A stretch of DNA of 30,102 nt, taken from positions 1 through 30,102 of the IMG/VR virus record IMGVR_UViG_3300009169_000065. One strand, written 5' to 3'. The notes beneath the pieces were generated by a model that did not search any database, was not told the DNA's origin, and worked only from the letters and a program-made list of their open reading frames with translations. This DNA is from a virus. Positions 1 to 30,102 of the stretch are shown in pieces. Both the position numbers and the translations under genes were made by a program. Each line of letters starts with the position of its first letter. The first letter of the stretch is position 1.

Positions 1-1
1 C

Positions 2-322
2 CAAGGATCGACCCCCGCCAAGAACCGCCAGCGGCTGGTCGATCAGTTCAACGACGCCGCCGGCCCACGGGTGCTGTTAGGGCAGCTGCACACGATGGGC
101 GCGGCGATCAATCCCCATGCGAACTGCAGCCACATGCTGTTTGTGGAGCGGGACTGGTCAGCCGCCGTGCTGGAGCAGGCGATCAACCGGGTGCGGCGGC
201 TGGGACAGACGCAGCACCAGCAGGTGGACTTCCTCGACTGCGACCACCCGCTGGACGCCCGCATGGCGCGCACCGCGAACCGCAAGCTGAAGTCGATGGG
301 CATCCTGATGGGAGACGTATGA
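2..322 (+). CDS. SNF2/DEAD-like helicase, C-terminal part (5' end outside window)
   Basis: Open from the left edge in frame 2, so this is the end of a larger gene. The 106 visible residues match the C-terminal RecA-like lobe of SNF2-type ATPases: an R..LV.QF segment, then LLGQLHTMGAAINPHA (motif V region), ERDWSAAVLEQAINRVRRLG (motif VI with the arginine finger region) and the 'RxGQ' signature RLGQTQ followed by a V-DFL strand. In phages such proteins sit in the replication module and are thought to remodel or unwind DNA near the polymerase and nuclease. The GTG at position 71 is internal and not a believable start, because the conserved lobe begins upstream of it. The stop overlaps the next start (ATGATG at 319). 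The family is well supported; the exact substrate cannot be told from this fragment. Confidence 0.85.
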   Translation, partial: QGSTPAKNRQRLVDQFNDAAGPRVLLGQLHTMGAAINPHANCSHMLFVERDWSAAVLEQAINRVRRLGQTQHQQVDFLDCDHPLDARMARTANRKLKSMGILMGDV

Positions 323-561
323 TGAAGAAGCCGAGCCTCACCCCGCTGGTCACACAGCGCGACGAGTATGCCGAGGATGCGATCCGCTTCCTGAACGAGG
401 CCCTGAAGCAGGCGACCGAGCGCCCGCAGTCTAGCATCGTCATCCACATGGTCGGTCGTGATGGGGTGGTGAAGACTTACTACTCCACACTCAACGCCGA
501 TGAGACTGTTGGCATGCTGGCGTCGGCCCAGCATTTCCTGATGGCTGGGACGCGCGACTGA
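319..561 (+). CDS. Small replication-module protein of unknown function
   Basis: An 80-residue protein that I do not recognise. The start is ATGATG overlapping the helicase stop; a GGAG seven bases before the second ATG suggests that 322 could be the true start. The middle (residues 15-35) is an acidic, probably helical stretch with EDAIRFLNEALKQA, followed by an IVIHMVGRDGVVKTYYS strand-like segment, so a small alpha/beta fold is likely. There are no cysteines, membrane segments or signal peptide. Its TGA overlaps the next ATG (TGATG), so it is translationally coupled between a helicase and a nuclease, which suggests a DNA-metabolism accessory role by context only. Confidence 0.75.
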   Translation: MMKKPSLTPLVTQRDEYAEDAIRFLNEALKQATERPQSSIVIHMVGRDGVVKTYYSTLNADETVGMLASAQHFLMAGTRD

Positions 562-1307
562 TGTCTGACCCAGCCAAGCTTCACAGCAGCCTCGTCGGCG
601 GCAGCAGCGCCGCGCGGGTACTCGGGTGCCCGGGGTCGGTGCCGCTGGTCTCGTCCTTCCTCTCCCGCCGGTCCTCTGGCGCGGCAGAGGAGGGCACGGC
701 CCTGCACCTCGCGATGGAGGCGGTGCTGGAGAACGACGTGGACCCATCGACGCTGATCGGCTCGACCTTCCACAAGTTGGAGATCACTGGGGAGCATGTA
801 ACCGAGTGCCTCGACCCGTGTTTCGCGCAGTTCCTCAAAATCGTCGGCCTGCGGGAGTTTGAACTTGAAGTCAACGCCCCCTTCCCCGGTATCCCGGGAG
901 CCTTCGGGACTGCCGACGTCGTCTACTTCGACGACGCGGGCCGGGTGCTGGGGATCATGGACTGGAAGTTCGGGTCGGGCCACAAGGTCGAGGCCCACGA
1001 CAACGCCCAGATGATGTTCTACCTGCTGTCGCAACTGAAGCGGCCCGACGTCCCGCCGCCGGACCCCGACCGCTCCTACGCGGCCACGATCTGCCAGCCG
1101 CGCCTGAACCACTTCGACACGGCCCACTACACCCTGCGTCAGCTGGAAAGCTTCGCCCGCAAGCTGCGGGCGGCGCTGAAGAAGACCGAGGTGGTCAAGG
1201 GGCCCTACTGCTACTTCTGCATCGCAAAGCCGATCTGCCCCCAGTTCTGGGGCAAGAAGGCAGAGCGGCTGAAGAGGGGGCTTGCTGCCGCCCCGACGAC
1301 CCGGTAG
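561..1307 (+). CDS. DUF2800-like PD-(D/E)XK nuclease with probable 4Fe-4S cluster
   Basis: A 248-residue protein of the RecB/Cas4-like nuclease superfamily, as found beside phage polymerases (DUF2800 type). The active-site pattern is visible: FGTAD (D119), then IMDWKFG (D134, K136), then an AQMMFYL helix with the RecB-type Gln (Q150). Four cysteines fit the AddB/Cas4 iron-sulfur arrangement: one N-terminal in LGCPGS (C23) and three near the C terminus in a C-x2-C-x5-C pattern (PYCYFCIAKPICP). Likely role: DNA end processing or recombination during phage replication in the cytoplasm. The start ATG overlaps the preceding TGA (TGATG). Size and motif spacing look complete. The exact biochemical polarity is unknown. 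Confidence 0.85.
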   Translation: MSDPAKLHSSLVGGSSAARVLGCPGSVPLVSSFLSRRSSGAAEEGTALHLAMEAVLENDVDPSTLIGSTFHKLEITGEHVTECLDPCFAQFLKIVGLREFELEVNAPFPGIPGAFGTADVVYFDDAGRVLGIMDWKFGSGHKVEAHDNAQMMFYLLSQLKRPDVPPPDPDRSYAATICQPRLNHFDTAHYTLRQLESFARKLRAALKKTEVVKGPYCYFCIAKPICPQFWGKKAERLKRGLAAAPTTR

Positions 1308-1353
1308 CCTCACCAAGCCCGCAAGGGTTCATGACACGAAGATAGGAAACAAC

Positions 1354-2052
1354 ATGACGAATGATCTGACCACGATGCGGACCCTGCGCTCCTCGATGCA
1401 GGCCTTCCGCAAGTCCACCCCCCGCTCCTCGACCGGCGCGGTGGGCTACCTGAAGTTCTCGAAGGGCGACTGGTCCTTCGGCAAGGACGACAGCCCCCTC
1501 GACCTCGAAGGCCTCTACGTCATGCATCCGCAGTCGCTGATGCACGGCTGGATTTGCTGGCGCGACGGCGCGCTCTTCAAGGAGTATCTGCACCCGTTCA
1601 CGGAGCAGCTGCCGCTGGAAAGCACCCTGACCCCCGCGCCGGAACCGAAGCCTGACAGCGACGACCAGCCCGGCTACCAGCACCAGATGGCCTTCCAGAT
1701 CGTGGCCATCGAGGGCAAGCAGAAGGGCCAGCAGTTCACGTTCAAGACCGGCACCGTCGGTGGCCGCTCGGCTGTGGATGCGATGGTTGACGTGCTGATG
1801 GCTCGCCTCGATGACGTCGAGGTGATGGGTGGCGGCGGCATCTACCCGGTGCTGGAGTTCGCCACCGACAGCTACAAGCACAAGACTAGGGGGAAAATCT
1901 TCGTGCCCGTGATCACCGTCGTCGGCTGGTCTACCAACGAGCCCGACGAGGAGATCGAGTGGATCGCGGAAGGCGAGGAGGAGCCCGAAGAGGTCGCCCC
2001 GCCGCCGCCCGCCGCCACTGGCCGCAAGCGGATCGCCCGCCCGGCTGCCTGA
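1354..2052 (+). CDS. Conserved phage replication-module protein, unknown function
   Basis: 232 residues starting at ATG 1354, chosen because AGGAAA lies five bases upstream; an extended reading from 1282 would lack a ribosome site and adds unlikely sequence. The N-terminal part has a KFSKGDWSFG segment and a Trp-rich LMHGWICWRDG stretch. The second half is strand-rich (GGIYPVLEFATD, then GKIFVPVITVVGW). It ends with an acidic run (EGEEEPEE) followed by Pro/Ala and a short basic tail. Similar proteins sit between nuclease and polymerase genes in other phages. That position, plus the strand-rich body and acidic linker, makes a single-strand DNA-binding role possible, but no OB-fold signature was demonstrated. 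It is followed by a strong hairpin, consistent with a need to be made in larger amount than the polymerase. Confidence 0.8.
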   Translation: MTNDLTTMRTLRSSMQAFRKSTPRSSTGAVGYLKFSKGDWSFGKDDSPLDLEGLYVMHPQSLMHGWICWRDGALFKEYLHPFTEQLPLESTLTPAPEPKPDSDDQPGYQHQMAFQIVAIEGKQKGQQFTFKTGTVGGRSAVDAMVDVLMARLDDVEVMGGGGIYPVLEFATDSYKHKTRGKIFVPVITVVGWSTNEPDEEIEWIAEGEEEPEEVAPPPPAATGRKRIARPAA

Positions 2053-2060
2053 CCTGCCTG

Positions 2061-2087
2061 CCCGTGTGCTGACCTGTCCGACACGGG
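2061..2087 (+). other. Inverted repeat upstream of a terminator-like hairpin
   Basis: CCCGTGT (2061-2067) and ACACGGG (2081-2087) form a perfect 7-bp stem with a 13-nt loop, just after the stop of the preceding gene and 7 nt before the stronger hairpin at 2095. The two could form tandem structures protecting the 3' end of the upstream transcript. It has no U-tract of its own. Confidence 0.5.
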
Positions 2088-2094
2088 CCAACTG

Positions 2095-2121
2095 GGGGGT
2101 GCTTCGGCACCCCCATCTTTT
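2095..2121 (+). terminator. Rho-independent terminator or attenuator between replication genes
   Basis: GGGGGTGC (2095-2102), loop TTCG, GCACCCCC (2107-2114), then ATCTTTT. An 8-bp perfect GC-rich stem closed by a stable TTCG tetraloop and followed by a short T-tract has the form of an intrinsic terminator on the + strand. It lies within the 84-nt gap between two genes of the same direction. The polymerase downstream must still be transcribed, so partial read-through is the likely design. Confidence 0.75.
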
Positions 2122-2136
2122 CCCGAGGAAACCCCC

Positions 2137-2328
2137 ATGACCATTTCACCGACGATTGCGTCGATCCGCATCCGTGCCGCCGAGACGGTCCGCGAGATCG
2201 AAGACATGATGAAGTACGACCTCCCGCAGGACCCCATCATCCGCGCCCTCTGCGACCGCCTGATCGTGGCGATGGAGAACGAGGCAGAGGTGTACGACAC
2301 CTGCCCCTACTGTGGGGTGAAGGTATGA
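2137..2328 (+). CDS. 63-residue protein with C-terminal CPYC knuckle
   Basis: Start at ATG 2137 preceded by GAGGAAA, placed directly after the terminator-like hairpin. The body is predicted helical (ETVREIEDMMKYDL, then RALCDRLIVAMENEAEVYD) and ends with DTCPYCGVKV, a single C-x2-C pair. One such pair cannot hold a zinc ion alone, so metal sharing with a partner or dimerisation is possible, or the pair is half of a degenerate zinc ribbon. The stop overlaps the polymerase start by four bases (ATGA), so the two are translationally coupled. I do not recognise the family; a polymerase accessory role is inference from coupling only. Confidence 0.75.
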   Translation: MTISPTIASIRIRAAETVREIEDMMKYDLPQDPIIRALCDRLIVAMENEAEVYDTCPYCGVKV

Positions 2329-4460
2329 TCTGGTTCGACAGCGAGACCCGGTCCACGCTCGACGTGACCGAGGTCGGCGCGCATGCGATGGCCGCCGACC
2401 CCACCCTCAAGATCATCTCGATGCACTGGGCCTACGACGACGGCCCGGTGCAGAACTGGCGCGGCATCTTCAGCCGGGGCGACGACCCCGACACCCAAGA
2501 CCCTTTGCCCGCAGAACTGTTTGACCGGATCGGCGCGGGTGAGGACATCTACATCTGGAACGAGGCCTTCGACCGGCTGGTCTGGAACGCCTGCGCGGCC
2601 CGTTACTTCAAAACCTACGACTATCCCGGCATGCCCCCTATCCAGCTGGAGCAGGTCATCGACGTCGCGGCGATGGCCCGCAGCCATAACCTGCCCGGCA
2701 AGCTGGAGACGTCGGCGGCGGTGTGGCTGCCCCGGGAGATGCAGAAGCTGGGGAACCAGTCCTTCCGCCCGCTCTGGTCAACACAGCGGCCCCTGACCAA
2801 GGCCGACTACGGCCTCTACTGCGAGATGCTGAAGTATGGCGACCACGACGTCGTCGCCATGCGGGCGATGGCCAAGATGATGCTGGCGTGGGACGAGGCC
2901 ACCCGCCGGGACTACATCGCCGCAGAGCGGATCAACATGCGGGGTGTGGGCGTCGATCTGGAGTGGGCGGCCAAGGCCGTCACTTTCCGCGAGGCGATCA
3001 CCACCGACGTCGGCCAGCGGCTGTCGGACCTGACCGACAAGGCCATCACCAGCGTCAGCCAGTATGTGCGGCACCGCAAGTGGGCCGAGGAGAAGATGAA
3101 GGCGGCGGGGTTCCTGCTGGTCGATGAGCAGATGTCGGTCACCAAGAAGAAGCTGCGGGCCGACGGGGCCGGGTACTACACCAAGGTCTCGAAGGGCTTC
3201 GACAAGAACGTCCGCGCGAAGCTGAAGCTTGTGCTGGAGGATGAGGCCCCCCGTGGGCTGTCGTGCCAGCCGGTGCTGGACCTGATCGACCTCCTCGATG
3301 AGGCCGCCGGGTCTGCGGCGGTGAAGTATGCGGCGGCCCTCGACCGCGCCAGCAAGGACGGCGTCCTGCGGGGGATGTACATCTGGTCGGGCGCGAGCCA
3401 GACCGGGCGCTTCAGCGCGGGCGGCATGCAGCCGCACAACCTGATCCGCAAGTCAGTGGACAGCCCCAGCGAGATGATCGGGCGGCTGATGGACGCGACG
3501 CCGGAGGAGGCGGCAGAGATCGCCAAGGCGGAGGGCCTGAACCTGAACGCACTGCTGGGCCGCCTGCTGCGGCCCACGCTGGTGCCGAGGGCCGAGGGCA
3601 ACGTGCAGGTGTGGGCCGACTGGTCCGCCATCGAGGCGCGCGTCTGTCCGTGGCTTTCAGGTGATGAAAGTGCGGAGCCGCTGCTCGATCTGTTCCGCAA
3701 CGGCAAGGACGTCTACCTTGTGCAGGCCGAGGCCATCGTCGGCCACCCGGTGCAGAAGGATGACTTCGAGCGGCAGCTGGGCAAGGTCGCCGTGCTGTCG
3801 CTGGGCTTCGGTGGCGCGGTCGGGGCCTACGCCGCGATGTCGAAGAACTACGGCATCCCGCCGATGCCACGGGAGCAGGTGCAGGACATCGTCGATGCGT
3901 GGCGCGAGGCGAACCCTTGGGCCCGCAAGTGGTGGGACGACCTCTGGACCGCCGCGATGGCCGCGATCAACTACCCCTGCGAGGAGTTCAAGGCGGGCCG
4001 GGTAAGCTTCACCTACCTGCCGGCGCTGCTTGACGGGACGCTGGTCATGTGGCTGCCCTGCGGTCGTCCGCTGTTCTACCCCTCGGCCCGCATCCAGAAC
4101 GTCTACCAAGGCAACGACGAGCGGCCCTCGACGGGGATCACCTTCCTGCATGCGGCCTTCGGTCGGGTGCCGCTGTGGTACGGCCAGCTGGCCGAAAACG
4201 CCACGCAGGCCACAGCCGCCTCGCTGCTGCGGGAGGCACTGGTCACGCTGGAGATGGGCAACGGCTGGGGCGGCGACATCGTGGCACACACCCACGACGA
4301 GATCGTGGTCGAGTGCCCCGAATGGAAGGTGCGGGACGTGGCGAAGGTGCTGGAGGCGGTGATGACCCATGTGCCCGACTGGGCACCCGGGCTGCCGCTG
4401 GCCGCCGAGGTGAAGGCGGGCTGGGCCTACTACGAGGCCGACAAGGAGTTGCTGGCCTAG
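2325..4460 (+). CDS. Family A DNA polymerase with 3'-5' exonuclease domain
   Basis: 711 residues, the phage replicative polymerase. The N-terminal exonuclease domain begins at once with FDSET (D5, E7 as the DxE pair), with a WNEAFDR motif near residue 80 and YGDHDVVAMR near 170. The polymerase domain shows motif A as WADWSAIEARV (D432), motif B as R483..K487, and motif C as HTHDEIVVE (H657-D658-E659). All catalytic carboxylates are present. In the O helix, the residue equivalent to E. coli Pol I Phe762 is Leu491 and the Tyr766 equivalent is Phe495. No 5'-nuclease domain is attached, as is normal for phage enzymes. The start overlaps the previous stop (ATGA). The stop TAG shares the palindrome CTAG with the opposing gene's stop, leaving no room for an intergenic terminator. 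Confidence 0.96.
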   Translation: MIWFDSETRSTLDVTEVGAHAMAADPTLKIISMHWAYDDGPVQNWRGIFSRGDDPDTQDPLPAELFDRIGAGEDIYIWNEAFDRLVWNACAARYFKTYDYPGMPPIQLEQVIDVAAMARSHNLPGKLETSAAVWLPREMQKLGNQSFRPLWSTQRPLTKADYGLYCEMLKYGDHDVVAMRAMAKMMLAWDEATRRDYIAAERINMRGVGVDLEWAAKAVTFREAITTDVGQRLSDLTDKAITSVSQYVRHRKWAEEKMKAAGFLLVDEQMSVTKKKLRADGAGYYTKVSKGFDKNVRAKLKLVLEDEAPRGLSCQPVLDLIDLLDEAAGSAAVKYAAALDRASKDGVLRGMYIWSGASQTGRFSAGGMQPHNLIRKSVDSPSEMIGRLMDATPEEAAEIAKAEGLNLNALLGRLLRPTLVPRAEGNVQVWADWSAIEARVCPWLSGDESAEPLLDLFRNGKDVYLVQAEAIVGHPVQKDDFERQLGKVAVLSLGFGGAVGAYAAMSKNYGIPPMPREQVQDIVDAWREANPWARKWWDDLWTAAMAAINYPCEEFKAGRVSFTYLPALLDGTLVMWLPCGRPLFYPSARIQNVYQGNDERPSTGITFLHAAFGRVPLWYGQLAENATQATAASLLREALVTLEMGNGWGGDIVAHTHDEIVVECPEWKVRDVAKVLEAVMTHVPDWAPGLPLAAEVKAGWAYYEADKELLA

Positions 4461-4795
4461 CGGCCACCCATCAGCATCGACATGAGGTCGGGTGGCATGC
4501 CCATGCCGCCCGGCCCGGGAGCGGGCGCAGGAGGGGCCATGCCGCCCTGCTGTGGCATCTCCATGCCCGGCGGGGGCATAGGCGCGCCCTGCGGGGGCTG
4601 TGGCGCGGCCTGCGGGGGCGAGGACATGGCGACGGGGTCGAAGCCCCGCAGCATCTCGTCCACGGCCTGCTTGGCCCCGGTGAAGGCCGGGGCGGGTGCC
4701 GGGCCGCTGCGGGGTGCGCCCCCGGCGATCTTGCCGATGAAGTCGCGGGCGGCAGGGTCCTGCATGGCCGCCTGCATCAGTGCGTTCAGGTCCAT
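4457..4795 (-). CDS. Pro/Gly/Met-rich protein at the 3' end of the late unit
   Basis: 112 residues. The first 50 look folded and helical (LMQAAMQDPAARDFIGKIA, later KQAVDEMLRGFD). The rest is a low-complexity tail rich in Pro, Gly, Gln and Met, ending in PDLMSMLMGGR. The start has a good GGAGG eight bases upstream. It is the last gene of the long leftward unit, 11 nt after the putative ejection protein, and converges on the polymerase gene with a 4-nt overlap of stop codons. The style resembles the protein at 18207-18593. It is probably a minor virion or assembly protein; the function is unknown. Confidence 0.75.
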   Translation of the reverse strand: MDLNALMQAAMQDPAARDFIGKIAGGAPRSGPAPAPAFTGAKQAVDEMLRGFDPVAMSSPPQAAPQPPQGAPMPPPGMEMPQQGGMAPPAPAPGPGGMGMPPDLMSMLMGGR

Positions 4796-4806
4796 CGGTG
4801 CCCCTC

Positions 4807-6843
4807 CTACGGTTCGGGTTGCGGCAGCGGTCGCCCGTAGGCGTCACGGCCAAACATCATGTCGAGCAGGCCGCCGCTGTTGGTGACCGCGCCCGACGGG
4901 TTGGTGGGGCTGGCAGCAGCCGCGCCGGCGGCACCCGTCAGCAGCCGTTCGAGGCTGGCGGTGTCGCCCCCCATGATGCGGCTGCGATCCAAAATCTCCT
5001 TGATGGCTGCAGCGCCTTGCGGACCGGAGGCCATAAGTTGCTGGCCGAGCGCGCGGAGGCCATCGTCGTTCAGGCCGCGCTCGTTGGCCACGAAGAGCCG
5101 CAGGGCGTCGTCCACCATCGTGGCGATGCGGGCGACAGTCGGCATGATCGGCCCGCTGCCCGTCTCACCCTTCAGGCGCGCCCCTGCAGCCCGCTGTCCC
5201 TCGGTGGTGCTGTTGCCTGCCAAGGCGTCCAGCAGGCGGGCCTCGCTCTTGGCGCGGGCACCTGCGGTGCGATCCATCGGGTTGATCGCCATCTCGTCGA
5301 TGTTGCGACCGAGGTAGCGACCGGGGTCCAGCATCTCGTCGATCAGGCTGGTATCGCGGCGGGCCTTGCCGACGTCTTCGCCGATCTTGGTGGCCGCCCC
5401 GAGGCGAGCGGCGTCCTTGGCGGGATCGGAAAGCTTGCCGAAGCCCAGCGCCAACTCGTCGGGCGACGTGCTGCGGGCCTTGAAGCCGAGGGGGAAGCCG
5501 ACGTCCTCGGCCTCCGCCATGTTGCTGTAGGCTGTCCGCAGCGGCCCCAGTGCCTTGGCTTCATCATCGACAGCGGCCCGCAGGGTGGTGCCCGCCTCGC
5601 TGACCCCCTTGGCGGTGGTCGTCGAGACGAGGCCACCGCCGGTGTAGGCGAGGTGCGCGTAGTCGTTCAGTTCCGACGTCAGCATCTCCGCCTCTCGGAT
5701 GGTCGGCGTCCGCAGCATCTCCATGCCCGTGGGGGTCTTCTTGAAAAGCGGCGGCATGCCGTTCGCCCGCAGTGCGGTGTTCAGCTTGTCGGCCATCTGC
5801 GGGGTGCGACCGACGGCGTCCAGCATGGCGTCAACGGTGCCCTGATCGCCGACAGCCCCCGCCGCGATGCGGGCGTCGTCCAGCGCAGTCCCGACAGTGC
5901 TGCGGGCGGTCTTCATGCCTTCAGTGGCGGCGGCGCGGAGGTTCGGCTCGCGGGCGAGACGAGGGCCCACCAGAGCCGTGCGGGCGTCCTGAACCGTCTG
6001 GCCCACGGCGGTGTCGAGGCGTTCCCCGGTGGCCTTGATCATCGCCGTGCCCGCGCCGGGGCTTTCGTTCTTGATGGCCCGGGCCACCATGCGGGTGGTG
6101 TCGTTCATCCCGGCGAGGCTTTCACCCGCGCTGATCCGCGCCACCACATCGTCGGTGGACATGCCAGACTGGGCAGCGATCTCGCGGATGTTCCGCTCGA
6201 CGGCAGTGGCAGTCGTGCGGCCAAGCTTGGCCGCCGCCTTGTTGACGAAGGGCTTCAGCATCGTGCCGAGGACCACATTGCCACCAGCCCCCAAGAGCGC
6301 ACCCGTCGGCGCAGCCTCGATGGCCGCCCCGATGCGGGGGCCGAAGCCCTCCGCACGACCGGACGCCTGCAGGCCAGCATCGACGGCCCCATATGCCGCC
6401 GGGCGCGCGACGGCCATCGCCCCACGCGCCAGCATGTTCTCGGCCTGCACCGCCCGGGCGGGTCCCGCCAACGCGCCCACGCCGGGGATCAGCGTCGGAG
6501 CCAGCGCGCCCGCGATCTCGCCCGTCAGGTATGCGCCGGGGTTCGACTGCGACAGGCGCGCCTGCTCGGCGCGCTGGCGGGCCTTGTAGGCTTCCCCAGT
6601 GTCGTCGGTGAGGCCGAGCCAGTTCCCGGCGTCCTTGGCGAGGCCGCCCATCTCCTCCGAGTAGCCGAAGGTCAGACCCTGCAGGCCGCCAGTTCCGAGG
6701 GCGCGCATGGTGTCGGAGGTGCCGCGCTCCTCGGGCGGCAGTTTCCAGACGTCGGCCCGGTTCGGTGCGCCTGCGGGCTTCTTGCCGGAGGGCCGCGCCT
6801 TGGCGGCCTTCTTGGCCTTGATGAGATCGTCGAAGGTGGTCAT
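4807..6843 (-). CDS. Putative internal virion / DNA-ejection protein (678 aa)
   Basis: A long Ala/Gly-rich protein in the tail-distal part of the late unit. The N terminus is basic (KAKKAAKARPSGKK), followed by a segment typical of large podophage internal proteins: GGLQGLTFGYSEEMGGLA near residue 52, then a tyrosine/arginine helix, NPGAYLTGEIAGALAPTLIP with a moderately hydrophobic patch around residues 108-125, and long helical stretches to the end. There is no signal peptide and no enzyme motif that I can name. It overlaps the preceding lysozyme-domain gene by 4 nt (ATGA), so the two are probably made in matched amounts. Size, helical content and grouping with 6840-9709 fit proteins stored in the capsid and injected to form a channel across the envelope. 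That role is inference. Confidence 0.8.
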   Translation of the reverse strand: MTTFDDLIKAKKAAKARPSGKKPAGAPNRADVWKLPPEERGTSDTMRALGTGGLQGLTFGYSEEMGGLAKDAGNWLGLTDDTGEAYKARQRAEQARLSQSNPGAYLTGEIAGALAPTLIPGVGALAGPARAVQAENMLARGAMAVARPAAYGAVDAGLQASGRAEGFGPRIGAAIEAAPTGALLGAGGNVVLGTMLKPFVNKAAAKLGRTTATAVERNIREIAAQSGMSTDDVVARISAGESLAGMNDTTRMVARAIKNESPGAGTAMIKATGERLDTAVGQTVQDARTALVGPRLAREPNLRAAATEGMKTARSTVGTALDDARIAAGAVGDQGTVDAMLDAVGRTPQMADKLNTALRANGMPPLFKKTPTGMEMLRTPTIREAEMLTSELNDYAHLAYTGGGLVSTTTAKGVSEAGTTLRAAVDDEAKALGPLRTAYSNMAEAEDVGFPLGFKARSTSPDELALGFGKLSDPAKDAARLGAATKIGEDVGKARRDTSLIDEMLDPGRYLGRNIDEMAINPMDRTAGARAKSEARLLDALAGNSTTEGQRAAGARLKGETGSGPIMPTVARIATMVDDALRLFVANERGLNDDGLRALGQQLMASGPQGAAAIKEILDRSRIMGGDTASLERLLTGAAGAAAASPTNPSGAVTNSGGLLDMMFGRDAYGRPLPQPEP

Positions 6844-8441
6844 TCGAGATACCCCTGTTCATCGAGCCAATCGACCAGCGCCGCCTGATCGGCGGTGCTA
6901 AGGTTCGCCGAAGCCCACGCGCCGAAAGCATCGAGGGCACCGGGGGCACCCTTGACGACGCCATCCAGAAGCGGCGTGGCCGCCGGGGGCAGCGCGACAG
7001 GCGGCGTAACCGTAGTCGGTGCCGGGGCCGGGGCAGGCGTGATGAACGGCGACGGCGTCTCCTCGCCGCCACCGATGCTGACCTCGTTGGGGTTGGCCGG
7101 GATCGTCGGGGCCGTGTAAGGGTTGTTGTAGTATTCCGGCAGCCCCAGCGCCCGAGGATCGACGCCGCGCTCTACGGCATACTCGATCAGGGGCCCGGTA
7201 GTCCCAATGAAACTCTCGCGCCTCACCTCTGCCACCCGCGTGGCGGCGTCCAGCATCATCTGCCGGGTCTTGACGGTGAGACCGCCGGCTGCCGCCTCGC
7301 GGTTGATGAGGTCGATCAGCGACTGACTGAAGCCGACGCTCTCCAGTGTGGCCGCCGCCTCGCCGCCGAGGACGCCCGTCGTGGGGTCGATCAGCTTGGA
7401 GAAGAGGGTCACCATCGTGCGGGTGTCCATCGGATTGCCCGACAGCGCGGCTTCCCGCAGGCCGTTGATCGCGGCGTCGGTCGCCGCGAGTATCTTGACG
7501 TCATCCGAGACGGACGACCGGAGGTCGTTGGTAAGCTTGTCGAGGTCCTTCTGGTCCGTCGGTGCGATGCCGCCATCCACGCCGGGGATCGCGGCCTCGG
7601 GGTCGTAGAGAAGCTTGACGGCCTCGTCACCCGACAGGCTGCCGGATGCGACGGCCTGCGCCAGCGCCTCGCCCTTGGGGCCCTGCCCGGCAAGCCACGA
7701 CGCGGTCGCGTTCTTTGCTGCTGCGTCCTGCTCCTGACCCATCTGGTAGCCCATCGCACTGCCGGCTGCCTGACCCTGCGCGGCCTGCGACATCGCGCGG
7801 CGGGCGCTCTCACCGCGAAGGAAGGCGTCGGTGGCCTCGAAGGTGGGGCCACTGCCCGCGCCGAGCGAGGTGAAGGCTTCGCCAGCCGCGACCAGACCGC
7901 CGGAGAGGCGGTCTCGCTTGGTGGGGCCGGGATCGAAGAGGGGGAAGTCGGCACCCCCCAGCATGTAGGACATCGGGTCGATTGCGCCCGAGGGGCCGCC
8001 CATCGAAGACATGGCCATGCTCGGCCCTCCATGCTGATCGCCTCCGGGGCTTCCCTTGCCCCAGCCCTCCCACGCGCCCGGGCCTTGGGTGGCGTAAATC
8101 CACTGCCCGATCCGGTCTTGGGTCGCCTTGTCGTAAGGGGTATTGGGGTCGAGGCCAAGGGCGTCCATCGCCGCGCGCATGGTCGTGCCGACGGCCTGAT
8201 AGGCCCCCGTGGGCGTGGCGACACGCCCGATCTGGCTCTTCACCCACTGCGCGTACTCACCGCTGGGCTTGGTGAACTCGGCCATCTGGCCGACCGTCAT
8301 CCGCGTCGGCTGGATGTGCGCGAACCGCCCACCGGGGCGGTTGCTGAACCCAAACAGCGCATTGTAGTCCCCGCCGCTCTCGCCCGGGAAAATCTTGGTC
8401 TGGGCGATCTGATCCCACCCTTGGATCGGCGTGAAGACCAT
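6840..8441 (-). CDS. Virion-associated protein with N-terminal lysozyme-like domain
   Basis: 533 residues. The first 130 look like a phage lysozyme/transglycosylase-like domain: GESGGDYNALFGF with E21 as candidate catalytic glutamate, a middle TPTGAYQAVGTTMRAAM segment (the usual 'GxYQ' region), and a C-terminal RIGQWIYA..GPGAWEGWG. The rest is helical and Gly/Ala-rich with a central acidic region, and near residues 455-490 a Pro/Thr-rich linker (ITPAPAPAPTTVTPP). It probably enters the periplasm with the DNA and locally opens peptidoglycan. It has no signal peptide, consistent with virion delivery rather than use as a secreted endolysin. The start has GGGAGG upstream. Gene overlap and position tie it to the neighbouring internal proteins. 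Domain assignment is good; the fate in the virion is inferred. Confidence 0.85.
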   Translation of the reverse strand: MVFTPIQGWDQIAQTKIFPGESGGDYNALFGFSNRPGGRFAHIQPTRMTVGQMAEFTKPSGEYAQWVKSQIGRVATPTGAYQAVGTTMRAAMDALGLDPNTPYDKATQDRIGQWIYATQGPGAWEGWGKGSPGGDQHGGPSMAMSSMGGPSGAIDPMSYMLGGADFPLFDPGPTKRDRLSGGLVAAGEAFTSLGAGSGPTFEATDAFLRGESARRAMSQAAQGQAAGSAMGYQMGQEQDAAAKNATASWLAGQGPKGEALAQAVASGSLSGDEAVKLLYDPEAAIPGVDGGIAPTDQKDLDKLTNDLRSSVSDDVKILAATDAAINGLREAALSGNPMDTRTMVTLFSKLIDPTTGVLGGEAAATLESVGFSQSLIDLINREAAAGGLTVKTRQMMLDAATRVAEVRRESFIGTTGPLIEYAVERGVDPRALGLPEYYNNPYTAPTIPANPNEVSIGGGEETPSPFITPAPAPAPTTVTPPVALPPAATPLLDGVVKGAPGALDAFGAWASANLSTADQAALVDWLDEQGYLE

Positions 8442-8444
8442 GCC

Positions 8445-9170
8445 TTACCCTCCCTTGCCCCCGCTCGCCACGCGGCCAGCGGTGCCGAGGGCCCCGCCGA
8501 TCTGGGACTTGGTGCCGGGGGTGGCGGTCTGCGTGGTGGTGCCCGTCTGCGACAGCGGGTTGCCCGACAGCGCGGCCAGTATCTGCATCGTGCTTTGCGT
8601 GGGCTGGCCGGTGTACTTGTCGAACATCCCGGCGGCCTGACCGATCAGGGCGTCGTTGATGCCCGCGATCTGCGCGCCGTTGGCGGCCTGCTGGCCCATC
8701 ATGTTCTGGCCGAGGCCAAACATCTGCTGGCCGTAGCCGCCCAGCGCGCCCGCGCCTTGGAACTGGTTCTGGAGGTCCTGCTGCGCGAGGCCCATCGCCT
8801 GACCGTAGCCCTGCTGCCGGAGGCCGGAGGAGACGTCGCCGACGTTCTTGTTGACCTCGCCCATGAGGGTTCCCTCGGCGAGGCCGTGACGTGCGCCCCC
8901 GAAGGCCCCCTGACCGTGGGCGGTGCTGCCGAGATCGCGCAGGCCCATCTGGCCCTGCCGCTGCATGTCAGCCGTGGTGCGGTCGATCACGTCGTTGGTG
9001 TAGGGGTTCATGTAGGTGCTGTAGCCGCCAGCCATCGCCCCCGGTCGGGAGGCGTTGGCCAGAAGCTGGCCCTGACCCTGCATGGCGGCGCTGGACGCCT
9101 CCCACGGGTTCGTGGGCTGCGCCTTGGTGCCGGGGGTCGGGCCTGCGGCCTGTGCTGCTGGCTGGCTCAT
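8445..9170 (-). CDS. Gln/Gly-rich conserved virion protein
   Basis: 241 residues from ATG 9170, which overlaps the upstream stop as TGATG and has GGAGG six bases away; the in-frame GTG three bases earlier is less likely. The characteristic segment is GGYSTYMNPYTNDVIDRTTA near residue 48, followed by DMQRQGQMG and a long Gln-rich helix (MGLAQQDLQNQFQGAG). Proteins with this 'YMNPYT-DVxDRT' pattern are common among internal or neck proteins of marine and soil podophages. There are no membrane or signal segments. It is grouped with two larger putative ejection proteins downstream. A virion location is likely, the exact role unknown. Confidence 0.78.
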   Translation of the reverse strand: MSQPAAQAAGPTPGTKAQPTNPWEASSAAMQGQGQLLANASRPGAMAGGYSTYMNPYTNDVIDRTTADMQRQGQMGLRDLGSTAHGQGAFGGARHGLAEGTLMGEVNKNVGDVSSGLRQQGYGQAMGLAQQDLQNQFQGAGALGGYGQQMFGLGQNMMGQQAANGAQIAGINDALIGQAAGMFDKYTGQPTQSTMQILAALSGNPLSQTGTTTQTATPGTKSQIGGALGTAGRVASGGKGG

Positions 9171-9709
9171 CACTTACCTCCCGGTGTGCGGGTGTTGAGC
9201 CCCGGGAAGTAGTCTCGGGGCTTGTACTCGCCGCCACCCTTCTTGTTCAGCCCGAGGGTGTTGCTCAACGCCATCCCGAAGGTGGTCCCGCCCCCGGGGG
9301 CCGGGGCACCCGCGCGACCGGCTTGGTTAGCCGCCGTCACGCCCTGCGGGTTCGTGAAGCTTTCGATGGCCGCCCGCTGCGCGGGGTCCATCTTGCTCAG
9401 GGACTGCAGGTAGAGGGCCATCGGGTCGTAGCCTTGGACGCCCCCGGCGTAGGTGTTGGGCGTGGGGATCGAGGCGCGGACGCCCTGCGGCTGCATGCCG
9501 AAGGCGCGCATCGCGTTCTCGTTCTGCTCCATCGCGCCGATCTGCATCTCGTTCAAGGCCCCGACGGTCGGGCCCTGATATGGGACGTATCCGATCTGGC
9601 CCGCCCGCTCCGCCGCCGTGAGGTTCCGCTTGGCGAGCGCCTCGATCTCCTTCGGCAGCCGCATCGTGCTGCTGGATTTGTCGCCCTTGCCGCCGCTGCT
9701 GCCACCCAT
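9170..9709 (-). CDS. Conserved phage structural protein, unknown role
   Basis: 179 residues beginning at ATG 9709, preceded by GGAGG (GGAGGTCTGAC) just after the upstream gene's stop; an upstream extension to 9769 would run inside the previous gene without a ribosome site. It starts with a Ser/Gly/Lys flexible tail (GGSSGGKGDKSSS), then a helical segment LPKEIEALAKRNL and GYVPYQGPTVGALNEMQ. Later parts contain GYDPMALYLQSLSKMDPAQR and a Gly/Ala-rich linker. It is coupled by TGATG to the Gln-rich gene downstream, with which it probably forms a pair of virion components. I recognise the style from podophage internal proteins but cannot name a family. Confidence 0.78.
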   Translation of the reverse strand: MGGSSGGKGDKSSSTMRLPKEIEALAKRNLTAAERAGQIGYVPYQGPTVGALNEMQIGAMEQNENAMRAFGMQPQGVRASIPTPNTYAGGVQGYDPMALYLQSLSKMDPAQRAAIESFTNPQGVTAANQAGRAGAPAPGGGTTFGMALSNTLGLNKKGGGEYKPRDYFPGLNTRTPGGK

Positions 9710-9710
9710 G

Positions 9711-10130
9711 TCAGACCTCCAGTTCCAGACGCATCGTCGTGTATTCCTCTTTCCAGCCCCACGCCGCAAGGGCCTTCACCCATCCGCGTCGGCCCGTGAG
9801 GGTCACGGCCCCCGCGCCGTCGGCCTTGGCTGCCGCGATGATCTCCTCATGGAGGCCCCGCAGTTCGTCCATATCGCCGCCGGCCAAGAAGACGTGGTAG
9901 TTCGTCTGACGGGGATATACCACACGCTCCACGATGCAGAAACTGTTTGCTGTCGTCCAGAGCCGGGCCCGCCCCTGCAGCACCAGAAGGGCGAGGTCGT
10001 TGATCTCATGCGTCCTGTGGGTGTAGGGCAGCGCCCGCTCCATCACATGCCGCAGTCGCTGCATTTCCCCGATGAGGTGGGCCGCGCCCTCCAGCACGTC
10101 GGCCTCAAGGGGCTTGGGATCAGAAAGCAT
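9711..10130 (-). CDS. GNAT-fold-like phage protein
   Basis: 139 residues. The second half reads like the core of an N-acetyltransferase fold: a strand (YHVFLAGGDMDELRGL), a helix EEIIAAAKADGAGAVTLTGR, then GWVKALAAWGWKEEYTTMRLELEV, comparable to the 'GR-xW-x-LxxxGF' ending of GNAT domains. Proteins of this kind occur in podophage tail/internal gene clusters, where an acetyltransferase activity has not been shown to my knowledge. The acetyl-CoA pyrophosphate loop (Q/RxxGxG/A) is not clearly present, so the protein may be structural or inactive. Its start lies inside the end of the previous gene (11-nt overlap). Confidence 0.7.
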   Translation of the reverse strand: MLSDPKPLEADVLEGAAHLIGEMQRLRHVMERALPYTHRTHEINDLALLVLQGRARLWTTANSFCIVERVVYPRQTNYHVFLAGGDMDELRGLHEEIIAAAKADGAGAVTLTGRRGWVKALAAWGWKEEYTTMRLELEV

Positions 10131-10851
10131 AGTTCAGCCTCGCTGCTTGGATCGACAGGCCGACATACTCGACCGCCGTGTAGTCTCCGATGGGGGCAGA
10201 GACCTCGGTGATGAAGGTTTGCCCGAGTGTGGCGTCAAGCACCAGCACCTGAATGGCCTGCGTGTAAGCGGTTGTGCGGGAGCCGGCGGCGGTCGCGATG
10301 CGGACGCCGCGCGTCGAAACGCCCGTGACCGTGTTCGTGACCCTCAGGTCCAGTTCCCGCGCCTGCCCGGTGTTGTTGTGCAGGAAGCTGATCTGCTGGT
10401 TCACCTGATAGAGGCCGGGGCGCTCGAAGGCGAAGGTGTCGGTGACGTGATCGAACATCATGTCCAGCGTCGGCAGTTGCTCGCCGTAGGCGGTGACCTT
10501 CTGCCACGCGGTGGTGATGTCGGCACCCGGGGTGCTACCCTCGACCGACCGCATGCCGCCGTAGGCGATGCCCGCGTAGATCGGCAGCCACTCGCCGTCG
10601 ATGGAGACCATGACGCCACGCCTGACCGGGTCGAAGACCATGAGGCCGTCCGTCACCACGCGGGCCAGATCGCCCGTGGTGTCGATGTGGAGCAGCTGCA
10701 CGGCCTGCGGCTGGACGGCCTTGGCCACCTGCGCCTGATCGGCGACGTAGGCCGACAGCGCGACGGCATACTCCTGCCAGCTGCGGAACCTGATCGGGTC
10801 CGGCGGGCGTCCTTGGAGGCTGCCTGCCCCGAGTGTGCTGTTGGCGACCAC
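10120..10851 (-). CDS. Virion protein downstream of the gp10-like hub
   Basis: 243 residues from GTG 10851, chosen because GGGGGAGAGG lies just upstream and the previous gene stops two bases before; a longer reading to 10911 would be inside the preceding gene. It begins with STLGAGSLQGRPPDPIRFRS and has a strand-rich C-terminal domain: LPTLDMMFDHVTDTFAFERP, then GLYQVNQQISFLHN and repeated beta-like runs such as AIQVLVLDATLGQTFI. The C-terminal half resembles a jelly-roll of the C1q/TNF-like kind seen in capsid or tail decoration proteins, but this is only a visual impression. It is placed directly after the gp10-like gene, so a tail or head-vertex component is likely. Confidence 0.72.
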   Translation of the reverse strand: MVANSTLGAGSLQGRPPDPIRFRSWQEYAVALSAYVADQAQVAKAVQPQAVQLLHIDTTGDLARVVTDGLMVFDPVRRGVMVSIDGEWLPIYAGIAYGGMRSVEGSTPGADITTAWQKVTAYGEQLPTLDMMFDHVTDTFAFERPGLYQVNQQISFLHNNTGQARELDLRVTNTVTGVSTRGVRIATAAGSRTTAYTQAIQVLVLDATLGQTFITEVSAPIGDYTAVEYVGLSIQAARLNYAF

Positions 10852-10852
10852 G

Positions 10853-12445
10853 CTACCTCTCCCCCATCGGCACGACGGTAATGCGGTTGCGGCCCACGCG
10901 CCAGCGGGCATTGAGGCCGACGTAGCGGAGCCTGATCTCGCGGCCCCTCGCGCCCGTGGTGGGCACGGGGCGGGTCAGGCTGTAGGGGCCGTAGAGGCGC
11001 TCCGGCTCCGCCGGCGACGGGAAGTCCTGCCCGATGATGTAAAGCTGCGCCCCGGTGTCGGGATCGCTGGCCAGTTCCTTGGGGCTGGGGATGCCGTAGG
11101 CCTGCTGCGTGACGGGGTCCAGCTGGACGCTGTCGGGCGTGAGGTCGGGGTAGAAGAACTGCACCGCCATCTGGCGGCCACCCGCGCCCAGTTCGAGGGG
11201 GCCCGTCTCGATGAACGCGACGTTCGGCGGCGGCACCGCCACGCCCGGGAGGTCGTGGTTGTAGAGCGCGCCATCCGCGCCGACGTAGACGGGCGTCTGG
11301 GAGGTGCCCGGCGGGACGCCGGTCGTGCGTTCGAGGTCGCCCCAAATCCAGTGGCCCTCGGCGTAGTTCAGGGCCATGTACTTGTCGCACTCGGTGCCGT
11401 CGGCGCTCTGGAAGAACCACCAGATTTCGCGGAAGGCGGGCTGCTCCACCGCGACCATCTTGCTGATCTCGGTCGAGGACATGTTGCCCCTGATCCAGTC
11501 CTCGATGTCGGTGTCCAGCTTTCGGACGGTGCCGTCGTATGTCCACATGCCGCCACGGCCAAACCAGTATGCGCGGCCCCCGGCGACGGCGACCGAGTTC
11601 GGCGCGATGCATCCGCAGTTCTGGCCGAGGGGCTCGAACCCGTAGATGAAGGGCGCGCCGATGTAGCGGCCCACCCACGCATCCTCGGACGACAGGATCA
11701 GTATCTCGCGGCCCACCTGAATGATCGCCTGAAGTTCACCCTGACCCGCCAGAACCTGCGACCCTGCGGTGTTGGTAATCTCTGGCGTCCACTCATTGAA
11801 GTCCTCGCTGTTGCTCCACTCGACCAGACGCGGCTGGCGCTTGATCGTCATCACGATCCGCTCGGACGTGACCAGCACACCCTGCGCGTCCTCCGGTGCG
11901 TTGGTGATGGCGACCGCCACGGGGTCGCCGGGCGTCCAGCTGTAGAGGGGGCCATCGTCGCGGAAGGCGGCGATCAGGATTTCCCCGAAGAGGGTGAAGG
12001 ACCAGTTCGCCACCTGATCGAGGGGGACGCCGGAGGCCGTGCGGGCGGTGCCGTAGAGTTCACGGCCATAGCGCCCGACGCCGTAGCCGACGATGTACTG
12101 GCTGTTCTTGTTGCCGCCCGTGAAGCCTGCGGGGGTGATGTTGGTCACCACGCCCGCAGAACTGACCGAGTAGAGGCCGAGGTTGGTGCCGATCACCATG
12201 CGGCGCGCGGCGTCGTTCGACGCCCATGAGATCGCGTTGCGGGCGGCCTCCAGTTCGGGGTCGTCAAAGATCGGCGGGATCGGCGTACCCTCCGCGTCGG
12301 TGCGGCGCTGCCAGCCACCAACGGGCCGCGCGAAGCCGTTCACGAAGCGCATGAGGTTGCCCGCGCCGTAGCGGCCTGCGGCGGAGTAGGGGGTTCCGTT
12401 CCCGAAGAAGCCGGGCGGGAGGACGATGGGCAGCGTCTCGGCCAT
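10853..12445 (-). CDS. P22 gp10-like DNA-stabilising / tail hub protein
   Basis: 530 residues with the repetitive strand-turn pattern of the podophage beta-propeller hub family (P22 gp10-like packaged-DNA stabilisation proteins). Visible pieces include AGNLMRFVNGFARPVGGWQR at the N terminus, SQYIVGYGVGRYG, FGEILIAAFRDDGPLYSW, and the typical centre FIYGFEPLGQNCGCIAPNSV followed by AYWFGRGGMWTYDG. Such proteins close the channel below the adaptor ring and join tail fibres to the tail. The neighbouring fibre genes, the adaptor at 16800 and the P22-type portal all fit this reading. The protein is complete. It is not far from ordinary family length. The assignment rests on pattern, not on an alignment. 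Confidence 0.75.
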   Translation of the reverse strand: MAETLPIVLPPGFFGNGTPYSAAGRYGAGNLMRFVNGFARPVGGWQRRTDAEGTPIPPIFDDPELEAARNAISWASNDAARRMVIGTNLGLYSVSSAGVVTNITPAGFTGGNKNSQYIVGYGVGRYGRELYGTARTASGVPLDQVANWSFTLFGEILIAAFRDDGPLYSWTPGDPVAVAITNAPEDAQGVLVTSERIVMTIKRQPRLVEWSNSEDFNEWTPEITNTAGSQVLAGQGELQAIIQVGREILILSSEDAWVGRYIGAPFIYGFEPLGQNCGCIAPNSVAVAGGRAYWFGRGGMWTYDGTVRKLDTDIEDWIRGNMSSTEISKMVAVEQPAFREIWWFFQSADGTECDKYMALNYAEGHWIWGDLERTTGVPPGTSQTPVYVGADGALYNHDLPGVAVPPPNVAFIETGPLELGAGGRQMAVQFFYPDLTPDSVQLDPVTQQAYGIPSPKELASDPDTGAQLYIIGQDFPSPAEPERLYGPYSLTRPVPTTGARGREIRLRYVGLNARWRVGRNRITVVPMGER

Positions 12446-12455
12446 GTGGGGCCCC

Positions 12456-12746
12456 TCAGGTCAGTGTGATGCTCGCGGTGGCCGTGTTGCCGACGGTGTC
12501 GGTCATGGTGACGGTATGCACACCCGTCGCGGCGTAGGTGTACTCTGCCGTGCCGATGTTCGTCTCCACCGTGTCGATGTTGCCCGCGCCGACGCCCCAG
12601 TCCACCTCGATGGGCGCAAGGCCCGCCACGGTGGCGGTCACGTCCAGCCCGACGGCAGACAGTTCGATGGTGGGGATGGCGTGGGAGTAGGGGCCGCGAT
12701 CCATTGGGCCATCGACGTCGTGGGCGTAGGGTCCTCGGTCGTTCAT
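12456..12746 (-). CDS. Small PKD/Ig-like domain protein
   Basis: 96 residues with a strong GGAGG ribosome site. The N-terminal 22 residues contain a short duplicated motif (DRGPYAH and DRGPYSH). Residues about 26-96 form one PKD/Ig-like beta-sandwich: LDVTATVAGLAPIEVDWGVG, then EYTYAATGVHTVTMTDTVGN and a last strand TATASITLT. The YTYA-x-G-x-HTVT pattern is the hallmark of PKD domains. Phage proteins with single Ig/PKD folds often decorate capsids or tails and bind carbohydrates weakly. Position between two tail genes supports a tail decoration role. Confidence 0.8.
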   Translation of the reverse strand: MNDRGPYAHDVDGPMDRGPYSHAIPTIELSAVGLDVTATVAGLAPIEVDWGVGAGNIDTVETNIGTAEYTYAATGVHTVTMTDTVGNTATASITLT

Positions 12747-12758
12747 GGTTGCCTCCTG

Positions 12759-13394
12759 TCAGGACATGCGGCGGATGTAGGCGAGGGCGTAGTAGTATGG
12801 CGTGATGTCCACCGAGGCGGCACCAGCCGAGGCGACCTCGCCGGAGATGGTGTGGGTGTGGTCTGGGGCATCGGCCAAGGTAATCCCGGTCTGCCTCGAT
12901 GCCGTGGTGTCCGCCTCCGAGGAGGCGCGGATCGCGGTGCGGCTGCCCGTCTCGATGTTGGCGGTGCCCGTGGTGGTGATGCCGTTGTCGGTGAAGGTGT
13001 GGGTGTGGCCGGGGTCGTTGACGGTGTGGCCGTGCGCGCCGCCGGCTGCGGCGGCGAGGGTGCCGGGGCCGTGCGTGTGGGCTGGCACCTCGGTGATCGC
13101 GTTGCGGCCTCCGGTGCTGCCGAGGGCCTTGGTGTCGCTGGCCCCGACGATGAAGCGGTCGCGGAGGTCGGGGGTGCCGTTGCTGCCGTCGCAGATCGCC
13201 CAGTTCGCTGGCAGGTTCGCGGCGTCGCCACTGAACATCGAGATGCCGCCGACGGGCACCAGAGCGAGGGACAGCGCCTTCATGATGCTGTCCACGCTGT
13301 CCCAGTTGGCGTTCGACTTGTCGCCCCAAGTGTCGTCGGAGGCACCGGGCTCTGGCTTGATCAGGCCGTAGTTCGGGGTGGTTGTATCAGCCAT
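12759..13394 (-). CDS. Tail-collar-domain fibre protein with HxH metal motifs
   Basis: 211 residues. The N terminus (TTTPNYGLIKPEPGASDDTW, then NANWDSVDSIM) is a fibre-type attachment segment. The middle has the phage tail-collar signature: PANWAICDGSNGTPDLRDRF followed by IVGAS. The distal half carries at least four H-x-H patterns (HTH in PAHTHGPG, HGH, HTHTF, HTHTI), like the metal-binding needle of T4 long tail fibre tips, and ends ITPYYYALAYIRRMS. It should form a trimeric fibre with histidine-coordinated metal ions and be a candidate receptor-contact protein. The ribosome site is GAAGAAGGACTG. It neighbours other fibre genes. Confidence 0.88.
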   Translation of the reverse strand: MADTTTPNYGLIKPEPGASDDTWGDKSNANWDSVDSIMKALSLALVPVGGISMFSGDAANLPANWAICDGSNGTPDLRDRFIVGASDTKALGSTGGRNAITEVPAHTHGPGTLAAAAGGAHGHTVNDPGHTHTFTDNGITTTGTANIETGSRTAIRASSEADTTASRQTGITLADAPDHTHTISGEVASAGAASVDITPYYYALAYIRRMS

Positions 13395-13397
13395 TGG

Positions 13398-13643
13398 TCA
13401 GTCCTTCTTCGGGGTCCAGACGTCGGAGGCGTCGAGGCGAGGTGCCCACACATCTACCACATCCGCGCGCGGGGCCCAACTGCCCTGCGCGGCAAGCTGC
13501 GGTGCCCACCCGTCTAGCACATCATCTCGCGGCACCCAACTGTCCTGACCATCGGTGGCCGGGGCCCAGATGTCGCTGATCGAGCCCGCCGCGAAGAGGT
13601 GCGCCGAGAGCGGCGCACCCGCGAGGGGGTTAAGGCCGAGCAT
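13398..13643 (-). CDS. Trp-Ala-Pro decapeptide-repeat protein
   Basis: 81 residues from ATG 13643, chosen because it follows the lipoprotein gene's end by overlap. Residues 1-22 form a non-repetitive head (LGLNPLAGAPLSAHLFAAG). The remainder is built almost wholly from six tandem units about ten residues long, each centred on W-[AVT]-P: DIWAP, DSWVP, DGWAP, GSWAP, DVWAP, DVWTP. Codons differ between units while the Trp-x-Pro register is kept, indicating selection on protein. There is no named family that I know. It sits among tail-fibre genes, so a solvent-exposed fibre accessory or carbohydrate-contact role is possible. Confidence 0.75.
   Translation of the reverse strand: MLGLNPLAGAPLSAHLFAAGSISDIWAPATDGQDSWVPRDDVLDGWAPQLAAQGSWAPRADVVDVWAPRLDASDVWTPKKD
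13401..13574 (-). repeat. Six tandem 30-bp units encoding W-[AVT]-P decapeptides
   Basis: Unit boundaries on the - strand: 13574-13545, 13544-13515, 13514-13485, 13484-13455, 13454-13425, and a partial unit 13424-13401. The spacing of the Trp codons is exactly 30 bases throughout. The units share the core but are diverged at third positions, so they are not a recent slippage product. Confidence 0.9.
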
Positions 13644-13773
13644 TGATCGACCCCACGGCGATCTCGCCACGGCAGCCGATGATGCAGGACGGCTGCTTGA
13701 TGTTCGGGCTGTTGGTCTGGGTGACCGGCCCGCAGGCAGCGACGAAGGCGAAGAGCATAAGGAGACGGGTCAC
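13630..13773 (-). CDS. 47-residue predicted lipoprotein inside the fibre cluster
   Basis: Read directly from the DNA. GTG at 13773 overlaps the upstream gene's stop as GTGA, giving MTRLLMLFAFVAACGPV and ending at TAA 13630. The positively charged start, short hydrophobic core and VAAC lipobox (C14) form a classic type II signal peptide. The mature part is only 34 residues, holds two more cysteines (C30, C34, in SCIIGC) and has no obvious repeat. An outer-membrane lipoprotein of this size could be an outer spanin, a superinfection-exclusion lipoprotein of the T5 Llp kind, or something new. No inner spanin partner is seen nearby. The 3' end overlaps the next start by 14 nt. Confidence 0.75.
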   Translation of the reverse strand: MTRLLMLFAFVAACGPVTQTNSPNIKQPSCIIGCRGEIAVGSINARP

Positions 13774-14273
13774 TGGATGAACTCCCTCCATTGGGACACG
13801 GTGGGCGTAGTTGTAGACGATGTGACCGAGTAAAACCAGCGCGGAGGGATTAGGGCGATGGTGCCGTTCCCGGTGAGGGCGCTGTCATAGCGGGAACGGC
13901 GCGCCAGATTGATCAGGGCGTCGGCTGTGGGGCCGCCCTGTATCTGGATGTTGATGGGTCCGCTGATGGTCATGGCCATCGTCTTGTCGTAGGGGTTCTG
14001 GTAGACGGTCCCGAGGACGCGGGCCGTGCCCAGAAGGTCTGGGCTGCCGTCGAAGGGCGACCCACCCGCCCCGCCGTTCGCGTCGATGACGGCCTTGGTG
14101 GTGAGGGGCGACATCGCGAGGTCGGTGGCGATGCCCGCCAGCGCCTCCGCCTCCGAGGCGAAGATCACCGCCACGCCCTTCATGATCCAGACGCTGCCGT
14201 TCCAGATGAAGGTGCTGCCGTCGCTGGTGAACTCTTGGCCGACCGCCGGGGTGCTGGGGAAGTTGATTGCCAT
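13770..14273 (-). CDS. Fibre-type paralogue 3 of 3 (NFPS-GQ family)
   Basis: 167 residues from ATG 14273, which overlaps the previous stop as TGATG and has GGAG upstream; the GTG at 14282 lacks such spacing. It starts MAINFPSTPAVGQEFTSDG, then STFIWNGSVWIMKG, the same opening as the two genes upstream. Residues 43-61 (EAEALAGIATDLAMSPLTT) match them as well. After that the sequence diverges into strand-rich C-terminal domains ending with RWFYSVTSSTTTPTVSQWRE. The family opening resembles short modules in phage fibres that read 'P-GQ-x-W/F-W-x-G-W'. Probably a tail-fibre or receptor-binding accessory protein. Confidence 0.8.
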   Translation of the reverse strand: MAINFPSTPAVGQEFTSDGSTFIWNGSVWIMKGVAVIFASEAEALAGIATDLAMSPLTTKAVIDANGGAGGSPFDGSPDLLGTARVLGTVYQNPYDKTMAMTISGPINIQIQGGPTADALINLARRSRYDSALTGNGTIALIPPRWFYSVTSSTTTPTVSQWREFIQ

Positions 14274-14773
14274 CAGCGCCACTCCGTCCAGCGGGTCAGG
14301 ATCGGGTTCCTCGCCCGATCAAGACGATACCACCAGCCCGTCGGAACGATGAACTGGAACGAACTGTCGCCGTTCCGGCGGACGCCGATGCTGGCATAGA
14401 CGGTGCGGTTGGCGGGGTTCGCGTCGCCGATCAGGGGGGTGGCGTTGCTGTCTTCGGTGGAGTTCCCCGCCAGATTGATGGCGACCAGCATAGGGTAGCC
14501 GACGGTGTTCTGGTAGTTGACCGCGAAGGACCGGGTCACGACGGTCGGCACACCGACGGGCGACCCGGGGGTGACGGGGTTCGCGTCGGATGCCGCCTTC
14601 AGGGTGCCGGGTGTCATCACGCGATCCGCCGCGAAGCCAGCCACAGCCTCAGCGTCGGTCGCCCACTGCAGGCTGCTGCGGACGTACCAGACGACGCCGC
14701 TCCAGACGAAGGTCAGGCCGTCGCTGGTGTACTCTTGGCCGACGGTGGGTGCGCTGGGGAAGTTCAGGCTCAA
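14273..14773 (-). CDS. Fibre-type paralogue 2 of 3, TTG start
   Basis: 166 residues. Alignment with its neighbours places the start at TTG 14773 (overlap TTGA with the previous stop), since the protein then begins MSLNFPSAPTVGQEYTSDGL like the other two; GTGGAG lies upstream. Longer readings have no ribosome site and lie in the previous gene. The conserved opening continues TFVWSGVVWYVRS and ATDAEAVAGFAADRVMTPGT. The C-terminal half is different (VVTRSFAVNYQNTVGYPMLV, later TGWWYRLDRARNPILTRWTE), but the Trp-rich ending has a common layout with paralogue 3. A rare start suggests a lower initiation rate, perhaps set by coupling. Confidence 0.8.
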   Translation of the reverse strand: MSLNFPSAPTVGQEYTSDGLTFVWSGVVWYVRSSLQWATDAEAVAGFAADRVMTPGTLKAASDANPVTPGSPVGVPTVVTRSFAVNYQNTVGYPMLVAINLAGNSTEDSNATPLIGDANPANRTVYASIGVRRNGDSSFQFIVPTGWWYRLDRARNPILTRWTEWR

Positions 14774-15270
14774 GGCTGATACTCCACGCAGAAACTGATC
14801 TCGTAGCTGGCGCTGTCCGCGACAAACCACGACCAGCCGACGGGCACGATGAAGAAGGCCCCCCGCAGGACAGACGCGCCGCCGGTGTTGTCGGTGGCGA
14901 TGTTGATCCACGTCCCGCCCACGGGACGCAGGTAGAGGTTCCACGTCGCGGCGGCGAGGAACCAGATGCCGAGCGAGACGAGGATGGGGGCGTCGAAGGG
15001 GTTCGCGTACTCGACGTTGATCAGCCGCTCCGCAGACACGTCTACGGGGGCCTTCTGGAAGTAGGCACCGCCCACGGGCAGCGCGGCCTTGGTGGTGAAG
15101 GGCGACGTCGCCACATCGTCGCGGACGCCCGCGATGGCCTCCGCCTCGGTGGCGTAGACGATGTTGGAGGCGTCCATCACCACCCACAGGCTGCCGTTCC
15201 AGACGAAGGTTGCGCCCTCCGCCTGATAGACTTGGCCCGGGACGGGGGCGCTGGGGAAGTTGATTGCCAT
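14770..15270 (-). CDS. Fibre-type paralogue 1 of 3
   Basis: 166 residues, first of the triplet. It starts MAINFPSAPVPGQVYQAEGA followed by TFVWNGSLWVVMD and TEAEAIAGVRDDVATSPFTT, matching the other two copies over roughly the first 65 residues. The remaining 100 residues are strand-rich and unique in sequence (LINVEYANPFDAPILVSLG, ending FVADSASYEISFCVEYQP). The 'NxxNPFD' segment corresponds to NPYD in copy 3 and to NTVG in copy 2. It lies 3 nt after the main tail fibre, with which it probably shares transcription and assembly. Confidence 0.8.
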   Translation of the reverse strand: MAINFPSAPVPGQVYQAEGATFVWNGSLWVVMDASNIVYATEAEAIAGVRDDVATSPFTTKAALPVGGAYFQKAPVDVSAERLINVEYANPFDAPILVSLGIWFLAAATWNLYLRPVGGTWINIATDNTGGASVLRGAFFIVPVGWSWFVADSASYEISFCVEYQP

Positions 15271-15273
15271 GCG

Positions 15274-16803
15274 TCAGGGCCCCAGAAGGGCTTCGAGGGC
15301 CGCCAGCCGCGCCTCAAGGTCGTTGACCTTGTTGGTGAGGGCGACGACCGCCGCCTCGCTGCCGCCAGACGTCTGCACCCACTGCCCGCCGTCCGCGTCC
15401 TGATACCAGACGAAGAGGCCGATGGGGGAGGCGGTCTTGAACCACAGCTGGCCCTGACTGGGGGTCGCGGGCGCGGCGTCGCCGACGGTGGTGGCGGGTG
15501 GGACAGAGCCCACCTGCATGTAGCGGACGTCGCCATGCTCTCGGGTGACGACGCTGGTGGCCCGGGCCAGCGATCCGCCCTTGGCGATGGTGTCCTCGAA
15601 TGTCGCCGGATAGCGGGCGTCGGAGCCGTCGGGGTCGTAGTAGGCGATGTTCAGGAGACCGGCGCGATCTGCCGAGGCATATGCGCGCTCGAAGTAGAGG
15701 AGTGCTTGCGTGATCCCCGCCGCGTTGCGGAAACTCAGGGTGGGGTTACCATCGGAGCGCAGCTGCGCCTGCCCCATGATCACCGCGCCGCCAGTTCCCG
15801 TGACCAGCGTCCCGCTGCTGCCCTTGAGGGTGACCGTCCCGCTCGGCGCGAGAGACCATATCTCCACGTCGTTGTGGCGGAATGTCAGGGCACCTGTCTG
15901 GGTGGGGGTGGCCCGAAGCCTCCAGTCCCACGCGGCGTCCCCGGCGTTGCTGCGGATGATGAAGTCGAGGATGCTGTCCGAGGCCCTCGCGCGCAGGATC
16001 AACGGGGCGAGAACGTTCGGGTTCACCGTCAGGGCACCCGTCAAGGTGCCGCCGACCAGCTGGAGGTAGCGGGCGTCGGCCTCGCCCTCGGTGATGCCGC
16101 CGGTGCCACTGTTCTCGTCCACATACTTCTTGGTGGCGGCGTGGAGGTCGGAAGTGGGCGCGGCATGCAGGGTCAGGAAGCCCGTCAGGGTGCCGCCACC
16201 GAGGGAAAGCTTTCCGTTGATCGAGGTCTGGAGGGCGGCGTCGGCTGCGGCGAAGTCATTGCGGATCGAGGTGTCGGCTGCCGCAAAGTCGTCACGGATC
16301 GAAGCGTCGGCTGCGGCGAACTCACCACGAACCGCCGTCCCGAGGGCGTCCACATACTGCTTGGGCGCGGCATGCAGCAGGGCGGTGGGGCTCGCGGACA
16401 GGGTCAGGAAGCCCGTCATCGTGCCACCAGCCTTCAGCAGGTAGTTCGGTAGCGCCGCCGCGATGGCGTCCACGTCGGCTGCGACCGCCGCCACGTCATC
16501 CGGCTGCGCGATGTCGATGCTGGCCGCCGTCAGGAAGACCGTCGCGCTGCCCGTCAGGACGATCAGGGTGCCTGTGCTGGATTGCACGACGTTCCGGGTC
16601 AGGCCATTGGTGTTCGCGTCGAAGAGGCCCCAGCCCAGTTCCCATGCGCCGCCCTCCTCGATGACGTAGCGCACCGTCGCGCCGCTGGGCACACCAGCCG
16701 CCGTGGGCGACTGGTAGCCCTTCAGGGGGCTGCCCAGAACGAGGGGGTCCGTCCCCACCGTCTTGGTGGAGACGAAGACCCGGTCGGCGAGGAAGACCCT
16801 CAT
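15274..16803 (-). CDS. Main tail fibre protein
   Basis: 509 residues from ATG 16803 (ATGA overlap with the adaptor stop; an upstream reading has no support). The N-terminal ~95 residues are a virion-attachment domain common in phage fibres (LADRVFVSTKTVGTDPLVLG, then VRYVIEEGGAWELGWGLFD and LTRNVVQSSTG). Next come fibre repeats of the type GGTMTGFLTL...HAAPKQYVD (copies near residues 150, 218 and 265), interrupted by a three-unit hendecad coiled coil. The middle is strand-rich. The end holds a short module PSQGQLWFKTASPIGLFVWY that resembles the opening of the three paralogues downstream, and a final heptad helix (LTNKVNDLEARLAALEALLG) suited to trimerisation. Confidence 0.9.
   Translation of the reverse strand: MRVFLADRVFVSTKTVGTDPLVLGSPLKGYQSPTAAGVPSGATVRYVIEEGGAWELGWGLFDANTNGLTRNVVQSSTGTLIVLTGSATVFLTAASIDIAQPDDVAAVAADVDAIAAALPNYLLKAGGTMTGFLTLSASPTALLHAAPKQYVDALGTAVRGEFAAADASIRDDFAAADTSIRNDFAAADAALQTSINGKLSLGGGTLTGFLTLHAAPTSDLHAATKKYVDENSGTGGITEGEADARYLQLVGGTLTGALTVNPNVLAPLILRARASDSILDFIIRSNAGDAAWDWRLRATPTQTGALTFRHNDVEIWSLAPSGTVTLKGSSGTLVTGTGGAVIMGQAQLRSDGNPTLSFRNAAGITQALLYFERAYASADRAGLLNIAYYDPDGSDARYPATFEDTIAKGGSLARATSVVTREHGDVRYMQVGSVPPATTVGDAAPATPSQGQLWFKTASPIGLFVWYQDADGGQWVQTSGGSEAAVVALTNKVNDLEARLAALEALLGP
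16228..16326 (-). repeat. Three 33-bp units encoding hendecad coiled-coil repeats
   Basis: Units at 16326-16294, 16293-16261 and 16260-16228 encode GEFAAADASIR, DDFAAADTSIR and NDFAAADAALQ. Eleven residues equal three helical turns, the hendecad period of straight or right-handed coiled coils. The units are highly similar in DNA as well, so copy number could change by recombination and alter fibre length. Confidence 0.9.
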
Positions 16804-17414
16804 GCGACGCCCCCGTAGGTGATCCGCTGCGGCGAGCCGGTGTTCTTGCGGTTCGCGTTCTCGTCCAGCGCGGACTGCAGCGCGGCCCCGTAAGCACCCA
16901 TCCACACCTGCAGTCGGTCATCCTCCCGCAGGAAGGGCGCGGCATGCTTCAGGGCGCAGTAGGCGTAGACGTCGAGGTAGTTGTCGGCCATCCAGCTGGC
17001 GTCGGTCGCCTTGAAGTCTGGGAGGTTGGCGTAGTAGACCATCGAGACGTCCACCGGGGCCGAGATCGAGTAGGGGCCGATCAGCCGGATCAGGTTGTTG
17101 GAGACGGTGAAGACGGGCCTGAACTGGCCGGCGGCCATCGCCTCCTCCCGCGCGAACTCAAGCGGCGAGAGGTAGGTCAGGGGACCGATGCCAGCCATGC
17201 TCAGGTTCCGCATCTCGCGGTAGTCCAGAGGCGTGGTGAGGATAGTGTCGGTGGCCTGCGCGTCGGCGGTGATCGTGCGATCCTCCACCTTGAAGACGCG
17301 GTTCAGTTCCGCATCCGCCATCTTGATCAGGCTGTCGAGGTTGGCGATCAGGACGGTGTCGCCATCACGCCAGAGGAAGGTCGTCAGGAACGCCTTGAAG
17401 TCTGCGTAGGTCAA
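16800..17414 (-). CDS. Head-tail adaptor (connector) protein, TTG start
   Basis: 204 residues. The only believable start is TTG 17414, with GGAGG eight bases upstream; no ATG or GTG fits the conserved beginning TYADFKAFLTTFLWRDGDTV. This is followed by LIKMADAELNRVFKVEDRTI and a mixed region with LDYREMRNLSM and VSMVYYANLP. The ending carries an aromatic helix DNYLDVYAYCALKHAAPFLR. The pattern 'YAxF-xFL-x-R-D ... LIxxAExxLNR' is that of podophage adaptor proteins that bind below the portal ring (P22 gp4-like position). It is located between head genes and the fibre genes, as expected. The TTG start probably tunes its dosage to the 12 copies needed. Confidence 0.82.
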   Translation of the reverse strand: MTYADFKAFLTTFLWRDGDTVLIANLDSLIKMADAELNRVFKVEDRTITADAQATDTILTTPLDYREMRNLSMAGIGPLTYLSPLEFAREEAMAAGQFRPVFTVSNNLIRLIGPYSISAPVDVSMVYYANLPDFKATDASWMADNYLDVYAYCALKHAAPFLREDDRLQVWMGAYGAALQSALDENANRKNTGSPQRITYGGVA

Positions 17415-17433
17415 TGCCGTCGCCTCCGAGGGG

Positions 17434-17452
17434 GCGGGGCTACTCGCCCCGC
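17434..17452 (-). other. Stem-loop at the gene junction before the adaptor
   Basis: GCGGGGC (17434-17440), loop TACTC, GCCCCGC (17446-17452): a perfect 7-bp GC stem. On the mRNA the stop codon of the upstream gene (17440-17442) lies at the loop and the GGAGG of the TTG-started adaptor is just downstream, so folding may make adaptor translation depend on ribosomes arriving from the gene before. Confidence 0.5.
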
Positions 17453-17754
17453 AGCTTGCTGAACTCGCCGTCCTTCAGCTTCTTGTGGGCGTACTCGCGC
17501 CACTGTTTCGTGCCGATGGCGGCCCCACACTCCTTCGCCCACTTCTGGCCGAGGAGCAGCGGGATTGACCCGATATACCGCATGGTGGGGTTCTTGGGTA
17601 GGTCTTTGGCGGCGCGGATCGCGTCGAACATCGGCTGCGCGTCCTGCGTCTTGGTGATGGTCACCACGCCGTCCTTGCTGACGACCTGCTCGCGGATGCC
17701 GGGCATCGCGTGGCGATCCCCGGCAAGCCAACTCATGCGGTGCAGCGGGGCCAC
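17440..17754 (-). CDS. Conserved small head-morphogenesis-region protein
   Basis: 104 residues from GTG 17754, preceded by GGGGGA; an alternative ATG lies at 17736. It starts MAPLHRMSWLAGDRHAMPGI, then a strand VVTITKTQDAQPMFDAIRAA and a basic half: RYIGSIPLLLGQKWAKECGA followed by TKQWREYAHKKLKDGEFSKL. Short proteins ending in '..IGSIP...W...G...W..YA.KKL.D.-.SKLR' occur next to adaptor genes in many podophages. The function is unknown to me. A DNA- or connector-binding role would suit its strongly basic C terminus, but this is inference. Confidence 0.78.
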   Translation of the reverse strand: MAPLHRMSWLAGDRHAMPGIREQVVSKDGVVTITKTQDAQPMFDAIRAAKDLPKNPTMRYIGSIPLLLGQKWAKECGAAIGTKQWREYAHKKLKDGEFSKLRGE

Positions 17755-17757
17755 CTG

Positions 17758-17946
17758 TCAGTCCCCCACGGCAGCCGATTTGACCGCGAACATCAGCGCG
17801 GTCTCAAGGTGGGACAGCGCCAGCGACTGGCGGCGGCCCACGGGGCTGTTCTCGCGGATCACAGCCTCCATCTCCACGCCAGCCTTCTTGATGGCGTCGA
17901 TGCCGGGGTTGGCGCTCGGGTTGAACTTCGGATCGGTAACGCTCAT
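17758..17946 (-). CDS. Acb2/Tad1-hairpin-like protein, candidate anti-CBASS cyclic-nucleotide sponge
   Basis: 62 residues from ATG 17946, with GAGGG eight bases upstream; ATG 17961 is possible but sits too close to its purine tract. After a short leader (DPKFNPSANPG) the whole protein is one helix-turn-helix hairpin: AIKKAGVEMEAVIRENSPVG, then RRQSLALSHLETALMFAVKS. The second helix matches the family pattern G-R-x-x-S-L-A-x-T/S-x-L-E-x-A-x-M-W/F-A-x-K-A of Acb2 (T4 Vs.4-like) proteins. These form small oligomers that bind cyclic di- and trinucleotides and so block CBASS (and for Tad1, Thoeris) immune signalling. The conserved Trp is Phe53 here. The assignment is by recognised pattern; ligand binding is untested. 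Confidence 0.72.
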   Translation of the reverse strand: MSVTDPKFNPSANPGIDAIKKAGVEMEAVIRENSPVGRRQSLALSHLETALMFAVKSAAVGD

Positions 17947-17950
17947 CTGG

Positions 17951-18193
17951 TCAGCCCTCATGCTCCTCGCCCTCGATATACGGGGCGAGCAGGTTGTGCT
18001 TGGTGAAGTGGCGCGCCTCATGGGGCAGCAGTTCCACCGTGGTGCCGACGGCGCGACGACCCTCGGAGGTCCAGATGTCCGCGCCCTTCACGACGTAGAG
18101 GCCCTTCTTCGGCGTCTTGACCTCAGGCGTGGCTTCAGCCGCCGGGGCCTCTGGGGTGCGGCGGTGGGGCGGGCGAAGGGGGGTGTCGTTCAT
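17951..18193 (-). CDS. Small conserved late protein with Pro-rich N terminus
   Basis: 80 residues with AAGGATG nine bases before the ATG. Residues 1-28 are a disordered Pro/Ala/Glu-rich arm. The rest is a compact domain, LYVVKGADIWTSEGRRAVGT followed by TVELLPHEARHFTKHNLLAP, of the kind 'V..G..v.l...eA..l...n.l', found in many short phage proteins encoded near head genes (DUF7210-like in style). It ends acidic (EGEEHEG). A small head-decoration or packaging accessory role is possible, and it lies five bases before the Acb2-like gene. Confidence 0.75.
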   Translation of the reverse strand: MNDTPLRPPHRRTPEAPAAEATPEVKTPKKGLYVVKGADIWTSEGRRAVGTTVELLPHEARHFTKHNLLAPYIEGEEHEG

Positions 18194-18206
18194 CTTCGGT
18201 TCATCC

Positions 18207-18593
18207 TTAGCGGGGGCCGTAGCCGGTGGCGGTGGGGGCCTGCTTCAGGAACTGCTGCAGCATGGCCATGAGTTCTTCGTCGGGGATCGCGCCCGGCGCT
18301 GGAAGCGGCGACGCGGTGACGGGGTCGTGCGCGCCCGGCATCATGCCGAAGGGGCCGAGACCAGCGGGTGCCGGGGCGGGGGTAGGCGTCATGGGAGGCG
18401 ACCCGCCAGCATAGCCCCCGCTGGTCGAGACCGTCGGCGCGCTGGGGGGAGCCGCCGCGCGGTCATTGTATCCCATCGGGCGCATGCCCATAGCGTTGAG
18501 GAGATCGGAGAAGAGGCCACCCTGAAACTCGTCTCCGGCGGTGCCTGCGCCGCCGCCGTTCAGCATGTCGAGAAGTGAGGTGTAGCCTGCCAT
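18207..18593 (-). CDS. Pro/Gly-rich late protein, unknown function
   Basis: 128 residues with a strong TGGAGG ribosome site. The N-terminal 40 residues contain short helices (YTSLLDMLNGG, FSDLLNAMGM). The middle is a low-complexity Pro/Ala/Gly/Thr linker (PPMTPTPAPAPAGLGPFG). A final helix is DEELMAMLQQFLKQA. This two-helices-with-linker arrangement recalls the gene at 4457-4795 and hints at a scaffold or decoration tether. It is the first gene after the hairpin downstream of the major capsid protein. Confidence 0.72.
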   Translation of the reverse strand: MAGYTSLLDMLNGGGAGTAGDEFQGGLFSDLLNAMGMRPMGYNDRAAAPPSAPTVSTSGGYAGGSPPMTPTPAPAPAGLGPFGMMPGAHDPVTASPLPAPGAIPDEELMAMLQQFLKQAPTATGYGPR

Positions 18594-18613
18594 CGGATGT
18601 CCTCCAAGGGATC

Positions 18614-18635
18614 GGTGCCCCCTCGCGGGGGCACC
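18614..18635 (-). terminator. Strong hairpin downstream of the major capsid gene
   Basis: GGTGCCCCC (18614-18622), loop TCGC, GGGGGCACC (18627-18635): a perfect 9-bp stem, ten bases after the capsid stop codon on the - strand. No T-run follows, so it is more likely a transcript-stabilising or partly terminating element than a full terminator. Such a device lets the capsid mRNA be more abundant than downstream messages. Confidence 0.7.
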
Positions 18636-18644
18636 GTGTTCAGA

Positions 18645-19673
18645 TCAGGGAGCCGGGGCAGCGCCCGAGGTGTCGGCGATGACACCGTGGGCCTGCTCGT
18701 TGTCCACCTGCAGGCCGTACTCGGCCCAGATCAGGCGCGAGCGGGCGTGGCCCGTCTCGGCCAGCGGCTTCTGCTTCACCTCATCGAGCCAGACCATGCG
18801 GGCATAGTCGGGGTCGATGACGTACACCGGGATGTTGTTGCCCAGAGTGTTGGGGGCGACGAAGTCGGTGTTCGGAAGGAAGCGCGTCGGCACGATGTCG
18901 AGTTCACCGAAGTCCGAGACGTAGACGTCGATGGCAGCCGACAGGGTCTTGTCCACGGCGTCCTTGTAGCGGGTCGAGGAGCCCGTGAAGGTCTTCGAGA
19001 TGACACGCTTGTTCAGCGCCTCAACCAGAGCCATCGTGGGCTGCGCGCCAGCCTTCCAGCACTTGCCGATGACCTCGTTGAACTGGTCTTCGGTGAGGGC
19101 CGCCGGCGAGGTGCCGGGGGTGGCTGCCGCGTTCGGGTAGCCGTCAGTGCCGCCCGACAGGGTCGGGTTCCCACCGCCAGCCTCGCGCACGACGTTGGTC
19201 TTGAGGAAGGCCGGGAGGCCAGCCGAGACCCGCGTGGTGGCACCCTGACCCGCGCCGGGGACAGCTGCGATGTTCTGCAGCAGCATCATCTCCACGTCGC
19301 GCTTCATCTCGCGCATCTTCAGCGCGATCTGCTCCGCGAGGCGGTTGATGTCCTCGGCGGCGCTGTCCACAGCCTCGTCGGTGTGGGAGGTGACGACCTT
19401 CTTGTCGCTGATCTGGGTGTAGTTGCCCAGACGGTTGGCCATCGTGGCCGCGTCGGTCCCGGGGGCCTGTTCGCCTTCAGGGACGCGGTTGTTGATGTCC
19501 GGCGCGGCGAGGTCAACGACCGGCCACTCGAAGTAGGTGCTGTCGGTGGTCTTGGTCCCGATGGCTGCTTGGAACGGCAGTTCCTCGGGGGAGATCATGA
19601 CGTACTGCTCTTGGAGGTCCTCGCGGATCACCTTGTTGTCGTACGTTTCGATCATGTTGGCTTCAACGGCCAT
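18645..19673 (-). CDS. Major capsid protein, SU10/DUF5309-like HK97 fold
   Basis: 342 residues, preceded by AAGGAAGAAAATC, the most AT-rich and probably strongest ribosome site in this unit. The pattern is that of SU10-type (DUF5309-like) capsid proteins: KVIREDLQEQYVMISPEELP, FEWPVVDLAAP.., VPEGEQAPGT, then MANRLGNYTQISDKKVVTSH with an EDINRLAEQIALKMREMKRD helix (the spine helix). Strand-rich axial-domain sequence follows (LGELD-type region FGELDIVPTRFLPNT, then NIPVYVIDPDYARMVWLDEV). Gene order scaffold-capsid and the following hairpin are typical for a highly expressed coat protein. No maturation protease is fused. Confidence 0.93.
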   Translation of the reverse strand: MAVEANMIETYDNKVIREDLQEQYVMISPEELPFQAAIGTKTTDSTYFEWPVVDLAAPDINNRVPEGEQAPGTDAATMANRLGNYTQISDKKVVTSHTDEAVDSAAEDINRLAEQIALKMREMKRDVEMMLLQNIAAVPGAGQGATTRVSAGLPAFLKTNVVREAGGGNPTLSGGTDGYPNAAATPGTSPAALTEDQFNEVIGKCWKAGAQPTMALVEALNKRVISKTFTGSSTRYKDAVDKTLSAAIDVYVSDFGELDIVPTRFLPNTDFVAPNTLGNNIPVYVIDPDYARMVWLDEVKQKPLAETGHARSRLIWAEYGLQVDNEQAHGVIADTSGAAPAP

Positions 19674-19693
19674 GATTTTCTTCCTTCTGGGGA

Positions 19694-20761
19694 TCAGCGG
19701 CGGGTCGCGCCCGGCCTGCTGATGACGAGGGTTTTGGCGACGTCACGGTAGTCTCCCGTGGACCTCGCCTGCTCAACCGCCGCCTGCGTCTTCTTCTGGA
19801 AGGTCCCGTTGGCTGCGCGCGTCGTGGGGGTCTGCGCCTTTGGCGGGGTGGGTTTCACCGTCGCCGTTGGCTTTCCGCCGCTCCTTGCACCCATGATGGT
19901 CTCCGCTCCCTGTGCCGCCAACATCGCGAGATAGATGACGCGCCGATCCGTCGCATATTTCCGCACTTCCTCGTCGGAGAACCCGACGGCCCGTGCGATC
20001 TCGAATACCCGCGTGGCTTGGGCCTTGCGGTACTCAGGGTTGGCCATCGCTGGCACTTCCTGAACCATCCGCTCAACTTCCGCCGCCGCGAACTGCGACC
20101 GTGTCTGCGCCTCAAGTGCCTCGGCCTGCTGCACGACCTCCTGCATATGAGCCTGCTGCGCCCTGAGCCGTTCCTGATCCTGCCTGTACGCCTCGACACC
20201 CGTCAGATAGCCAATGGGGTCGGTGCGCTGCAGAGATGGGTCTGGCATCTGCACCTGCGGGGCCAAGATGGCGGCCCCGTAATGCTGGTAGACTTGGGCA
20301 AGCTGCTGCGCTTGGTTGCGAAGCGCCTCGGTTTCCTTCTGGATGATTTCCCGTGCCGCCCCGCGTTCCTGCTCCAGTGCGACGTCGCGCGCTCGAACAG
20401 CTTCGTTGCGGGCCTCGGTGGCCTCCTGAAGACGTTTGGCGATAGCCCCCTCACCGCTGTAAGACTTGATGAGTTCGGCCAGCGAGACGTCGCGCTCCTC
20501 TCCCGCCACTTTCAGGCGGTAGAACTGCTCTTCGTCGCTGTCGCCCGTTCCCGCTTCGCCACTTTCCGAGGGGACTTGCGCCTCGTCAGTGCCTGCGGGG
20601 TCGATGCGATCCTCGTCATCGTCGCCTGTCGGCAAGTCGGCCTGATGGTCGGCACCCTGCTGCCCCTGCTCAATCGGCGTCGGAGCGGTCGGCGTGGCGG
20701 ACCTAGTTTCGACAAGTGCGGCAGCTACACTGCGGATGCTGCCGGGTTCGTCTGCTGGCAT
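19694..20761 (-). CDS. Scaffold protein
   Basis: 355 residues immediately upstream of the capsid gene (20 nt). It has the scaffold layout: a disordered acidic N-terminal half (TGDDDEDRIDPAGTDEAQVP and GTGDSDEEQFYRL), a central coiled coil (about residues 105-160, LQEATEARNEAVRARD.. and EIIQKETEALRNQAQQLAQV), a second helical segment (QERLRAQQAHMQEVVQQAEA), and a basic C terminus (KPTPPKAQTPTTRA, ending SRPGATRR) suited to binding the capsid protein inner surface. It is removed or cleaved before DNA packaging in related phages. No protease is visible in the window. Confidence 0.88.
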   Translation of the reverse strand: MPADEPGSIRSVAAALVETRSATPTAPTPIEQGQQGADHQADLPTGDDDEDRIDPAGTDEAQVPSESGEAGTGDSDEEQFYRLKVAGEERDVSLAELIKSYSGEGAIAKRLQEATEARNEAVRARDVALEQERGAAREIIQKETEALRNQAQQLAQVYQHYGAAILAPQVQMPDPSLQRTDPIGYLTGVEAYRQDQERLRAQQAHMQEVVQQAEALEAQTRSQFAAAEVERMVQEVPAMANPEYRKAQATRVFEIARAVGFSDEEVRKYATDRRVIYLAMLAAQGAETIMGARSGGKPTATVKPTPPKAQTPTTRAANGTFQKKTQAAVEQARSTGDYRDVAKTLVISRPGATRR

Positions 20762-20792
20762 TGATCGCCCTTCCTCTCGGTGTTGCGCGATG

Positions 20793-21005
20793 TCACTTGG
20801 CTTTTCGTGCCCATGTTTCGAGTTGCCCCAACATTTCGGACACGACCCTAGTGCCAGCGTAGGAATACTCCCGACCCGCTACATCTGGCAAGGGGCTTGC
20901 TGCAATGGCCTCCAGATAGTCCTGCCGGAGTGTCTCCAGCAGGTGCTTGGTCACCGGGTTCGACAGCAGTGCCTTGGCGGCGCGGTTCCGTTCGTCGTCG
21001 GTCAT
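20793..21005 (-). CDS. Small protein between portal and scaffold
   Basis: 70 residues starting four bases inside the portal stop (ATGA overlap). Mostly helical: DDERNRAAKALLSNPVTKHL, then LETLRQDYLEAIAASPL, a turn, and RVVSEMLGQLETWARKAK. It has neither cysteines nor membrane segments. Proteins of this size with an NP-x-x-x-x-L-x-x-x-R pattern sit at the same place in other podophages, with no described function known to me. Coupling to the portal suggests a part in procapsid assembly. Confidence 0.75.
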   Translation of the reverse strand: MTDDERNRAAKALLSNPVTKHLLETLRQDYLEAIAASPLPDVAGREYSYAGTRVVSEMLGQLETWARKAK

Positions 21006-23140
21006 GCCCTACCCTTCGGTGTGGTGGCGCGCTGCTGTGCGATGACCTTCTGGGTCTCCAGCTTCTGGCCCTCGATGGCCAGCCTGCCGGCCTCGACGTA
21101 GAGGTCCTGAAGCATCCGGTCGCGCTCCAGATCGTCGGTCTGCGCGACCTTGCCCATCTCCAGTTCCGCATCGACGATGGACTGGCGACGCTTGAGGTCG
21201 GCATCGAGGATCGCCTGCTGCGCCTTCTGCTGCGTCTTGATGCCCTCGACCTGCTTGAACGCCTCGACCTGCGGGTCGGGCGGCGGCGGCTGGCTGGCGG
21301 CCTGCTGCAGCTGCGCGACGACCTGCTGGCTCTCCTCCTCCGTCATCGGCTTGATGTAGCGGCTGACGTCCTTGAACCCCAGTGCCTTGATGTAGTCCTC
21401 CATCGTCTGGGTGACGTGGTAGGGCTGCACGACCGGGTTCGTGGGGCCAAACTGGCCGATGATCTTCTCCTGCAGCGCCATGACCTTCTCAAGGCCCACG
21501 ACACGCTTCTCGTCGTCACCGCCGCCGAGGCCGACGTTGACCTGCATGTTCAGGGTGGGGTCGAAGTTCCGCAGATCGACGGGGATGTACTCCTCGCCCG
21601 TGACCCAGACCACCTGCTGCGGGTCTTGATGCCGCATGCAGAGGCGCAGGATGCCCTGAAACAGCGGGATCATGCCCGTCTCGGCGAGGTTGCGGACCAT
21701 GACCTCGGTCTGGCCCGCCCCGCTCTGGATCGTGTTGGCGACGGCTTGCTTGTCGGTGGACTGCAGGGCCCGGGGGTCGAGGCCGAGGCTGGCCCGCGAG
21801 ACGCCCGTCTTGTTCTCGACGTCGTTGTTCCAATATTCAATAAAAGGAACCACTTGGCCGCCGACGAAGGGCACCGCGACCTCTTGGATCATGCCCGGCT
21901 GCCGGAAGCGGATCGGCGCGCCGATGTCCCAGTTCTGGACGTCGTCGGCGTTCACCATCGTCTCATGGTAGGCGATCCGGGGGTGGTTCGAGGCGTGGAG
22001 GTTGTTGATCACGCCCCGCGTCGCGGAGGTGATGCCGTCCTGATCGCTGTGCGTGAGGTCGTAGAGGGAGTTGCCGAAGACGGCCCCCGGCTTCGGGTCG
22101 ATCTGGAAGAGGGCGAAGTTGTGGCCGTCCTCGGCCCGCTCGAAGTACAGGAGTTCGAGGTCGGTGCCGCCCAGAACCCAGCGCCACATCTGCGCGATCC
22201 CGGTGCCATCCAGATCGGCGGCGCGGTAGACGTCGGTGATCAGCACCCGCTTCATCGACGGATCGACGCTGTCCTGCCGCTTCGCCTGACGGACGTAGCG
22301 GCGGCGGTTGCGGGCCTCGCCCGCATTGCGGTGGACCTCCGGCTCGGCGTTGTTAAGCCCCATGACTTGATCTGGATCAACTTCAGGGTAAGTCTTGAGG
22401 ACGTCGGAGACGGTCATCGAGACCTGCTTGCCGATCACCAGCGGCGGGCGGCCATTCACGGCACCCTCGTCGATGATCAGTTCCGACAGCAGCACGGGCT
22501 CCACGCGGACGCGGCCAGTGCGGCTCTGGTAGGCCATGTCCACGGTGTAGAGGGGCTCCTGCTGCACCTCGCCGCTGGGGCCCATCGTGGTGACCATCGT
22601 GGGGGTCGCGGAGATGATCCGCACGTTCGGCTGCTGCTGCAGCATCATCGCCTGCTCGGTCGTCAGGTTGGTGTAGGTCCGGTAGTCCTCCTCGACCTGC
22701 GTCTCCCACCAGTATTGGACCGGGCCGACCTTGTGCAGCATCGCGTTCTGGGCGGCGTCGTAGATCGCCCGATAGCCGCCCGCATTGGTGAACTCCTGCG
22801 CGACGTACATCGTCTGCTGGCGCGCCAGCGGGGCGACCACCTTGTTCGATGGCAGGAACTCGACCGGCGTGACGGAGCCGAAGAAGGCGCGCATGATCGA
22901 GGGGCGGACGCCCCTGATCGTGTCGCGGACCTTGGTGGCGACGTAGGCGCTGCGGTTGCCCTGCACCTTCACGTCTGACCCGCCGTTGTAGTACCGCTCG
23001 GCCCGCTCCCGCTCGCCCCCGAAGGTGCTGTCGAGGAAGTCCTGCGCCGTCTTCACGTCGCGGCCAATCTCCGAGACCATCGCCTCGATGTCGATGCCGT
23101 CGTCTTCGGCCTCCGGCGGGTTCGTGGTCATGTCAGACAT
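21002..23140 (-). CDS. Portal protein, P22 gp1-like
   Basis: 712 residues; AAGGA nine bases before the ATG. The N-terminal half has portal-type segments: VATKVRDTIRGVRPSIMRAF, then FLPSNKVVAPLARQQTMYVA and a long wing region. The centre contains GNSLYDLTHSDQDGITSATR followed by HASNHPRIAYHETM and the stem/crown region ALQSTDKQAVANTIQSGAGQ. The C-terminal ~90 residues form a charged helix (DADLKRRQSIVDAELEMGKV) that matches the barrel or crown of P22-like portals. It should form the dodecameric DNA entry ring, contacted by terminase on one side and the adaptor on the other. Length matches P22-like portals of about 700 residues. The gene order terminase, accessory genes, portal, scaffold, capsid fits. 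Confidence 0.93.
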   Translation of the reverse strand: MSDMTTNPPEAEDDGIDIEAMVSEIGRDVKTAQDFLDSTFGGERERAERYYNGGSDVKVQGNRSAYVATKVRDTIRGVRPSIMRAFFGSVTPVEFLPSNKVVAPLARQQTMYVAQEFTNAGGYRAIYDAAQNAMLHKVGPVQYWWETQVEEDYRTYTNLTTEQAMMLQQQPNVRIISATPTMVTTMGPSGEVQQEPLYTVDMAYQSRTGRVRVEPVLLSELIIDEGAVNGRPPLVIGKQVSMTVSDVLKTYPEVDPDQVMGLNNAEPEVHRNAGEARNRRRYVRQAKRQDSVDPSMKRVLITDVYRAADLDGTGIAQMWRWVLGGTDLELLYFERAEDGHNFALFQIDPKPGAVFGNSLYDLTHSDQDGITSATRGVINNLHASNHPRIAYHETMVNADDVQNWDIGAPIRFRQPGMIQEVAVPFVGGQVVPFIEYWNNDVENKTGVSRASLGLDPRALQSTDKQAVANTIQSGAGQTEVMVRNLAETGMIPLFQGILRLCMRHQDPQQVVWVTGEEYIPVDLRNFDPTLNMQVNVGLGGGDDEKRVVGLEKVMALQEKIIGQFGPTNPVVQPYHVTQTMEDYIKALGFKDVSRYIKPMTEEESQQVVAQLQQAASQPPPPDPQVEAFKQVEGIKTQQKAQQAILDADLKRRQSIVDAELEMGKVAQTDDLERDRMLQDLYVEAGRLAIEGQKLETQKVIAQQRATTPKGRA

Positions 23141-23162
23141 GGGAATAAATCCTTGTAGGGCC

Positions 23163-23191
23163 TTTATAGTGCCCCGTGGAACGCCTATGTT
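23163..23191. promoter_or_regulatory. Bidirectional promoter candidate between portal and the + strand gene
   Basis: On the + strand TTTATA (23163-23168), 17-bp spacer, TATGTT (23186-23191), followed by the gene at 23224. Read on the - strand the same hexamers give TATAAA (23168-23163) as a -10 for the portal, with a poor -35 (AACATA). The - strand core CACTATAAAGG also resembles single-subunit phage RNA polymerase promoters (SP6 core CACTATAGAAG). It lies in one of the few AT-richer stretches. Neither reading is proven. Confidence 0.4.
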
Positions 23192-23223
23192 GTAGGCTCA
23201 TGACGAGAGAGAGGAAACCCATC

Positions 23224-23406
23224 ATGGACGAGATCGAACCCCTACTCACCGAGAACCAGCTGACGGCCCTCATGGACGGCATCTGGGAGGCTTTCATCGT
23301 GCCGCAGTGCGTGGACGGCGTTGCCCCGGTGGACCGTGAAAATGCCTTCAACGAGATCGAGGTGCAATATCGGATCATGGTTGGTTTGCCTCCAGCCACC
23401 GCATGA
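23224..23406 (+). CDS. Isolated + strand 60-residue acidic protein
   Basis: The only + strand gene within the late block. ATG 23224 has GAGGAAA nine bases upstream; a longer reading from 23176 lacks such a site. The protein is acidic and helical: MDEIEPLLTENQLTALMDGI, then WEAFIVPQCVDG and RENAFNEIEVQYRIMVGLPP. The opposite-strand reading over the same bases is Ser-rich and without a ribosome site, so the + reading is favoured. Its last 32 nt overlap the 3' end of the large - strand gene at 23375. Transcription from here would be antisense to that gene's message. No family recognised. Confidence 0.65.
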   Translation: MDEIEPLLTENQLTALMDGIWEAFIVPQCVDGVAPVDRENAFNEIEVQYRIMVGLPPATA

Positions 23407-25993
23407 TGCTGTCCACCATCTGCGCGTCCACCCTCTGGGTGGTCGGCGACATCATGAACGACCGCTGATCGGAACCAGTCTTTGCGCCCTTGGCGCGGCG
23501 CTCGTTGAAGAAGTCGCGCCAGATCAACTCACCCGGGATGCGTCCCGTGCCCAGCTTGCCGAGGTAATCCCCCGCCAGCTGGGTGTCGTAGGACTTGTGG
23601 GCGCGCAGGTTGCCGAGTTCTCCCGGGCCGAGCATCTTTCCGGTGGGGTCCACCGCACCCATCGTCAGGCCGGTGTCGAAGGGGTTGGCATGCACCAGCC
23701 GGGGATCGGTGATCCCGAAGCGCGCCGCCGCGATGCTGGGGAAGCCCGCCTTCCGCATCGCGGCGCTCTCCATCGCCAGCATCGCCGCGCGGCGGTTGGT
23801 GCCCGACAGGCCCCGCAGGCGATCATGCGCCCCGGGGCTAAGGATGCCCGGCCACTCCGCATCAACAGGCTTCCTCACCCCATCGACAATCGTGTCGGGG
23901 GTTCCCTCGCGCATCAGCTTGTCGAAGGCTTCCGCCCCCTCCTTGGTGATCTTGGAGGGGTCGAACTGCCCCATGACCGCGTCGGTCATCATGGTCGAGA
24001 AGTCGCCCGAGGGGGCGGCCATCGAGGTGTAGGCCAAGATCGGCGTGTCGCCCCTCTCGGCGATGTCGCGGGCGGCCTTGGCCTTCGGGGCCAGCGCCTT
24101 GCGCTCCGACGCCCATATGCCCGTGTCGGGCTCCCGCATGAAGTCTGCGCCACCCTCCAGCCGCACCGGGCTGGTCAGGGGCTGCCCGTTCAGGGCCTCA
24201 AGCACCCCGCCGGCAGCCGTGCGGTCGCCGAAGGCGGGGATCAGGGTGGCTTTGCCCTCCCAGTCCTCGATGCTGAACGGCTTCTCCGGCACCAGCGCGC
24301 CGGTGGGGGACACCGTGGCGCTCATGTCGGCGAGAGGCATCTCCAGCTTGATGTTCGACCCCTGCCACCACATGCGCGGATCGCGAGCGATTGCCCCGAG
24401 TTCGTCGCCCGCGAAAGCTTTCAGGGCGTCCTCGCCGGTGTCGGCCAGCGCCCGGCCCATCGAACGGCCCGTGGCCCCCATCGGGAAAGCCTCAAGCCCC
24501 GCCATGCCGAGGCTCGACAGGGCCTCGCCAGCCGATCCGACCCGCTCCAACGCGGTCTTGCCCGGGGCGAACGCCTCGCCCGAGGCGACCATGCTGTCTT
24601 GCAGCGACCCGACCGGGTTCGGCATGGCCAGCGCCAGCCGCTCGGGGATGCCCGTACCGCCGAGGTAGTAGTTCAGGGCCTCGTCGATGCCTGCGGCGGC
24701 GCGATCCCGCAGGTTCCGGGTGTCGGGCGCGGCCTCTGGGGCCGGAGCCGGCATCAGGTCGAGGATGCTGGGGGCGTTGCGCGGATCGCCCTCGGCGTAG
24801 CCGCCCGTGACCGGGCCGCCGGGTTCGCGCTTCGGGGCGTTCGCCACGAAGTCGTTGATGCTGCCCAGCAGCTTGGTCTGGAGGTCCTCCGGGGGTGCGG
24901 CTGCGGCGTCGGCCTGACCGCCCGGGAGGGCCGCCGCGCCGAAGGTGAGGCCGACGGGTGCGCCGATGCCCGCCATGAGGTTCGGCAGGTGCTTCAGCTG
25001 GGGGTGGTTCCACGCGGCGACATCGCGCAGGACCGCATCGCGGCCACCGCGCTCCGTCAGGGCGATATTGCTGACCGAGCCCTTGTCCTCGACCTCGTTA
25101 CGGTAGGGGATGTTCGTGAAACCGAAGTCGGTGCCCAGCTTCTCGCCAAACTCCGGGGCCGTCGCTTGGTTGGCGGCCTCGTTCCGCATCAGCCGCAGGA
25201 AGTTGTTCGCCTCGCCCTCGCGGTGCCAGACGTCGGGGTTCTCGGCCACCGCCCGCTCGGCTGACGCCAGCATGTCGCGGCTTGCCCGCGACCCGACGGG
25301 GTAAGTCTGCGCGAAGGCCAGCGCCTCGGTGGGTGTGAGGGGCTTCGAGGTGTCCAGCAGCAGTTCGCGGGTGTGCTGCGCGCCGACGCCGACGCCGCGC
25401 TCCATCGCCGCCTGCTCGGTGCCCATGTGGGTGCCGACACGGTCGAAGACCGCCTGCCCGCTGTCCTTGGTCATGCGAGGGTCGAAGCGCGAGAAGCGTT
25501 CCGGGGCCTTGGTGGCGTGGTACTGCGGCTCCGGGTTCTGCAGGAAGGGGGCGCGCTTCTCACCCAGCGCATAGGGCAGCCCACCCTCGCGCTCGGCCTT
25601 CTCGAAGAGTTCGGGCGTGACCTGCTTGCCGAGGTTGTTCTCCAGCAGCCGCTTCAGGGCGTTTGTCGCATCCCCGCCACTTTTGGTCGCAAAGGGCAGC
25701 CCGAAGATGTCGTCGGTGAAGGGTAGCATCGGGTCTTCGTCGCCCGGCCCCATCGCGAGGTTATCGACGGGTCGGATGCCGCCCTCGGGGAGGGGAGACC
25801 AGACCTGCGGGACGTCGTAGCCGTCGAGGCCGGTCGCCTTGGCATAGGCGTTCGCGGTCGCAGCATCGTTGAAGAACGGGAACGTGGTGACGCCGTGGGG
25901 GTTCGGGTTCTGCGACACCCCCGCCATCAGGTCGTCAACGCTCTTCAGCCCGAGGGTGTCGAGCAGCTTGCGGATCGCGACGCCGGAGACCAT
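23375..25993 (-). CDS. Large polyvalent protein with ADP-ribosyltransferase-like domain
   Basis: 872 residues. Residues about 155-315 look like the ART domain of phage 'polyvalent' proteins: QYHATKAPERFSRFDPRM with H159, GTHMGTEQAAMERG (G187-T-H), and the final YRNEVEDKGSVSNIALTE with the acidic pair E300/E302. A low-complexity Pro/Ala linker (residues about 365-430) follows. The C-terminal 350 residues form a second conserved region seen in podophage large proteins (EGGADFMREPDTGIWASERK, then MAAPSGDFSTMM and SGTNRRAAMLAMESAAMRKA, RFGITDPRLV). Such proteins are thought to be packaged and injected to modify host targets. The start lies three bases after the stop of the small basic gene, a weakly recognised start that probably needs coupling. 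ART activity is inferred from the pattern. Confidence 0.75.
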   Translation of the reverse strand: MVSGVAIRKLLDTLGLKSVDDLMAGVSQNPNPHGVTTFPFFNDAATANAYAKATGLDGYDVPQVWSPLPEGGIRPVDNLAMGPGDEDPMLPFTDDIFGLPFATKSGGDATNALKRLLENNLGKQVTPELFEKAEREGGLPYALGEKRAPFLQNPEPQYHATKAPERFSRFDPRMTKDSGQAVFDRVGTHMGTEQAAMERGVGVGAQHTRELLLDTSKPLTPTEALAFAQTYPVGSRASRDMLASAERAVAENPDVWHREGEANNFLRLMRNEAANQATAPEFGEKLGTDFGFTNIPYRNEVEDKGSVSNIALTERGGRDAVLRDVAAWNHPQLKHLPNLMAGIGAPVGLTFGAAALPGGQADAAAAPPEDLQTKLLGSINDFVANAPKREPGGPVTGGYAEGDPRNAPSILDLMPAPAPEAAPDTRNLRDRAAAGIDEALNYYLGGTGIPERLALAMPNPVGSLQDSMVASGEAFAPGKTALERVGSAGEALSSLGMAGLEAFPMGATGRSMGRALADTGEDALKAFAGDELGAIARDPRMWWQGSNIKLEMPLADMSATVSPTGALVPEKPFSIEDWEGKATLIPAFGDRTAAGGVLEALNGQPLTSPVRLEGGADFMREPDTGIWASERKALAPKAKAARDIAERGDTPILAYTSMAAPSGDFSTMMTDAVMGQFDPSKITKEGAEAFDKLMREGTPDTIVDGVRKPVDAEWPGILSPGAHDRLRGLSGTNRRAAMLAMESAAMRKAGFPSIAAARFGITDPRLVHANPFDTGLTMGAVDPTGKMLGPGELGNLRAHKSYDTQLAGDYLGKLGTGRIPGELIWRDFFNERRAKGAKTGSDQRSFMMSPTTQRVDAQMVDSIMRWLEANQP

Positions 25994-25996
25994 AGG

Positions 25997-26152
25997 TCAC
26001 TGGCCGTTCTTGCGGGGCTGGCCCGAGTAGGCTTCCGCCTTGGCGGCTGCCACGGCCTTCGGGGTCTTGTGCTTCGATGCACCGGCCCTGAAGATACCCG
26101 CGACGGGCTTCTTCTTGGGGCCGCTGGGCGCTTGGATCGGGGGCTTCTGCAC
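25997..26152 (-). CDS. 51-residue Lys/Pro-rich basic protein
   Basis: Found by reading the - strand. GTG 26152 is preceded by AAGGAG at ideal spacing. The protein is very basic and without hydrophobic segments: QKPPIQAPSGPKKKPVAGIF at the start, SKHKTPKAVAAAKAEAYSGQ near the end, stop at 25997. There are no acidic clusters and only one Glu. This composition suggests nucleic-acid contact, for example condensing DNA, or a disordered tail-like helper. Its TGA is three bases before the ATG of the large ART gene. A similar lysine-rich mini-gene is often seen after phage terminases, with no known function. Confidence 0.7.
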   Translation of the reverse strand: MQKPPIQAPSGPKKKPVAGIFRAGASKHKTPKAVAAAKAEAYSGQPRKNGQ

Positions 26153-26178
26153 GGGGGTTCTCCTTGCAAGGTGGCCGC

Positions 26179-26207
26179 ACCATACCCGCGACGGGGATCG
26201 CGATCAA
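26179..26207 (-). promoter_or_regulatory. Sigma70-like promoter candidate before the basic/ART genes
   Basis: - strand TTGATC (26207-26202), 17-bp spacer, TATGGT (26184-26179), 27 nt before GTG 26152, in the 65-nt gap after the terminase stop. The -35 region and spacer (TTGATCGCG, then CCCC and GTCGCG) strongly resemble the element at 29826-29854, so both may be bound by the same polymerase. Confidence 0.6.
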
Positions 26208-26217
26208 CCGATGTCTG

Positions 26218-27657
26218 TCAGAACCCCTCCAGCCGCCTCGGGTGCGGTTTGCTCCACGGCAGCGTTGACCAAGTGCTGGACCCTGCCGCGCCGGACGCGA
26301 TCCCGCCGTCGGCGGCGAAAGTCAGACACCGCGCGTCGGCGATGTTCGGAGACGCGACCCCGCGCTGCTTCATCTGCGCCTTGCTCTCGACGTCGGTCTT
26401 GCCCGTCGAGGTGATGATCATGCCCGGCTCGCAGAGTTCGTTCACCAGCTTCTCGGCCAGATTGCTGTCGCAGGAGATCAGCACGTCGCGGCGCTCGAAC
26501 CACGCCCGCACCGCGAACCACAGTTCGGCGCGCAGTCGCGGGAAGCGGTCGCGCATCGCGGGGCTCTCCGCGACGTTGACGTCCATCACTGGCAGCCCCA
26601 TCTGCCGCAGCCGGTCAGCCACACCCGCGCCGACGCCGATGGCGTCCACGCAGATCAGCCGTGGCCGCTCGGCGGGGGAGCAGTTCTGCCACCGCTCGAA
26701 GACCCAGCCCACGACCCGCATGGTGTCGGCGTAGTGCAGTTCCTTGGCGAAGGTGACCACGTTCCCGCAGCGGACGATGAAGCCCGTGGGGTCGCCGCCG
26801 CGACCGGGGTCAACGCCCCAGATCGCCTCATCCGTGACCGCCACCACGTCCCGACCGATGGCCGGCTCCGCCAGTTCGCGGGGGATGACGCTGTCCTCGT
26901 CGTTCTCTGGGAACTCGCCGAGGACACGGATGCGCCACTGGTTCGAGTTCTCGGTGTAGGTCCGCCGCATCTCCTCGATGAAGTCTGGCGTCACGCGGGT
27001 GCTGTCGGAGCAGCTGACGCGGCGGGTCCACCAGAGGTCCTTCAGGATCGTGTGGGTGCGGTAGAACAGCCCCTTGGCCCGCGTGGGGTTGCCGATCAGG
27101 ATGAAGATCGCGCCTGCGGTGGACATCGTCCCCCGCGCGGCCTCGTAGACGGGCTCTGGGATGCCCGACGCCTCGTCCGCGATCACCATCACGTTCGCCG
27201 CGTGGATGCCCTGCAGCGCCTCGGGGTTCTCGATCCGCGCCGTCCGGTAGCTGATGAAGTTGTTGTCGGGGTCTTCCGCCAGCACGATCCGGTTGGTCTG
27301 CATCGTGATCAGGTCCGCGAGCCCGTACTTCAGCCGCCCCACCAGAAGCTTGGTCTCTGGGATCAGGCCGTCCTTCAGCTGGCTGCTGGAGGGGCTGGTC
27401 ACCACGATCTTGGTGTCGCGGGTGAACAGGAGCATGTGGAGCGAGCAGATCGCCGCGAAGAACGTCTTCCCGACGCCGTGTCCCGACCGGATGCTGATCC
27501 GGTCCTCGCCCGCGTCCAGCGCCATCAGCGTGTCGCGCTGCCACTTCTCCAGCACGATGGGGTGGCCGCCGCTCTCAAGGCAGTTCTCCACGAAGAACAC
27601 GCGGTTGTGCATCGCGCGGTCGAGGATCGCATCCACTGAGAGCGGCGCATCCAGCAT
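26218..27657 (-). CDS. Terminase large subunit
   Basis: 479 residues from ATG 27657 (overlapping the previous stop as TGATG). The ATPase has Walker A SGHGVGKT (K64), Walker B VMVIADEAS (D161, E162) and the coupling motif region IFILIGNP. The C-terminal RNase-H-like nuclease has GVDPGRGGDPTG (D283), ICVDAIGVG (D338) and NIADARCLT (D441), the three acidic residues expected. It cuts the replicated concatemer and pumps DNA through the portal. The classical small subunit has not been identified; the gene at 28209 is a candidate by position. A reading extended to 27753 would cover the membrane-peptide gene and lacks a start site. Confidence 0.95.
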   Translation of the reverse strand: MLDAPLSVDAILDRAMHNRVFFVENCLESGGHPIVLEKWQRDTLMALDAGEDRISIRSGHGVGKTFFAAICSLHMLLFTRDTKIVVTSPSSSQLKDGLIPETKLLVGRLKYGLADLITMQTNRIVLAEDPDNNFISYRTARIENPEALQGIHAANVMVIADEASGIPEPVYEAARGTMSTAGAIFILIGNPTRAKGLFYRTHTILKDLWWTRRVSCSDSTRVTPDFIEEMRRTYTENSNQWRIRVLGEFPENDEDSVIPRELAEPAIGRDVVAVTDEAIWGVDPGRGGDPTGFIVRCGNVVTFAKELHYADTMRVVGWVFERWQNCSPAERPRLICVDAIGVGAGVADRLRQMGLPVMDVNVAESPAMRDRFPRLRAELWFAVRAWFERRDVLISCDSNLAEKLVNELCEPGMIITSTGKTDVESKAQMKQRGVASPNIADARCLTFAADGGIASGAAGSSTWSTLPWSKPHPRRLEGF

Positions 27658-27755
27658 CAGCGGCGCATCGCCTTCGCGAAGAACAGCGCCAGAACGACCA
27701 GCGCCGCCGATGCGCCGATGGCCATGCCCAGAAGCACCAGAAACACGTCCCACAT
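27657..27755 (-). CDS. 32-residue single-span membrane peptide
   Basis: Read from the DNA between resolvase and terminase. ATG 27755 overlaps the resolvase stop (TGATG), and TGA 27659-27657 overlaps the terminase start the same way; GGAGG is ten bases upstream. It is nearly all one membrane span: MWDVFLVLLGMAIGASAALV, then VLALFFAKAMRR with positive charge at the C-terminal end, so an N-out/C-in topology is expected. The span holds G and A residues suited to helix packing. It may be a small holin-like or pinholin-type peptide, an anchor for a terminase partner, or a toxin-like peptide. Nothing in the neighbourhood settles this. Confidence 0.7.
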   Translation of the reverse strand: MWDVFLVLLGMAIGASAALVVLALFFAKAMRR

Positions 27756-28222
27756 CACTTGCTGCCCTCCGTTGCGAAGTACCACAGGGCGATGGCGTCA
27801 GCCTCGTCCTCGGTCTTCGGTTTCAGCCCACGCGCCTCGATGGCCTTCACCATCTCGGTCTTGCTCGCGTTGCCCTTGCCCGTCACATGCTTCTTGATCG
27901 TGCCGACTGGCACCCCCTCGTAGGGGATGCCGCGACCTTCGCACTCAGCCGTCAGGATGGCCATCAGGCCGCCGTAGACGTGGGCCGCGTCCACGCCCAT
28001 GTGCCGCCGCACCTCCTCGAAGACCACCAGATCGACGTCGATGTCCATGAGACTGTCCAGTTCCTTTCGGAACCGGACGAAGCGCATGCCGCCGCCGGAG
28101 AAGCGTCCGGCCCTGAGGTCGAGTGTGCCCGAGGCCATCGGCTGGTGGCCGCTGCCGAGGGCCCAGCCGCACTTGGTGCCGAGGTCGAACGCCAGAACGG
28201 TGTGGGGATTACTGGGCGGCAT
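27755..28222 (-). CDS. RuvC-like Holliday junction resolvase (phage type)
   Basis: 155 residues with the RuvC/RNase-H fold: TVLAFDLGTKCGWAL with D13, strand DVDLVVFEEV (E69/E70), and the C-terminal TEDEADAIALWYFA with D139/D142. Basic helices (VGTIKKHVTGKGNASKTEMV) fit DNA binding. Phages use such enzymes to trim branched DNA before packaging, consistent with being two genes upstream of terminase. It has a weak ribosome site and a 14-nt overlap with the previous gene, so it depends on coupling. Confidence 0.9.
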   Translation of the reverse strand: MPPSNPHTVLAFDLGTKCGWALGSGHQPMASGTLDLRAGRFSGGGMRFVRFRKELDSLMDIDVDLVVFEEVRRHMGVDAAHVYGGLMAILTAECEGRGIPYEGVPVGTIKKHVTGKGNASKTEMVKAIEARGLKPKTEDEADAIALWYFATEGSK

Positions 28223-28493
28223 GCGGCATCCCGTGCGTCTGCCTGTTGCCCTTCAAGGTCTCATCGGCCTGATCAATGGCACCCGCGCATGCGTCCAGCA
28301 CCATCTTGCGCCACTCGTCGCCGGGCGTCACCATCCGCATCTCGAAAATGGTCCGCTGCACGACCAGCCCGGCCAGCTGTTCGAGGTCCACCTTGTACAG
28401 GACAGCCGCAGTCTGCATCGCACCAATCACCACCTCGGCGGCCTCTTTGAAGCGCGCCACTTCGATGTCGGTAAGTTTCGGGGTATCTTTCAC
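28209..28493 (-). CDS. Small helical protein, possible small-terminase-position gene
   Basis: 94 residues from GTG 28493 with an excellent GGAGGAA site. It is strongly helical (LTDIEVARFKEAAEVVIGAM, then LYKVDLEQLAGLVVQRTIFE, and EWRKMVLDACAGAIDQADET). There are no cysteine pairs or helix-turn-helix that I can name. It precedes the resolvase and terminase genes in one transcription unit under a TTGACA-containing promoter, so an oligomeric DNA-recognition role similar to a small terminase is conceivable. It could equally be unrelated; the name is left open. Confidence 0.72.
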   Translation of the reverse strand: MKDTPKLTDIEVARFKEAAEVVIGAMQTAAVLYKVDLEQLAGLVVQRTIFEMRMVTPGDEWRKMVLDACAGAIDQADETLKGNRQTHGMPHAAQ

Positions 28494-28523
28494 GTCGGTT
28501 TCCTCCTCGTTCGTGAGATCGGG

Positions 28524-28552
28524 AGACTAGACCGACGGTGCGGCGGTGTCAA
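28524..28552 (-). promoter_or_regulatory. Promoter candidate with consensus TTGACA for the packaging unit
   Basis: - strand TTGACA (28552-28547), 17-bp spacer, TAGTCT (28529-28524). The -35 is perfect and the -10 poor (3 of 6), overlapping the lectin gene's stop codon (28549-28551). It would start transcripts just before the GTG at 28493. A weak -10 behind a perfect -35 suggests activator dependence or a modified RNA polymerase. Confidence 0.6.
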
Positions 28553-29799
28553 ACAGGCAGCAGGATGGCGGCGGGCCCGAGGGTGACGCCCGTCTTTCCG
28601 GCCACCCAGCCCTCGGTGTTCTCGATCTCCTCGGTGGTGAGGTTCGGGCCGAAGCGGACGATCAGGCCGTAGATGTGGCCGTTGAGGAGGGTCGAAGCGA
28701 CCCCGCGCGAGCCGAGGTAGAGGGGATAGTCCCCGAAGGCTCCGGCCACTTGCCCACCCGTCTGCGCGTCGGTCTGTGCCTGATTGACCCTGATCTTGGC
28801 CTCGTCTGCCAGCGTCGCCCCGGCGTAGTCCAAGAGACCTGCGACAACCGCCGTCTGCGGCGGGGGGAACGTCGCGCCCGTGCGGGCGATGGCATTTTGG
28901 GCTGCGTCCCTAAGCACAAGCTGCCACGCCAAGCCGTTCTGCGGGATCGACAGCGACGTAGCCAGCAGGTCTTGCCCAGCCACCCCATGCTCGACGACAA
29001 TCCCCTCGGTGGCTTCACTCAGCTTCCGCACCCCGGCGAAGATTTGCGCCTTGTCGGTGCCCGGCGCGATGGTCGAGGTGACCATGAAGTCGTCGGTGCC
29101 GTCGAACTCAAGGTAGTATAGCCCCTCCGGCGACTGCCGCAGGATCGGCCTCTGGGCCAGCGTGGCCTGCGTGGCGTGGTTGCCTGCGACCTTGCGGACA
29201 CTCAGCACCGAGAACGTTATGGAACCTGTGAATGGGCCAACGCCGCCCATCTGCAGGAAGCTGCCGGTCTGCGTGTCGAGGGCCTGAAAGACGTACGAGT
29301 GAGAGCCGACCGTCTTTGACATGCTGTAGTAGCCAAAGGGACCGGACCCCGGCTCCTGATACAGCGCCTCGTTCCAGTCGCTCGCCGTGATGGTGTACTC
29401 GACGAGGTAGAACGCGCCGACCTCCGGTGCCTCCGTTAAGCCCGCAACCTCCCCGGCACTGGACTGCGTCTTGGGGGCCGTCACGTTGGACAGGTTCGGG
29501 CCGGGCGTTGCGCCCTGCGACTTGTCGAACATCAGGCCAATAGGGTCGCCGATCTTGGCAGGCACAAGCGCGGGGGGCGCGGAGCCGACCTCGTCCGCAA
29601 ACAGCGTCGAGAGGTCAGACGGGTCGAACCACGCGCCCTGCTCGCCAGCCCCGAAGAGCGACAGCGGGCTGAAGCCGAAGAACTCCGACGGGCTCTCCTC
29701 CTCCCGCGCGACCCGCACGTTCCGGTCCCGCCGATAGTAGGGATTGTTCGGCGTGTTCGGCCCGGTGGGCCTCGGGTCGGGGCGATAGGGATCGGCCAT
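28549..29799 (-). CDS. ConA/LamG-like virion protein, possible receptor binder
   Basis: 416 residues; GGAGCGC eight bases before the ATG. A Pro/Arg-rich N-terminal arm (DPYRPDPRPTGPNTPNNPYY) is followed by the phage lectin-associated motif GAWFDPSDLSTLFADEVGSA with IGDPIGLMFDKSQ. The centre and C terminus are strand-rich, with LEFDGTDDFMVTSTIAPGT typical of LamG/concanavalin-like sandwiches, and end NGHIYGLIVRFGPNLTTEEI followed by ENTEGWVAGKTGV. Such modules occur in tail-spike or decoration proteins that bind glycans. It is encoded far from the other fibre genes, upstream of the packaging genes, and close to an HNH gene, so it could have entered as an insertion or serve as a decoration protein. 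Confidence 0.8.
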   Translation of the reverse strand: MADPYRPDPRPTGPNTPNNPYYRRDRNVRVAREEESPSEFFGFSPLSLFGAGEQGAWFDPSDLSTLFADEVGSAPPALVPAKIGDPIGLMFDKSQGATPGPNLSNVTAPKTQSSAGEVAGLTEAPEVGAFYLVEYTITASDWNEALYQEPGSGPFGYYSMSKTVGSHSYVFQALDTQTGSFLQMGGVGPFTGSITFSVLSVRKVAGNHATQATLAQRPILRQSPEGLYYLEFDGTDDFMVTSTIAPGTDKAQIFAGVRKLSEATEGIVVEHGVAGQDLLATSLSIPQNGLAWQLVLRDAAQNAIARTGATFPPPQTAVVAGLLDYAGATLADEAKIRVNQAQTDAQTGGQVAGAFGDYPLYLGSRGVASTLLNGHIYGLIVRFGPNLTTEEIENTEGWVAGKTGVTLGPAAILLPV

Positions 29800-29825
29800 C
29801 GGTGCGCTCCGCTGGGGTTGGGAGG

Positions 29826-29854
29826 CTTATACGCGACCGAGGGGACGCAATCAA
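29826..29854 (-). promoter_or_regulatory. Sigma70-like promoter candidate for the late leftward unit
   Basis: - strand TTGATT (29854-29849), 17-bp spacer, TATAAG (29831-29826); -35 matches 4 of 6 and -10 matches 5 of 6 consensus bases. It lies in the only gap between the HNH gene and the lectin gene, giving a short leader of about 20 nt with GGAG. Its spacer is similar to that of the element at 26179. Confidence 0.65.
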
Positions 29855-30102
29855 GCGTAGCGCCAGCCCGCCGCCGCCCTCCGGCACAGGCTGCGGATCG
29901 CATCCGCCGTGACGGGCTTCCCGCGCGGCCCGCAGACCCCCGCCGCGACCGCCGCCTCGACGCTCTCCCAGTGGCGGCCCTGCGGGTCGAGGATCGGCTT
30001 CTTCGGACGACCAGTCAGGCGGGCCGGATCGGCGGCGCGGCCCCTCTCCACCATGTCGGCGCTGTTCTGCAGGTACGTCCCGCCCGCCAGATGCCCGGGG
30101 TC
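29851..30102 (-). CDS. HNH homing endonuclease, C-terminal part (5' end outside window)
   Basis: Open to the right edge; 83 residues are visible. They begin DPGHLAGGTYLQNSADMVER and GR, the typical end of an HNH domain (H-L-x-x-G-T-x-x-x-N-x-x-D-M-x-x-x-G-R), whose first His and catalytic part lie outside. A linker (ADPARLTGRPKKP) leads to a NUMOD1-like DNA-binding element: ILDPQGRHWESVEAAVAAGV, then VTADAIRSLCRR. Such genes are mobile endonucleases that recognise a neighbouring phage locus. Its stop codon overlaps the -35 box of the late promoter. An internal ATG at 30054 is not a likely start, because the HNH motif extends upstream. Confidence 0.88.
   Translation of the reverse strand, partial: DPGHLAGGTYLQNSADMVERGRAADPARLTGRPKKPILDPQGRHWESVEAAVAAGVCGPRGKPVTADAIRSLCRRAAAGWRYA

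Follow-up and report, generated by a model that had tools for sequence, protein, structure and literature searches.

A 47-codon gene on the minus strand of a 30,102-base virus record (the window, that is, the whole stretch of DNA analysed here; GC content of ~67%) encodes a small predicted lipoprotein between fibre genes, and the slot that holds it is the lysis slot in related phages. The frame is confirmed as a real gene. Its product is tentatively predicted to work like an o-spanin, as a lysis lipoprotein orphaned in a 30-kb fragment, a reading with somewhat less than an even chance of being right.

A small gene that fills a gap between fibre genes

The minus strand of the window carries structural genes of the podovirus type (terminase, portal, scaffold, major capsid, tail tubular, fibres, stabilization protein and ejection-type proteins), and the plus strand carries DNA polymerase, exonuclease and related genes. 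Judging by related contigs, which measure about 39–41 kb, this fragment probably lacks roughly a quarter of the genome. The slot of interest is bordered upstream by a gene for a tail tubular-type protein (16800..17414, minus strand; phrog_2941, 6.1e-28) and downstream by one for a virion stabilization-type protein (10853..12445, minus; phrog_3287, 6.6e-55; annotated as ‘phage stabilization protein’ in MW202879). Between these borders, all on the minus strand, lie a 543-aa fibre-like ORF with weak matches to tail-fibre PHROGs (fib543, 15274..16905; the true start is probably later than the longest start used for these coordinates), three fibre paralogues recognized by alignment with one another (fibA, 14770..15270; fibB, 14273..14776; fibC, 13770..14273, with 36% and 33% identity to the other two), the lipoprotein gene (13630..13773), a gene with an ATG start for an 81-aa protein with tandem W(A/V/T)P repeats (13398..13643) and a tail-collar-type fibre gene (12759..13394; phrog_8469, 3.6e-22; Pfam Collar, 0.0007, which is below the Pfam cut-off). 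The 81-aa protein contains about six of these repeats and resembles the tails found at the C-termini of longer fibre proteins of relatives; in L020, L017 and L023, the match is 39% over a short stretch only.

The lipoprotein frame runs on the minus strand from a GTG at 13773 to a TAA stop at 13630 and translates as VTRLLMLFAFVAACGPVTQTNSPNIKQPSCIIGCRGEIAVGSINARP (47 aa), and the plus strand at the same positions yields no such protein. The GTG overlaps the stop of fibC by 4 nt (GTGA), a ribosome-binding sequence (GGAGGGAG, 13782..13789) places GGGAG 8 nt upstream of the GTG, and the ATG of the W-repeat frame (13643, same strand) lies 14 nt inside the end of the lipoprotein gene, which thus takes up the whole space between its two fibre neighbours and runs into each of them. 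A simple scan found no promoter for the gene or near it. The preliminary description had read the frame, its length of 47 residues and the overlap with the preceding gene correctly, and its lipoprotein call and its placement of the gene in the late operon hold.

The codon fit of the lipoprotein frame is +0.168 per codon, whereas none of the other five frames exceeds −0.12, and the GC content at third codon positions is 0.85. When the gene body was dinucleotide-shuffled 20,000 times with the start fixed, the frame stayed open over 46 codons in 11 971 (60%), so that, at ~67% GC, openness alone says little; a lipobox signal from the same start appeared in only four of the shuffles. Even with ~25 gene junctions in the window, well under one such chance case is to be expected, we infer. 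A lipobox ORF somewhere in 30 kb is by itself not significant: a lipobox-ORF detector returned 46 antisense matches in 1.09 Mb of relatives, which corresponds to an expectation of ~2.5 for both strands of 30 kb, although in the window the ORF at 13630–13773 is the only one that it calls. Because look-alikes are common elsewhere, the weight of the gene call is borne by position, and the fit of the start, the ribosome site and the gap is significant. That the frame is a chance open spacer that resembles a lipoprotein is accordingly very improbable: the high GC content and the frequency of lipobox look-alikes in non-coding frames speak for it, and the rarity of the signal among the shuffles, the best codon fit of the six frames, the GTGA coupling, the ribosome site and the exact filling of the gap speak against it.

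Features of the predicted lipoprotein

The predicted signal peptide comprises residues 1–13 (MTRLLMLFAFVAA; 13735..13773, minus), of which residues 3–13 form a helix in the AF2 model, and is followed by the predicted lipid-attachment cysteine, residue 14, in the lipobox VAAC (codon at 13732..13734, minus; motif match). The PROSITE lipoprotein rule places the lipid cysteine at positions 15–35, so that the candidate Cys14 is one residue short. The mature part is hydrophilic, as long as previously described (34 residues), and contains two cysteines beyond the lipid cysteine, Cys17 and Cys21, in the motif CIIGC (13672..13686, minus). There is no C-terminal transmembrane (TM) segment: the strongest hydrophobic stretch begins at residue 7 of a 53-aa version of the protein and corresponds to the signal. 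Apart from the signal helix, the AF2 model shows no fold (mean pLDDT of 54, one sequence, low confidence). The protein had been said to lack the proline-rich look of Rz1; this is true in relative terms, with four prolines among the 34 mature residues versus 10 of 40 reported for lambda Rz1 (PMC5295617).

Searches for relatives

Searches for relatives of the lipoprotein gave none in viral contigs, none in phage records at E 10, and no match in Pfam or PHROGs at E 0.1, either to the Cor family (phrog_1119) or to any spanin family. The lone NCBIfam match was to NF038215 (lipoprotein; E 0.042, far below the cut-off), and 20 related records contained no relative, with three weak matches (E 0.4–1.1) that all fall in one bacterial genome. 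Many of the o-spanins covered by the 2018 survey are singletons (PMC6139136), so that the lack of similarity to a spanin family is weak evidence. Literature searches turned up no title that describes the gene, although it may still be in print.

The phage itself is also isolated. The stabilization protein, fibC and portal yielded no relatives in viral contigs, and the best capsid match had 60% identity (80 of 468 loci kept), which implies that there is no close relative of the phage in the collections searched. A genome scan yielded seven capsid loci, and the three that were viewed (L171, L174 and L176) have no convincing lipoprotein downstream. Two candidates were discarded, namely a 42-aa lipobox-like ORF in L171, which looks spurious, and an annotated 47-aa ORF in MW202879 that has the same length and a similar place but is not a lipoprotein. 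Given that no relatives of the lipoprotein were found, the slot between the tail tubular and stabilization genes was compared across relatives instead.

The corresponding slot in related phages

Both border genes occur in order in 24 loci (19 contigs derived from the capsid search and 5 named phages). In 13 of these, the slot contains exactly one sense lipobox ORF of 35–120 aa; three such ORFs occur antisense in the 125 760 bases concerned. An upstream ORF of 66–86 aa with an N-terminal TM segment runs 4–107 nt into the lipoprotein gene in 12 of the 13; the exception, L039, has no overlapping TM partner, and its lipoprotein comes after an amidase. All 13 lipoproteins carry extra cysteines (two in nine loci, at a spacing of 16–39, and four in the other four), with mature parts of 42–65 aa. 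A lysis enzyme was matched by PHROGs in the slot of all 11 loci scanned (ten plus L033; L021 and L035 were left out); in L015, a tail lysozyme ranks first, ahead of endolysins. Among the five slot partners scanned, those of L004 and L020 match the Rz-like spanin family phrog_1026, that of L033 matches phrog_462 (‘lipoprotein’) and families of unknown function, and no PHROG matches those of L015 or L031. The 13 loci include look-alike pairs (L009/L015, L018/L028, L020/L021 and L033/L035), which leaves perhaps eight or nine that are independent.

Against an o-spanin-like role, the remaining 11 loci lack a lipobox ORF in this interval. Some of these, e.g. phiM5, MW202879, MW202711 and MW202496, have lysis genes there all the same; in phiM5, an endolysin, a holin and a ‘putative spanin’ immediately precede the stabilization gene. 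L012, L080 (both judged by reading the ORFs) and Octadecabacter DB virus 2 have no lysis genes in the slot, and in the latter, a lysozyme gene and an overlapping TM/lipoprotein pair are located after the capsid gene. In that genome (L169, MW805364.1), the annotation of gp33 uses an internal start and gives a 51-aa ORF; in its longer form (23616–23852), the frame encodes a 78-aa lipoprotein that overlaps the TM protein gp32 beside the lysozyme and is probably an overlooked o-spanin.

Thus, the slot that holds the lipoprotein gene in the window is the lysis slot in relatives. The location beside receptor-binding genes had been taken to favour the shielding of new virions or of the infected cell; with a lipobox ORF in 13 of the 24 loci and a TM partner for 12 of these 13, this location matches the lysis slot. 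In phages that carry the lysis cassette among their fibre genes, proximity to receptor-binding genes is weak evidence of receptor blocking, and comparing the slot across relatives is a safer way to read the location than relying on the names of the neighbouring genes.

The fibre cluster leads to the same slot function. An alignment of the three paralogues used as the query detected 31 loci, among which L180, a siphovirus-like record, has a fib543-like gene followed by three tandem paralogues; the contig ends 15 codons into the next gene. Exact DNA search identified a sibling contig of this record, L217, where a 65-aa ORF with two hydrophobic segments and no PHROG match overlaps the stop of the last paralogue, and an M15-type endolysin (phrog_894, 2.9e-37) comes next. 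The 65-aa ORF reads as holin-like by its shape. In L182, an M15 endolysin of the same PHROG lies ~3 kb past the fibre trio. The gene order in L217 makes the site directly after the last fibre paralogue the lysis site in the nearest fibre-cluster relative, and this runs counter to the earlier preference for shielding over a spanin. The tandem fibre trio (13770–15270, minus) is common to this podovirus and the siphovirus-like L180/L214, which suggests that the fibre cluster has been exchanged between unlike phages.

A possible lysis lipoprotein family in the same slot

The slot lipoproteins of L033, L035, L028 and L018 belong to an unannotated family, denoted CGP[VI], for which tblastn detected 136 viral loci. 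The lipoprotein is nearly invariant, with 71–75 aa and four extra cysteines (L033:15158–15373, L035, L028, L018 and L089–L168); further members are found in CRP-810 (L178:5001–5261) and CRP-207 (L179). In L018, L028, L033, L035 and CRP-810, the gene overlaps or abuts an upstream gene for a 77–80-aa TM/coiled-coil protein, and a lysozyme or endolysin gene lies downstream. The lipoprotein has no PHROG match and, in CRP-810, is unannotated between gp54 and gp53; together with the TM/coiled-coil protein, it possibly forms an unrecognized spanin pair. The structure prediction for the family, with a mean pLDDT of 49, was set aside.

The lipoprotein of the window resembles this family in its slot, in the short signal and in the mature start CGPVT, which is shared with some members, and differs in the cysteine motif (C-x3-C as opposed to C-x6-C). 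In the family search, it ranked second among non-members (E 0.92). Homology was rejected: the mature part scored 3.5 bits, rank 83 of the 4580 reported for 5000 shuffles and the real one, the likeness ends after CGPVT, and the members from the Roseobacter phages CRP-810 and CRP-207 have no GPVT.

A putative lysis role and its alternatives

If the protein is an o-spanin-like lysis lipoprotein, its synthesis would be translationally coupled to expression of the tail genes; after export, cleavage ahead of Cys14 and lipidation, the Lol factors would insert it into the outer membrane, in the inner leaflet. The 34-residue tail of the protein, probably unstructured and perhaps paired via disulfides of Cys17 and Cys21, would contact an inner-membrane partner at lysis and so help to disrupt the outer membrane. 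The partner would be encoded in the missing part of the genome or by the host; otherwise, the gene could be a surviving piece of a relocated lysis cassette.

Relatives have lysis genes in this slot, but none were recognized in the present fragment. No endolysin or holin was matched among the scanned proteins of the 30 kb, and no i-spanin-like TM ORF occurs near the lipoprotein gene on the late strand, so that the earlier remark that there is no spanin partner nearby stands within this fragment. The sole small TM ORF found on the late strand (27657–27785, minus; 42 aa) lies before the terminase gene, between it and a RuvC-like gene; it consists of one TM segment with almost no tail outside the membrane and has no family match. 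The largest separation of i- and o-spanin genes reported in the 2018 survey is ~1 kb (PMC6139136). Because no partner, holin or endolysin is near, the o-spanin-like reading is held only tentatively. The relocated cassette of Octadecabacter DB virus 2 has its own lipoprotein, so that a displaced cassette in this phage may well have its own o-spanin, too. Lone phage lipoproteins are a recognized puzzle: according to the same survey, 31 genomes have one with no linked i-spanin (PMC6139136).

The strict choice between an outer spanin and a receptor blocker that was offered originally is too narrow. It is quite conceivable, although less probable than a lysis role, that the gene encodes some other small outer-membrane lipoprotein with no part in lysis or exclusion (acting on the envelope, as an accessory of virion release, or as a neutral member of the fibre cluster) or is a decaying remnant of a lysis cassette. 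Its orphan status in viral contigs, phage records, PHROGs, Pfam and the 20 related records fits this explanation, as does the weak codon fit, which is at the low end of the range for 15 large genes of the window (0.139–0.464), whereas the intact frame, the ribosome site and the overlaps at both ends are unlike decay.

Receptor blocking or superinfection exclusion in the manner of T5 Llp and Cor is rather unlikely. In this case, the lipoprotein would act from the periplasm at a late stage of infection, binding the outer-membrane receptor that the phage itself uses, and would thus spare released virions from loss on infected cells and debris. The similarity to these proteins lies in the small size and in adjoining receptor-binding or fibre genes: the gene has fibC on one side and the W-repeat and collar genes on the other; T5 llp, for its part, is described as adjacent to and downstream of the gene for the receptor-binding protein pb5 (PMC9586334). 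The gene of the window has no lysis partner nearby and, unlike the slot lipoproteins of relatives with their lysis genes, stands by itself, so that it may have been acquired as an additional gene. Several points weigh against receptor blocking: there is no sequence match to Cor or any other PHROG, no separate promoter was found, no fold is predicted, and relatives use the slot for lysis. Furthermore, the mature part is far shorter, and its Cys17 and Cys21 would not allow the long-range disulfide (Cys11–Cys58) that is reported to hold the Llp fold (PMC9586334). Less probable still is a CxxxC lipoprotein with no relationship to Llp or Cor and far smaller than either, which, inserted in the fibre cluster and co-translated with it, would mask or close the receptor of the neighbouring fibres and thereby protect new virions.

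Comparison with known spanins

Unimolecular spanins of the T1 gp11 type share the N-terminal lipobox with the lipoprotein of the window but differ from it in possessing a C-terminal TM segment; in the 2018 survey, a periplasmic cysteine was recorded in none of 58 u-spanins (PMC6139136), whereas this protein has two. The differences from the o-spanins are the lack of a nearby i-spanin, holin or endolysin and, with respect to lambda Rz1, fewer prolines; compared with the slot lipoproteins of relatives, the mature part is shorter, and the cysteine spacing is 4, outside the range of the nine that also have two extra cysteines. The likeness to o-spanins such as lambda Rz1, which is described as largely unstructured with 40 mature residues (PMC5295617), and T4 PseT.2 consists in a short, late, largely unstructured predicted lipoprotein with periplasmic cysteines, of which two is the commonest number among the o-spanins surveyed (240 of 526; PMC6139136), and it extends to the slot lipoproteins of relatives, which pair with TM proteins that are Rz-like in two of the five cases scanned.

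What the first reader, a model, noticed from the sequence alone, without database searches (positions are those of the whole stretch)
17758..17946. Acb2/Tad1-like hairpin gene hidden among head genes
The 62-residue protein consists of little more than the helical hairpin with R38, S41, L42, A43, L47, E48, A50, M52 and K56 in the spacing of the Acb2 (T4 Vs.4-like) family, whose members bind cyclic oligonucleotides and stop CBASS signalling. It is shorter than described Acb2 proteins and has Phe in place of the usual Trp at position 53. Location inside the late unit means it would be expressed late, or be carried with the virion, which would be unusual for an anti-defence protein and suggests either late protection or a second role.
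Basis: partly seen in the sequence, partly recalled or inferred. Interest (0 to 1): 0.75.

Follow-up and report, generated by a model that had tools for sequence, protein, structure and literature searches.

The report
Acb2-type nucleotide sponge among head genes
A tiny phage gene wedged between capsid-assembly genes belongs to the known Acb2/Tad1 family of proteins that soak up bacterial alarm molecules; related phages lack it at that spot, but some carry a cousin elsewhere, sometimes beside other head genes.

Summary
ORF 17758-17946 (-) encodes 62 aa and passes Pfam PF24729 (Acb2/Tad1 hairpin, E 8e-10, 39 bits against a cut-off of 27). It is a real gene: a viral homologue is 61% identical over its whole length, with differences concentrated at third codon positions (14/16/43). 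It sits 4 and 3 nt from its neighbours. A profile of it and relatives ranks an Acb2 homologue first in the PDB (1.6e-7), then Tad1, Vs.4 and PaP2 Acb2 at weak E-values. Known pocket positions are mostly kept (F8 for Tyr8, K20, R38, S45); T4's stacking Phe82 is Ala59. In 75 relatives where both the capsid gene and o104 were found, none has a PF24729 gene between them, so it is accessory cargo, not a core head part. Other PF24729 genes recur in this lineage, e.g. just upstream of terL and between terL and portal; at least 18 of 65 distinct loci of a related subfamily have portal or terminase nearby. Head-gene placement is recurrent, not unique. Most likely a late-transcribed cyclic-oligonucleotide sponge. 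Binding, hexamer, timing and virion carriage are untested. New member of a known kind.

The parts
17758..17946 (-). acb2-like gene, 62 aa: N-terminal FNPS motif plus Acb2/Tad1 helical hairpin (predicted helices 14-33 and 38-60)
   Evidence: PF24729 E 8e-10; 61% identical homologue; third-position substitution bias; AlphaFold2 pLDDT 85
17951..18193 (-). o80, core head-module ORF directly upstream (relatives carry ...GYLKPYIE at the same place)
   Evidence: tblastn to three relatives and ORF reading of the interval in many more
18207..18593 (-). o128, ORF between MCP and o80, not found in this interval in relatives; no family match above Pfam cut-off
17440..17754 (-). o104, conserved head-module ORF (phrog_3982), GTG start 3 nt after the acb2 stop
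   Evidence: found in 75 of 80 relatives together with MCP
16800..17414 (-). SU10-type adaptor protein
   Evidence: PF24175 E 3e-19
18645..19673 (-). SU10-type major capsid protein
   Evidence: PF17236 E 2e-76
19694..20761 (-). head scaffolding protein
   Evidence: phrog_3927 E 9e-24
21002..23140 (-). SU10-type portal protein
   Evidence: PF23899 E 2e-138
26218..27753 (-). terminase large subunit
   Evidence: PF03237, phrog_2

Best explanation
The gene encodes a minimal Acb2-type sponge. Shown: it is a conserved coding sequence with the Acb2/Tad1 hairpin, placed as accessory cargo in the head gene cluster at the o80/o104 junction. Inferred: the hairpins assemble into a hexamer that binds cyclic oligonucleotides without cutting them. 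R38 and S45 sit where PaP2 Acb2 and Tad1 have their conserved Arg and Thr (by memory the trinucleotide site at the threefold axis); F8 and K20 sit at the cyclic-dinucleotide site between protomers. This starves effectors of CBASS or similar signalling defences. With tight gene spacing and no promoter-like or convincing terminator-like site around it, it is most likely translated from the late head transcript, so the sponge would peak when capsid proteins, reported triggers or escape loci of such defences, accumulate.
For: Pfam PF24729 over the curated cut-off; T4 Vs.4, a proven sponge (PMC12657218), is in the same Pfam family. Profile search of the PDB: Acb2 homolog 43 (1.6e-7), then Tad1 (0.02), Vs.4 (0.08) and PaP2 Acb2 p26 (0.11). 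R38 invariant in 10- and 24-member alignments; F8, K20, A43, E48, M52 and K56 invariant in the 24-member one. The Pfam alignment of a relative puts the F of FNPS on profile position 2, where Vs.4 has Tyr8; Y8A abolishes T4 Acb2 function in the Panoptes assays (PMC12657218). Model: two-helix hairpin; the best structural re-alignment is T4 Vs.4 with cGAMP (Z 6.2), Tad1 5.3, Acb2 5.0. Purifying selection and operon spacing; no promoter-like site within 15000-24000 and terminator-like sites no more than chance. Absent from the same interval in 75 relatives. Capsid mutations help acb2-lacking phage escape CBASS (PMC10419184), and Thoeris ThsB1 senses a phage head protein (PMC12043709).
Against: No binding, oligomer or expression data. 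The cyclic-dinucleotide site differs from T4: Tyr8 is Phe, and the stacking Phe82 is Ala59 (PaP2 Acb2 also has Ala there). Trp is Phe53. The N-terminal 10 residues are modelled with low confidence (58). Foldseek finds nothing significant, and the Vs.4 match (Z 6.2) does not stand clear of unrelated helical hairpins (Z 5-6). The roles of K26 and R67 in PaP2 Acb2 are recalled, not retrieved. Late timing is inferred from gene order only; the record is a 30-kb fragment without an early region.
Confidence: 0.72

Rival explanations
1. The protein has the Acb2 fold but is a specialised sponge that binds only cyclic trinucleotides (or another nucleotide signal), not cyclic dinucleotides.
For: The Arg recalled as trinucleotide site (R38) is invariant, while the dinucleotide-site Tyr and C-terminal Phe of T4 are replaced by Phe8 and Ala59. 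T4 Vs.4 shows the reverse, Asp61 at the Arg position. Acb2 homologues differ in ligand range (PMC12043709).
Against: An aromatic and a Lys are kept at the dinucleotide site; PaP2 Acb2 binds cGAMP with Ala at the Phe82 position.
Confidence: 0.3
2. The hairpin has been recruited as a structural or assembly factor of the capsid, and its sponge ancestry is no longer used.
For: Location between conserved head genes with 4- and 3-nt spacing.
Against: 75 relatives with the same head module have no such gene there. The closest homologue lies inside a replication gene of an N4-like phage. Family signature residues are under selection.
Confidence: 0.08
3. Chance ORF or pseudogene in a GC-rich genome.
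For: Short ORF; the window has many spurious long ORFs in other frames.
Against: Curated profile match, full-length homologue, third-position bias, codon GC3 like its neighbours, operon spacing.
Confidence: 0.01
4. The gene is an ordinary sponge expressed early from its own promoter despite lying in the head cluster.
For: Non-sigma-70 or phage-specific promoters would not be seen by the scan.
Against: No space for a separate promoter in the 4-nt gap; one could only lie inside o80 or further upstream.
Confidence: 0.12

Closest known systems
Acb2 / T4 Vs.4 (anti-CBASS 2)
   Same: Same Pfam domain (PF24729), two-helix hairpin without a beta domain, Thr/Ser + Met-aromatic-Ala motif, Lys and aromatic at the cyclic-dinucleotide site
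   Different: 62 instead of 88-94 aa (shorter between the helices), Phe for Tyr8 and for Trp76, Ala for Phe82, Arg where T4 has Asp61; lies in the head cluster, whereas T4 vs.4 lies among accessory genes near regB and denV
Acb2 homolog 43 (PDB 9ptq)
   Same: Best sequence match in the PDB (1.6e-7 by profile), short protein, P-x-GR-x-x-S motif
   Different: Only about 45 residues align; its phage and ligand were not found in the papers held
Tad1 (Thoeris anti-defence 1)
   Same: C-terminal hairpin with R...A-x-T-H-x-E-x-A-x-M-W
   Different: The window protein lacks Tad1's N-terminal beta-sheet domain that lines the gcADPR site (PMC12043709)
FNPS-type PF24729 proteins of uncultured phages (e.g. 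L099) and Flavobacterium phages such as FCL-2
   Same: FNPS motif before helix 1, R-x(6)-T/S, E-x-x-x-M-W/F-A-V-K
   Different: 30-41% identity; the viral-contig members carry an extra GEYRVGI N-terminus and a longer inter-helix loop
SUFG_00048 of Sulfitobacter phage phiCB2047-B
   Same: C-terminal 60 aa 57% identical
   Different: Fused to a RyR domain and encoded next to thymidylate synthase

Membership tests
Acb2/Tad1 hairpin (Pfam PF24729) | Profile match above the curated gathering score | tested here: met
   39.2 bits against 27, E 8.3e-10
Acb2/Tad1 hairpin (Pfam PF24729) | Two long antiparallel helices | tested here: met
   AlphaFold2 helices 14-33 and 38-60, pLDDT 94-96 in residues 21-50
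Acb2/Tad1 hairpin (Pfam PF24729) | Helix-2 signature seen in relatives: Arg-x(6)-Ser/Thr ... Glu ... Met-Trp/Phe-Ala | tested here: met
   R38, S45, E48, M52, F53, A54; R38, E48, M52 invariant in 24 sequences, Trp to Phe at 53. T4 Vs.4 itself lacks the Arg
Acb2 (sponge) | Cyclic-dinucleotide site residues (T4 Tyr8, conserved Lys, Phe82) | tested here: inconclusive
   Phe8 and Lys20 present, Phe82 replaced by Ala59 as in PaP2 Acb2; the model is weak in residues 1-10
Acb2 (sponge) | Fold match to solved Acb2 | tested here: inconclusive
   T4 Vs.4 ranks first, Z 6.2, but unrelated hairpins score 5-6; Foldseek E 6.3
Acb2 (sponge) | Homohexamer | not testable with these tools
   No complex prediction offered
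Acb2 (sponge) | Binds and sequesters cyclic oligonucleotides; blocks CBASS | not testable with these tools
   Needs purified protein and phage assays
Tad1 | N-terminal beta-sheet domain before the hairpin | tested here: not met
   Only 13 residues precede helix 1; no strand predicted
Head structural protein of the SU10-like core | Present at the same place in related head modules | tested here: not met
   0 of 75 relatives with both MCP and o104 found

The most novel reading that the evidence does not exclude
Sponge genes are repeatedly placed beside terminase, portal and capsid genes because head proteins are the trigger of signalling defences: making the sponge from the same late message as the capsid would match its dose and timing to the trigger (or, less likely, load it into the virion).
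Probability: 0.15. Interest if true: 0.7.

Novelty: new member of a known kind. Interest (0 to 1): 0.42.

Why it matters
At 62 aa it is shorter than the solved Acb2 proteins, so it is a handle on the minimal sponge. Its placement with head genes makes a simple idea testable: that phages couple a counter-defence to the very proteins that trip the alarm. It also shows that PF24729 genes behave as movable cargo in uncultured phages, where cultured relatives annotate them as hypothetical proteins.

Tried and rejected
Longer ORF from 18021 (87 aa): rejected, since homology and the ribosome-binding-like motif point to 17946. Foldseek against the PDB: no significant match; small helical hairpins do not discriminate. 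Search for relatives of the adaptor by single protein: none confirmed, although tblastn on loci fetched by MCP found o104 plus adaptor in 35. The profile of all ten distant members was too diverse for a collection scan; the closer set returned only the two known loci. NCBIfam gave no match for the window protein, T4 Vs.4 or the other queries. Primary Acb2 papers were not held; pocket residues K26 and R67 of PaP2 Acb2 are therefore from memory; a search for them found nothing.

Full report
What is there. The ORF at 17758-17946 on the minus strand starts at ATG 17946 and encodes 62 residues. It scores 39.2 bits (E 8.3e-10) against Pfam PF24729, Acb2/Tad1 hairpin domain, above the curated cut-off of 27, and matches PHROG 1454. 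T4 Vs.4, a proven sponge, is in the same Pfam family (71 bits). The nearest homologue found in viral contigs is 61% identical over all 62 residues (L001/L002); the next is the C-terminal 60 residues of SUFG_00048 of Sulfitobacter phage phiCB2047-B (57%). Between the window gene and L002 the differences fall 14/16/43 on codon positions 1/2/3, and 24 of the 38 shared residues use different codons, so the protein is under purifying selection. Its GC3 (0.87) resembles that of its neighbours (0.75-0.92), so by composition it is not a recent foreign arrival.

Surroundings. The window is a whole 30,102-base virus record, much shorter than the 41-kb records of relatives, so probably a fragment. The genes read on the minus strand are TerL, SU10-type portal, scaffold, SU10-type major capsid protein, o128, o80, the hairpin gene, o104, SU10-type adaptor and tail-fibre-like genes. 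The hairpin gene begins 4 nt after o80 and ends 3 nt before o104. No sigma-70-like promoter was found in 15000-24000, and terminator-like sites were no more frequent than in shuffles. This fits co-expression with the head genes, but timing was not measured.

Is it part of the head? 80 relatives were fetched with the capsid protein (54-60% identity). Both MCP and o104 were found in 75 of them; where the small gene between them could be read it lies directly before o104. None has a PF24729 match there: the records of all 80 were scanned with the family. So the gene is accessory cargo at the o80/o104 junction. PF24729 genes do occur elsewhere in this lineage: in G005 about 0.2 kb upstream of TerL, in G032 between TerL and portal, and in G014 (two), G041 and G043 away from and opposite in strand to the capsid gene.

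How usual is head-gene placement? A related FNPS-type subfamily gave 158 viral loci (80 kept, 65 with distinct genes). Among large flanking ORFs (up to two on each side), an SU10-like portal occurs in 13 loci and a terminase in 5, one of them shared, and L099 has TerL and portal by tblastn: 18 distinct loci in all. Helicase and primase-like genes occur in about 10 others. Many contigs are truncated, so this is a lower bound. The placement is therefore recurrent rather than a one-off. Whether it is more frequent than chance was not tested.

Ligand sites. Aligning helix 2 of the window protein with Vs.4 and PaP2 Acb2 gives S45 = Vs.4 T68 = PaP2 T74; M52 = M75; F53 = W76; A59 = F82 = a PaP2 Ala; R38 = Vs.4 D61 = PaP2 R67 = the Arg of Tad1. 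For helix 1, the Pfam alignment of relative G005 starts at profile position 1 on the Gly before FNPS, and that of Vs.4 starts at Gly7, so the Phe of FNPS (F8 here) corresponds to Tyr8, and K20 to Vs.4 K23 / PaP2 K26. Y8A and F82C destroy T4 Acb2 function in the Panoptes assays (PMC12657218), and T68M is reported to reduce T4 Acb2 binding (PMC12657230). That R67 serves trinucleotides and K26 dinucleotides in PaP2-type Acb2 is my recollection of the original papers, which were not held. The window protein thus keeps the trinucleotide-type Arg, a hydroxyl at the T68 place, and an aromatic and a Lys at the dinucleotide site, but not Phe82.

Structure. AlphaFold2 gives a hairpin (helices 14-33 and 38-60, mean pLDDT 85; the first ten residues 58). 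Foldseek finds nothing significant. VIA-align of Foldseek's candidates ranks T4 Vs.4 with cGAMP first (Z 6.2), with Tad1 at 5.3 and Acb2 at 5.0, but unrelated hairpins score 5-6. Sequence, not fold, carries the identification.

Mechanism. The best-supported reading is a minimal Acb2-type sponge made late with the capsid proteins. Reported biology makes late production sensible: phages lacking acb2 escape CBASS through a capsid mutation (PMC10419184), and Thoeris ThsB1 recognises a phage head protein (PMC12043709). Shown here: family, selection, position, absence from the core. Inferred: hexamer, ligand, timing, defence.

Verdict. A new member of a known family in a recurrent but little-remarked location. 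A side finding about split DNA polymerase genes in N4-like phages may deserve its own look (see Noticed in passing).

Noticed in passing
L181:3805-4001 (= L002:5989-6192), L184:3529-4008, L185:2008-2451, L186:3541-4008, L187:3490-4008, L190:3012-4017, L191:3453-4001, L192:3261-4001, L209:3172-3723: In a clade of N4-like phages the family-A DNA polymerase gene is split into two ORFs, and the gap holds alternative cargo: an Acb2/Tad1 hairpin gene (L002/L181 alone, L185 with another N-terminus, L191 fused to RyR), a Tad2-like gene PF11195 (L184, L186, L187, L190, L192), and in L190 also a NUMOD4/HNH endonuclease; the more distant L209 has an AP2-domain ORF in its gap. Many relatives have an intact polymerase. 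It looks like a homing-endonuclease site reused as a slot for nucleotide-sponge genes.
   Followed up: partly
L183:3893-3945, L188:3824-3987: Polymerase halves overlap in different frames with no cargo between them, possibly split genes after loss of cargo.
   Followed up: partly
L004:11620-12183; L191:3453-3998: RyR domain fused N-terminal to an Acb2/Tad1 hairpin, in two different phages.
   Followed up: no
L049, L050, L052, L054, L055, L056, L073 (right after the capsid gene): About 670 bp of extra, mostly non-coding-looking sequence directly after the capsid gene; absent in L057, which is close to L054-L056.
   Followed up: no
window 18207-18593: 128-aa Gly/Pro-rich ORF between MCP and o80, not found in this interval in relatives, no family match.
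   Followed up: no
G014:C1:6546-6758 and 7810-7917 (L092, L095): One phage record carries two different PF24729 genes about 1 kb apart.
   Followed up: no
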